Positions 1 through 39,000 of a DNA stretch of 39,000 bases are shown piece by piece. The notes under the pieces are model-generated. The model was given only the letters and a program-made list of their open reading frames with translations, had not been told where the DNA came from and made no database searches. Location of the stretch: assembly GCA_902562205.1 (NCBI GenBank), contig CACESO010000009.1, positions 1 through 39,000 on the forward strand. The letters are read 5' to 3'. Position numbers and translations under genes: made by a program. This DNA is from an uncultured Pelagibacteraceae bacterium. Its GTDB lineage: Bacteria; Pseudomonadota; Alphaproteobacteria; Pelagibacterales; Pelagibacteraceae. The stretch's first letter is position 1. Each line of letters starts with the position of its first letter.

Positions 1-1188
1 CAGGGAGATGTTGGAAGTGGTAAAACTATTGTGGCATTAATTTCTTGTCTAAATGTTGTTAATAGTGGTTATCAGGTTGCTTTTATGGCACCTACAGAAA
101 TTTTAGCATATCAACATTATAAATTAGCCCAATCTTTAATAAAAGATAAAATGAAAATAGGTTTTTTAACATCCAAAACTGATTATTCTGAAAGGAAAAA
201 AATAATTAATGATTTAGAAACAAACAAATTAAATATACTTTTTGGCACTCATTCTGTTTTTCAAGAAAAGATAAGTTATAAAAAACTTGGGCTTGTCGTA
301 ATTGATGAACAACATAAATTTGGAGTTAAGCAAAGAAAGAAATTATCCGATAAAGGTGGCAAAAATTGTGATGTATTAGTAATGTCAGCAACTCCTATAC
401 CCAGAACAATGATTATGACTGTTTTTGGAGATATGGATGTAACTATAATAAAACAAAAACCTAAAAATAGAAAACCAGTTAAAACTTACAGTAAAGTTGA
501 CTCAAAACTAAATGAGATAATTGATTTTACTAAAAATCAGATTAAAAAAGGTAATCAAATTTTTTGGGTTTGTCCTTTAATAGAGGAGTCTAAAAAAGTT
601 GATCATCAATCAGCAGTGCAAAGATATAAAGGTCTTCAAAAAATTTTTAGAGATAGAGCTGGCCTTTTACACGGTTCGCTCGATAAAATCGATAAAGATA
701 AAATATTGAATAAGTTTTTGAGCAGAAAAATTGATATTTTGATCTCAACAACAGTTATTGAGGTTGGTATTGATTTTCCAAATGCAAATGTGATCATAAT
801 AGAAAATTCAAACAAATTTGGATTATCTCAACTTCATCAACTTAGGGGAAGAGTTGGCAGAGGCGATAAAGAGTCATTCTGTATTCTAATGTTTAAAAAG
901 AATTTAAGTAAAAATGCTCGGAAACGAATAAATATCTTAAAAGAAAATAATGATGGGTTTAAAATATCAGAAGAAGATATGAAATTAAGAGGTTATGGTG
1001 ATTTACTAGGTTTTAAACAAAGTGGAATTCAAAGTTTTCGACTTGCAGATCCTGTTTTAAATGAGGATCTTTTTTTATTAGCTGAAAAAGAAGTTAAAAA
1101 AATTGAGAAGGACAATATCGATTTAGATAAATTTAAATCTTTGTTAAAACTTTATGATAGAGCTGATATTTTAAATGATATTGTTTAA
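1..1188 (+). CDS. recG: ATP-dependent DNA helicase RecG, 3' part (5' end outside window)
   Basis: RecG remodels stalled replication forks and Holliday junctions, acting on branched DNA in the cytoplasm. The frame is open from base 1, so the N-terminal wedge domain lies outside the window. The Walker A motif GDVGSGKT is encoded at about 4-27, which shows that the in-frame GTG at 31 is not the true start. Further helicase motifs follow in order: the DEQH box (DEQHKFGV), SATPIPRT, TTVIEVGIDFP, and motif VI QLRGRVGRG. The C-terminal part contains the GYGDLLGFKQSG stretch typical of RecG rather than of Mfd or PriA. It converges on the next gene with a 4-base overlap of the two 3' ends. Nothing appears broken in the visible part. 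Confidence 0.95.
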   Translation, partial: QGDVGSGKTIVALISCLNVVNSGYQVAFMAPTEILAYQHYKLAQSLIKDKMKIGFLTSKTDYSERKKIINDLETNKLNILFGTHSVFQEKISYKKLGLVVIDEQHKFGVKQRKKLSDKGGKNCDVLVMSATPIPRTMIMTVFGDMDVTIIKQKPKNRKPVKTYSKVDSKLNEIIDFTKNQIKKGNQIFWVCPLIEESKKVDHQSAVQRYKGLQKIFRDRAGLLHGSLDKIDKDKILNKFLSRKIDILISTTVIEVGIDFPNANVIIIENSNKFGLSQLHQLRGRVGRGDKESFCILMFKKNLSKNARKRINILKENNDGFKISEEDMKLRGYGDLLGFKQSGIQSFRLADPVLNEDLFLLAEKEVKKIEKDNIDLDKFKSLLKLYDRADILNDIV

Positions 1189-1796
1189 TTACCTATTGGG
1201 TCTGAGGTTCCAGCAGATACAATAAATTTTGACGCTTCTTCAAAAGTCATATCAAGAAAGATAACTTCATCTTTCGGAAACATTAATAAAAAACCACTTG
1301 TCGGATTTGGTGTAGTTGGAACAAAAACGTTTATTAATTCTTTATTAGTTTTTTTACTTATTTCACCTTTATTTTCTTTAGTAGCGAATCCAACAGCCCA
1401 CGAACCTTTTTTAGGATATTCAATCAAAACAACACTTTTTTTATTATCTGTTTTATTAGTAAAGCTCTCTGTCATTTGACCAATCGCTGAATAAATGGTT
1501 CTTAAAATTGGAATTCTTTTAAAAAGGTCATTGATTAAATTTAAAATTTTTTTACCAAAAAACGATAATGAAATACCGCCTACTATCGTGATAAAAATAA
1601 CAGATAATAAAATTTCAAGCCCTGGTATAGAAAAAGGTAGATAGTTATTTGGATTTATTTCATTAGGAATCAATTTTGAGGATATTTTTATTAAAAATAA
1701 AGTAAGATACAAAGTAAAACCAATTGGAACTAATACAACAATACCAGCTATAAAAGCATTTCTAAGTTTTGAAGTTATTGATGATTTTTTTTTCAT
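1185..1796 (-). CDS. DUF502 family membrane protein
   Basis: This 203-residue protein resembles the DUF502 family, whose function is not established. The N-terminus is basic (MKKKSSITSKLRNAF) and is followed by two hydrophobic segments at about residues 14-36 and 57-80. A soluble region after that carries the family-like motifs RIPILRTIYSAIGQ and VFVPTTPNPTSGFLLMFP. The topology suggests an inner-membrane protein with the C-terminal domain on one side of the membrane. It overlaps the end of recG by 4 bases, tail to tail, and it has no operon partner on its strand. DUF502 genes near recG are, as I recall, common in Alphaproteobacteria. No role can be inferred from the sequence. Confidence 0.8.
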   Translation of the reverse strand: MKKKSSITSKLRNAFIAGIVVLVPIGFTLYLTLFLIKISSKLIPNEINPNNYLPFSIPGLEILLSVIFITIVGGISLSFFGKKILNLINDLFKRIPILRTIYSAIGQMTESFTNKTDNKKSVVLIEYPKKGSWAVGFATKENKGEISKKTNKELINVFVPTTPNPTSGFLLMFPKDEVIFLDMTFEEASKFIVSAGTSDPIGN

Positions 1797-1911
1797 TAAT
1801 TATAAGATGAATATATTACAAAACATAAAGCAATTATGAATAAAAAAACTAATATTTTATTGTTTAAATTCATAAAAAAACTATTAAAACATAATACTTA
1901 ATTTAATTTAA

Positions 1912-2736
1912 ATGAATAGAAGAAAATTTCTAAATATAGTCGGTTGTTGTGGTTGTAGTTATATTATTAATTCTTGTGCATCAGTGCCAATTACTGACAG
2001 AAAACAGCTTAAATTAATACCGGAGGCAAAACTTAATGCACAAGCAGCACAAATTTACGAAAAAGTAAAAAAAAAGGAAAAATTAATTACTGATGGACGT
2101 AATTTGAAAGAAATTAAGGAAATTGGAAAAAAAATGGAGTATGCGATCAGTGAATATTTTTATCTAAATAACATTAAAGATCCAACAGTGAATTTTCAAT
2201 GGGAATATATACTAATTGATAATAAAAAAGTTAAGAATGCGTGGTGTATGCCTGGTGGTAAAATTGCTGTTTATAGTGGAATGCTAGAGGTAACTAAAAA
2301 TACAAATGCATTGGCTGCAGTGATGGGTCACGAGATTGCTCATGCAGTTGCAAAACATTCTGTTGAAAGAGCTAGTCGTAGTGTAGTACTTCAAACGGGC
2401 ACTCAACTCATTGATATATTTTCAGGAGGAAAACTTTCACAAGTAAATAGAGCAACTGGTATGGATACTGTTGGTTTATTACAACAAATTGGCATTATGA
2501 ATCCATTTACAAGAAAACAGGAAACTGAGGCTGACTATCTTGGTCTTATTTTTTCATCTTTATCTGGGTATGATATTAGAGAAACAACAAAGTTTTGGGA
2601 ACGAATGAAGGAAATAAATAAAGGTAAGGAACCTCCAGAGTTTATGAATACTCATCCATCTTCTCAAAAAAGAATAGAAAATCTTGACGGTTGGATGAAT
2701 GAAATTATTTTAGATTATCCACCAATAAAAACTTAA
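1912..2736 (+). CDS. M48 family zinc metalloprotease, probable lipoprotein
   Basis: A 274-residue peptidase of the M48 (Ste24/Oma1/LoiP-like) type that probably degrades or quality-controls envelope proteins. The zinc site HEIAH is followed by AVAKHSVERAS, and the third ligand is in ETEADYLG, the usual M48 arrangement. The N-terminus has adjacent arginines in NRRKFLN, a short hydrophobic stretch and a lipobox-like INSCAS. That combination suggests an exported, possibly lipid-anchored protein, and the twin arginine raises the possibility of Tat export. The signal contains extra cysteines (residues 12, 13 and 15), so the processing site is uncertain. The protein lacks the multiple membrane spans of HtpX. 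Its stop codon lies directly against the 3' CCA of the antisense tRNA gene. Confidence 0.88.
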   Translation: MNRRKFLNIVGCCGCSYIINSCASVPITDRKQLKLIPEAKLNAQAAQIYEKVKKKEKLITDGRNLKEIKEIGKKMEYAISEYFYLNNIKDPTVNFQWEYILIDNKKVKNAWCMPGGKIAVYSGMLEVTKNTNALAAVMGHEIAHAVAKHSVERASRSVVLQTGTQLIDIFSGGKLSQVNRATGMDTVGLLQQIGIMNPFTRKQETEADYLGLIFSSLSGYDIRETTKFWERMKEINKGKEPPEFMNTHPSSQKRIENLDGWMNEIILDYPPIKT

Positions 2737-2812
<76 letters not shown>

Positions 2813-2823
2813 AAAATAAAATT

Positions 2824-2851
2824 CTTATAGTTTTTTTTTTCAAATAATCAA
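2824..2851 (-). promoter_or_regulatory. Candidate promoter for tRNA-Lys
   Basis: On the minus strand TTGATT (2851-2846) is followed after 16 bases, including a run of ten A, by TATAAG (2829-2824). Transcription would start about 5 bases before the mature tRNA 5' end at 2812. The match to the sigma-70 consensus is moderate and the region is AT-rich, so chance similarity is possible. Confidence 0.35.
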
Positions 2852-2861
2852 TATGTTATAA

Positions 2862-3974
2862 TTACAACTTAGCAATGTATTCATCAAAAAACTGGTCAAA
2901 AGTTCCATTATTTATGTTAATTCTTATTTCATTCATAAGTTCATGATAAAAATTTATATTATGGAGTGTTAAAAGCATTGAGGCCAGTATTTCGTTAGTA
3001 TTGAATAAGTGATTTAAGTAGTTTTTTGAATACTTATTTAAGTTAAATTTTTCACATTTTTCATCAATGGGTTTTGTATCATTCTGATACTTGGCATTTT
3101 TAATATTTATAGGTCCATTCCACGTAAAAGCTAAACCAGTTCTCCCAGACCTAGAGGGTAATACACAATCAAACATATCAACCCCTCTTTTTACTGCTCC
3201 TAGGATATCAGAAGGTGTTCCAACACCCATTAAATATCTTGGTTTATCTTCAGGTAAGTGATTTTTTATACCGTCTAATACCTTAAACATTTCACTTTGT
3301 GTATCTCCAACAGCTAAACCACCTAAGGCATATCCATCAAACCCAATTTTTATTAAATCATTAAGTGATTTTTTTCTTAAATCATCAAATAATCCACCTT
3401 GCACTATTCCAAAAAGACCCTTGTGAGGATTTTTTCCAAAAGAATTTTTTGATCTTAAAGCCCACTCTGTTGATAAATTTAAAGAGTCTTCAATAATTTT
3501 TCTATCTGTTGTTTTTTTTGGACATTCGTCCATAACCATGACGATGTCTGAATTAAGTTTTTTTTGAATTCTTATACTTTCTTCTGGACTAAGTATATAT
3601 TCCTTTCCATCAACGTGGGAATTAAATATAGCGCCCTTCTCTTTATCGATTTTATTTAATTTTGAAAGAGACATAACTTGGTAACCACCTGAATCAGTTA
3701 AAATCGGTAATGGACAATTCATAAATTCGTGCAGTCCTCCTTGAAGAGCTACTCTTTCTTCTCCAGGTCTTATCATTAAATGATATGTATTAGATAAAAT
3801 TATTTGACTTCCAGCTTTTATCAAGTCGTCTACAAAAGTAGCTTTTACTGTGGCTTGAGTTCCAACAGGCATAAAAACAGGGGTATCAATGTTACCTCTA
3901 GAAGTAACAATTGTTCCTGTTCGGGAAAATTTATCTTTATTTTTTACTTTAAAAGAAAAATTTTTTAAACTCAA
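2862..3974 (-). CDS. tgt: Queuine tRNA-guanine transglycosylase (Tgt) with altered zinc site
   Basis: Tgt exchanges the wobble guanine of GUN anticodon tRNAs for the queuosine precursor preQ1. At 370 residues it has the usual bacterial length. Visible motifs are DSGGYQVMS with a catalytic Asp, the substrate-pocket region GGLAVGD, and the nucleophile region DMFDCVLPSRSGRTG. The canonical zinc motif is CxCxxC plus a distant His. Here the corresponding stretch reads CEKFNLNKYS, so the first Cys is kept while the second and third are Lys and Leu; the distant His in TLHNINFYH is kept. A four-ligand zinc site therefore looks lost. It is last in the ssb-gyrA-coaD-cyclophilin-tgt run, 1 base after the cyclophilin gene. 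queA is not in the window. Confidence 0.95.
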   Translation of the reverse strand: MSLKNFSFKVKNKDKFSRTGTIVTSRGNIDTPVFMPVGTQATVKATFVDDLIKAGSQIILSNTYHLMIRPGEERVALQGGLHEFMNCPLPILTDSGGYQVMSLSKLNKIDKEKGAIFNSHVDGKEYILSPEESIRIQKKLNSDIVMVMDECPKKTTDRKIIEDSLNLSTEWALRSKNSFGKNPHKGLFGIVQGGLFDDLRKKSLNDLIKIGFDGYALGGLAVGDTQSEMFKVLDGIKNHLPEDKPRYLMGVGTPSDILGAVKRGVDMFDCVLPSRSGRTGLAFTWNGPINIKNAKYQNDTKPIDEKCEKFNLNKYSKNYLNHLFNTNEILASMLLTLHNINFYHELMNEIRININNGTFDQFFDEYIAKL

Positions 3975-3975
3975 T

Positions 3976-4527
3976 TTATAAAGATTTGAAACTAATTATC
4001 TTGTCAGGGTTTGAAACTGAACCATTGGGTCCATCACCTCTTTTAATCTTATCTACAAATTCCATCCCTTCTACAACTCTTCCAAAAACTGTGTATTGTC
4101 TATCCAGATGCGGGGCATCTTCAAAACATATAAAGAATTGACTATTTGCACTGTTCGGATCAGAGGATCTTGCCATAGATAAAATACCTTTTACATGAGG
4201 AATATCATTAAATTCAGCTTTTAAATTTGGTAAATCCGAACCTCCTGTGCCTGCTCTATTTAAATCAAAATTTTCTGAAGATGAGTTACCAAATTGGACA
4301 TCACCTACCTGAGCCATAAACCCATCTATTACTCTGTGAAATACAACATTATCATAAAGACCTTTGTTAGCTAATTCCTTTATTCTTTTTACATGATTTG
4401 GTGCTTTGTCTTCGAATAGTTCTATTTTCACATCCCCATCTTTTAATTTAAGTATCATCATATTTTCCTCTGCGTTTGCGTTAAAATTAATAATTAAAAA
4501 TAATATTAAAAAAATTATTTTATTCAT
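3976..4527 (-). CDS. Exported cyclophilin-type peptidyl-prolyl cis-trans isomerase
   Basis: A 183-residue cyclophilin that speeds proline isomerisation during folding. Residues 1-19 (MNKIIFLILFLIINFNANA) look like a signal peptide ending in an AxA-type cleavage site, so the enzyme probably acts in the periplasm like PpiA. Core motifs are FHRVIDGFMAQVGD, containing the catalytic Arg, then SMARSSDPNSANSQFFI and HLDRQYTVFGRVVEGM. The position of the cyclosporin-contacting Trp in human cyclophilin A is His here (PHLD), as is common in bacteria. Its start overlaps the end of coaD by 8 bases and it is followed 1 base later by tgt, which implies one transcript. The ATG start is supported by the signal peptide. 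Confidence 0.92.
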   Translation of the reverse strand: MNKIIFLILFLIINFNANAEENMMILKLKDGDVKIELFEDKAPNHVKRIKELANKGLYDNVVFHRVIDGFMAQVGDVQFGNSSSENFDLNRAGTGGSDLPNLKAEFNDIPHVKGILSMARSSDPNSANSQFFICFEDAPHLDRQYTVFGRVVEGMEFVDKIKRGDGPNGSVSNPDKIISFKSL

Positions 4528-5014
4528 AAAATTTATTTTTTAAAGATTTAATTACTGTTTTAGTGGTAAATTTTCTTATGTCACCTTTTAATTCAATAAT
4601 TTCTTTAACAAATTTGGATGAAATAATTTGATTTTCTGGGTCTGACATTAAAAAAACAGTTTCAACCAATTTATTTAATTTTTTATTCATTCCTGCTAAT
4701 TGAAATTCATATTCAAAATCGGAAGTAGCGCGTAAACCTCTAATAATAACATTTGATTTCATCTTTCTGCAAAAATCAGTGGTTAAAGTTTTAAATGATG
4801 TAACAACTATTTTTTTTTTACTAAATTTTAAATCACTAAAAAGAGCTTTTTTAATTAAGTGTTCTCTTTCCTCTGCGTTAAAAAGATAATTTTTTGTATT
4901 TCCGTCAGATACGGCAACAATCACTTTATCAAAAATATTTAAAGACTTTTTAATTAGATCTATATGTCCAAATGTAATTGGGTCAAAAGTTCCGGGGTAT
5001 ATAGCTTTTTTCAT
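4520..5014 (-). CDS. coaD: Phosphopantetheine adenylyltransferase
   Basis: CoaD joins ATP and 4'-phosphopantetheine to give dephospho-CoA, the penultimate step of coenzyme A synthesis. At 164 residues it matches the family length. The N-terminal nucleotidyltransferase motif is YPGTFDPITFGHIDL, containing the GH pair of the (T/H)xGH signature. The downstream signature ISSKFVKEI corresponds to the ISSxxVRE motif. RGLRATSDFEYEFQLAGMN is the conserved central stretch with the substrate-binding Arg. The ATG start shares one base with the gyrA stop, and the 3' end overlaps the cyclophilin gene by 8 bases, consistent with translational coupling. The enzyme is cytoplasmic and normally essential. Confidence 0.97.
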   Translation of the reverse strand: MKKAIYPGTFDPITFGHIDLIKKSLNIFDKVIVAVSDGNTKNYLFNAEEREHLIKKALFSDLKFSKKKIVVTSFKTLTTDFCRKMKSNVIIRGLRATSDFEYEFQLAGMNKKLNKLVETVFLMSDPENQIISSKFVKEIIELKGDIRKFTTKTVIKSLKNKFYE

Positions 5015-7569
5015 TATATTAAGTTATCATCAATTTTAATTGCTGAAACAACTTTTTCATCGCCAGATAACTTAATAATTCGTACCCCTTGAGTATTTCT
5101 TCCTGCAGTTCTAATTTCCTTTACTGCCACCCTTATAACTCTCCCTTTATTGGTAGATATCAATATTTCGTCGCCATCAAAAACTGGGAAAGAAGATGCT
5201 ATATTTCCATTCCTCGATGAGTTTACTATACCTATAATACCCTTTCCGCCTCTATTAGTAGTACGAAATTCTTTGTCATTTGTTCTTTTTCCAAAACCAT
5301 TCTCAGTTATTGAAAGTATATATTTGCCCTCAACTTTACCATTTTTTTCAGATTTTTTTTCTATTTTTTCTATTATTGATAAAGACACAATTCTGTCCTT
5401 ATCACCCAAATTAATTCCCTTGATACCTTTAGAAGATCTACCTTTAAATAATCTTAATTTTTTTGATTCAAATCTGATACATTTTCCATTTAGTGAACTA
5501 AGCATGATGTCTTGATTTTCTTTACAAATTTTAACACCTATAATCTTATCGTCATTATCTAGCTTCATTGCTATTTTTCCAGCTGTATTAATGTTTAAAA
5601 AATCTTCTAAGCTATTTTTCCTTATTTTACCTTTGGCTGTTGCAAAAATAATATTTAAATCTTTAAATTCAGACTTATCTTCAGGTAAAGGCATAATCGA
5701 ACTGATTGATTGGTGGTTTTTTAATGGAAGAATATTATATAAAGATTTACCTCTTGAGCTAGCAGATCCCTCGGGTATTTTCCAAGCTTTAAGCTTATAA
5801 ACCATTCCTTGAGTTGAGAAGAAAAGAACAGATGTGTGAGTGTTTACAGATAAAGTTTGAACCACTGAGTCTTCATCTCTAGTTTTAATTCCTGATTTTC
5901 CTTTACCACCTCTTTTTTGTTTTTTAACAATATCGAGTGCGCCTCTTTTTATATATCCCTGCAAGGTAACAGTTATTAATACAGATTGTTTTTGAATAGT
6001 CTCTTCGATATCATAATTAAGGACTGCATCAATTATTTTTGTTCTTCGTTCAACTGAATATTTTTCTTTTATTTCATTTAATTCGTTACTAATAACTTTT
6101 AAAAGTTCTTTTCTAGAGTTTATTATCTTTTTAAAGGAAATTATTAAATTAGACAATTTCTTTAACTCTACCTCTATTTCATTAATACCTAAAGCAGTAA
6201 GTTTTTGAAGTCTTAATTCTAATATTGCCTCAACTTGTTTTAAGGAAAGAGAATAACTATTCTTATTTTTTTTGTTATCAACTAACTTTATTAATTTTTG
6301 GGATGATTTAATTTTCCATGAAGTATTTAATAAAGAATTTTTTGCTTGTTCTGGATTTTTTGAAGATCGTATAATCTTGATTACTTTATCGATATTTTCA
6401 ACTGAAACTGATAAACCAATCAATATGTGAGCTCTGTCCTCAGCTTTTTTAAGATCAAATTTTGTCTTTTTAACAACGACTTCTTCTCTAAATTTAAGAA
6501 AAGACTCTAAAAAATCTTTAAGATTACAGCTTTTGGGTTTTCTATCTACTATAGCTAAGGTATTAAAACTAAATGAAGACTCCAAAGAGGTATATTTATA
6601 AAGTTGTCTTTTAACTGTCTCGGGTTCTATATTTCTTTTTAAGTCTATAGCTACTCTTATACCTTCTCTATTTGACTCGTCTCTTATATCACTAATTCCA
6701 TCTATTTTTTTATTTCTTATTAATTCTACAATTTTTTCGTTTAAAACAGATTTATTGATTTGATATGGAATTGAATTAATAACAATTCTTTCTTTACCAT
6801 TTTTAAGTTGTTCGATTGAAACATTTCCCCTTACTTTAAAAGATCCTCTTCCAGTTTTATATCCAGTTTTAATAATATCTTTTCCTATTATTGTACCACC
6901 TGTAGGAAAGTCAGGACCTGGTATATGCTTCATTAGTTCATTTATCTTAATATCTTTATTGTCTATAAGAGCTAAAGTGGCATTTATCACTTCTGAAAGA
7001 TTGTGTGGCGGAATACTAGTTGCCATTCCAACAGCAATACCTCCAGCACCATTTACTAGTAAATTTGGATATTGAGCAGGCAAAACTTCAGGTTCTTTTT
7101 CAGTTTCATCATAATTACTTTTAAATTCAACAGTGTCTTTATCTATATCGTCTATTAAATTCTGTGAAATTTTTGCTAATCTAGTTTCTGTATATCTCAT
7201 TGCAGCAGGAGGATCGCCATCTACAGAGCCAAAATTTCCTTGACCATCGATCAAAGGCAAGCTCATTGAAAAATCTTGAACCATTCTAACTAATGCATCG
7301 TAAACAGCTTGATCACCGTGAGGATGATATTTACCAATAACATCTCCTACTATTCTGGCAGACTTCCTGTATTGTTTACTCCAATCAAAACCACCTTTAT
7401 GCATTGCATAAATAATTCTTCGATGGACTGGTTTCAAACCATCTCTAACATCTGGTAAAGCACGACTTACAATTACGCTCATCGCGTAAGAAAGATATGA
7501 TGAACTCATTTCATCATACATTTCAATAGGTTTTACATTATTTTTATTCTCTAATTGCGATTTATCCAT
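5014..7569 (-). CDS. gyrA: DNA gyrase subunit A
   Basis: GyrA cuts and rejoins DNA within the A2B2 gyrase, which introduces negative supercoils using ATP. The 851-residue protein starts with the breakage-reunion domain: [12 protein letters not shown], then the quinolone-resistance region [18 protein letters not shown], then the catalytic Tyr at about residue 126 in AAMRYTETR. The C-terminal pinwheel domain carries the GyrA box as QKRGGKG. The position matching E. coli Ser83 is Gln here (residue 87), while the Asp matching Asp87 is kept. The gene follows ssb by 9 bases and shares one base with coaD. Length and motifs indicate a complete gene. Confidence 0.98.
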
Positions 7570-7578
7570 AAAGATTAA

Positions 7579-8025
7579 TTAAAAAGGAATATCGTCATCT
7601 AAATCATTGTCAGATGCTTGAGACATCTCATTCTTATTTTGAGGTGCATTTGCAATTGACGTTGAGGAATTATTTCCCCCAAGCATTGTTAAAGATGAAT
7701 TATATCCTTGTATTAATATTTCTGTAGAATATTTATCTTGGCCAGACTGTTCATCTTTCCATTTTCTTGTCGTCAATTGACCTTCGACATAAATCTGAGC
7801 ACCTTTTTTAAGATACTGTTGAACAACATTCACAAGTCCTTCATTAAATACAACCACACGGTGCCACTCAGTTTTTTCCTTTTTCTCACCAGTGTTTTTA
7901 TCTTTCCAAGATTGGCTAGTAGCAAGACTAAGTCTAGCGACATTTTTTCCATTAACCATCTGCTTTATCTCGGGATCTGCACCTAATCTGCCAATTAAAA
8001 GTACTTTATTTAAACTTCCAGCCAT
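7579..8025 (-). CDS. ssb: Single-stranded DNA-binding protein
   Basis: SSB coats single-stranded DNA during replication, repair and recombination. The 148-residue protein has an N-terminal OB fold (about residues 1-110) with the family motifs [25 protein letters not shown] and [11 protein letters not shown] short polar linker follows, and the acidic tip DLDDDIPF is the docking site for replication and repair partners. It is first in the run leading to gyrA, coaD, the cyclophilin gene and tgt, and it is divergent from uvrA across 71 bases. That head-to-head ssb-uvrA arrangement is common in bacteria. I saw no alphaproteobacterial SOS box (GTTC-N7-GTTC) between them. Confidence 0.98.
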
Positions 8026-8039
8026 ATTATTTTATATTA

Positions 8040-8048
8040 ATTATATCA
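8040..8048 (-). promoter_or_regulatory. Candidate extended -10 promoter for ssb
   Basis: Read on the minus strand this is TGATATAAT, a perfect TATAAT with the upstream TGn of an extended -10 element. Upstream, TTAATA-like sequence sits near the -35 distance but is weak. The start of transcription would be only about 8 bases before the ssb ATG at 8025, giving a very short leader. Confidence 0.5.
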
Positions 8049-8096
8049 CAAAAAGGATTTGATTATTAACTTTATTAAGTTAAAGCAAATAAAAAA

Positions 8097-10973
8097 ATGA
8101 ACAAAAAGATAGTTATTAAGGGCGCAAAAGAACACAATTTAAGGAATATCTCTGTTGAGATTCCTAAAGATAAATTTGTGGTCATAACAGGTTTGTCAGG
8201 CTCTGGAAAATCCTCATTAGCATTCGATACCATCTATGCTGAAGGACAAAGAAGATACGTTGAAAGTCTTTCAGCTTATGCGAGACAGTTTTTAGACAAA
8301 ATGAAAAAACCTAAAGTAGATTTTATTGAAGGATTAAGTCCAGCCATTTCGATTGAACAAAAAAATACATCAAAAAATCCAAGATCTACTGTAGCAACAG
8401 TTACAGAAATTTATGACTATATGAGAGTTCTCTATGCAAGAATTGGAACACCCTACTCACCTTTTACAGGTAAAGAAATTAAATCCCAAACTGTTTCTCA
8501 AATTGTCGATAAAATTTTAGAGTTACCAAAAAAATCAACTATTTTCTTATTCGCTCCAATAGTTAGAGGTAGAAAAGGAGAATACAAAAAAGAAATTTTA
8601 TCTTACAAAAAAAGAGGTTTTAGAAAAGTAAAAGTTGATGGCACACTTTATGACATTGATAAAACTCCAGACTTAAATAAAAAATTGAAACATGATATTT
8701 ACATTTTAGTCGACAGAATTGTAATAAATTCTGATTTAGGAAATAGACTTGCTGAAGGTATAGAAACATCATTAAATTTAGCAAATGGTCTTTTATTTGT
8801 TGAGTATCAAGATGAAACATTGCCTGCTAAATTTAGAAAAACAGAAAAATTAACATTTTCATCAAAATTTGCATGTCCTGAAAGTGGCTTTACAATCGAA
8901 GAAATTGAACCAAGATTGTTTTCTTTCAATAGTCCTTATGGAGCTTGTGAAGAATGTGAGGGTATAGGTATAAAACTCAACGTTGATCCAAATCTGGTTG
9001 TACCTGATGATAAAAAAAGTATTGCTCAGGGAGCTATTCAACCATGGGCAAAAACAACCACTCTTTATTACGCACAAACATTAACTTCTCTCGCAAAACA
9101 TTATAAATTCTCTATAGATGAAAAATGGTCAAAACTACCAAAAAAGATAAAAGACATTATCTTGTATGGGTCTGATGATGAAGAAATAAAATTTTCATAT
9201 GATGATGGATATGAAAAGTATTCCCATAAAAAAACTTTTGAGGGGGTGGTAAATAATTTAGAACGACGTTACTTAGAGACCGATAGTGATTGGAAAAGAG
9301 AAGAAATTTCTCAATATCAATCTGATACAAAATGCGATATTTGCAAAGGTCACCGTCTTAAAGATGAGGCGCTTTGTGTAAAAATAGATAATAAACACAT
9401 AAGTGAAGTAACTGAAAAATCTATAAGTGATGCCAAAGAGTGGTTTAATCAGTTATCAAAAAAACTTGATCAAAGAAAACTAAAAATATCAGAACATATT
9501 CTAAAAGAAATAAATGAGAGACTAAATTTTCTTCTTAATGTTGGTCTTGATTACCTGACATTATCAAGGGAGTCAGGAACTTTATCTGGTGGTGAAGCTC
9601 AGAGAATTAGACTTGCTTCCCAAATTGGTTCAGGTCTAACAGGAGTTTTATATGTGTTAGATGAACCATCAATTGGTTTGCATCAAAAAGACAATGTAAA
9701 ATTAATAAATGCATTAAAAAGATTAAGAGATTTAGGAAATACAGTAATTGTTGTTGAACATGATACAGAAACAATTGAAAATGCAGATCATATCTTAGAC
9801 CTTGGACCTCAAGCAGGTAGCAAAGGCGGTGAAGTTGTTGCAGAAGGCAATCTTAAAGATATTGTTAAAAATGATAATAGCATTACAGGAAAATATTTAT
9901 CTTCTAAATATTTTATACCAATTCCAAAAAAAAGAAGGTTAGCAAAAAATGGAAGGTTTTTACAAATTAATGGAGCATCTGGTAATAATTTAAAAAATGT
10001 TGATTTAAAAATTCCATTTGGAACTTTTACATGTGTTACTGGAGTTTCAGGAAGCGGAAAATCCACTTTAGTCTTACAAACGCTTTACAATGCTCTTAAC
10101 TTATCTTTGAACAATAACAAATCAAGAAAGATACCAATGCCATTTAAAGGTTTTAAAGGTATCGAATTGATTGATAAAGTAATTGATATTGATCAATCTC
10201 CTATTGGAAGAACTCCAAGATCTAATCCAGCAACTTACACAGGTGCATTTGGACCAATTAGAGACTGGTTTACTAATTTACCAGAATCAAAAAGCAGGGG
10301 TTATAAACCTGGAAGATTTTCTTTTAATGTTAAAGGTGGAAGATGTGAAGCATGTGAAGGAGATGGTGTAATAACTTATGAAATGCACTTCCTTCCAGAT
10401 GTTTATGTAACATGTGATGAATGTAAGGGCAGCAGATACAATAGAGAAACACTTGAAATAAAATTTAAAGGAAAAAGCATTGCTGAAGTTTTAGATATGA
10501 CAGTTGAAGAAGGATGTGATTTCTTTGAAAATATAGCAACTATAAGATCAAAGTTATTAACATTAAAAAAAGTTGGGTTAGGTTATATAAAGATTGGTCA
10601 ACAAGCTACAACCCTCTCCGGTGGTGAAGCTCAAAGAATTAAATTAGCAAAAGAATTATCCAAAAGATCTACAGGTAGAACAATCTATATTTTAGATGAA
10701 CCTACGACTGGTTTACATCAACATGATATTAAAAAATTATTAGAAATATTACACACCTTCGTTGCAACAGGAAATACAGTTGTTGTCATTGAGCACAATT
10801 TAGATGTTATTAAAACTGCTGACTACGTAGTAGATATGGGTCCAGATGGCGGTGTCAAAGGTGGACAAGTAATCGCAGAAGGAAAACCTGAAGATATATG
10901 CAATACAGAAAAGAGTTATACAGGTAAATTTCTAAAGCCTTTGCTAAACGGAAAATTTAAAAAAATTGCATAA
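8097..10973 (+). CDS. uvrA: Excinuclease ABC subunit A
   Basis: UvrA recognises bulky DNA lesions and loads UvrB in nucleotide excision repair. The 958-residue protein has two ABC ATPase modules with Walker A motifs GLSGSGKSS (near residue 32) and GVSGSGKST (near residue 650), and matching signatures [12 protein letters not shown] and [12 protein letters not shown]. Both Walker B regions are followed by the UvrA-type helical stretches ([18 protein letters not shown]). The second zinc finger (about residues 748-775) has all four Cys (CEAC...CDEC). The first (about residues 258-290) reads CPES...CEEC, so its second Cys is Ser; I recall CPxSG in other Alphaproteobacteria. A third pair, CDIC-KGHRL, is normal for the family. 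It is divergent from ssb. Confidence 0.98.
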
Positions 10974-11000
10974 TCAATTAAAATTTGTTAAATTACTTTA

Positions 11001-11603
11001 ATGATAAGTATTTTAAGCTCACTATCTAGAACGATCCACTACTCACTTGCTATATCAGTATTATTGTTCGTAGGTTTGTTTTTTCTTAATGGTGGTTTTG
11101 ATTTTGATTTATTATTTTGGAGCTGGTTATTTAGATATATCCACGTTCTTGTTGGAATAATGTGGATTGGATTATTGTGGTATTTTAATTTTGTTCAAAT
11201 TCCAAATATGGCTAAAATACCTGATGAACAAAAACCAGCAATCAGCAAAGTAATTGCTCCCTCTGCCCTTTTTTGGTTTAGATGGGCAGCTTTTGCAACG
11301 ATTGTATCGGGTTTGATATTATCATATCTCAACGGATATTTGCATGATGCAATGACTCTTGGCATAGGATCAGGTGGAGGCAAAAGTACAGCGATTGGAA
11401 TAGGAATGTGGTTAGGTTTAATTATGGCTTTTAATGTTTGGTTTGTTATTTGGCCAAATCAGAAAAAAGCTTTAGGAATGGTTGAAACAGATCCAGAAAC
11501 TAAAGCTAAAGCTGCAAAAACAGCAATGGTTTTTTCAAGAACTAATACTTTATTATCTCTACCAATGTTACTATCAATGGTAGCAGCCCAAAACTTATAT
11601 TAA
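11001..11603 (+). CDS. PuuD-like (urate oxidase N-terminal type) membrane protein without cytochrome c domain
   Basis: A 200-residue membrane protein resembling the membrane part of PuuD, the urate hydroxylase of some bacteria. It has about five hydrophobic segments (roughly residues 13-31, 37-60, 90-112, 130-152 and 180-198). Family-like stretches are RYIHVLVGIMWIGLLWYFNF with a membrane His, FWFRWAAFATIVSG, and NVWFVIWPNQKKALG. PuuD proteins that oxidise urate carry a C-terminal cytochrome c domain. No CxxCH motif is present here and the gene ends normally, so urate hydroxylation cannot be assumed. It starts 27 bases after uvrA on the same strand and its 3' end overlaps secF by 4 bases. The family call is from memory of the motifs, and the function is open. 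Confidence 0.6.
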   Translation: MISILSSLSRTIHYSLAISVLLFVGLFFLNGGFDFDLLFWSWLFRYIHVLVGIMWIGLLWYFNFVQIPNMAKIPDEQKPAISKVIAPSALFWFRWAAFATIVSGLILSYLNGYLHDAMTLGIGSGGGKSTAIGIGMWLGLIMAFNVWFVIWPNQKKALGMVETDPETKAKAAKTAMVFSRTNTLLSLPMLLSMVAAQNLY

Positions 11604-12496
11604 TTATCTTCTTTAAGAACTGTTTTTTGTGAAACTTTAAAGAAAACTAAAAGTGGATTTGCTATGAAAATTGAGGAATAGGTTCCTAAAATAACACCCA
11701 GAATCATAGCTAATGAAAAACCTTTTAATATTTCACCACCAAATAAAAATATAGAAAGTAAAGCTAATAACGTCGTTGAAGAGGTAATTATAGTACGTGA
11801 TAAAGTCTCGTTTATTGATAAGTTGGTAAGATCAAATATCTTAATATCTGAATATTTTTTAAGATTTTCCCTTACGCGGTCATAAATTACAACAGTGTCA
11901 TTCATTGAGTAACCAACAATAGTTAAAACGGCTGCTACAATTGACAAATTTATTTCTAGACTTAATGCTGAAAAAATTCCAAGAGTAATAATAACATCAT
12001 GGAATAAAGCAGCTATTGCACCAACACTAAATTGCCACTCAAAACGTATCCAAATATAGATTAGCATTGCCATTAACGATAAGCATATAGCAGTTACTCC
12101 AGCCTTTAGTAATTCTGAACTTACTTTAGGTCCTACATTTTCAACTCTTCTGAAAGAAAAATCTTGAGTTAATTCTTGTGAAAGATTTCTTTGTAAATTT
12201 TCGATAAACTCTGGATCATTAAGTTTGTCTCTTTTAAATTTAACCACAAAATCATTATCGCTCCCAAAATTTTTAATTGAAATCTTACCTAAATTTAATT
12301 TGTTAAAACTAGATCTTAAAATTTCAATATCAGGCTTTTCAGTCTCAACACGAATTTCAATTAAAGTTCCACCTTTAAAATCAACTCCATAATTCAAACC
12401 TTTAAATATTAAAAAGATTAATGAAAGTAATATCAGTGCAATAGAAAATACATTTAATGACTTATAATATTGATTAAATCTATAATCCTTTTTCAT
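11600..12496 (-). CDS. secF: Protein translocase subunit SecF
   Basis: SecF works with SecD to pull preproteins across the inner membrane using the ion gradient. The 298-residue protein has one N-terminal membrane segment, a periplasmic domain beginning GLNYGVDFKGGTLIEIR (the conserved D-F-K-G-G motif), and a C-terminal block of five membrane segments. The second signature, VGYSMNDTVVIYDRVREN, is also intact. It overlaps secD by 4 bases, so the two are probably translationally coupled. It ends the long minus-strand block that begins at dgt. Its 3' end overlaps the convergent PuuD-like gene by 4 bases. Confidence 0.97.
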   Translation of the reverse strand: MKKDYRFNQYYKSLNVFSIALILLSLIFLIFKGLNYGVDFKGGTLIEIRVETEKPDIEILRSSFNKLNLGKISIKNFGSDNDFVVKFKRDKLNDPEFIENLQRNLSQELTQDFSFRRVENVGPKVSSELLKAGVTAICLSLMAMLIYIWIRFEWQFSVGAIAALFHDVIITLGIFSALSLEINLSIVAAVLTIVGYSMNDTVVIYDRVRENLKKYSDIKIFDLTNLSINETLSRTIITSSTTLLALLSIFLFGGEILKGFSLAMILGVILGTYSSIFIANPLLVFFKVSQKTVLKEDN

Positions 12497-14046
12497 TTTA
12501 TAATAATTTCCTTATGCTTGTTAATTTTTACATAAATAGACGTAAGTAATCGTGCGATAAAAAAAACTGAGAATAGAGTTGTTAATATTCCAACACATAG
12601 TGTAATTGAAAATCCTTTGACTGGTCCTGATCCAAAAATAAATAGAATTATTGCAGCTATTATTGTTGTTATGTTTGCATCCAAAATTGTAATTTTTGAT
12701 TTTGAATATCCATTATCAAAAGCTATTAAATTATTTTTTTCTTTACTTGTTTCTTCCTTTATTCTTTCAAAAATTAAAACGTTTGCATCTACTGCCATTC
12801 CAACAGTTAAAATTATTCCAGCAATACCAGGGAGAGTAAGAGTTGCTTCTAATAATGTTAAAATACTGATTAGTAAAATTAAATTAATAATTAGGGTAAA
12901 ATTTGCAATGATACCAAAAATTCTGTATTTAAATGTCATAAACCCGATCACTAATAAAAATCCTATAATGAGTGAAAGTATTCCTGCATTAATAGAATCT
13001 TGCCCTAAATCAGGTCCTACTGTTCTTTCTTCGATGATATTTAATGGAGCTGGTAAAGCACCAGATCTTAAAAGTAAGGCTAGGTCTGTTGCAGATTGAA
13101 AAGTAAAACCTCCACTAATTTGCCCTGATCCTCCTGCAATTACATCCCTTATTACTGGAGCACTTATTATTTGACCATCAAGTACTATAGCAAGACGTGT
13201 GCCTATATTTCTTTTTGTTGCTTGGGCAAATCTTTTAGATCCAACCCTATCCAGTGTAAAACTTACAACTGTTTGATTATTTAATGAGTCCATTCGTGGA
13301 CTTGCATCAACTAAATTATCTCCACTTATAATAACTCTTTTACTTAATAATAGTTCTTCACCTGTTTCTATTAATTTAAGTTTTTCGGTTCCAAAAGACT
13401 CGTTTGAACTCTCAGATTCAAGTCTAAATGCAAGATCTGCAGTTTTACCTAATAAAGATTTAATCCTATCTGGATTATCAAGACCTGGGAGTTCAAGCAA
13501 AATTCTATCATTACCTCTTTTTAAAATATTTGGTTCATTAGTACCAACCTCATCAACTCTTTTTCGAACAATTTCTATTGCTTGATCTAATGATGCATTT
13601 TTAATCAGGATAATTCCATATTTACTTAGCTCCAAATTAAAAACATCACCATTTATCTTCACATCAAGTTGATGAGCTTTGTATTGAAAATAATAAGGAT
13701 TGATCGTACTTTCTTTGTCACTAAATATTTCACTAATCTTTTCAACATCATCTTTCGAAACTTTAAGCTTAATTAATTTGTCATCAAGTTTTAAGCTTAA
13801 AATCTTAATTTTATTTTTTTTAAAATAATCTTTAATTTCTAATAATTTTGATTGTAATTTTTGTTTAATTACTGGTTCATTATCAAGCTCTAATAACAAA
13901 TAAGAACCACCTTGAAGATCTAAGCCTAATTTAATTTTTTTTTGTTTATCTAAATCTAAATCTAAAAAATTTGATGATGAGACCATCACCATAAAAAGAG
14001 TGAATAGTGCTATCAAAGTGATCTTCAGTTTTGAAAAATATAACAC
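12493..14046 (-). CDS. secD: Protein translocase subunit SecD
   Basis: SecD is the larger partner of SecF in the SecDF-YajC complex that assists SecYEG-dependent export. The 517-residue protein has an N-terminal membrane segment, then KIKLGLDLQGGSYLLLELD, the family D-L-x-G-G motif. A periplasmic region includes AIEIVRKRVDEVGTNEPNI, and the last third has five more membrane segments with VGMAVDANVLIFERIKEE, the typical D-A-N-V motif. It lies 6 bases after yajC and overlaps secF by 4 bases. At this size the periplasmic P1 head is somewhat shorter than in E. coli SecD (about 615 residues), as in many Alphaproteobacteria. Confidence 0.97.
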   Translation of the reverse strand: MLYFSKLKITLIALFTLFMVMVSSSNFLDLDLDKQKKIKLGLDLQGGSYLLLELDNEPVIKQKLQSKLLEIKDYFKKNKIKILSLKLDDKLIKLKVSKDDVEKISEIFSDKESTINPYYFQYKAHQLDVKINGDVFNLELSKYGIILIKNASLDQAIEIVRKRVDEVGTNEPNILKRGNDRILLELPGLDNPDRIKSLLGKTADLAFRLESESSNESFGTEKLKLIETGEELLLSKRVIISGDNLVDASPRMDSLNNQTVVSFTLDRVGSKRFAQATKRNIGTRLAIVLDGQIISAPVIRDVIAGGSGQISGGFTFQSATDLALLLRSGALPAPLNIIEERTVGPDLGQDSINAGILSLIIGFLLVIGFMTFKYRIFGIIANFTLIINLILLISILTLLEATLTLPGIAGIILTVGMAVDANVLIFERIKEETSKEKNNLIAFDNGYSKSKITILDANITTIIAAIILFIFGSGPVKGFSITLCVGILTTLFSVFFIARLLTSIYVKINKHKEIIIK

Positions 14047-14052
14047 TTAAAA

Positions 14053-14340
14053 TTATTTTTTTTGGTCAGTATTATTTATTAGAGCTTGAATACCTGTAGA
14101 TTTGATAACTTCAACTTTGACATTATCAGTTATAGAAATTTCTGCTTTATCGCCGTCAATAATTCTCTCGACGGTACCTATTATTCCTCCAGAGGTAATG
14201 ACTTTGTCACCTCTTTTTAAGTTTTCAACCATCAACTTATGTTCTTTAACTTTTTTTTGTTGTGGTCTTATTAAGAAAAAATAAAAAATAACAAAAATTA
14301 GTATTAAAGGTATTAATTGTGCAAATCCTGATTCAGACAT
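14053..14340 (-). CDS. yajC: Preprotein translocase accessory subunit YajC
   Basis: YajC is a small single-span inner-membrane protein that co-purifies with SecDF. The 95-residue product has a hydrophobic segment at about residues 7-24 followed by the family signature FFLIRPQQKKVKEH. The cytoplasmic part then has NLKRGDKVITSGGIIGTV, the other conserved stretch. It is 6 bases ahead of secD and 45 bases after serS on the same strand. In many Alphaproteobacteria additional genes lie between serS and yajC; none are present here. Confidence 0.95.
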   Translation of the reverse strand: MSESGFAQLIPLILIFVIFYFFLIRPQQKKVKEHKLMVENLKRGDKVITSGGIIGTVERIIDGDKAEISITDNVKVEVIKSTGIQALINNTDQKK

Positions 14341-14385
14341 AATAATAGATTGGTTTTTATACTATTAGATTAACTAACACAACTC

Positions 14386-15642
14386 CTAATTCGATGTGAT
14401 TTTATTTATATTATCCATGTATGGTTTTAATACGTCAGGTATTATAATTGATCCATCTTTGTCTTGATAATTCTCCAGGATCGCAATCATAGTTCTTCCG
14501 ATTGCAAGTCCACTTCCATTCAATGTACCTATAAAATTTTTTTCATTTTTTGAATTTTTATATTTGGCTTTCATTCTTCTAGCTTGAAAAGTTCCACATG
14601 TTGAACAACTAGAAATTTCTCTATATTTTTTTTCTGAAGGCACCCAAACTTCAATGTCATAAGTTTTTTGAGCACTAAAACCCATATCACCCGTACATAG
14701 CTCAACAATTCTATAAGGCAGTTTCAGTTTATCTAAAATTCCTGATGCACATTTAGTCATTCTCTCCAACTCCTCTTCACATTTTTGAGGCTCTACTAGG
14801 CTAACAAGTTCAACTTTATAAAATTGGTGCTGCCTAATCATTCCTTTTGTATCTTTGCCATAGCTTCCAGCTTCTTTTCTAAAGCAAGGAGTAGATGCCA
14901 CATATCTCAAAGGTAGTTCTTTAATATCAATTGTTTTTTCTCTTGCCATATTAGTTAAAATAACTTCTGCAGTTGGGATTAAAAATTTTCTATTGTTATC
15001 ATCAATTTTTATTTCAAATTGATCAGACTCAAATTTAGGAAGTTGTCCAGTACCAAACATTGTATCAAAGTTAGCGAGTAATGGTGGAGATATCTCCTCA
15101 TAACCATTTTCTTTTGTATGAACATCAATCATAAAATTTGATAAAGCTCTTTCTAATTTTGCAAGTTTGTTTTTTACAAATACAAATCTTGAACCTGAAG
15201 TCTTTGTGGCAAGATCAAAATCAAGCATATTAAGATTTTCACCTACTTCATAGTGAGACTTAATCTTAAATTCACTTTCTTTTATAGAGCCTTTTTTTTT
15301 AACTTCTTTATTTAAAGATTCGTCCTTACCCTCTGGTACACTAGATAGCGGTGTATTAGGTATTGATGATAATAACTCATTTAATTTTTGACTTATTGAT
15401 AGTTGTTTTGTTTGAAGAGTGCTTATTTTGTCAGTAAGTTCTTTAGATTTTTTAAATAAAGATTTATCTTTACTTTTTGAAATAGATTTTTTTTCAGATT
15501 CTAATTTTTCTTTTTCTTGAATTAAAGACCTATTTTCTTTGTCTAAACTTAAAATTTCATCAAACTTTACATCGACATTTCTTTTTTTTATTTGACCTGA
15601 AAATTCTTTAAAATTTTCTCTAATTTCTTTTATATCATGCAT
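14386..15642 (-). CDS. serS: Seryl-tRNA synthetase
   Basis: SerRS charges tRNA-Ser with serine and also charges the selenocysteine tRNA where present. The 418-residue protein begins with MHDIKEIRENFKEF and a long, charged coiled-coil arm (about residues 30-105) that contacts the tRNA long variable arm. The class II catalytic core follows: motif 2 FRKEAGSYGKDTKGMIRQHQF (read as the FRxE region with the loop) and motif 3 NGSGLAIGRTMIAILENYQ. EISSCSTCGTFQARRM is the conserved serine-site stretch. It overlaps the end of tatC by 8 bases and precedes yajC. All parts of the enzyme are present. Confidence 0.97.
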   Translation of the reverse strand: MHDIKEIRENFKEFSGQIKKRNVDVKFDEILSLDKENRSLIQEKEKLESEKKSISKSKDKSLFKKSKELTDKISTLQTKQLSISQKLNELLSSIPNTPLSSVPEGKDESLNKEVKKKGSIKESEFKIKSHYEVGENLNMLDFDLATKTSGSRFVFVKNKLAKLERALSNFMIDVHTKENGYEEISPPLLANFDTMFGTGQLPKFESDQFEIKIDDNNRKFLIPTAEVILTNMAREKTIDIKELPLRYVASTPCFRKEAGSYGKDTKGMIRQHQFYKVELVSLVEPQKCEEELERMTKCASGILDKLKLPYRIVELCTGDMGFSAQKTYDIEVWVPSEKKYREISSCSTCGTFQARRMKAKYKNSKNEKNFIGTLNGSGLAIGRTMIAILENYQDKDGSIIIPDVLKPYMDNINKITSN

Positions 15643-16396
15643 TTTCTTCTACTTTTTTTTCAATCATTCTTACTGAAATTATAGATAATTCATATAAAAT
15701 TAATAATGGAATCGCCAAACCAATTTGTGTAATTGGATCAGGTGGAGTAAGTATTGCGGCAGCTGTAAAAATAATAATTACAACATACTTTCTTCTTGTT
15801 TTAAGGAACTCAGAGTCAACAAAACCAACTCTTGCTAACAATGACAACACAACAGGTAATTGAAAACTTAATCCAAAAGCAAAAATTAATTTCATAACTA
15901 GTGATAGATATTCGTTCACCTTAGCTTCAAGTTGAATAGGTAATGATGTGGTTATACCGGTGCTCTCAAATGATAAGAAAAATTTAATCGCTAAAGGCAT
16001 AATTAAATAGTAAACCAACATTCCACCTAAAAGAAATAAGATTGGAGTTACAACTAAGTAAGGCATGATTGCAGATTTTTCATGTTCATATAAACCTGGA
16101 GCAATAAATTTCCAAATTTGAATTAATATAAAAGGACTTGTAAAAAAGAATGCGGTAAAAAAAGATACTTTAATATAAGTTAAAAAAGTTTCTTGTAATG
16201 CAGTAAAGATTAATCTTCTTTGAATTTCACTATTCTTTACGGCTTCAGCATAGGGAGCTACAAGAAAATTATATATTTCTTCAGAAAAAATATAACAAAT
16301 GATAAATAAGACTAATAAGCAAACAAAAGATTGAATTAATCTTTTTCTTAATTCAGTCAAATGACTAATAAAACCTTCGTCTTTATTTTGACTCAT
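15635..16396 (-). CDS. tatC: Sec-independent protein translocase TatC
   Basis: TatC is the receptor for twin-arginine signal peptides and forms the core of the Tat translocon. The 253-residue polytopic protein has six predicted membrane segments. Conserved motifs are the N-terminal FISHLTELRKRLIQS, containing the conserved L-x-E-L-R-x-R, then FTSPFILIQIWKFIAPGLYEHEK, and FGLSFQLPVVLSLL with the membrane Q and P. The start overlaps tatB by 14 bases and the stop overlaps serS by 8 bases. All three Tat genes are adjacent, so the cell can export folded or cofactor-bearing proteins. Confidence 0.97.
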   Translation of the reverse strand: MSQNKDEGFISHLTELRKRLIQSFVCLLVLFIICYIFSEEIYNFLVAPYAEAVKNSEIQRRLIFTALQETFLTYIKVSFFTAFFFTSPFILIQIWKFIAPGLYEHEKSAIMPYLVVTPILFLLGGMLVYYLIMPLAIKFFLSFESTGITTSLPIQLEAKVNEYLSLVMKLIFAFGLSFQLPVVLSLLARVGFVDSEFLKTRRKYVVIIIFTAAAILTPPDPITQIGLAIPLLILYELSIISVRMIEKKVEENA

Positions 16397-16619
16397 CTTT
16401 CTTTAGATCTTCCTTTTTATCTTTGTTTTCTTTATTTTCGTAATCAAGAGTATTTTCCTCAAGATTGGAAACTTCTGATTGAACAGCACTAATATATCTT
16501 TTGATTGAACCGAACCAACTTCCAATTTTTTTTAAAACGATTGGAAAATCTTTTGGACCAATTATAACTACTGCTAGACCAATTATTAACAGTAATTCAA
16601 ACCAGCCAATCTGTGGCAT
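16383..16619 (-). CDS. tatB: Sec-independent protein translocase TatB
   Basis: TatB pairs with TatC to form the signal-peptide binding site. The 78-residue product has an N-terminal membrane helix (about residues 5-22, IGWFELLLIIGLAVVIIGP) with the Glu near the start of the helix that is typical of TatB. This is followed by the hinge Gly-Pro and an amphipathic helix, PIVLKKIGSWFGSIKRYIS. The tail is short, charged and rich in Glu, Asn and Lys. It is shorter than many TatB proteins (about 100-170 residues), as expected of a reduced genome. It lies 3 bases after tatA and overlaps tatC by 14 bases. Confidence 0.9.
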   Translation of the reverse strand: MPQIGWFELLLIIGLAVVIIGPKDFPIVLKKIGSWFGSIKRYISAVQSEVSNLEENTLDYENKENKDKKEDLKKDESK

Positions 16620-16622
16620 TGA

Positions 16623-16835
16623 TTATTCTTTATTATTTGGATCTTGATTATTAGTCTGATCGTTATTCTCAGTGATGTTTTTTGCCTGATCCTCAGTTGG
16701 ATCCTGAGCCATACCTTTTTTAAAACTTTTAATACCTTTGGCTACATCACCCATAAGACTTGAGATTTTACCTCTGCCGAATAGTAAGACTACTAGTATA
16801 ACAACTATTGCAATTTGCCAAAAACCTATACTCAT
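16623..16835 (-). CDS. tatA: Sec-independent protein translocase TatA
   Basis: TatA oligomerises at the TatBC complex and opens the path for folded proteins. The 70-residue protein has one membrane helix (about residues 4-20, [18 protein letters not shown]). The FGRGKISSL hinge follows, and then an amphipathic helix [12 protein letters not shown], which is the standard TatA signature. The acidic, Asn/Gln-rich tail is unstructured. It is first of the three tat genes, 43 bases after scpB, and precedes tatB by 3 bases. Confidence 0.95.
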
Positions 16836-16878
16836 AAGTTATTTATAGCTCGTTTATTAATCATTTAAAAGTAATAAT

Positions 16879-17577
16879 TTACTTATCATCGTTTTCTTTA
16901 TCTAACGTACTACTTAGCATATCGTCTATTTCAGTATAAATGTTTTCTTTCTTTTCATCATGTTTCTCTTGATAAAATTTACCTGTTCCAAAAATCGCAG
17001 AATCAATATTTGAGCTGTCGATTAGACCTGCAGAACTTAACTCCTCTATTGTAGGCAGATCAGACAATTTTTTTATATTGAAGTGGCTTAAGAATTCATC
17101 TGTTGTGCCATATTGAATTGGTTTACCTGGCACATCCTTTCTTCCCATTGGTTTTACCCAGTTTAATTCCATTAAAATATCTAAAGTATTTACACCAAAA
17201 GCAACCCCACGTATTTCTTCGATCTCTGCTCTAGTAACTGGTTGGTGATAAACAATAATAGATAAAGTTTCGATAGATGCTTTGGATAATTTTTTTTCAA
17301 CTTTTTTTTGTTGAGTCATTAATGAAGATAAATTTGATGAAGTTCTAAAAGACCATTTGTTGGATATACAAACTAAATTAAAACCTCGGTTTTCATAAAT
17401 TTTCTCTAGTTTTTTTAGAATTTTTTTTACATCAACTTTTTTATTTAATCTTGCTTCAATACTTTCAATTTCAAGTGGTTCTGAAGCTGCAAACAGGATT
17501 GCTTCAACTTCTCTTTCCCCATTTGTTAAACTATTTGGAAAATTTATTATATTGTTATTTTTTTTTTCGTTTTTCAT
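16879..17577 (-). CDS. scpB: Segregation and condensation protein B
   Basis: ScpB binds the kleisin ScpA and regulates the SMC condensin that compacts and separates chromosomes. The 232-residue protein has the two winged-helix domains of the family. The first contains EREVEAILFAASEPLEIESI, and the second contains the strongly conserved ALSIIVYHQPVTRAEIEEIRG-type stretch (here ETLSIIVYHQPVTRAEIEEI) and GRKDVPGKPIQYGTTDEFL. The C-terminal tail is charged. It overlaps scpA by 4 bases, so the two are made together. The smc gene is not in the window. Confidence 0.95.
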   Translation of the reverse strand: MKNEKKNNNIINFPNSLTNGEREVEAILFAASEPLEIESIEARLNKKVDVKKILKKLEKIYENRGFNLVCISNKWSFRTSSNLSSLMTQQKKVEKKLSKASIETLSIIVYHQPVTRAEIEEIRGVAFGVNTLDILMELNWVKPMGRKDVPGKPIQYGTTDEFLSHFNIKKLSDLPTIEELSSAGLIDSSNIDSAIFGTGKFYQEKHDEKKENIYTEIDDMLSSTLDKENDDK

Positions 17578-18308
17578 GATTTTTTAATAAATATGTCATC
17601 AAACATTTTCTCTTGTTTAATTTGAATATTTCCCTCTTTTACTAGCTCTAAAGAACCAGCAAAAAGACCGGCTATGCCAGTTTTTTTCTGATCTTTAGAT
17701 TTCATAAAATTCTCTGGATATAGTGCATTTATATTTTTCCAGTCATTTAAGTTATTAAGAAATCTTTTAATTCTGTTTATTCCATCTTCTGTAGTAAAAA
17801 CTGGAAGTTTAGGAATATTAATTTTTTGGAAATCCTTCTGCATATAAATAGTCGAATAAGATTTAAGTAAGTCATATAAATTTACTGAATATTTTTCGCT
17901 ATATATGGATTTAATTTTACCTTTAATACCTCTCATAAAGATGTCTCTTCCTAATCTTTTTTTCTTAAGCATTTGATCTGAAAGTAGTCTGATTAATTCC
18001 AACTTTTTTAATTGTAGTTTTAATTTTTCTGCTACTTCATCAACTTTAAATTCGTCTTCCTCCGTTTGTGGTAATAAAAGTTTTGATTTCAAATAAGCTA
18101 ACCATGAAGCCATAACTAGATATTCTGAGGCAATATCTAAATTTAATTTTTCTGCTTTTGAAATATATTCTAAAAATTGATCTGCTAGTCTTGTTATCGA
18201 TATATCTTCAATTTTTACTTTTTGAGATTTGGCTAAATCCAACAATAAATCAAGTGGACCGCTAAACTGATTTAGGTTTACGTTAAATGCATTACTTTGA
18301 TTAATCAT
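17574..18308 (-). CDS. scpA: Segregation and condensation protein A (kleisin)
   Basis: ScpA is the kleisin subunit that bridges the two SMC heads in bacterial condensin. The 244-residue protein starts with FNVNLNQFSGPLDLLLDLAKSQKVKIEDI, of which FSGPLDLLL is the family hallmark. YLVMASWLAYLKSKLLLP completes the N-terminal domain. The C-terminal winged helix carries FAGSLELVKEGNIQIKQE. The length is usual. It overlaps nagZ by 8 bases upstream and scpB by 4 bases downstream. nagZ-scpA-scpB-tat is a typical alphaproteobacterial order. Confidence 0.96.
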   Translation of the reverse strand: MINQSNAFNVNLNQFSGPLDLLLDLAKSQKVKIEDISITRLADQFLEYISKAEKLNLDIASEYLVMASWLAYLKSKLLLPQTEEDEFKVDEVAEKLKLQLKKLELIRLLSDQMLKKKRLGRDIFMRGIKGKIKSIYSEKYSVNLYDLLKSYSTIYMQKDFQKINIPKLPVFTTEDGINRIKRFLNNLNDWKNINALYPENFMKSKDQKKTGIAGLFAGSLELVKEGNIQIKQEKMFDDIFIKKS

Positions 18309-19263
18309 TACCTACTAATCTATAATATTTTAAAGTCTTTTCGATTATAAATTTATTTAATTTTTTTGAATTTTCAGCAACTTTAGTCATTTCTTTGATT
18401 TTTCCGTTACAATGGAGAACTAAATCACAACCTGCGGTAAATGCTTTAATAGTATTTAAAGTAATATTAAATTTTAATGCTTTCATCGAAATATCATCAC
18501 TAATTATTAAATTCTTAAACTTTATTTTTTTTTTAATAATACCAATAATCTTGGATGAATGGGTTACAGGATTATTTGCATCAATTTTTTTAAATAGAAT
18601 ATGAGCTGTCATGGCAAATAATGATTTTTTATTTTTGAAGGTTTTAAAATCATTTTTCATTAAATATTCATAAGTCTTATTTACGATAGGTAATTTTAAG
18701 TGGCTGTCTGATTTTGCTAATCCATGACCAGGAATATGTTTTATTACAGTTGCTATACGGGCTTCTTGAAAATGTTCTATTGTTTTTTCACCAATTTTAT
18801 TAATTACATTTATCTTTTTCGAGATTGCTCTAGTACCAATAACCTTTGATGTAAATGGTCTAGGAATATCCAAAACAGGTACCGTGTTGATGCTAATCCC
18901 CATATATCTTAACAAATGACTAATTTGTTTGATGTAAGTTCTTAAATAAAGCAAAGACTTGGTTTTATCTTTTTTATAATTATCACCAAAGTATTTTGCA
19001 GGAAAATGACTGTTGTCAATTATAGATCTAATTCTAGTTACCATGCCACCCTCTTCATCTATTAAAATTGGATATTTTGGATCTTTAAAAATTTTTTTTA
19101 TGTCATTGGTAAGTTTTTTAGTCTGATCAACTGATTTGATATTTCTTGCAAATAAAATTACACCCCAAGGTTTATATTTTCTTAAAAAAAGTCTTTCTTT
19201 ATTTGTTATTTTAGTCGAGCTTAATCCAACTATAAAGGCTCTTCTTGATTTAAGATTATTCAT
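18301..19263 (-). CDS. nagZ: Glycoside hydrolase family 3 beta-N-acetylhexosaminidase (NagZ-like)
   Basis: NagZ removes N-acetylglucosamine from muropeptides during cell-wall recycling in the cytoplasm. The 320-residue protein carries the family 3 hallmarks: LIDEEGGMVTRIR, the KHIPGHG motif followed by SDSHLKLPIV (which includes the catalytic His), and the nucleophile Asp in ISDDISMKAL. No signal peptide is visible, consistent with a cytoplasmic enzyme. In other bacteria NagZ products can induce beta-lactamase, but no such system is in the window. It overlaps the small membrane-protein gene upstream by 8 bases and scpA downstream by 8 bases. Confidence 0.92.
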   Translation of the reverse strand: MNNLKSRRAFIVGLSSTKITNKERLFLRKYKPWGVILFARNIKSVDQTKKLTNDIKKIFKDPKYPILIDEEGGMVTRIRSIIDNSHFPAKYFGDNYKKDKTKSLLYLRTYIKQISHLLRYMGISINTVPVLDIPRPFTSKVIGTRAISKKINVINKIGEKTIEHFQEARIATVIKHIPGHGLAKSDSHLKLPIVNKTYEYLMKNDFKTFKNKKSLFAMTAHILFKKIDANNPVTHSSKIIGIIKKKIKFKNLIISDDISMKALKFNITLNTIKAFTAGCDLVLHCNGKIKEMTKVAENSKKLNKFIIEKTLKYYRLVGND

Positions 19264-19510
19264 TTAAAAGTTTCCAGAATGAAAAAGGTTTCGTCTTTTC
19301 GTTTTTATCATCAACGTAAGTAATTATGTTTTGAGTGTCATTTTTTAGTATAGGTATATTTTGATCATCTATATTTAAGTTATTGTTGATTTCGTTGACA
19401 GTTCTATAATATTTTTTCTTATGTTCATCCGATAGATAGTATTTAATTGTTAGGAAAAAAAATATTAAGATAAAAAATATAATTAGCACATATCTTAATT
19501 CTTTTATCAT
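19256..19510 (-). CDS. Small single-span membrane protein in the place of a SPOR-domain protein
   Basis: An 84-residue protein I do not recognise from its sequence. It has one hydrophobic segment (about residues 6-24, mostly Ile, Leu and Phe), then a polar tail rich in Asn, Asp and Lys ending FSFWKLLNE. The short basic N-terminus suggests that the tail faces the periplasm. In many Alphaproteobacteria the slot between argS and nagZ encodes a SPOR-domain protein with one membrane span that binds denuded peptidoglycan. Only the membrane anchor part would remain here, because no SPOR domain of about 70 residues follows. It shares one base with argS and overlaps nagZ by 8 bases, so it is kept within the operon and is probably translated. 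Confidence 0.7.
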   Translation of the reverse strand: MIKELRYVLIIFFILIFFFLTIKYYLSDEHKKKYYRTVNEINNNLNIDDQNIPILKNDTQNIITYVDDKNEKTKPFSFWKLLNE

Positions 19511-21237
19511 TACATATTTTCCGGTGTATCAACTCCGATAATTTCCATACCGTTTTTTATCACTAATAGAATACAATTTAACAAAACTGCTTTGTTCGTA
19601 TCAATTTTCTTATCCTTATCTAAAAATCTGAAATCTTCACTATCTCTTCCCATATTCCAGTATGAATGAAAAATAGATGCTAACTGATATAAATACGTTG
19701 TCAGTCGGTGTGGTTCTAATTTATTTATAGAAGTTTCTATACATTTTGGCCATTCCGAAAGTTTTCTTATAATCTTAATTTCTTCATCGTTAAATTCAAA
19801 ATTTTTATCTAAATTTTTATAACTGTTATTAATTGGTGTTTTTGAATTTGAAAAAATTGAACAAATTCTAGCATAAGAATATTGAACATAATACAAAGGA
19901 TTGTCTTTAGATTTAAGTTTGACCTTTTCAAAATCAAATTCTAATTCAACATCGCTCACTCTACTTAACATTATAAATCTAGCTGCATCTTTTCCCACTT
20001 CATTTATTAAATCTTCAAGAGTAATATAATCACCTTTCCTCTTTGACATTTTAAATGGTTTATTATCTTTAATAAGTTTTACTAATTGAGTTACTTTACA
20101 TTCTATTTTTTGCTTATTTTTTGATAAAGCATTTACAACAGAACTTATTCTTTTAATGTAACCAGCATGATCGGCTCCAAGAATATTGATGAGTATATCA
20201 AAATTTCTACTGATCTTATTGTTATGGTATGCAAGATCTCCAGCAAAGTATGTCCAACTGTCATCACCTTTTTTTAAAGCTCTATCCTTATCGTCACCAA
20301 ACTCTGTTGATCTAAATAATAATTGATTTCTAGTTTCAGAAACTTTATTCTTTTCTCCTTGAGGTGCCTCAATTTTTCCTTCAAAAACTAAATCTTGCTC
20401 TTTTAGTTTTTTTAAAGCTTTTTCAACTTCTTTATTTCCGATTATACTTTTTTCACTGACAAAATTATCATGAACAATCCCTATCTTCTTTAAATTAGAC
20501 TTTATGATTAAAAGTGAATTTTCAATACAAAGTTTCTGTAATTCCTCAAATATTGGTTCCAGCTCATCAAACTTATCAATTTTAGAATTTGATATAATAT
20601 TTTGTGCAATTTCTTTTATGTATTCACCGGGATAAAGATTTTCATCATCAGGAAATTTTTTTTTAAGTTTTAATTCTAAAATTCTGTAAAAGACCGAATG
20701 AGTAAAGTTTGTTATCTGATTACCGTGATCATTTATGTAATATTCTTTTGTAACATTATGATTATTAAATTTTAGTAGATTTGAAAGGACATCACCGAAT
20801 ACGGCTCCTCTACAGTGGCCTACATGTAATGGTCCGGTTGGATTAGCTGATACGAATTCAACTAAATATTTTTTGGTTTTTTCATTCTTATTTGATCCAT
20901 AATCGTTTAATTGGACAATTTTTTCTAAAAAGGAGTTCCAAAATTTCTTTTTAAATTTTAAATTTACAAAACCAGGATTTACAATTTCAAAGTTTTCTAA
21001 ATTATCGTCTTTACTTAAAAGTTTTGATACATAATTTTCATATATATCTTTTGGTTTACTTTTATTAATACCTGACAAAACCATACAAACGTTTGTTGAA
21101 ATATCGGCATCAAACTTATCAGGTGGAACCTCCACACTAATATTGTTAGTTTTTTCTGGGATTTTAATTGCACCTTTTTTTTCAAATTCTTTAAGACCTT
21201 TTACTAAAGAGCTGTGATAATAATCAAATATATTCAT
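19510..21237 (-). CDS. argS: Arginyl-tRNA synthetase
   Basis: ArgRS charges tRNA-Arg and needs the tRNA for amino acid activation. The 575-residue class I enzyme has an N-terminal tRNA-contact domain (about residues 1-110). The HIGH-type motif follows in SANPTGPLHVGHCRGAV, then the KMSK motif in PFKMSKRKGDYITLEDL. The C-terminal anticodon-binding domain includes the family-typical PLYYVQYSYARICSIF and ends IGVDTPENM. It starts directly after the dgt stop with no gap, and its own stop shares one base with the following small gene. The gene is complete. Confidence 0.98.
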   Translation of the reverse strand: MNIFDYYHSSLVKGLKEFEKKGAIKIPEKTNNISVEVPPDKFDADISTNVCMVLSGINKSKPKDIYENYVSKLLSKDDNLENFEIVNPGFVNLKFKKKFWNSFLEKIVQLNDYGSNKNEKTKKYLVEFVSANPTGPLHVGHCRGAVFGDVLSNLLKFNNHNVTKEYYINDHGNQITNFTHSVFYRILELKLKKKFPDDENLYPGEYIKEIAQNIISNSKIDKFDELEPIFEELQKLCIENSLLIIKSNLKKIGIVHDNFVSEKSIIGNKEVEKALKKLKEQDLVFEGKIEAPQGEKNKVSETRNQLLFRSTEFGDDKDRALKKGDDSWTYFAGDLAYHNNKISRNFDILINILGADHAGYIKRISSVVNALSKNKQKIECKVTQLVKLIKDNKPFKMSKRKGDYITLEDLINEVGKDAARFIMLSRVSDVELEFDFEKVKLKSKDNPLYYVQYSYARICSIFSNSKTPINNSYKNLDKNFEFNDEEIKIIRKLSEWPKCIETSINKLEPHRLTTYLYQLASIFHSYWNMGRDSEDFRFLDKDKKIDTNKAVLLNCILLVIKNGMEIIGVDTPENM

Positions 21238-22353
21238 CTATTTTAATTCTTCATATAAATTAATTGCATAACGATCTGTCATTCCGGATATAAAGTCTGC
21301 AACTGATCTAGCTTTATTTTTATCAAAATTTTGTATTGAAAAATTATTATTTGTATTACTGTAAAGCTTTTTAAACAAAAAATTCACAATTTTTTTTCCT
21401 TCATTATTTCTTTTTTGAACATCTTTATGGTCATACATATTTTTTCTTAAAAAGTTTCTTATATCCTTATCAATATCTTTAAGTTTATCTGAAAATTCGA
21501 CCGTCTTTTGCTTATTATCAAATACCTTATTGAGCTTTTTAATCTTATTTTTTTTTATATTCTGAATAGTGTTATTTATTATGTCTTTTACCATAAGGTC
21601 TATAGAGTCTCTGATTATTTGATGTATCAAAACTTGTAATTCTATCTTTTTTTTATTTTTGTATTTTTTATATATATCTTTAAAGAAATTGATTTCCAAT
21701 AATTCTTCTAATGTGAATAAGCCTGCTTTTAGACCGTCTTGTATGTCATGATTGTTGTAAGCAATGTCATCTGCGATATTTGAAATCTGTGATTCTAAAC
21801 ATGAAAATTTATTTAATTTAAACTTATTTTTTAACGATTTTATTCCAATAATATTTTCCAATTTAGATAAGTCTTTGATTGGTCCATTATGTTTTATTAG
21901 ACCATCTAAAGTTTCAAAAGACAAATTTAAACCATCAAAATCAATATATTTTTTTTCTATAAACATTACTATTCTTAGAGTTTGTAAGTTATGATCAAAA
22001 CCTCCATGGTTACTCATACAATCATTTAAAATTTCTTCACCTGCATGACCAAAAGGAGTGTGGCCAAGATCGTGTGCTAAACTTAATGTTTCAGCCAAAT
22101 CATCATTAAGATTTAAGTATTTAGATATTGATCTTGCGATTTGAGCTACCTCTAAGGAGTGAGTCATTCTTGTTCTATAATGGTCACCGTCAGTATTTAC
22201 AAAAACTTGGGTTTTATGCTTTAGCCTTCTAAATGAAGCACTATGAATGATTCTGTCCCTGTCTCTTTGAAATGGGCTTCTGTATTTACTTATTTTGTCC
22301 TTAAAAAATCTACCTTTGCTTTTAAAAACACCTAATTTTTTGTAATTATTCAT
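21238..22353 (-). CDS. dgt: dGTPase-like HD-domain deoxynucleotide triphosphohydrolase
   Basis: Dgt-like enzymes hydrolyse dNTPs to the nucleoside and triphosphate, which tunes dNTP pools. The 371-residue protein has the metal site of an HD hydrolase: TRMTHSLEVAQIARSI (first His), SLAHDLGHTPFGHAGEEIL (the HD pair plus downstream His), and NIADDIAYNNHDIQDGL (last Asp). RDRDRIIHSASFRRLKHKTQVF is the N-terminal family stretch with residues used for nucleotide and allosteric binding. It is first in the 13-gene block and is immediately followed by argS. The shorter alphaproteobacterial-type form (versus about 505 residues in E. coli) is expected. It is divergent from erpA across 50 bases. Confidence 0.95.
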   Translation of the reverse strand: MNNYKKLGVFKSKGRFFKDKISKYRSPFQRDRDRIIHSASFRRLKHKTQVFVNTDGDHYRTRMTHSLEVAQIARSISKYLNLNDDLAETLSLAHDLGHTPFGHAGEEILNDCMSNHGGFDHNLQTLRIVMFIEKKYIDFDGLNLSFETLDGLIKHNGPIKDLSKLENIIGIKSLKNKFKLNKFSCLESQISNIADDIAYNNHDIQDGLKAGLFTLEELLEINFFKDIYKKYKNKKKIELQVLIHQIIRDSIDLMVKDIINNTIQNIKKNKIKKLNKVFDNKQKTVEFSDKLKDIDKDIRNFLRKNMYDHKDVQKRNNEGKKIVNFLFKKLYSNTNNNFSIQNFDKNKARSVADFISGMTDRYAINLYEELK

Positions 22354-22403
22354 ACTTTAAAAAAGAAAATATATAATTATATTAGTAATAACTTAGTTTG
22401 ATT

Positions 22404-22721
22404 ATGAATAAAGAAATTATATTTACAGATAATGCTATAAAACAAATCAATTACCTTCTTGATAAAAAAGAAAAAGGTTCTTTTTTTAGAATCGCTATTA
22501 AAGGGGGAGGATGTTCAGGTTTTCAGTATGATTTTTCATTCGATAAAGCTAAGAATGAAGATGATCTAGTCTTTAACAATATTTTAATCGACAAAACATC
22601 AGCGGATATGCTGAAGGGTTCAGAGGTTGATTTTTCTAAGGAACTTATTGGGCAGCAATTCACAATAAATAATCCCCAGAGCAAGTCATCTTGTGGTTGC
22701 GGTGTATCTTTTTCCCTTTAA
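22404..22721 (+). CDS. erpA: A-type iron-sulfur cluster carrier (ErpA/IscA-like)
   Basis: A-type carriers pass Fe-S clusters from the assembly scaffold to target enzymes. The 105-residue protein has the family Cys in GGGCSGFQYDFSFD and the C-terminal pair in SSCGCGVSF. The residues before the first Cys (IFTDNAIKQINYLLDKKE) also match. I chose ATG at 22404 because it gives MNKEIIF, the usual start; a TTG 6 bases upstream is the alternative. The stop and the ATG of the next gene share one base (TAATG), so xth is coupled to it. ErpA and IscA cannot be separated with certainty from motifs alone; the position divergent from dgt-argS is typical of erpA in Alphaproteobacteria. Confidence 0.88.
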   Translation: MNKEIIFTDNAIKQINYLLDKKEKGSFFRIAIKGGGCSGFQYDFSFDKAKNEDDLVFNNILIDKTSADMLKGSEVDFSKELIGQQFTINNPQSKSSCGCGVSFSL

Positions 22722-23497
22722 TGTTAATTTCATCATGGAATGTTAATTCGGTAAGAGCAAGAATTGATAATATTAAAAGTTATTTAGTTAAATATAAACC
22801 AGATATATTGGTAATGCAGGAGATTAAGACTGAAGAGGTTAATTTTCCTTTTGATGTGTTCTCATCTCTTGATTACGAAAGCCACGTCCATGGTCAAAAA
22901 AGTTATAATGGTGTTGCAATTATTTCCAAAAAAAAGCTAGGTAATGTCGAAACTGATATAATTAAAGATAAATTAAAACAATCTAGAATTATATCTGCGG
23001 AAGTTGAACATAAGAAAAAAAAGATAAAATTAATCAATATTTATACACCTAATGGAAACCCGGTTGATACACCAAAATACGAATACAAAAAAAAATGGTT
23101 AGATGATTTGATTAAAAAATTAAAATCTATATCTAAAACCAATAAAAATATAATTTTAACAGGAGATTTTAATATAATTCCAGCTGCAGAAGACGTTTAT
23201 AATCCTAAAAGTTTTGAGGATGACGCATTATATAGACTTGAAATAAGAAAAAAATTTAGAGAGATGTTAAGCTTAGGTTTCAGTGATGTTTACAGACATT
23301 TTAATGAAACACAAGAAGGCTATACTTTTTGGGATTATATGAGAGGTGCTTGGCAAAAAAATAATGGTATGAGAATTGATCATTTTTTAGTTTCAAGTTC
23401 TATAATAGATAATGTTAAAAAAATTAATATTAATAAAGACCCTAGAGGAGGAGAGAAACCTTCCGATCATACTCCTATCGAAATTGAATTAGCTTAA
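22721..23497 (+). CDS. xth: Exodeoxyribonuclease III (AP endonuclease)
   Basis: Exonuclease III cuts the backbone at abasic sites and trims blocked 3' ends in base excision repair. The 258-residue protein (start at the ATG in the TAATG junction) shows SSWNVNSVRARI with the catalytic Asn, then MQEIKTEEVNFP with the metal-binding Glu, TGDFNIIPAAEDVYNP, and the C-terminal GMRIDHFLVS and KPSDHTPIEI motifs with the Asp-His pair. An in-frame TTG 30 bases upstream lies inside erpA and adds residues unlike the family, so it is not used. A single-base overlap with erpA suggests one transcript. Confidence 0.96.
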   Translation: MLISSWNVNSVRARIDNIKSYLVKYKPDILVMQEIKTEEVNFPFDVFSSLDYESHVHGQKSYNGVAIISKKKLGNVETDIIKDKLKQSRIISAEVEHKKKKIKLINIYTPNGNPVDTPKYEYKKKWLDDLIKKLKSISKTNKNIILTGDFNIIPAAEDVYNPKSFEDDALYRLEIRKKFREMLSLGFSDVYRHFNETQEGYTFWDYMRGAWQKNNGMRIDHFLVSSSIIDNVKKININKDPRGGEKPSDHTPIEIELA

Positions 23498-23500
23498 ATA

Positions 23501-23529
23501 TTGACAGTGTTATAATATAACACTATGAT
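23501..23529 (+). promoter_or_regulatory. Sigma-70 promoter with Zur-type operator in its spacer
   Basis: TTGACA (23501-23506) and TATGAT (23524-23529) are separated by exactly 17 bases, the best promoter in the window. The spacer 23507-23523 is itself the near-perfect palindrome GTGTTATAATATAACAC: two 8-base arms around one central base. Its core TGTTAT-N3-ATAACA matches the classic gammaproteobacterial Zur consensus GTTATANTATAAC and recurs at znuA/znuC (25035-25067). A dimer bound here would cover both promoter elements. A leader of roughly 40 bases leads to AAGGAG, 6 bases before the ATG at 23575. Identification of Zur as the binder is an inference from the match and the nearby zur gene. 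Confidence 0.8.
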
Positions 23530-23574
23530 ATTAATTTAATCAATAACTAACAAATAAATCTTAAGGAGATATTT

Positions 23575-23952
23575 ATGAAAGTTGCGTATGTTTTTAGAAA
23601 CAATATGGCAAGTACTTATCAATTAAGTACGATGATACTGCCTCAATTAGAAGATAACAAACACCTTGTGAATGTTTTGGGAATGTTTTTCTTTGATGAC
23701 AATCTTTTTTGCCTTCAAAAAGGAAACCCAATCGGTGAAAGATTATCAAAAATTGCTAAAGAAAAAGGTATGCTCTTAATGGTCTGTGACCAGTGTGCTG
23801 TTAGAAGAGGTTTAGCAGATGGTACATTTGAACAATGTGGTAGTGGAGAAGTTAAAGCAAAAGGATTAGTTGATGGAGTAGTAGCAGGATGTTTTCCTCA
23901 ATTATATACTGCTCTTGGATCAAATCCTCCAGACCAAGTTATTACTCTTTAG
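23575..23952 (+). CDS. Cysteine-rich DsrE-like protein, probably Zur-regulated
   Basis: A 125-residue soluble protein resembling small members of the DsrE/sulfur-relay fold (I recall such proteins annotated SaoD, without certainty). Alternating hydrophobic strands (KVAYVF, VNVLGMFFF, MLLMVC) and helices fit that fold. It has five cysteines at about 46, 71, 74, 88 and 106, in FCL, CDQC-AVRRGLADGTFEQC and AGCFPQLY. These could carry persulfides or bind a metal. It has a strong consensus promoter with a palindromic operator and the near-perfect ribosome site TAAGGAG. It converges on znuA, leaving 12 bases. The regulation points to a job in zinc limitation; the reaction is unknown. No signal peptide is visible. 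Confidence 0.75.
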   Translation: MKVAYVFRNNMASTYQLSTMILPQLEDNKHLVNVLGMFFFDDNLFCLQKGNPIGERLSKIAKEKGMLLMVCDQCAVRRGLADGTFEQCGSGEVKAKGLVDGVVAGCFPQLYTALGSNPPDQVITL

Positions 23953-23964
23953 GAAACTTTAAAT

Positions 23965-24993
23965 TTAACAACCTTTGAATGATTTAGACATATTCTTTAT
24001 CAAATCAAAGTATAAGTTTTTACCTGGAGTTAAAGTAGCGCCTAATGGATCAAGTACACCGGTACTTATATTCATATCTTTTGCTACTGCATTAATGATG
24101 TCTGGATTAAATTGAGGTTCAGAGAATACACATGTAACTTTATCATGTTCAATTATTTCTCTAATTTCTTTTAATTGTTCTGCTCCAGGTAAAACATCTG
24201 TATTTACTGTAAATGCGCCTAGAACGTTTACTTTAAATCTTTTCTCAAAATACTGGTAAGCATCATGAAAAACTATAGATTTAAAATCTTTATTCAATTC
24301 TGATTTAACTTGTTTTACTAGCTTATCTAAATCCTTATTAGCCTTTTTTAAATTATCTTTATAAACAGAAGCATTCTTCTGATCATTCTCTATTAAATGT
24401 TTAGCCATTTCCTTTAAAATCACTTTAGCATTAAGAGGATCTAGCCAAATATGTGGGTCAAACTCTCCGTGAGCATGGCCCTCATGACCGTGTTCGTCAT
24501 GTCCATCTTTTTTGTGATCATCATCATGGCCGTGTTCATCTTTATGTTCGTCATCATGACCATCTTCTTTTTTGGCATGATCATCATGGTCATCTTCTTT
24601 GTGGCCGTGGTCGTCATGACCTTCAAATACATTTCTTTCTCTAAACTTTAATTTTTTCAATCCTCTGATATCTAATAGTTCAATTTTTTCAGCATTTTTT
24701 GCTATTGAACCTAATGGCTTTACTAAAAAATTTTCTATGTCTTCACCAACCCAAAATACAATATCTGCTTCTTGTAACATTTTTGCATGGGATGGTTTTA
24801 ATGAAAATCCATGAGGAGAAGCATAGCCATCGACGATTAATTTTGGTTTGCGTACCCCATCCATTAAATAAGAAGCTAATGAATGTATGGGTTTAATTGA
24901 TGCTACAACTTTTATTTCAGCGTTTACTGAGGAAAAGAAAGTAAAAAAAGAAAGTATGAATAGTATAATTGGTAATTTTTTTAGATTTGTCAT
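23965..24993 (-). CDS. znuA: Zinc ABC transporter substrate-binding protein ZnuA
   Basis: ZnuA captures zinc in the periplasm and delivers it to ZnuB. The 342-residue protein has a signal peptide (about residues 1-25, ending SSVNA). The zinc-binding His residues lie in KPIHSLASYLM, FDPHIWLDP and FHDAYQYF. Between the first two lies a charged His/Asp loop of about 60 residues (roughly 120-178), a known ZnuA feature thought to gather zinc. The Cys in CVFSEPQF and the final residue Cys (SFKGC) match the disulfide pair of E. coli ZnuA. It is divergent from znuC across 96 bases with two Zur-like boxes. The His-rich repeats create long open frames in the other strand that are not genes. Confidence 0.95.
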   Translation of the reverse strand: MTNLKKLPIILFILSFFTFFSSVNAEIKVVASIKPIHSLASYLMDGVRKPKLIVDGYASPHGFSLKPSHAKMLQEADIVFWVGEDIENFLVKPLGSIAKNAEKIELLDIRGLKKLKFRERNVFEGHDDHGHKEDDHDDHAKKEDGHDDEHKDEHGHDDDHKKDGHDEHGHEGHAHGEFDPHIWLDPLNAKVILKEMAKHLIENDQKNASVYKDNLKKANKDLDKLVKQVKSELNKDFKSIVFHDAYQYFEKRFKVNVLGAFTVNTDVLPGAEQLKEIREIIEHDKVTCVFSEPQFNPDIINAVAKDMNISTGVLDPLGATLTPGKNLYFDLIKNMSKSFKGC

Positions 24994-25034
24994 ATTTTAA
25001 AAGGATTATTGTTAGTTTATAAGTTTAAGTTTAT

Positions 25035-25049
25035 TGTTATAAAATAACA
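25035..25049. promoter_or_regulatory. Zur-type operator, box 1 of the znuA/znuC intergenic region
   Basis: TGTTAT-AAA-ATAACA is a perfect inverted repeat with 6-base arms, the same arms as the operator at 23507-23523. It lies near the expected znuA transcription start on the minus strand and upstream of znuC on the plus strand, so one bound dimer could repress both. No clear -35/-10 pair for znuC could be picked out with confidence. Confidence 0.75.
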
Positions 25050-25076
25050 TTATGTAATAAAGTAACATAAAGTCAA
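25049..25076 (-). promoter_or_regulatory. znuA promoter containing a second Zur-type box
   Basis: On the minus strand TTGACT (25076-25071) and CATAAT (25054-25049) are 16 bases apart, a good sigma-70 promoter for znuA. The spacer holds TGTAAT-AAA-GTAACA (25053-25067), the box-1 pattern with two mismatches, exactly 18 bases from box 1. The layout mirrors the DsrE-like gene promoter, where the operator also fills the spacer. Confidence 0.65.
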
Positions 25077-25089
25077 TAGGGAAATTTAA

Positions 25090-25839
25090 GTGAGCTTAGA
25101 TAAAAACACACTAGTAAGATTAAAAGATGCGGGAATAAAACAAGACGAAAAATGGCTTGTTCAAGGTGTCTCTTTAGAAGTAAACAGAGGAAAAATTATA
25201 ACTTTAATTGGTCCTAATGGTTCTGGTAAGAGTACGACAGCTAAAATAGCTCTTGGTATTTATAAAAATTACGAAGGCACGGTAGAAAAGTTTACTAATA
25301 AAATTGGATATGTTCCTCAAAAGATTTCTATTGATTGGACTTTACCATTAAGAGTTGCAGATTTTATGGTCTTAACTGAAAACCTTAGCGCTGATGAAAT
25401 TGAAGAAGCACTATCATTGACGGGAGTAAATCACCTTGTAAATAAAAATTTAGGCAACTTATCTGGTGGCGAATTTCAACGAGTTTTACTTGCAAGAGCA
25501 ATTTCCAAAAAACCGGATTTATTAGTTCTTGATGAACCTGTCCAAGGTGTGGATTTTACTGGAGAAATAGCTTTATATGAGCTTATCAAAAAAATATCTG
25601 AAAAATTAAATTGTGGTATCTTACTTATATCACACGATTTACATATGGTTATGAGTGCTACGGACCATGTTGTTTGTTTAAATGGTCATGTTTGTTGTTC
25701 TGGTTCTCCAATAGATGTTGCAAAAGATAAAGAGTATAAAGCTTTGTTTGGTGACCAAGCGTCGCAAACACTCTCAATTTACGAACATAAGCACGATCAT
25801 GAACACACAGATGATGGAAAGATAAAACAAAAAAATTAA
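25090..25839 (+). CDS. znuC: Zinc ABC transporter ATP-binding protein ZnuC
   Basis: ZnuC supplies ATP energy for zinc uptake with ZnuB and ZnuA. The 249-residue protein has Walker A GPNGSGKST, the ABC signature LSGGEFQR, Walker B LLVLDEP and the switch His in SHDLHMV. IDWTLPLRVADFMVL is the Q-loop side region typical of manganese/zinc-type ATPases. The C-terminus ends in a His-rich tail, HKHDHEH, that could sense or bind zinc. The start is GTG at 25090, preceded by only a weak ribosome site (AGGGAAA). It lies 1 base ahead of znuB. It is divergent from znuA with Zur-like boxes between them, so it is probably induced when zinc is scarce. Confidence 0.95.
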   Translation: MSLDKNTLVRLKDAGIKQDEKWLVQGVSLEVNRGKIITLIGPNGSGKSTTAKIALGIYKNYEGTVEKFTNKIGYVPQKISIDWTLPLRVADFMVLTENLSADEIEEALSLTGVNHLVNKNLGNLSGGEFQRVLLARAISKKPDLLVLDEPVQGVDFTGEIALYELIKKISEKLNCGILLISHDLHMVMSATDHVVCLNGHVCCSGSPIDVAKDKEYKALFGDQASQTLSIYEHKHDHEHTDDGKIKQKN

Positions 25840-25840
25840 T

Positions 25841-26644
25841 ATGTTTGATGATTTTTTCATAAGAGCTTTAGTTGCAGGAATAGGAGTTGCCTTTATTACT
25901 GGACCGCTTGGTTGTTTTGTTGTTTGGAGAAGATTATCTTATTTTGGAGATACACTAGCTCATTCTGCTTTACTTGGCGTAACGATTGCCCTTTCCTTAG
26001 AATTTAATATAGCTTTATCAGTTTTTATAACAGCATCAGTTATTGCTTTATTCTTAATACAACTTCAGAAAAAGACTAATTTACCTGGAGACGCTCTCTT
26101 AGGACTTTTGGCTCATTCATCTTTAGGAATTGGATTGGTGGCAATTGGTTTTTTATCTTTTATAAGGTTTGATGTTATGGGCTTATTGTTTGGAGATATT
26201 CTAGCTGTAACAACTAATGACCTTTTAATTATTTGGATAGGAGGAGTATTAATTCTATTAACTTTAAGATTTATTTGGAAACCATTGTTTGCTTCAACTG
26301 TAAATTATGAATTAGCTGAAGCAGAAGGTCTAAAACCAGATATTGCTAAAGCAATATTTACTTTATTGATGGCTGCTGTAATTGCATTATCAATCAAAAT
26401 GATAGGTTTGTTATTAATAACTGGAATGTTAATTATACCTGCTGCTTTTGCACGAAACCTTTCAGATACTCCAAAAAAAATGGTTATTTTTTCAATTATA
26501 GGGGGTTTATTATCGGTATTTTTAGGTTTATTTTCGTCTTTAAAATTTAATACTCCCTCTGGTCCTTCAATTATAACAGCTGCTTTAATATTGTTTGTAA
26601 TTTCATTATTCAAAATTAAACAAACCATAAAATTGAAAAATTGA
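25841..26644 (+). CDS. znuB: Zinc ABC transporter permease ZnuB
   Basis: ZnuB forms the membrane channel of the zinc importer. The 267-residue protein is hydrophobic throughout with about eight membrane segments. Family motifs are CFVVWRRLSYFGDTLAHSALLG near the N-terminus, with the conserved D-x-x-x-H, ALLGLLAHSSLGIGLV in the middle, and GLLLITGMLIIPAAFARNLS near the coupling region. It begins 1 base after the znuC stop and ends 24 bases before zur. The three genes look like a single znuC-znuB-zur transcript, which would give the regulator feedback control over its own amount. Confidence 0.95.
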   Translation: MFDDFFIRALVAGIGVAFITGPLGCFVVWRRLSYFGDTLAHSALLGVTIALSLEFNIALSVFITASVIALFLIQLQKKTNLPGDALLGLLAHSSLGIGLVAIGFLSFIRFDVMGLLFGDILAVTTNDLLIIWIGGVLILLTLRFIWKPLFASTVNYELAEAEGLKPDIAKAIFTLLMAAVIALSIKMIGLLLITGMLIIPAAFARNLSDTPKKMVIFSIIGGLLSVFLGLFSSLKFNTPSGPSIITAALILFVISLFKIKQTIKLKN

Positions 26645-26668
26645 TTAGGAAATGATAACATAATAGTC

Positions 26669-27052
26669 ATGCAAACACTTACTAGAAACCAGCAAATAAT
26701 TTTCGACATTATCAACAAGTCATCAGAACCTTTAAAGGCTTACACAATTCTATCTAATGTACAGAAAAAAGGTATCAAGGCTCCTCCACAAGTTTATAGA
26801 GCTTTAGATAAATTGATAGAGATGGGAAAAATACATAAGATTGAGAGTAAAAATGCTTTTGTTGCATGTCAAAATTCAAGCTGCAATGTTTCTAAAGCTA
26901 CAGCATTTTCAATCTGCGAAAGCTGTGAAGAAGTAACAGAAATAAGTAATTCAAAGATTTCTAAGTATTTATCAAATTTTGCAGAAAAAGCTGGCATGGA
27001 GTACAAAAAATATAATCTTGAATTTTTTGGTCTCTGCAAAAAGTGTAAATAA
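26669..27052 (+). CDS. zur: Fur-family regulator, probable zinc-responsive Zur
   Basis: A 127-residue Fur-family repressor, assigned as Zur because it follows znuCB. The N-terminal winged helix includes PLKAYTILSNV and APPQVYRALDKLIEMGKIHKIES; the latter is the DNA-recognition region. The structural zinc pairs CESC and CKKC are present. Of the E. coli Zur sensing ligands, the His in KIHKIES and the Cys in FVAC are kept. The usual His-rich stretch after that Cys is replaced by QNSSCNVSK, so a second Cys may stand in for the sensing His. Its likely operators are the TGTTAT-N3-ATAACA palindromes at 23507-23523 and 25035-25067. A half site, ATAACA, at 26655-26660 precedes zur itself. Confidence 0.88.
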   Translation: MQTLTRNQQIIFDIINKSSEPLKAYTILSNVQKKGIKAPPQVYRALDKLIEMGKIHKIESKNAFVACQNSSCNVSKATAFSICESCEEVTEISNSKISKYLSNFAEKAGMEYKKYNLEFFGLCKKCK

Positions 27053-27110
27053 TCCTTTATTTTAATAAATTCTTAACATAACTGACATAATAATAACGAA
27101 AGGAAATTTT

Positions 27111-27332
27111 ATGTTTATAAAAAAATATCTAAAATGGATCAGCACTTTTTTAGTTTTAGTAGGAATACTTCTTACAAATTTAAATATATATCCATTAAAT
27201 ATATATTTTCATGGTTTGGGTGTTGTGGGCTGGACGGTGGCAGGATTTATAAGTAAGGATAAAGCAATCTTAACTAACTTTGGACTGCAAATACCACTAT
27301 TCGTGATTGGTATTTACAAAATAATATTTTAA
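27111..27332 (+). CDS. Small integral membrane protein at head of arsenic-type cluster
   Basis: A 73-residue hydrophobic protein I do not recognise. It has a basic N-terminus (MFIKKYLKW), then hydrophobic segments at about residues 9-27, 33-46 and 52-72, so two or three membrane spans. A ribosome site, AAAGGAAA, lies 6-8 bases ahead of the ATG. Its stop shares one base with the arsenate reductase start (TAATG), so the two are probably co-expressed. The 58 bases ahead of it hold AT-rich sequence with ATAAC half sites but no convincing promoter. Small SAR11 proteins of this size and pattern exist, as I recall, without known function. Confidence 0.65.
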   Translation: MFIKKYLKWISTFLVLVGILLTNLNIYPLNIYFHGLGVVGWTVAGFISKDKAILTNFGLQIPLFVIGIYKIIF

Positions 27333-27769
27333 TGAAAAACAAAAATATTTTATTTGTTTGTACAGGTAATTCAGCAAGAAGTATTATTGCGGAATCTATT
27401 ATAAAAAACAAATACCATAATCGTTTTAATGCATTTAGTGCTGGTAGTAATCCCACTGGTAAAGTAAATGAAGATGTAAAAAATTATTTAATTTCAAAAA
27501 ATTTCAACTTGTTAAATTGTCGATCTAAAAATTTTGATGAGTTTACTAATAATAAAATCAAAATAGATTATGTAATTACAGTTTGTAATAATGCTAACAA
27601 TGAAATTTGCCCTGTATGGCCAAAAAAGGATGAAATAATTCATTGGGATATTGAGGATCCAGTAGTTGAATTAAAAAAAACAAATAATATCGACAATAAA
27701 AAGGAAATACTTGATTCAGTTTTTAATAAGATAGATAATAAAATACAAGAATTTGTAAATGAAAAATAG
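27332..27769 (+). CDS. arsC: Arsenate reductase, thioredoxin-coupled LMW-phosphatase type
   Basis: This enzyme family reduces arsenate to arsenite through a cysteine relay fed by thioredoxin. The 145-residue protein begins with the P-loop VCTGNSARS (C-x5-R), where the first Cys attacks arsenate. The relay cysteines follow in TVCNNANNEICPVWP, corresponding to Cys82 and Cys89 of Bacillus ArsC, and HWDIEDP matches the HW-x-x-x-DP motif. Their presence favours arsenate reductase over a tyrosine phosphatase. It shares one base with the small membrane gene and overlaps the aquaporin by 11 bases, which would provide the exit route for its product. No arsR is in the cluster. Confidence 0.88.
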   Translation: MKNKNILFVCTGNSARSIIAESIIKNKYHNRFNAFSAGSNPTGKVNEDVKNYLISKNFNLLNCRSKNFDEFTNNKIKIDYVITVCNNANNEICPVWPKKDEIIHWDIEDPVVELKKTNNIDNKKEILDSVFNKIDNKIQEFVNEK

Positions 27770-28418
27770 AAATCGATATTTTTTAGCGGAATTTATTGGC
27801 AGTAGTTTTTTAGTCATGATTATTGTTGGTTCTGGATTAATGGCTGAGAACTTGACTAATGATGTTGCAGTAATGCTTATAGCCAATACAATCGCCACAG
27901 GTGCAGGTTTGTTTGTTTTAATATCTGTTTTTGCAGATGTGTCCGGTGCCCATTTTAATCCATTTGTAAGTATTGCTATGGCAATTACTGGAAAATTAAA
28001 AAAACGTTTATTACCCTATTATATATTTGCACAGTTGTTTGGTTGTTTGTTAGGTGTTGGTTTGGCAAATTTCTTTTTTGAACATGAAATTTATGAATTA
28101 TCTACTAAGTCAAGAGATGGTATTTACATATTCACATCTGAAGTAATAGCAACATTAGGATTAATAATTATAATTTTTGGTTCCATGAAATCAGGTAAAA
28201 TTGCGGTAGCTGCTTGTGTTGGTCTTTATATTACTGCTGGTTATTGGTTTACGTCATCAACTTCTTTTGCAAATCCTGCGGTGACAATTGCAAGAACTTT
28301 TACTGAGTCCTTTACCGGTATAAATTATATGAATACCCCTTATTATATTTTAGCAGAACTTATAGGGATGTTAATTGCGGTATTTATTATTAAAAGTTTA
28401 TTTTCAAAGAAAAATTGA
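27759..28418 (+). CDS. aqpS: Aquaporin-family channel, AqpS-like
   Basis: A 219-residue MIP-family channel with six membrane segments. The first pore motif is AHFNPFVSIA (NPF in place of NPA) and the second is FANPAVTIARTFTESF. In ordinary aquaporins the second motif is NPAR, and its Arg narrows the pore. Here the residue after NPA is Val, as in Sinorhizobium AqpS, a channel from an ars operon that passes arsenic compounds. Together with the overlapping arsC gene this suggests that arsenite or methylated arsenicals leave through it. The 11-base overlap with arsC and 3-base overlap with the Nudix gene indicate one transcript. Water or another small neutral solute remains possible. Confidence 0.82.
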   Translation: MKNRNRYFLAEFIGSSFLVMIIVGSGLMAENLTNDVAVMLIANTIATGAGLFVLISVFADVSGAHFNPFVSIAMAITGKLKKRLLPYYIFAQLFGCLLGVGLANFFFEHEIYELSTKSRDGIYIFTSEVIATLGLIIIIFGSMKSGKIAVAACVGLYITAGYWFTSSTSFANPAVTIARTFTESFTGINYMNTPYYILAELIGMLIAVFIIKSLFSKKN

Positions 28419-28906
28419 AAAATTTCAAACTTACAAACAATATCCAGTTAATTAATAAAGGTTTTAGGAAAAATGAGTTTTATCATTATTTGAAAACATC
28501 AAATCTCTCAATTATCATCCCTAAAATTCATAACAAATATATAGTAGTTTCTCAAAAAAGAGTTCCGATTAATAAAGTTAATTATGAGTTTCCCTCTGGC
28601 ATAGTCGAAAAAAAAGAAACAACTTTGCAATCAGCTCATAAGGAATTAACAGAAGAAACAGGATATAAATCAAAATCGAAACTAACTAAATTGATAACTT
28701 TTTATAATGAGCCGGGACGTTTAACCACTAAAATAACAGGTTTTTATACAAAAGATTTAGTTAAAATTTCTAAACCAGAAAAAGGTATTAAAGTTCATTT
28801 ACTTAGTCAAAAAGATATATTTAAATTAATATTAAAACAAAAATTCAATAACGGTTCTCATATAGCAATGTTCTTTTATTTAATTAGAAATCATGAAAAT
28901 TTTTAA
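28415..28906 (+). CDS. Nudix hydrolase (ADP-ribose pyrophosphatase-like)
   Basis: A 163-residue Nudix enzyme that would cleave a nucleoside diphosphate linked to another group. The Nudix box reads G-x5-E-x7-KE-L-x-EE-x-G-Y across GIVEKKETTLQSAHKELTEE plus TGY; Lys replaces the usual Arg before the first Glu. Upstream, VSQKRVPINKVNYEFPSG and downstream YNEPGRLTTKITGFY resemble ADP-ribose pyrophosphatases, in which an NEPG-like turn follows the box. The start is TTG, overlapping the TGA of the channel gene by 4 bases; no ATG lies in frame nearby. It closes the arsenic-type cluster. The substrate cannot be told from sequence. Confidence 0.82.
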   Translation: MKNFKLTNNIQLINKGFRKNEFYHYLKTSNLSIIIPKIHNKYIVVSQKRVPINKVNYEFPSGIVEKKETTLQSAHKELTEETGYKSKSKLTKLITFYNEPGRLTTKITGFYTKDLVKISKPEKGIKVHLLSQKDIFKLILKQKFNNGSHIAMFFYLIRNHENF

Positions 28907-28975
28907 ACTTTGGGTTGTATTAAATTTGCTTTTAGATTTTTGAATTTTATGTTTAAATATTCCTGATTTAATTTT

Positions 28976-28984
28976 TAAGGAGGT
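28976..28984 (+). promoter_or_regulatory. Perfect Shine-Dalgarno sequence for the coiled-coil gene
   Basis: TAAGGAGGT is fully complementary to the anti-Shine-Dalgarno end of 16S rRNA and ends 5 bases before the ATG at 28990. It is the strongest ribosome site in the window and supports translation of this short gene. Ahead of it, TTGCTT (28926-28931) and TATGTT (28948-28953), 16 bases apart, are a possible weak promoter. Confidence 0.85.
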
Positions 28985-28989
28985 TTAAA

Positions 28990-29196
28990 ATGAAAAAAAA
29001 GTTAAAAAAAAGTGAAAAGAAAAGACTGAAGATTTTAAAAACAATAGATAGATTGAAAAACAAAATAACTGCTAAAGAAAAAAAGCTATCTAATATAAAC
29101 GTTAAAATTGCTGATATAGAAAAAAAGGTTGCAGAAAAAAAAGCAAGAAAACTAGCAAAAAAACAAGCTAGTGAAAGCTTATCTTTAAACAATTAA
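28990..29196 (+). CDS. Small lysine-rich coiled-coil protein
   Basis: A 68-residue protein I do not recognise. About a third of the residues are Lys and there are no Cys, Trp or Phe. Residues about 5-60 show a heptad-like spacing of Leu, Ile and Val among charged residues (LKILKTIDRLKNKI, NINVKIADIEKKVAEKK), which fits one long helix or a coiled-coil dimer. The very basic charge would suit nucleic acid or ribosome contact, but that is a guess. A perfect ribosome site implies high expression. It follows the Nudix gene by 83 bases, and the strong hairpin at 29211-29246 lies just after the stop. The reverse strand is also open but encodes only a Phe-rich mirror of the Lys codons. Confidence 0.7.
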   Translation: MKKKLKKSEKKRLKILKTIDRLKNKITAKEKKLSNINVKIADIEKKVAEKKARKLAKKQASESLSLNN

Positions 29197-29210
29197 CAAT
29201 TGATATGGGG

Positions 29211-29246
29211 TCTTTCTTCCCTATCAACTTAGACAAGGAAGAAAGA
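29211..29246. other. Strong hairpin after the coiled-coil gene
   Basis: TCTTTCTTCC (29211-29220) and GGAAGAAAGA (29237-29246) form a perfect 10-base stem around a 16-base loop. No T run follows on either strand, so it is not a standard terminator. An alternative pairing of CTATC (29221-29225) with GATAG (29248-29252) partly competes. It could protect the 3' end of the short mRNA or be part of a small RNA. Apart from this and the weak hairpin at 29330-29351, the 173-base gap 29197-29369 shows nothing recognisable. Confidence 0.6.
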
Positions 29247-29329
29247 AGATAGTTAACAAAATTTAAATTTTACAGAGGAAAAATAAGTTAAATAAAAATT
29301 CTGTTAAACTAAGTTAGAAAACTTTTGTT

Positions 29330-29351
29330 AAAAAAATATTAATATAATATT
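29330..29351 (-). terminator. Weak AT-only candidate terminator after ppx
   Basis: On the minus strand, AATATTA-TAT-TAATATT is followed by a run of T, about 20 bases beyond the ppx stop. The stem contains no G-C pair, so its stability is poor and chance formation is likely in such AT-rich DNA. Confidence 0.25.
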
Positions 29352-29369
29352 ACAATTTAATTAATAAAT

Positions 29370-30881
29370 TCATTTTGAATTATTTGAATAAATAACTCTA
29401 GGTTCTAAAAATAATTCTCTAGCAAGAGCCTTAAATCTTTTTGTTACCTGTTTAGAAATAATTTCTTGATGTTGAGATGGAATTTTTAAAAATATTGAAT
29501 TCCCTCTTTTATACAATTTAAATTCCTCAAGAAAAATTGTTGATATAGATGTTAAAGATTGTGAGAATCTCAAAGCAGCACCAACCTGTTTACTTGAAAA
29601 TATTTCGTTATTATTTAAAAAAGTAAGATATTCAAATTTTGGATTATATTTAATACTACAGTATCTCCAATAACAAGAAAGAGCTAATTGTATCCTTTCT
29701 TTATGTGTAAGTCTTAATAGAGGTGTGTTAAGAGTTTCTTGAAACACCAGTTCTGCTTTTTGAAATGCACCAAGACCCCAATCCATATGACTTAAAACGC
29801 AAGCTAGATGTAATAATTTTTTGTTATAGTGTTCATTTCCATCAAAAACAGGGAGTATAAATTTAAAATATTTTTGGTAGGTAGATCCTAAATCCCCCCT
29901 TTTTAATGCAATATATTCAATTGATTTAGTAAAAATTTCTGACTCTTTTATATTTTTAAAATGATCAATTGATAAAGAACCTTCCCTCAAGCCACTAATT
30001 GAACAAATTATTTTTTTTGGATTTGTTATACTCATTATCTCATCTAAAATAATAGAACTATACGGTAAAAATTGTGTTCTTGATTTTGAAATATATTCCA
30101 CAGTTTTAAGTTTTGATTTATTTAATGATGAAACTTTTTCAACAAATTTAGACAACGTTGATTTATCTATAGAATATTGATGAATAATATGAACAGGGTG
30201 ATTATTTTGGAAAAGATGTAATTTAAATAAAGATCTCCAAGTTCCTCCCACTAAATATAAATTATTAAATTTTTTTTTAGATAACCATTTTTCCTCTCTT
30301 AATAATTTTTTTACATACTTTGGTAAATTTCTTTTTTTAACAATTGGATTATTTATTAATCTAAGAACACCAATTGGCAAAGAGGTTTTGTTCGTAACAA
30401 CATTATTTTCAACTCTAGCTAATTCTAAACTTCCTCCACCAAGATCTGCTACCAAACCATCGACATTATCAAATCCAATTTTTACACCTTCAGCAGAACA
30501 ATTTGCTTCTTCTTCACCACTCAGAATATCAATTTTTGTTTTAAAAAGGGTTTCTACTTCGCTGATAAATTGTTTTGCATCTGTAGCCTCTCGCAAAACA
30601 GCAGTTGCAATTATTTTCAAATTTGTGATCTTTGATACATTTAAAATTTCTGAAAATCTTTTTAAAACTTTTAATGCATATTCTGATCCAGATTTATGAA
30701 GCTTTCTTGATTTATCTAAATTTTTTCCTAGTTCACATACTGCTTTTTCATTAAATGTCGGAACTCTTGTTGAACTAAAATCATCATAAATTAGCATTCT
30801 TATAGAATTTGAGCCAATATCAATAATGGCTAATTTTAAATGTTTTGATGAAGATTGTTGTTTTGTATTAATTACTTCCAC
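29370..30881 (-). CDS. ppx: Ppx/GppA family exopolyphosphatase
   Basis: Ppx removes phosphate from the ends of polyphosphate; GppA relatives act on pppGpp. The 503-residue protein has the actin-like ATPase-fold motifs AIIDIGSNSIRMLIYD near the N-terminus, LSGEEEANCSAEGVKIGF, and the phosphate-binding loop VADLGGGSLELARV. ATAVLREATDAKQFI lies between. The C-terminal third is helical with HLACVLSHMDWGLGAF and LALSCYWRYCS, as in longer alphaproteobacterial Ppx proteins. Its start overlaps the ppk stop by 14 bases, so polyphosphate synthesis and breakdown enzymes are made from one transcript. Whether pppGpp is also a substrate cannot be decided here. Confidence 0.92.
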   Translation of the reverse strand: MEVINTKQQSSSKHLKLAIIDIGSNSIRMLIYDDFSSTRVPTFNEKAVCELGKNLDKSRKLHKSGSEYALKVLKRFSEILNVSKITNLKIIATAVLREATDAKQFISEVETLFKTKIDILSGEEEANCSAEGVKIGFDNVDGLVADLGGGSLELARVENNVVTNKTSLPIGVLRLINNPIVKKRNLPKYVKKLLREEKWLSKKKFNNLYLVGGTWRSLFKLHLFQNNHPVHIIHQYSIDKSTLSKFVEKVSSLNKSKLKTVEYISKSRTQFLPYSSIILDEIMSITNPKKIICSISGLREGSLSIDHFKNIKESEIFTKSIEYIALKRGDLGSTYQKYFKFILPVFDGNEHYNKKLLHLACVLSHMDWGLGAFQKAELVFQETLNTPLLRLTHKERIQLALSCYWRYCSIKYNPKFEYLTFLNNNEIFSSKQVGAALRFSQSLTSISTIFLEEFKLYKRGNSIFLKIPSQHQEIISKQVTKRFKALARELFLEPRVIYSNNSK

Positions 30882-33024
30882 TTTTAATCAGTCTTAAATG
30901 CAATTTCTTAGGTTGCATAGTTAATTTAGCTTTACCTCTTCCAGATAAGCTCGGATTATTCATAAAGTATTCATGAGCTGAAAAGGAATCGTTCTTACTA
31001 TACTTAATTTTTTTATAATTACCATCTGCATTGAGCTCCCAGCTCTGATTAGTATCAAGATAATTTGCTAACATTATTTGATCTAGAATCTGCTCATGAA
31101 CAGTCTCATTTTCAATTGGCACCAAAAGCTCTACTCTTCTATTTAAATTTCTTGGCATTAGATCAGCTGAGGAAATATATACTCTTGCATTTCTATTAGG
31201 CATTTTTTTAGTACCGTTACTAAAACAATAAATTCTAGAATGCTCTAAAAATCTTCCTATAATACTTTTTACAACTATATTTTCAGATCTATTTTTAATA
31301 CCTGGTCTCAAACAACAAACACCCCTTACAAATAAATGAATATTAACACCAGCATTCGAAGCTTCATAAAATTTATCAATAATTTCCGGATCTACTAATG
31401 AATTCATTTTTGCCCAAATGGCTGCAAATTTTCCATTTTTAGAATTTTCAATTTCAGCATCAATGTTTTTATTTAAGGTTTGTCTCATATTAATTGGCGA
31501 AACAGAAATTTTATTTAAATTTTTTGGTTTTGCGTATCCTGTTACATAATTAAAAAATTTTTCAACATCTGATGCCATTTTCCTATCACAGCTGAATAAA
31601 GACAAATCAGTATAGATTTTAGCATTTACAGGATGATAATTACCAGTTCCTAAGTGAAAATAAGTTTGTATTTTACCTTGTTCTCTTCTTAAAACTAATG
31701 ATGATTTTGCATGAGTTTTGTATTTTGCAAAACCATAAACAATTTGAACACCTACCTTTTCTAAACTTCTTGATAATTGAATATTTGCTTCCTCGTCAAA
31801 TCTTGCTTTAATTTCTATTAAAGCAGTAACTGTTTTTCCATTTTCTGCAGCTGTTATCAAAGCTTTAACAATTGGTGAATCTAAAGTTGTTCTATACAAA
31901 GTTTGTTTTATAGCTATTACTTTTTTATCATTTGCTGCTTGGTTCAAAAATTCAATTACTGAGTCAAATGTTTCAAAAGGATGATGAACAACTAAATCTT
32001 TCCTTTTGATGGTTTCAAAAAAATTATCATTATATTCTTTTAATCTTTCAACATCTCTAGGTACAAAATTTTTAAATCTTAATTTTGGATTTTTTAACTT
32101 ACATATTTGATCTATATCTTGAATTCCAACAAGGCCAAATACATTATAAATATAATCAGGATTTACATCTAATTTGTTTGTTATAAATTTTATCAATTCA
32201 TGATCACTATTTTCAAGGACCTCTAAACGAACAATATCGCCCGTTCTACGTCTTTTTAAGGCTAATTCAAAAGATCTAACTAGATCTTCTGCTTCCTCTT
32301 GAATTTCAACATCACTATCTCTTATTACCCTGAAAATCATTTTTTTTTCTAAATCATGATCTGGAAAAATTTCTTTAGCAAAAAAACTTATTACATCGTC
32401 TAGAACAACAAATTTTTTATGATTTTTTGAAGACTCTATTTCAATAAATCTAGATAATGCTTTTGGTACTACTATTATTGAGTTTAAAATTCTTTTTTTA
32501 TTTTTTTTTCTTAACCTCATTACAAGCGCTCTTCCTTGGTTGATTATAAATGGAAATGGATGCGCAGGATCAATAGCAGATGGTGTTAATAAAGGATAAA
32601 TCTCTTCTTTGAATATTTCTAGAAGTTTTTTTTTATCCTTAGTATTTAAATTAACTGGCTTAACTAAACTGATATTGTTTTTTTTTAATTCTGCGATAAG
32701 TTGAATATAAATCTTATTTTGTTTGATTAATAGTTTTTTAGTTTCGGAAATTACCTCTTCCATTTGTTCATCAGGTGTCAGACCATCAGAACTTAATGAA
32801 TCAACTTCTTGTTTTATTTGACTATATAGACCTGCTACCCGAACCATAAAAAATTCATCAAGATTTGAACCGGCAATTGATAAAAATTTTACTCTTTCAT
32901 ACAAGGGATTTTCAAGATTTTGTGCTTCAAAAAGAACTCTATCATTGAATTTTAACCAGGAAAGTTCCCTATTAATATATTTGTTCTTGAGTTCTTCTTT
33001 TTGTTGTTTTTTTAAAGTAGTCAT
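30868..33024 (-). CDS. ppk: Polyphosphate kinase 1
   Basis: PPK1 makes polyphosphate reversibly from ATP through a phosphohistidine intermediate. The 718-residue protein starts at the ATG at 33024 (MTTLKKQQKEELKNK), followed by YINRELSWLKFNDRVL, the standard PPK1 N-terminus. A longer open frame upstream to 33246 adds 74 residues unlike the family and runs over the divergent sixA, so it is rejected. Catalytic motifs are KTHAKSSLVLRR (the likely phosphorylated His), FHLGTGNYHPVNAK and FLEHSRIYCFSNG. It is followed by ppx with a 14-base overlap. The pst-phoU-phoB operon next to it suggests shared control by phosphate. Only 13 bases separate its start from that of sixA. Confidence 0.96.
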   Translation of the reverse strand: MTTLKKQQKEELKNKYINRELSWLKFNDRVLFEAQNLENPLYERVKFLSIAGSNLDEFFMVRVAGLYSQIKQEVDSLSSDGLTPDEQMEEVISETKKLLIKQNKIYIQLIAELKKNNISLVKPVNLNTKDKKKLLEIFKEEIYPLLTPSAIDPAHPFPFIINQGRALVMRLRKKNKKRILNSIIVVPKALSRFIEIESSKNHKKFVVLDDVISFFAKEIFPDHDLEKKMIFRVIRDSDVEIQEEAEDLVRSFELALKRRRTGDIVRLEVLENSDHELIKFITNKLDVNPDYIYNVFGLVGIQDIDQICKLKNPKLRFKNFVPRDVERLKEYNDNFFETIKRKDLVVHHPFETFDSVIEFLNQAANDKKVIAIKQTLYRTTLDSPIVKALITAAENGKTVTALIEIKARFDEEANIQLSRSLEKVGVQIVYGFAKYKTHAKSSLVLRREQGKIQTYFHLGTGNYHPVNAKIYTDLSLFSCDRKMASDVEKFFNYVTGYAKPKNLNKISVSPINMRQTLNKNIDAEIENSKNGKFAAIWAKMNSLVDPEIIDKFYEASNAGVNIHLFVRGVCCLRPGIKNRSENIVVKSIIGRFLEHSRIYCFSNGTKKMPNRNARVYISSADLMPRNLNRRVELLVPIENETVHEQILDQIMLANYLDTNQSWELNADGNYKKIKYSKNDSFSAHEYFMNNPSLSGRGKAKLTMQPKKLHLRLIKSGSN

Positions 33025-33037
33025 ATATTTAGAATTT

Positions 33038-33562
33038 ATGTTTGAATTATATGTCATGAGACATGCAAAATCTAGTTGGGAAGATTTAAATATTGATGAT
33101 TTTAAGAGACCACTCAATAAAAGAGGTAAAAAAAGTGCGAAAAAAATTTGTGAATTTTTTGTTAAAAAAAAGTACAAATTTGATTTTGCTTTAATATCAT
33201 CAGCTACAAGAACCCGAAGTACTTTTGAAATTTTATCAAAAGACATTCCGGAGCCAAAAACAATAGAATATTCAAAGAGTTTATACTTGACTGATGAATA
33301 TGCAATTATAAATAAAATTAAAAAAATATCGAATAATTACAAATCAATTTTGTTAATAAACCATGAGCCTACGGTTAAAAATTTAGTAAGATATCTAACA
33401 AAAAATCATGAAACAAATAATTTCAAATTAATGAATTATAAATTTCCTACAGCAGCATTCGCCAAAATTAAATTTGATATTAAAGGTTGGGAAGAAATAG
33501 AAAAAAAAGGAATATTAAAAGAATTTATAAGACCCAAAGATCTTCAAGACTCTAAAGAATAG
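33038..33562 (+). CDS. sixA: SixA-type histidine phosphatase
   Basis: A 174-residue member of the histidine phosphatase (phosphoglycerate mutase-like) superfamily, closest in pattern to SixA, which removes phosphate from phosphohistidine. The active site RHAKSSW (the RHG-type motif with the nucleophile His) lies at the N-terminus. RPLNKRGKKSA, SSATRTRSTFEIL with two Arg, and INHEPTVKNLVRYL with the second His complete it. I chose the ATG at 33038, giving MFELYVMRHAK; an upstream open frame to 32945 lies inside ppk antisense. It is divergent from ppk (13 bases) and its tail overlaps the phoB tail by 19 bases. A phosphohistidine target such as PPK is an attractive guess with no direct evidence. 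Confidence 0.88.
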   Translation: MFELYVMRHAKSSWEDLNIDDFKRPLNKRGKKSAKKICEFFVKKKYKFDFALISSATRTRSTFEILSKDIPEPKTIEYSKSLYLTDEYAIINKIKKISNNYKSILLINHEPTVKNLVRYLTKNHETNNFKLMNYKFPTAAFAKIKFDIKGWEEIEKKGILKEFIRPKDLQDSKE

Positions 33563-34227
33563 CCGGCAGATCTGACCGTTCTAATTAAAGGTTTTGTGTT
33601 TTCGATGTTTATAGCTTGTCTTAATCTTCTTATGTGTACATCAACCGTTCGTGACTCAACGTATATATTTTCTCCCCACACATTGTTTAAGAGTTGTTCT
33701 CTTGAGTAAACTCTTTTAGGATTTTTGATAAAAAAATCTAAGAGTTTAAATTCTGTTGGACCTAAAGTAATTTCCTTATCTTTTCTATAAACTCTTTTTG
33801 TAATCCGATCTATTTTTAAATCAGTAAATTCTACAATATCCGATGATGATTGAGGCTTAGACCTTCTCAATAAAGATTTAATTCTAGCATTTAATTCTTT
33901 TTGACTAAAAGGTTTAGTTACATAATCATCTGCACCTGTATCAAATGCTTTTAATTTGTCTTCTTCCTCCCCTTTTGCAGTCAACATAATGACAGGAATA
34001 TCATTAAACTTATCATCTTTTTTTAAGTTTTTACAAATTTCAACACCAGATAATTCAGGTAACATCCAATCCATTAATATCAAATCTGGCTGTTTAGACT
34101 TTATTTGTTTAAGAGCATCTTCTCCATTTTCTGAATGACTGACTTTATAACCTTCTTTTTCAAGATTATATTTTAACAAACTAACAATTGATGCTTCATC
34201 TTCAGCTATGAAAACATGAGCTGACAT
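33544..34227 (-). CDS. phoB: Phosphate regulon response regulator PhoB
   Basis: PhoB activates phosphate-starvation genes when phosphorylated by PhoR. The 227-residue protein has a receiver domain with the acidic pair in FIAEDE, the phosphorylated Asp at about residue 53 in LILMDWMLP, the Thr in MLTAKGEE, and the Lys in DYVTKPFSQKEL. The C-terminal OmpR-type winged helix includes LGPTEFKLLDFF, VYSREQLLNNVWG and VDVHIRRLRQAI. It follows phoU by 3 bases. phoR, often the neighbour, is not in the window. The assignment to PhoB over other OmpR-type regulators rests on the pst-phoU operon. Confidence 0.95.
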   Translation of the reverse strand: MSAHVFIAEDEASIVSLLKYNLEKEGYKVSHSENGEDALKQIKSKQPDLILMDWMLPELSGVEICKNLKKDDKFNDIPVIMLTAKGEEEDKLKAFDTGADDYVTKPFSQKELNARIKSLLRRSKPQSSSDIVEFTDLKIDRITKRVYRKDKEITLGPTEFKLLDFFIKNPKRVYSREQLLNNVWGENIYVESRTVDVHIRRLRQAINIENTKPLIRTVRSAGYSLES

Positions 34228-34230
34228 AAA

Positions 34231-34938
34231 TCATTTTTCTCCAGTTACAATTGGCTCTGTGCCCTTAGGTCTTTCACCTTCTAAATATTCACCTTTAACT
34301 AAAAAATAAATTTGTTCTGCAACATTTGTAGTATGATCACCAATACGCTCAACGTTTTTGGTCACAAACAACAAGTGAGTTCCATCCTCTAAATTTTTTT
34401 CATTTTCTTTAAGATATTTTATAACTTCTTGCATACAAAGATTTGTTAGATCATCTATTTGCTCATCACTTTCCCAAACATTTATTGCCATTGGCGCAGA
34501 TCTTTCTAGATAAGCGTCTAATGTTGATTTTAATTGTTTTTGAACACTAGTAGATACTCTATTTAATGCATCTACCAAATTCTTTGGAAGATTTTCATTA
34601 AGCAAAAGTGTTCTCTTGGATATATTTTTTGCTAAATCACCTATTCTCTCTAAATCCGAAGACATTTTCAGAGCCGTTACAGTCTCTCTTAAATCAATTG
34701 CCATAGGTTGTCTCAATGCAATTAAATTTACAACTTGCTGTTCAACTAAAGTCTCAAATTTATCTATTTTTTCATCGTCTTGAATTACAGTTTCTGCAAT
34801 ATCGCTATTTCTTGTTGTAATGGCTTGAATAGCTTTACCTAAAGCATCCTCACACGCACTTCCCATTTTAATTATATTCGCATTAAGATTTTTGAGTTCT
34901 TCTTCGTAAGATTTAACTGTATGTGGCGCTTCACCCAT
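34231..34938 (-). CDS. phoU: Phosphate signalling protein PhoU
   Basis: PhoU links the Pst transporter with PhoR and keeps the phosphate regulon off when phosphate is plentiful. The 235-residue protein is all helical with the two repeated PhoU bundles. The first contains VNLIALRQPMAIDLRETVTALKMSSDLERIGDLAKNI and the second contains FVTKNVERIGDHTTNVAEQIYFLV. Both carry the E/D-x-x-R-x-x-D metal-cluster pattern (DLERIGD, NVERIGD). It shares one base with pstB and lies 3 bases ahead of phoB, so it is part of the pstCAB-phoU-phoB transcript. Confidence 0.97.
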   Translation of the reverse strand: MGEAPHTVKSYEEELKNLNANIIKMGSACEDALGKAIQAITTRNSDIAETVIQDDEKIDKFETLVEQQVVNLIALRQPMAIDLRETVTALKMSSDLERIGDLAKNISKRTLLLNENLPKNLVDALNRVSTSVQKQLKSTLDAYLERSAPMAINVWESDEQIDDLTNLCMQEVIKYLKENEKNLEDGTHLLFVTKNVERIGDHTTNVAEQIYFLVKGEYLEGERPKGTEPIVTGEK

Positions 34939-35693
34939 TATCCAAACCTCCCAGTTATATAATCCTGTGTTTTTGTGTTATCAGGATTCTTAAATATCTT
35001 ATCAGTTGATCCATGTTCAATCAAATGTCCTAAATGAAAAAAACCTGTATTTTGAGAGACACGTGCAGCTTGAGCCATAGAATGAGTTACAATTATTATT
35101 GTATGCTCCTTTTTTAACTCATCAATCAATTCTTCAATTTGTGCTGTTGCTATTGGATCTAATGCTGAACAAGGCTCATCCATTAATATAACTTCTGGTC
35201 TTACAGAAATTGCTCTAGCAATACAAAGTCTTTGTTGTTGTCCTCCAGATAAACCAGTTCCAGGTTCATGTAACCTATCTTTTACCTCTTCCCATAGTGC
35301 AGCCTTTTTTAAGCTAGTTTCAACAATTTCATCCATTTCTTGCTTTGATTGAGCCATACCGTGAATTGTTGGGCCGTAAGATATATTTTCATATACAGTT
35401 TTTGGGAAAGGATTAGGTTTTTGAAAAACCATACCAATTTTTTCTCTAAGTCTTACTACATCGCAACTTTTATCATTTATATTAAAGTCATTAATTAAAA
35501 TTTCTCCTTTAACACTACAGATATCAATTACATCATTCATTCTATTAAGACATCTAAGAAAAGTTGATTTACCACAACCAGATGGACCAATTAATGCAGT
35601 TACTTGGTTTTCTTCAATATCTAAACCTATATTATAGAGGGCCTGTTTTTTTCCATAAAAAACATCTACATTTTTTGCTTTAATCTTTATCAT
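34938..35693 (-). CDS. pstB: Phosphate ABC transporter ATP-binding protein PstB
   Basis: PstB drives high-affinity phosphate uptake with PstA and PstC. Motifs are Walker [10 protein letters not shown], the signature LSGGQQQR, Walker B VILMDEP followed by CSALDP, and the switch His in VTHSMAQ. I prefer the ATG at 35693 ([14 protein letters not shown], 251 residues). A good ribosome site, GGAG, lies 6 bases upstream and the gap to the pstA stop is 1 base. An in-frame start at 35714 would add seven residues and overlap pstA by 20 bases. PstB from this family also signals through PhoU to PhoR. The gene shares its last base with the phoU start. Confidence 0.96.
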
Positions 35694-35694
35694 T

Positions 35695-36963
35695 TTAACT
35701 CCATTTTTTTTCAAACTTATGTCTAATTATTTGGGCAAATAAATTCATTATTATTAAAAAACCAAGTAAAACCATTATACATGCCGAGACTTTTTCTACA
35801 AATCCTCTTTCAGCACTTTCAGCCCAAATATAGATTTGAACTGGTAAACTTGCAGCAGGATCCATTGGTGACCCAGGTATCGTGTTAACAAAAGCAACCA
35901 TTCCAATTAAAATTAGGGGTGCAGTTTCTCCTAAAGCTTGAGCTAAACCAATTATTGTACCTGATAACGTCCCAGGCATTGAAAGAGGTACTGTATGATG
36001 CATTGTGGTTTGCATACGACTTGCTCCCATAGCAAGTGCTGCCTCTCTTATACTTGGTGGAACCGCTTTTAAGGATGCTCTCGCAGCTATAATTATTGTT
36101 GGTAAAGTCATCAACGACAAAGTGATACCTCCAACTAAAGGAGTAGATCTGGGAAGATGAAATATAGCTAATAAAACACCTAATCCGAGTAATCCAAAGA
36201 CAATAGATGGTACTGCGGCCAAGTTATTTATATTTACCTCAATAAAATCAGTAAACCTATTTTTAGGTGCAAACTCTTCAAGATAAATTGCTGCTAGTAC
36301 CGCTACAGGAAAGGCTATCATTAAACAAACAAGTATAGAAAAAATTGAGCCCATAAATGAACTAGCTATACCAGCAAGTTCTGCTTCTCTTGAGTCTGCA
36401 TATGTAAAAAAACTGATATTAAATTTACTTTCGACTTTACCCTTTGCAACAAGTTGATCAAAAATTTTTAATTGATAATCACTTACTCTTCTTTGATCTT
36501 CCGGTAAATCTCTTGGATAATTTCCTTTAAAGACTTGATCTAAATCATCTGAAGCAGTTAAATAAACTTCTTTTGTTTTTCCTATTAAACTAGGGTTATT
36601 TAAAATCTCATTTTTAATTTCTTTTTCAAAAAAATATGACACCATTCTCTTCAACTGATTTTTTTGATCATCATTTGCATTTTGATCTAAATCAGCCATA
36701 GATTTTAATGCTATATCGTAATAATCAGCGTCTTGAAGATCTTCTTTAGATGGATTTTGATCTATCATCATCATTTCAGCGTCAAAGTTTACAGGAACAA
36801 TCAGCCATGTTTTTTGAAAAGCTGAATATCCAGTTGAAAATATTTTGAAAATAAAGATTGTTAAAAATAAAAGTGCCATAAAAATTGCACTTTGACCATA
36901 TAAGCGAAATCTCCGTTCAGCCCTGTATCTTTTATTTAATAATTGTTCTTTATTTTTATTCAT
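35695..36963 (-). CDS. pstA: Phosphate ABC transporter permease PstA (long alphaproteobacterial form)
   Basis: PstA is one of the two channel subunits of the phosphate importer. At 422 residues it is much longer than E. coli PstA (about 296). The extra length is an insert after the first membrane segment (about residues 28-45), a mostly soluble, acidic domain to about residue 200 (DUF3333-like, as I recall for alphaproteobacterial PstA). The permease domain follows: [49 protein letters not shown] and [20 protein letters not shown], the last being the EAA loop that contacts PstB. It overlaps pstC by 8 bases. The insert's role is unknown. Confidence 0.94.
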
Positions 36964-38341
36964 ATTTCTCTCTATATTTTTTAACTACTCTTAAGGCTAC
37001 AATGTTTAAACAAAGCGTTACTAAAAATAATGACATACCTAAAGCAAAAGCGGCTTGTGTTTTTGGATCACCAAAAGCTTGGTCTCCAATTAAAATTACC
37101 ACAATTTGTGCTGTGATTGTTGAAGTAGATTCTAATGGGTTAAAAGTCAAGTTTGCTGCTAAACCAGAAGCCATAACAACTATCATTGTTTCTCCAATAG
37201 CTCTTGAAACACCTAACAAAATAGATCCAACGATGCCAGGTAATGCCGCTGGGAAAATAACTCTCTTGATTGTTTCTGATTTAGTTGCTCCCATAGCGTA
37301 ACTTCCATCTCTTAAACTTTGAGGAACACTTGTAATAACATCATCACTCAAGCTTGAGATAAATGGTATGATCATAATTCCCATTACTCCTCCTGCCGCT
37401 AAAGCACTTTCAGCTGAAACTTCAAGACCCATTGAAGTTCCTAATTCTTTCAAAAATGGTCCAACAGTTAGGGCAGCAAAAAAACCATAAACAACTGTTG
37501 GTATACCAGCTAAAATTTCAATTAATGGTTTTGCATATTGTCTAACTTTAGTTGATGCATATTCAGCTAAATAAATTCCACTCATTAATCCAATTGGGAT
37601 AGCAACGCACATAGCAATAAATGCAATAAAAAAAGTACCTGCAAAAATAGGGACTGCCCCAAAAGTATCGGAATACATTGTTGGATCCAAAGCCTCAGAA
37701 GAATCCCTAACAAAAGCTTTTGCTGGATACCAGTGAGTACCAAATACAAAATCAAATAATGGAATTACTTTAAAAAAATCTATTGTTTGAAATATAAGTG
37801 AAAAAACTATCCCAACAGTAGTTAATATTGCAGCTAAAGAAGCTGTAAATAAAACTGCGTTCAAAAATTTTTCAACTGGTTCTCTTGTTCTAGAATTAGA
37901 TGAAATTCTTTTATAAGCGTAAGCAACTGAAGCAATAATTATAGATAATACTATAACAGCTTTTGAACTTTGAGCTATTGATCGAAGACTTAAATATTTT
38001 TCTGCTGAAGCCTCAATAAAGGGTGTAATTTCTCCAGTAAATTGTCCCCGAGACAAGGATTTTGTTTTTTCGTATATTAAATTTAATTCATCATCAAGAT
38101 AACCTTGATTTGAATAATCGCTTAAGACTAATAGTTTTACTATTGTAGGCTCAAAAATTGCCCATAAAGAAAAAATTATAAAGGCTGGTATTGCACACCA
38201 GATTGCAAGATAATAACCATAAAATTGTGGTAATGCAGTTAATCTTTTTTTTGAAGATTGAATTGTATATGCTTTTCTCCGTCCAAAATAGTAACTTGTG
38301 AAACCTAAAAGAACAATAAATGTAAATAATATTAAGTTCAA
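36956..38341 (-). CDS. pstC: Phosphate ABC transporter permease PstC
   Basis: PstC pairs with PstA to form the phosphate channel. The 461-residue protein is longer than the E. coli form (about 319) because of an N-terminal region with two membrane segments and a soluble stretch (about residues 1-200). The core contains FGAVPIFAGTFFIAFIAMCVAIPIGLMSGIYLAEYAS, IEILAGIPTVVYGFFA and the EAA loop LRDGSYAMGATKSETIKRVIFPAALPGI. The start is TTG at 38341, with GGGAG 5 bases upstream; no better ATG is nearby. It follows the attenuating terminator after pstS and overlaps pstA by 8 bases. Confidence 0.95.
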   Translation of the reverse strand: MNLILFTFIVLLGFTSYYFGRRKAYTIQSSKKRLTALPQFYGYYLAIWCAIPAFIIFSLWAIFEPTIVKLLVLSDYSNQGYLDDELNLIYEKTKSLSRGQFTGEITPFIEASAEKYLSLRSIAQSSKAVIVLSIIIASVAYAYKRISSNSRTREPVEKFLNAVLFTASLAAILTTVGIVFSLIFQTIDFFKVIPLFDFVFGTHWYPAKAFVRDSSEALDPTMYSDTFGAVPIFAGTFFIAFIAMCVAIPIGLMSGIYLAEYASTKVRQYAKPLIEILAGIPTVVYGFFAALTVGPFLKELGTSMGLEVSAESALAAGGVMGIMIIPFISSLSDDVITSVPQSLRDGSYAMGATKSETIKRVIFPAALPGIVGSILLGVSRAIGETMIVVMASGLAANLTFNPLESTSTITAQIVVILIGDQAFGDPKTQAAFALGMSLFLVTLCLNIVALRVVKKYREKYE

Positions 38342-38376
38342 AGAATCTCCCTTATTGAGGACTTTACTCTTATTTC

Positions 38377-38407
38377 AAAAAAAAGGGGTCTAGAAAGACC
38401 CCCTTTT
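38377..38407 (-). terminator. Intrinsic terminator/attenuator between pstS and pstC
   Basis: Read on the minus strand, AAAAGGGGGTCT-TTCT-AGACCCC is followed by eight T. The GC-rich seven-pair stem, tight loop and T run make a classic rho-independent terminator; one extra G bulges where the flanking A/T pairs extend the stem. It lies 24 bases after the pstS stop and 36 bases before the pstC start, so it should lower expression of the permease genes relative to the abundant binding protein while letting some transcripts through. Confidence 0.9.
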
Positions 38408-38431
38408 AAACATTTGTTAATCAAGAAATAA

Positions 38432-39000
38432 TTAATTACCCATAGCAACTAGCTTTGTAGCATTAGTTCTTGTTGTTTTATACAACTTAGAGTCTAATGG
38501 TACTAAACCAATGTCCGCTAGGTAACCACCTTTTCCAATAGCTTTCTTAGTTGTGAATTCTTTCACAAACTCATGTAAGCCTGGAATTACTCCAACGTGA
38601 GCTTTTTTCACGTAAAAGAATAAAGGTCTTGCAACTGCATAACTGTAGTCTTGAATAGACGACAATGATGGTTGTCCACCATCAATACTTGCAGCTTGTA
38701 ATTTGTCTTTTGCAGCTAGGAAATAACTGAAACCAAAGAAACCAAACATGTCTTTATCTTGAGTTAACTTTTGGATGATCAAACTATCGTTTTCTCCTAC
38801 TTCAATAGCAGCACCATCTTCTCTGTAAAGTTTTTGAGGTTTTTTGTATTTTTTATTTCCAGCTTCAAAACCAGCTTTATAAAGAGCTTTAGCTTCTTTA
38901 GTCATACCTTTTTTCATTACTAAAGAATTCCAAGCATCTCTAGTTCCTGATGTTCCTGGTGGAATCATCACTGAAATTTTTTGTTTTGGTAAACTAGGGT
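38432..39000 (-). CDS. pstS: Phosphate ABC transporter substrate-binding protein PstS, C-terminal part (5' end outside window)
   Basis: PstS binds phosphate in the periplasm and delivers it to PstCA. The frame is open to the window edge, so the GTG near 38971 is not the start; at least nine more residues (PSLPKQKIS) precede it. The phosphate-site motif PPGTSGTRDAWNSLV is visible, with the Ser, Arg and Asp that hold phosphate. Further on, FGFSYFLAAKDKL and YAVARPLFFYVKKAH are typical of the family. The C-terminus ends NATKLVAMGN. It is the first visible gene of the pst operon and is separated from pstC by the terminator at 38377-38407. The promoter and any Pho box are outside the window. Confidence 0.95.
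   Translation of the reverse strand, partial: PSLPKQKISVMIPPGTSGTRDAWNSLVMKKGMTKEAKALYKAGFEAGNKKYKKPQKLYREDGAAIEVGENDSLIIQKLTQDKDMFGFFGFSYFLAAKDKLQAASIDGGQPSLSSIQDYSYAVARPLFFYVKKAHVGVIPGLHEFVKEFTTKKAIGKGGYLADIGLVPLDSKLYKTTRTNATKLVAMGN

Follow-up and report, generated by a model that had tools for sequence, protein, structure and literature searches.

A DsrE-fold protein gene under a predicted Zur operator, a candidate zinc-starvation gene in SAR11 bacteria

The window, by which we mean the whole stretch of 39,000 nucleotides that was analysed, carries a small gene for a DsrE-fold protein beside the zinc uptake genes znuA, znuC and znuB and a zur-like repressor gene. The locus is composed as follows:

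23501..23506, + strand: -35 hexamer TTGACA, by direct reading
23507..23523, no strand: predicted Zur-type operator, the 17-bp palindrome GTGTTATAATATAACAC, forming the whole -35/-10 spacer
23508-23522: core TGTTATN3ATAACA of the DsrE-gene operator, by pattern match and upstream conservation in orthologues
23524..23529, + strand: -10 hexamer TATGAT, by direct reading
23563..23568, + strand: ribosome binding site AAGGAG, by direct reading
23575..23952, + strand: DsrE-fold protein of 125 amino acids, NF040913 (DsrE_rel_ELSE), 199 bits at a cut-off of 152, and by fold
23965..24993, - strand: znuA, zinc ABC transporter substrate-binding protein, NF007091 with 271.6 bits at a cut-off of 268, and Pfam ZnuA
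25035..25049, no strand: second predicted Zur-type operator, TGTTATAAAATAACA, in the divergent znuA-znuC promoter, by pattern match
25053..25067: weaker operator repeat TGTAATAAAGTAACA with 2 mismatches, a class of match whose count is not above chance
25090..25839, + strand: znuC, zinc ABC transporter ATPase, best NCBIfam match NF007090 with 274 bits at a cut-off of 306
25841..26644, + strand: znuB, zinc ABC transporter permease, best NCBIfam match NF007089 with 231 bits at a cut-off of 284
26669..27052, + strand: zur-like Fur-family repressor beside znuB, Pfam FUR above its cut-off

The DsrE gene reads from an ATG at 23575 to a stop codon that ends at 23952, and upstream of it lie an exodeoxyribonuclease III gene (NCBIfam) and an Fe-S_biosyn gene (Pfam). 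An earlier note on this DNA had described a consensus promoter, TTGACA-17-TATGAT, with a spacer that is entirely palindrome, a strong ribosome site, and the same core TGTTATN3ATAACA between znuA and znuC at a distance of 1.5 kb. Direct reading agrees with the promoter and shows that the palindrome GTGTTATAATATAACAC has one central base; the ribosome site is the AAGGAG at 23563-23568, and the core recurs at 25035-25049. The best NCBIfam match of the zur-like gene is Zur (NF008646), with 78 bits under the cut-off of 167. Downstream of this gene, at 27332-28418, a low-molecular-weight phosphatase-family gene is followed by an aquaporin-family gene (Pfam), perhaps an arsenic pair, the phosphatase of which we would liken to the arsenate-reductase type.

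The protein is assigned to NF040913, "SaoD/DsrE family protein", with 199.1 bits at a cut-off of 152 and a match that covers residues 1-125 of 125. The TusD equivalog model (TIGR03012) gave 12.7 bits at a cut-off of 89.25 and the SaoD model (NF040732) 121.9 bits at a cut-off of 169, and with scores below both cut-offs neither identity was retained. SaoD, which we take to belong to a selenocysteine-assisted organometal cluster, is a clear relative at 122 bits, yet the score lies below its cut-off, and the protein is thus not SaoD. As the gathering score of Pfam PF02635 (DsrE/DsrF-like) was just missed, with 22.2 against 22.7 bits, the protein is filed by NF040913 and by its fold. The AlphaFold2 model (pLDDT 93.7 over the 125 residues) adopts a predicted DsrE fold, and the top PDB matches of this model are YchN, DsrE, TusD and other DsrE-like chains with VIA Z between 11.0 and 11.4, among them DsrE of DsrEFH (2hy5_A; Z 11.3, rmsd 3.5, 112 aligned) and TusD of TusBCD (2d1p_A; Z 11.1, rmsd 3.7, 112 aligned). 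In Foldseek, DsrE 2hy5_A leads with an E value of 4e-6. Kinship to the zinc-ribbon family Tim15/zf-DNL was considered and rejected, the E values being 0.17 and 0.029, below the Pfam score, and the likeness was taken as a CxxC coincidence. A search for a phage origin gave no match in 50,697 phage records. The description of the NF040913 model names neither a function nor a link to zinc, and the zinc context is new here.

The earlier note had spoken of a five-Cys DsrE-like protein, and the window protein does contain five cysteines, only four of which are conserved in the family. In an alignment of 87 members, one of them interrupted by an in-frame stop codon, all 87 have C71, C74 and C106, 85 have C88, which only two haloarchaeal members lack, and 65 have C46. 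C71 and C74 form a CxxC pair. In the AlphaFold2 model C71 closes a strand, C106 stands after one, and each directly precedes a helix; both therefore probably face the usual active-site edge. In a weak alignment to 2hy5_A (E 0.5), C71 is opposite the DsrE cysteine that stands before the RRG motif and that we take to be the catalytic one. In contrast to DsrE and TusD, the window protein has C74, C88 and C106 as extra conserved cysteines, and its recurrent neighbours are zinc genes. As far as the sequences go, the four conserved cysteines are compatible with zinc binding.

The family is rare in the relatives of the window organism. It was found in 2 of 398 genomes sampled from its own phylum and in 6 of 385 sampled from its own class, the window genome included in both cases, and of the six in the class three are over the cut-off, two are cut by a contig end and one is a fragment; this rarity argues that the gene is not a standard proteobacterial zinc gene. 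NF040913-type members occur in records labelled as Thermus, planctomycetes, verrucomicrobia and alphaproteobacteria. Near-identical loci from single-cell and metagenome-assembled genomes, such as L058 and L061, are labelled partly as Rhodobacteraceae and partly as Acidimicrobiaceae, and some of the organism labels must therefore be wrong. Within the genus the gene is patchy, with 5 of 37 genomes carrying it (the window genome included), and it was found in 0 of 24 genomes of a second family of the order; many of these 37 and 24 genomes are incomplete.

All five genus genomes with the gene have the exact box upstream of it, in three different gene contexts. In two of them, L003 and L004, where the gene is on the minus strand, its start codon is 24-25 bp from the beginning of the nearest box. 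Further relatives were obtained from a scan of the genomes of 84,980 species with two short peptide patterns, by which the scan is biased towards close kin. It gave 330 relatives, and all counts out of 80 loci given here refer to the best 80 of these 330; they overstate independence because many of the loci come from near-identical single-cell genomes and because four (L011, L025, L035, L057), to judge from the lengths of the contigs and the positions on them, duplicate L002-L005. From this material a SAR11-type set of 38 loci was formed, comprising L011-L057 minus nine that were left out for another architecture or label (L027, L031, L032, L034, L037, L047, L050, L051, L052). The exact box lies at most 150 bp upstream in 36 of these 38 orthologues, the remaining two (L042, L054) have a box with one mismatch, and the loci with a box span at least four gene contexts. 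As control, 503 other ORFs of at least 100 amino acids in the SAR11-type loci were searched, excluding DsrE, znu and zur genes, and 12 of them have an exact box. All 12 are a FucU/RbsD-type gene (checked by Pfam in L005) that is divergent from the DsrE gene and uses the same box. That the box is retained merely through its proximity to znu was rejected, as it persists where the DsrE gene sits elsewhere, in aldehyde dehydrogenase/DUF779 and FucU/RbsD contexts. The latter context, seen in L038-L041, L043, L045, L046, L049, L053 and L055-L057, is of some interest in itself: by eye, the FucU/RbsD gene adjoins an apparent sugar kinase gene and sugar transport genes, and these genes may also answer to zinc.

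In the wider set the exact box was found upstream in 38 of the 80 loci (best 80 of 330) and the degenerate form TG[TC][TA]ATN3AT[TA][AG]CA in 54, and the reversed degenerate pattern in none of the 80. Among 836 other ORFs, with the reference zinc genes excluded, 16 have the degenerate box, and 14 of these 16 share the promoter of the DsrE gene. The earlier note had named a lack of conservation upstream of orthologues as what would refute its proposal, and with 36 of 38 SAR11-type loci and variants in 54 of 80 (best 80 of 330) the palindrome passes that trial. On a tree of 64 rows, many forks of which are unresolved because the alignment has 125 columns only, the box label changes 10 times compared with 21.7 times when the labels are shuffled; the box is clustered by kinship, but, judging from these sequences, not limited to one clade. 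One DsrE copy (L007 1498-1875, genome G301) has a single in-frame TAA and a near-consensus box with one mismatch upstream; it represents either a decaying copy or a sequencing error.

The identity of the box as an operator can be judged from its placement elsewhere in the genomes. In the window genome (1,027,610 bases in 26 contigs, 89% complete) the exact TGTTATN3ATAACA occurs at just 2 sites, at the DsrE gene and at znuA/znuC, with no third exact match within the 39,000-nt window, and the pattern read backwards has 0 matches in the 26 contigs. Matches with 2 mismatches number 5 in the window at a chance mean of 7.8; as this count is no higher than chance, only exact matches are informative. 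Across 37 genomes of the order, namely the window genome and 36 relatives, there are 40 exact sites in 28 genomes, compared with 2 sites for the reversed pattern. Judged by the adjoining ORFs, znuA/znuC promoters account for 21 of the 40; 7 separate zur from a ZrgA-like gene (two confirmed as ZrgA by Pfam, the rest judged by eye), 2 overlap each other beside a diverged zur, 2 have a COG0523 gene on one side and a DUF1636 gene on the other (one confirmed by Pfam), and 6 are upstream of the DsrE gene, in 4 genomes, two of them with paired sites. Thus 38 of the 40 are at znuA/znuC, zur, ZrgA, COG0523/DUF1636 or the DsrE gene, and the last 2, both in G004, fall within ORFs that resemble no reference zinc gene. 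No exact site occurs in nine of the 37 genomes, most of them incomplete, and the znu site of G008 has one mismatch. This genome-wide placement at zinc genes argues that TGTTATN3ATAACA is probably the Zur operator of these bacteria. Zur sites of Caulobacter crescentus such as TGTTATATCATAACA and GATGTTATATCATAACAAT match the box in the excerpted text of a study that combined a zur-mutant microarray with a motif search (PMC4176598).

The box is found again at DUF1636 genes that adjoin COG0523 or DsrE genes (L102, L104 464-1939, L058, L079). DUF1636, confirmed by Pfam in L102, L058 and L079, would be a second uncharacterised family linked to zinc.

In some genomes the operator of the DsrE gene departs from the exact form, and its variant is found at other genes there as well. 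The degenerate pattern was searched in 19 genomes, and, among the matches listed, the 19 sites made into loci and 8 selected ones were inspected. In genomes with TGCAATN3ATTGCA at the DsrE gene, the same variant is found upstream of a zur-like gene (L172, confirmed by Pfam FUR, and L175), a COG0523 gene (L183) and a DUF1826 gene (L178), and, in L184, at 217 bp from a Fur-like gene. In the TGTAATN3ATTACA group, the znuA/znuC promoter of G822 bears TGTAATAGTATAACA (L164/L181); L180 is also a znuA/znuC promoter, and SAR116 genomes have an exact site between zur and znuA (L185). Other sites (L160, L161, L163, L165, L168-L171, L174, L176, L177, L179) are at or within genes that do not resemble the references, or have none of them nearby, and the reversed control gave 0-4 sites per genome; for both reasons the degenerate pattern alone is no proof of a site. 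In one SAR116 genome (L182 148-1905, G845) a COG0523 gene and a GTP cyclohydrolase I gene flank an exact site, TGTTATAACATAACA, and are likely another zinc-regulated pair.

The gene neighbourhoods point to zinc as well. Within 4 kb, 27 of the best 80 of 330 loci have a reference zinc gene (ZnuA, ZnuB, Zur, COG0523, HisI or a Thermomicrobium Fur, SBP or permease, scoring at least 60 bits), and 65 of these 80 have a degenerate box, a zinc gene or both. A COG0523 gene follows DsrE after 3-7 bp in five loci (L032, where it is split in two ORFs, L034, L037, L047 and L051). Verrucomicrobial loci (L027, L050, L052) have the order DsrE-HisI-x-COG0523 with 179-201 bp before HisI, and two SAR11 loci read znuC-znuB-zur-DsrE (L044 and L048, the contig of the latter starting there). 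The order is zur-COG0523-WD40-x-DsrE-DUF1636-ATPase-permease-SBP in a SAR116 locus (L079), SBP-ATPase-permease-x-HisI-DsrE in a Pirellulaceae locus (L085), and ZnuB, ZnuC, Zur, ZnuA, then DsrE in L090. An alphaproteobacterial cluster (L006 265-3352, L141) combines a MerB-family gene, HisI, DsrE and COG0523 with a Zur-like ORF nearby. The identities of HisI, the DUF1636 of L079, WD40 and GTP cyclohydrolase were confirmed by Pfam. Of 13 scored COG0523 or GTP-binding neighbours, 8 reach 552-650 bits against ZigA: L006 (650), L065 (609) and L087 (600) pass its cut-off of 600, and those of L027, L037, L047, L077 and L088 have 552-598 bits. The remaining five (L079, L081, the second of L077 and two from Thermus) belong to another subtype or are incomplete. 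The excerpted text of PMC2770081 reports Zur regulons with HisI paralogues, and Zur-regulated COG0523 clusters with DUF1826.

Some further observations concern these neighbourhoods. DUF1826 genes occur in L034 (506-1138), L037 (7261-7905), L178 (828-1469) and L071 and, beside znuA, in L100, L103, L126 and L130; their settings are divergent from DsrE, under a TGCAATN3ATTGCA box, or beside znuA. The MerB-family (alkylmercury lyase) gene of the L006/L141 cluster recalls the SaoD name of the family. In L143 (9197-12406, G125) HisI, a DUF169-like gene (by eye) and COG0523 stand in a row, with only a DsrE-family fragment between the last two.

In 15 of the best 80 of 330 loci the search gave no degenerate box and no reference zinc gene within 4 kb. 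Five of these 15 have a related palindrome or a box with one mismatch: L042 and L054, as mentioned, L059 with a longer TGTTAT palindrome, and L060 and L063 with the palindrome TTGCAACTTAGTTGCAA. The other ten are negative or doubtful, with a box match at 3 mismatches and a DUF1826-like gene in L071, TGCAATTCGCTTGCA in L078, and nothing clear in the way of box or zinc gene at L069, L073, L075, L076, L080, L082, L083 and L086. In genome G516 (L139/L140), the second carrier in the phylum sample, neither a reference zinc gene nor a box was found in 14 kb, and the DsrE gene itself is absent from the called ORFs. A Zur-like gene was found in 27 of 32 other genomes that carry the DsrE gene, and the remaining 5 of the 32 gave no Zur-like match; in G010 (76% complete) neither Zur nor ZnuB was found.

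Family members also occur on plasmids, and 8 of 32 plasmid records with a member were examined for neighbours. A Thermomicrobium plasmid has a Fur-family repressor, SBP, ATPase, permease and DsrE in this order, and on three Thermus plasmids, two of which also carry a gene for a GTP-binding protein there, DsrE is close to a metal SBP; the binding proteins of Thermus and Thermomicrobium score best against a manganese model, under its cut-off. No zinc gene is in view beside the DsrE gene of T. thermophilus HB8 and HB5018, which adjoins an Argonaute gene in both. In Thermus thermophilus (L092 4766-7402, L145) the DsrE gene is found beside a divergent Argonaute gene, with an intervening transposase in one strain. 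On two haloarchaeal plasmids (L094, L095, 1100-9200) the DsrE gene lies among TusA, rhodanese and YeeE/YedE genes, and one of the two plasmids has MoaD/ThiS and MoeB nearby as well. An unsystematic look at the bacterial neighbourhoods read gave no recurrent sulfur-transfer partner.

The gene thus has a conserved Zur-type operator in its promoter, if not in every orthologue, and a zur-like gene in its genome. Regulation by Zur is very likely on the strength of operator identity, conservation and genome-wide placement, and we are rather confident that the best overall explanation is a zinc-starvation gene under Zur. This had been the central proposal of the earlier note, and box conservation, zinc-gene neighbours and the operator variants shared with zur and COG0523 genes speak for it. 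When zinc is sufficient, zinc-loaded Zur would sit on the palindrome between -35 and -10 and block RNA polymerase. When zinc falls, Zur would be released, and the DsrE gene would be transcribed from its strong promoter together with the znu genes. The product would be a small DsrE-fold protein, probably cytoplasmic, with the CxxC pair C71/C74 plus C88 and C106. Bound as a thiolate, zinc might be held by it or passed on, alongside ZnuABC and, in genomes that have one, a ZigA-type GTPase. Zinc-thiolate handling is the most likely chemistry in our view, if still a guess that falls somewhat short of an even chance.

Two other readings concern the palindrome itself. Palindromes come easily in AT-rich intergenic DNA, and the window has no more matches with two mismatches than chance would give, so that one might see in the box a chance feature, or a promoter relic near znu, without meaning for the DsrE gene. 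We hardly give this any credence and have discarded it, since the reversed pattern was found in 0 of 80 loci and the box in 54 (best 80 of 330), and since the box stays with the gene far from znu. Fur-family sites resemble one another and the Zur-like gene of the window is under the Zur equivalog cut-off, and the palindrome might therefore be bound by a different Fur-family regulator or another dimeric repressor and answer to a signal that is not zinc. We consider this improbable, because znuA/znuC promoters contain 21 of the 40 exact sites and zur or zur-ZrgA regions 9 more, because zur-like and COG0523 genes share operator variants with the DsrE gene, and because ZnuA is above its cut-off.

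The weightier question is the chemistry of the product. The earlier note had offered persulfide handling, zinc salvage or the replacement of a zinc-dependent sulfur step; these are guesses, and the data narrow them no further than to a DsrE fold with four conserved cysteines. The gene could be under Zur and the product be a persulfide carrier or reductase like TusD and DsrE and not a zinc binder, either caring for the thiols of emptied zinc sites or feeding a zinc-free sulfur step. The presence of DsrE and TusD among the top structural relatives of the model is consistent with this, as are the position of C71 opposite the DsrE cysteine in the weak 2hy5_A alignment (E 0.5) and the two haloarchaeal members among TusA and rhodanese genes, one near MoaD/ThiS. 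A DsrE-like selenoprotein with a UxxC motif in the table of a review, as far as its excerpted text goes, fits a reactive nucleophile (PMC9312934); the same excerpts list DsrE and COG0523 as separate selenoprotein families. Against it, the recurrent partners in the bacterial neighbourhoods read are zinc genes, and C88, present in all 85 non-haloarchaeal sequences and absent in the two haloarchaeal ones, fits an added metal ligand, two sequences being few. We regard a persulfide role as possible, if doubtful. The sulfur setting of the two haloarchaeal members, together with their lack of C88, suggests sulfur chemistry as the older function, two sequences being thin evidence.

Returning to the zinc-thiolate reading, one may tentatively picture NF040913 as a hitherto unrecognised, cross-phylum class of zinc-starvation proteins, a picture that could well prove wrong. 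A DsrE/TusD fold would have been made into a zinc-thiolate chaperone or salvage factor working with a ZigA-type GTPase, once C74, C88 and C106 had joined the original persulfide cysteine, and in SAR11 the gene would be patchily inherited, travelling with its own Zur operator.

Known members of Zur regulons such as COG0523/ZigA, hisI paralogues, DUF1636 and zrgA have the same operator or neighbourhoods as the DsrE gene, and to our knowledge no DsrE-fold protein is among them. The open-licence literature searched gave neither a zinc role for this family nor a DsrE protein in a Zur regulon, in line with the earlier note, which knew of no described zinc role for such a protein. The pelagic surface ocean holds extremely little zinc, and a survey of trace metals, in its excerpted text, names high-affinity zinc uptake as the sole metal-uptake trait kept by streamlined SAR11 and places znuA beside a Fur-family gene in half of the SAR11 genomes; the survey does not use the word "regulon" (PMC4771312). 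A second conserved gene under the same switch would serve as a zinc-stress marker, directly testable, for marine bacteria that are very abundant, and NF040913, a family with a name and no function, would gain a concrete role to test. It also raises the question of whether a sulfur-transfer fold was turned to metal handling. This small cysteine-rich DsrE-fold protein, so far no more than a family name, is probably an unrecognised part of microbial survival under zinc starvation, in SAR11 and in several other phyla.
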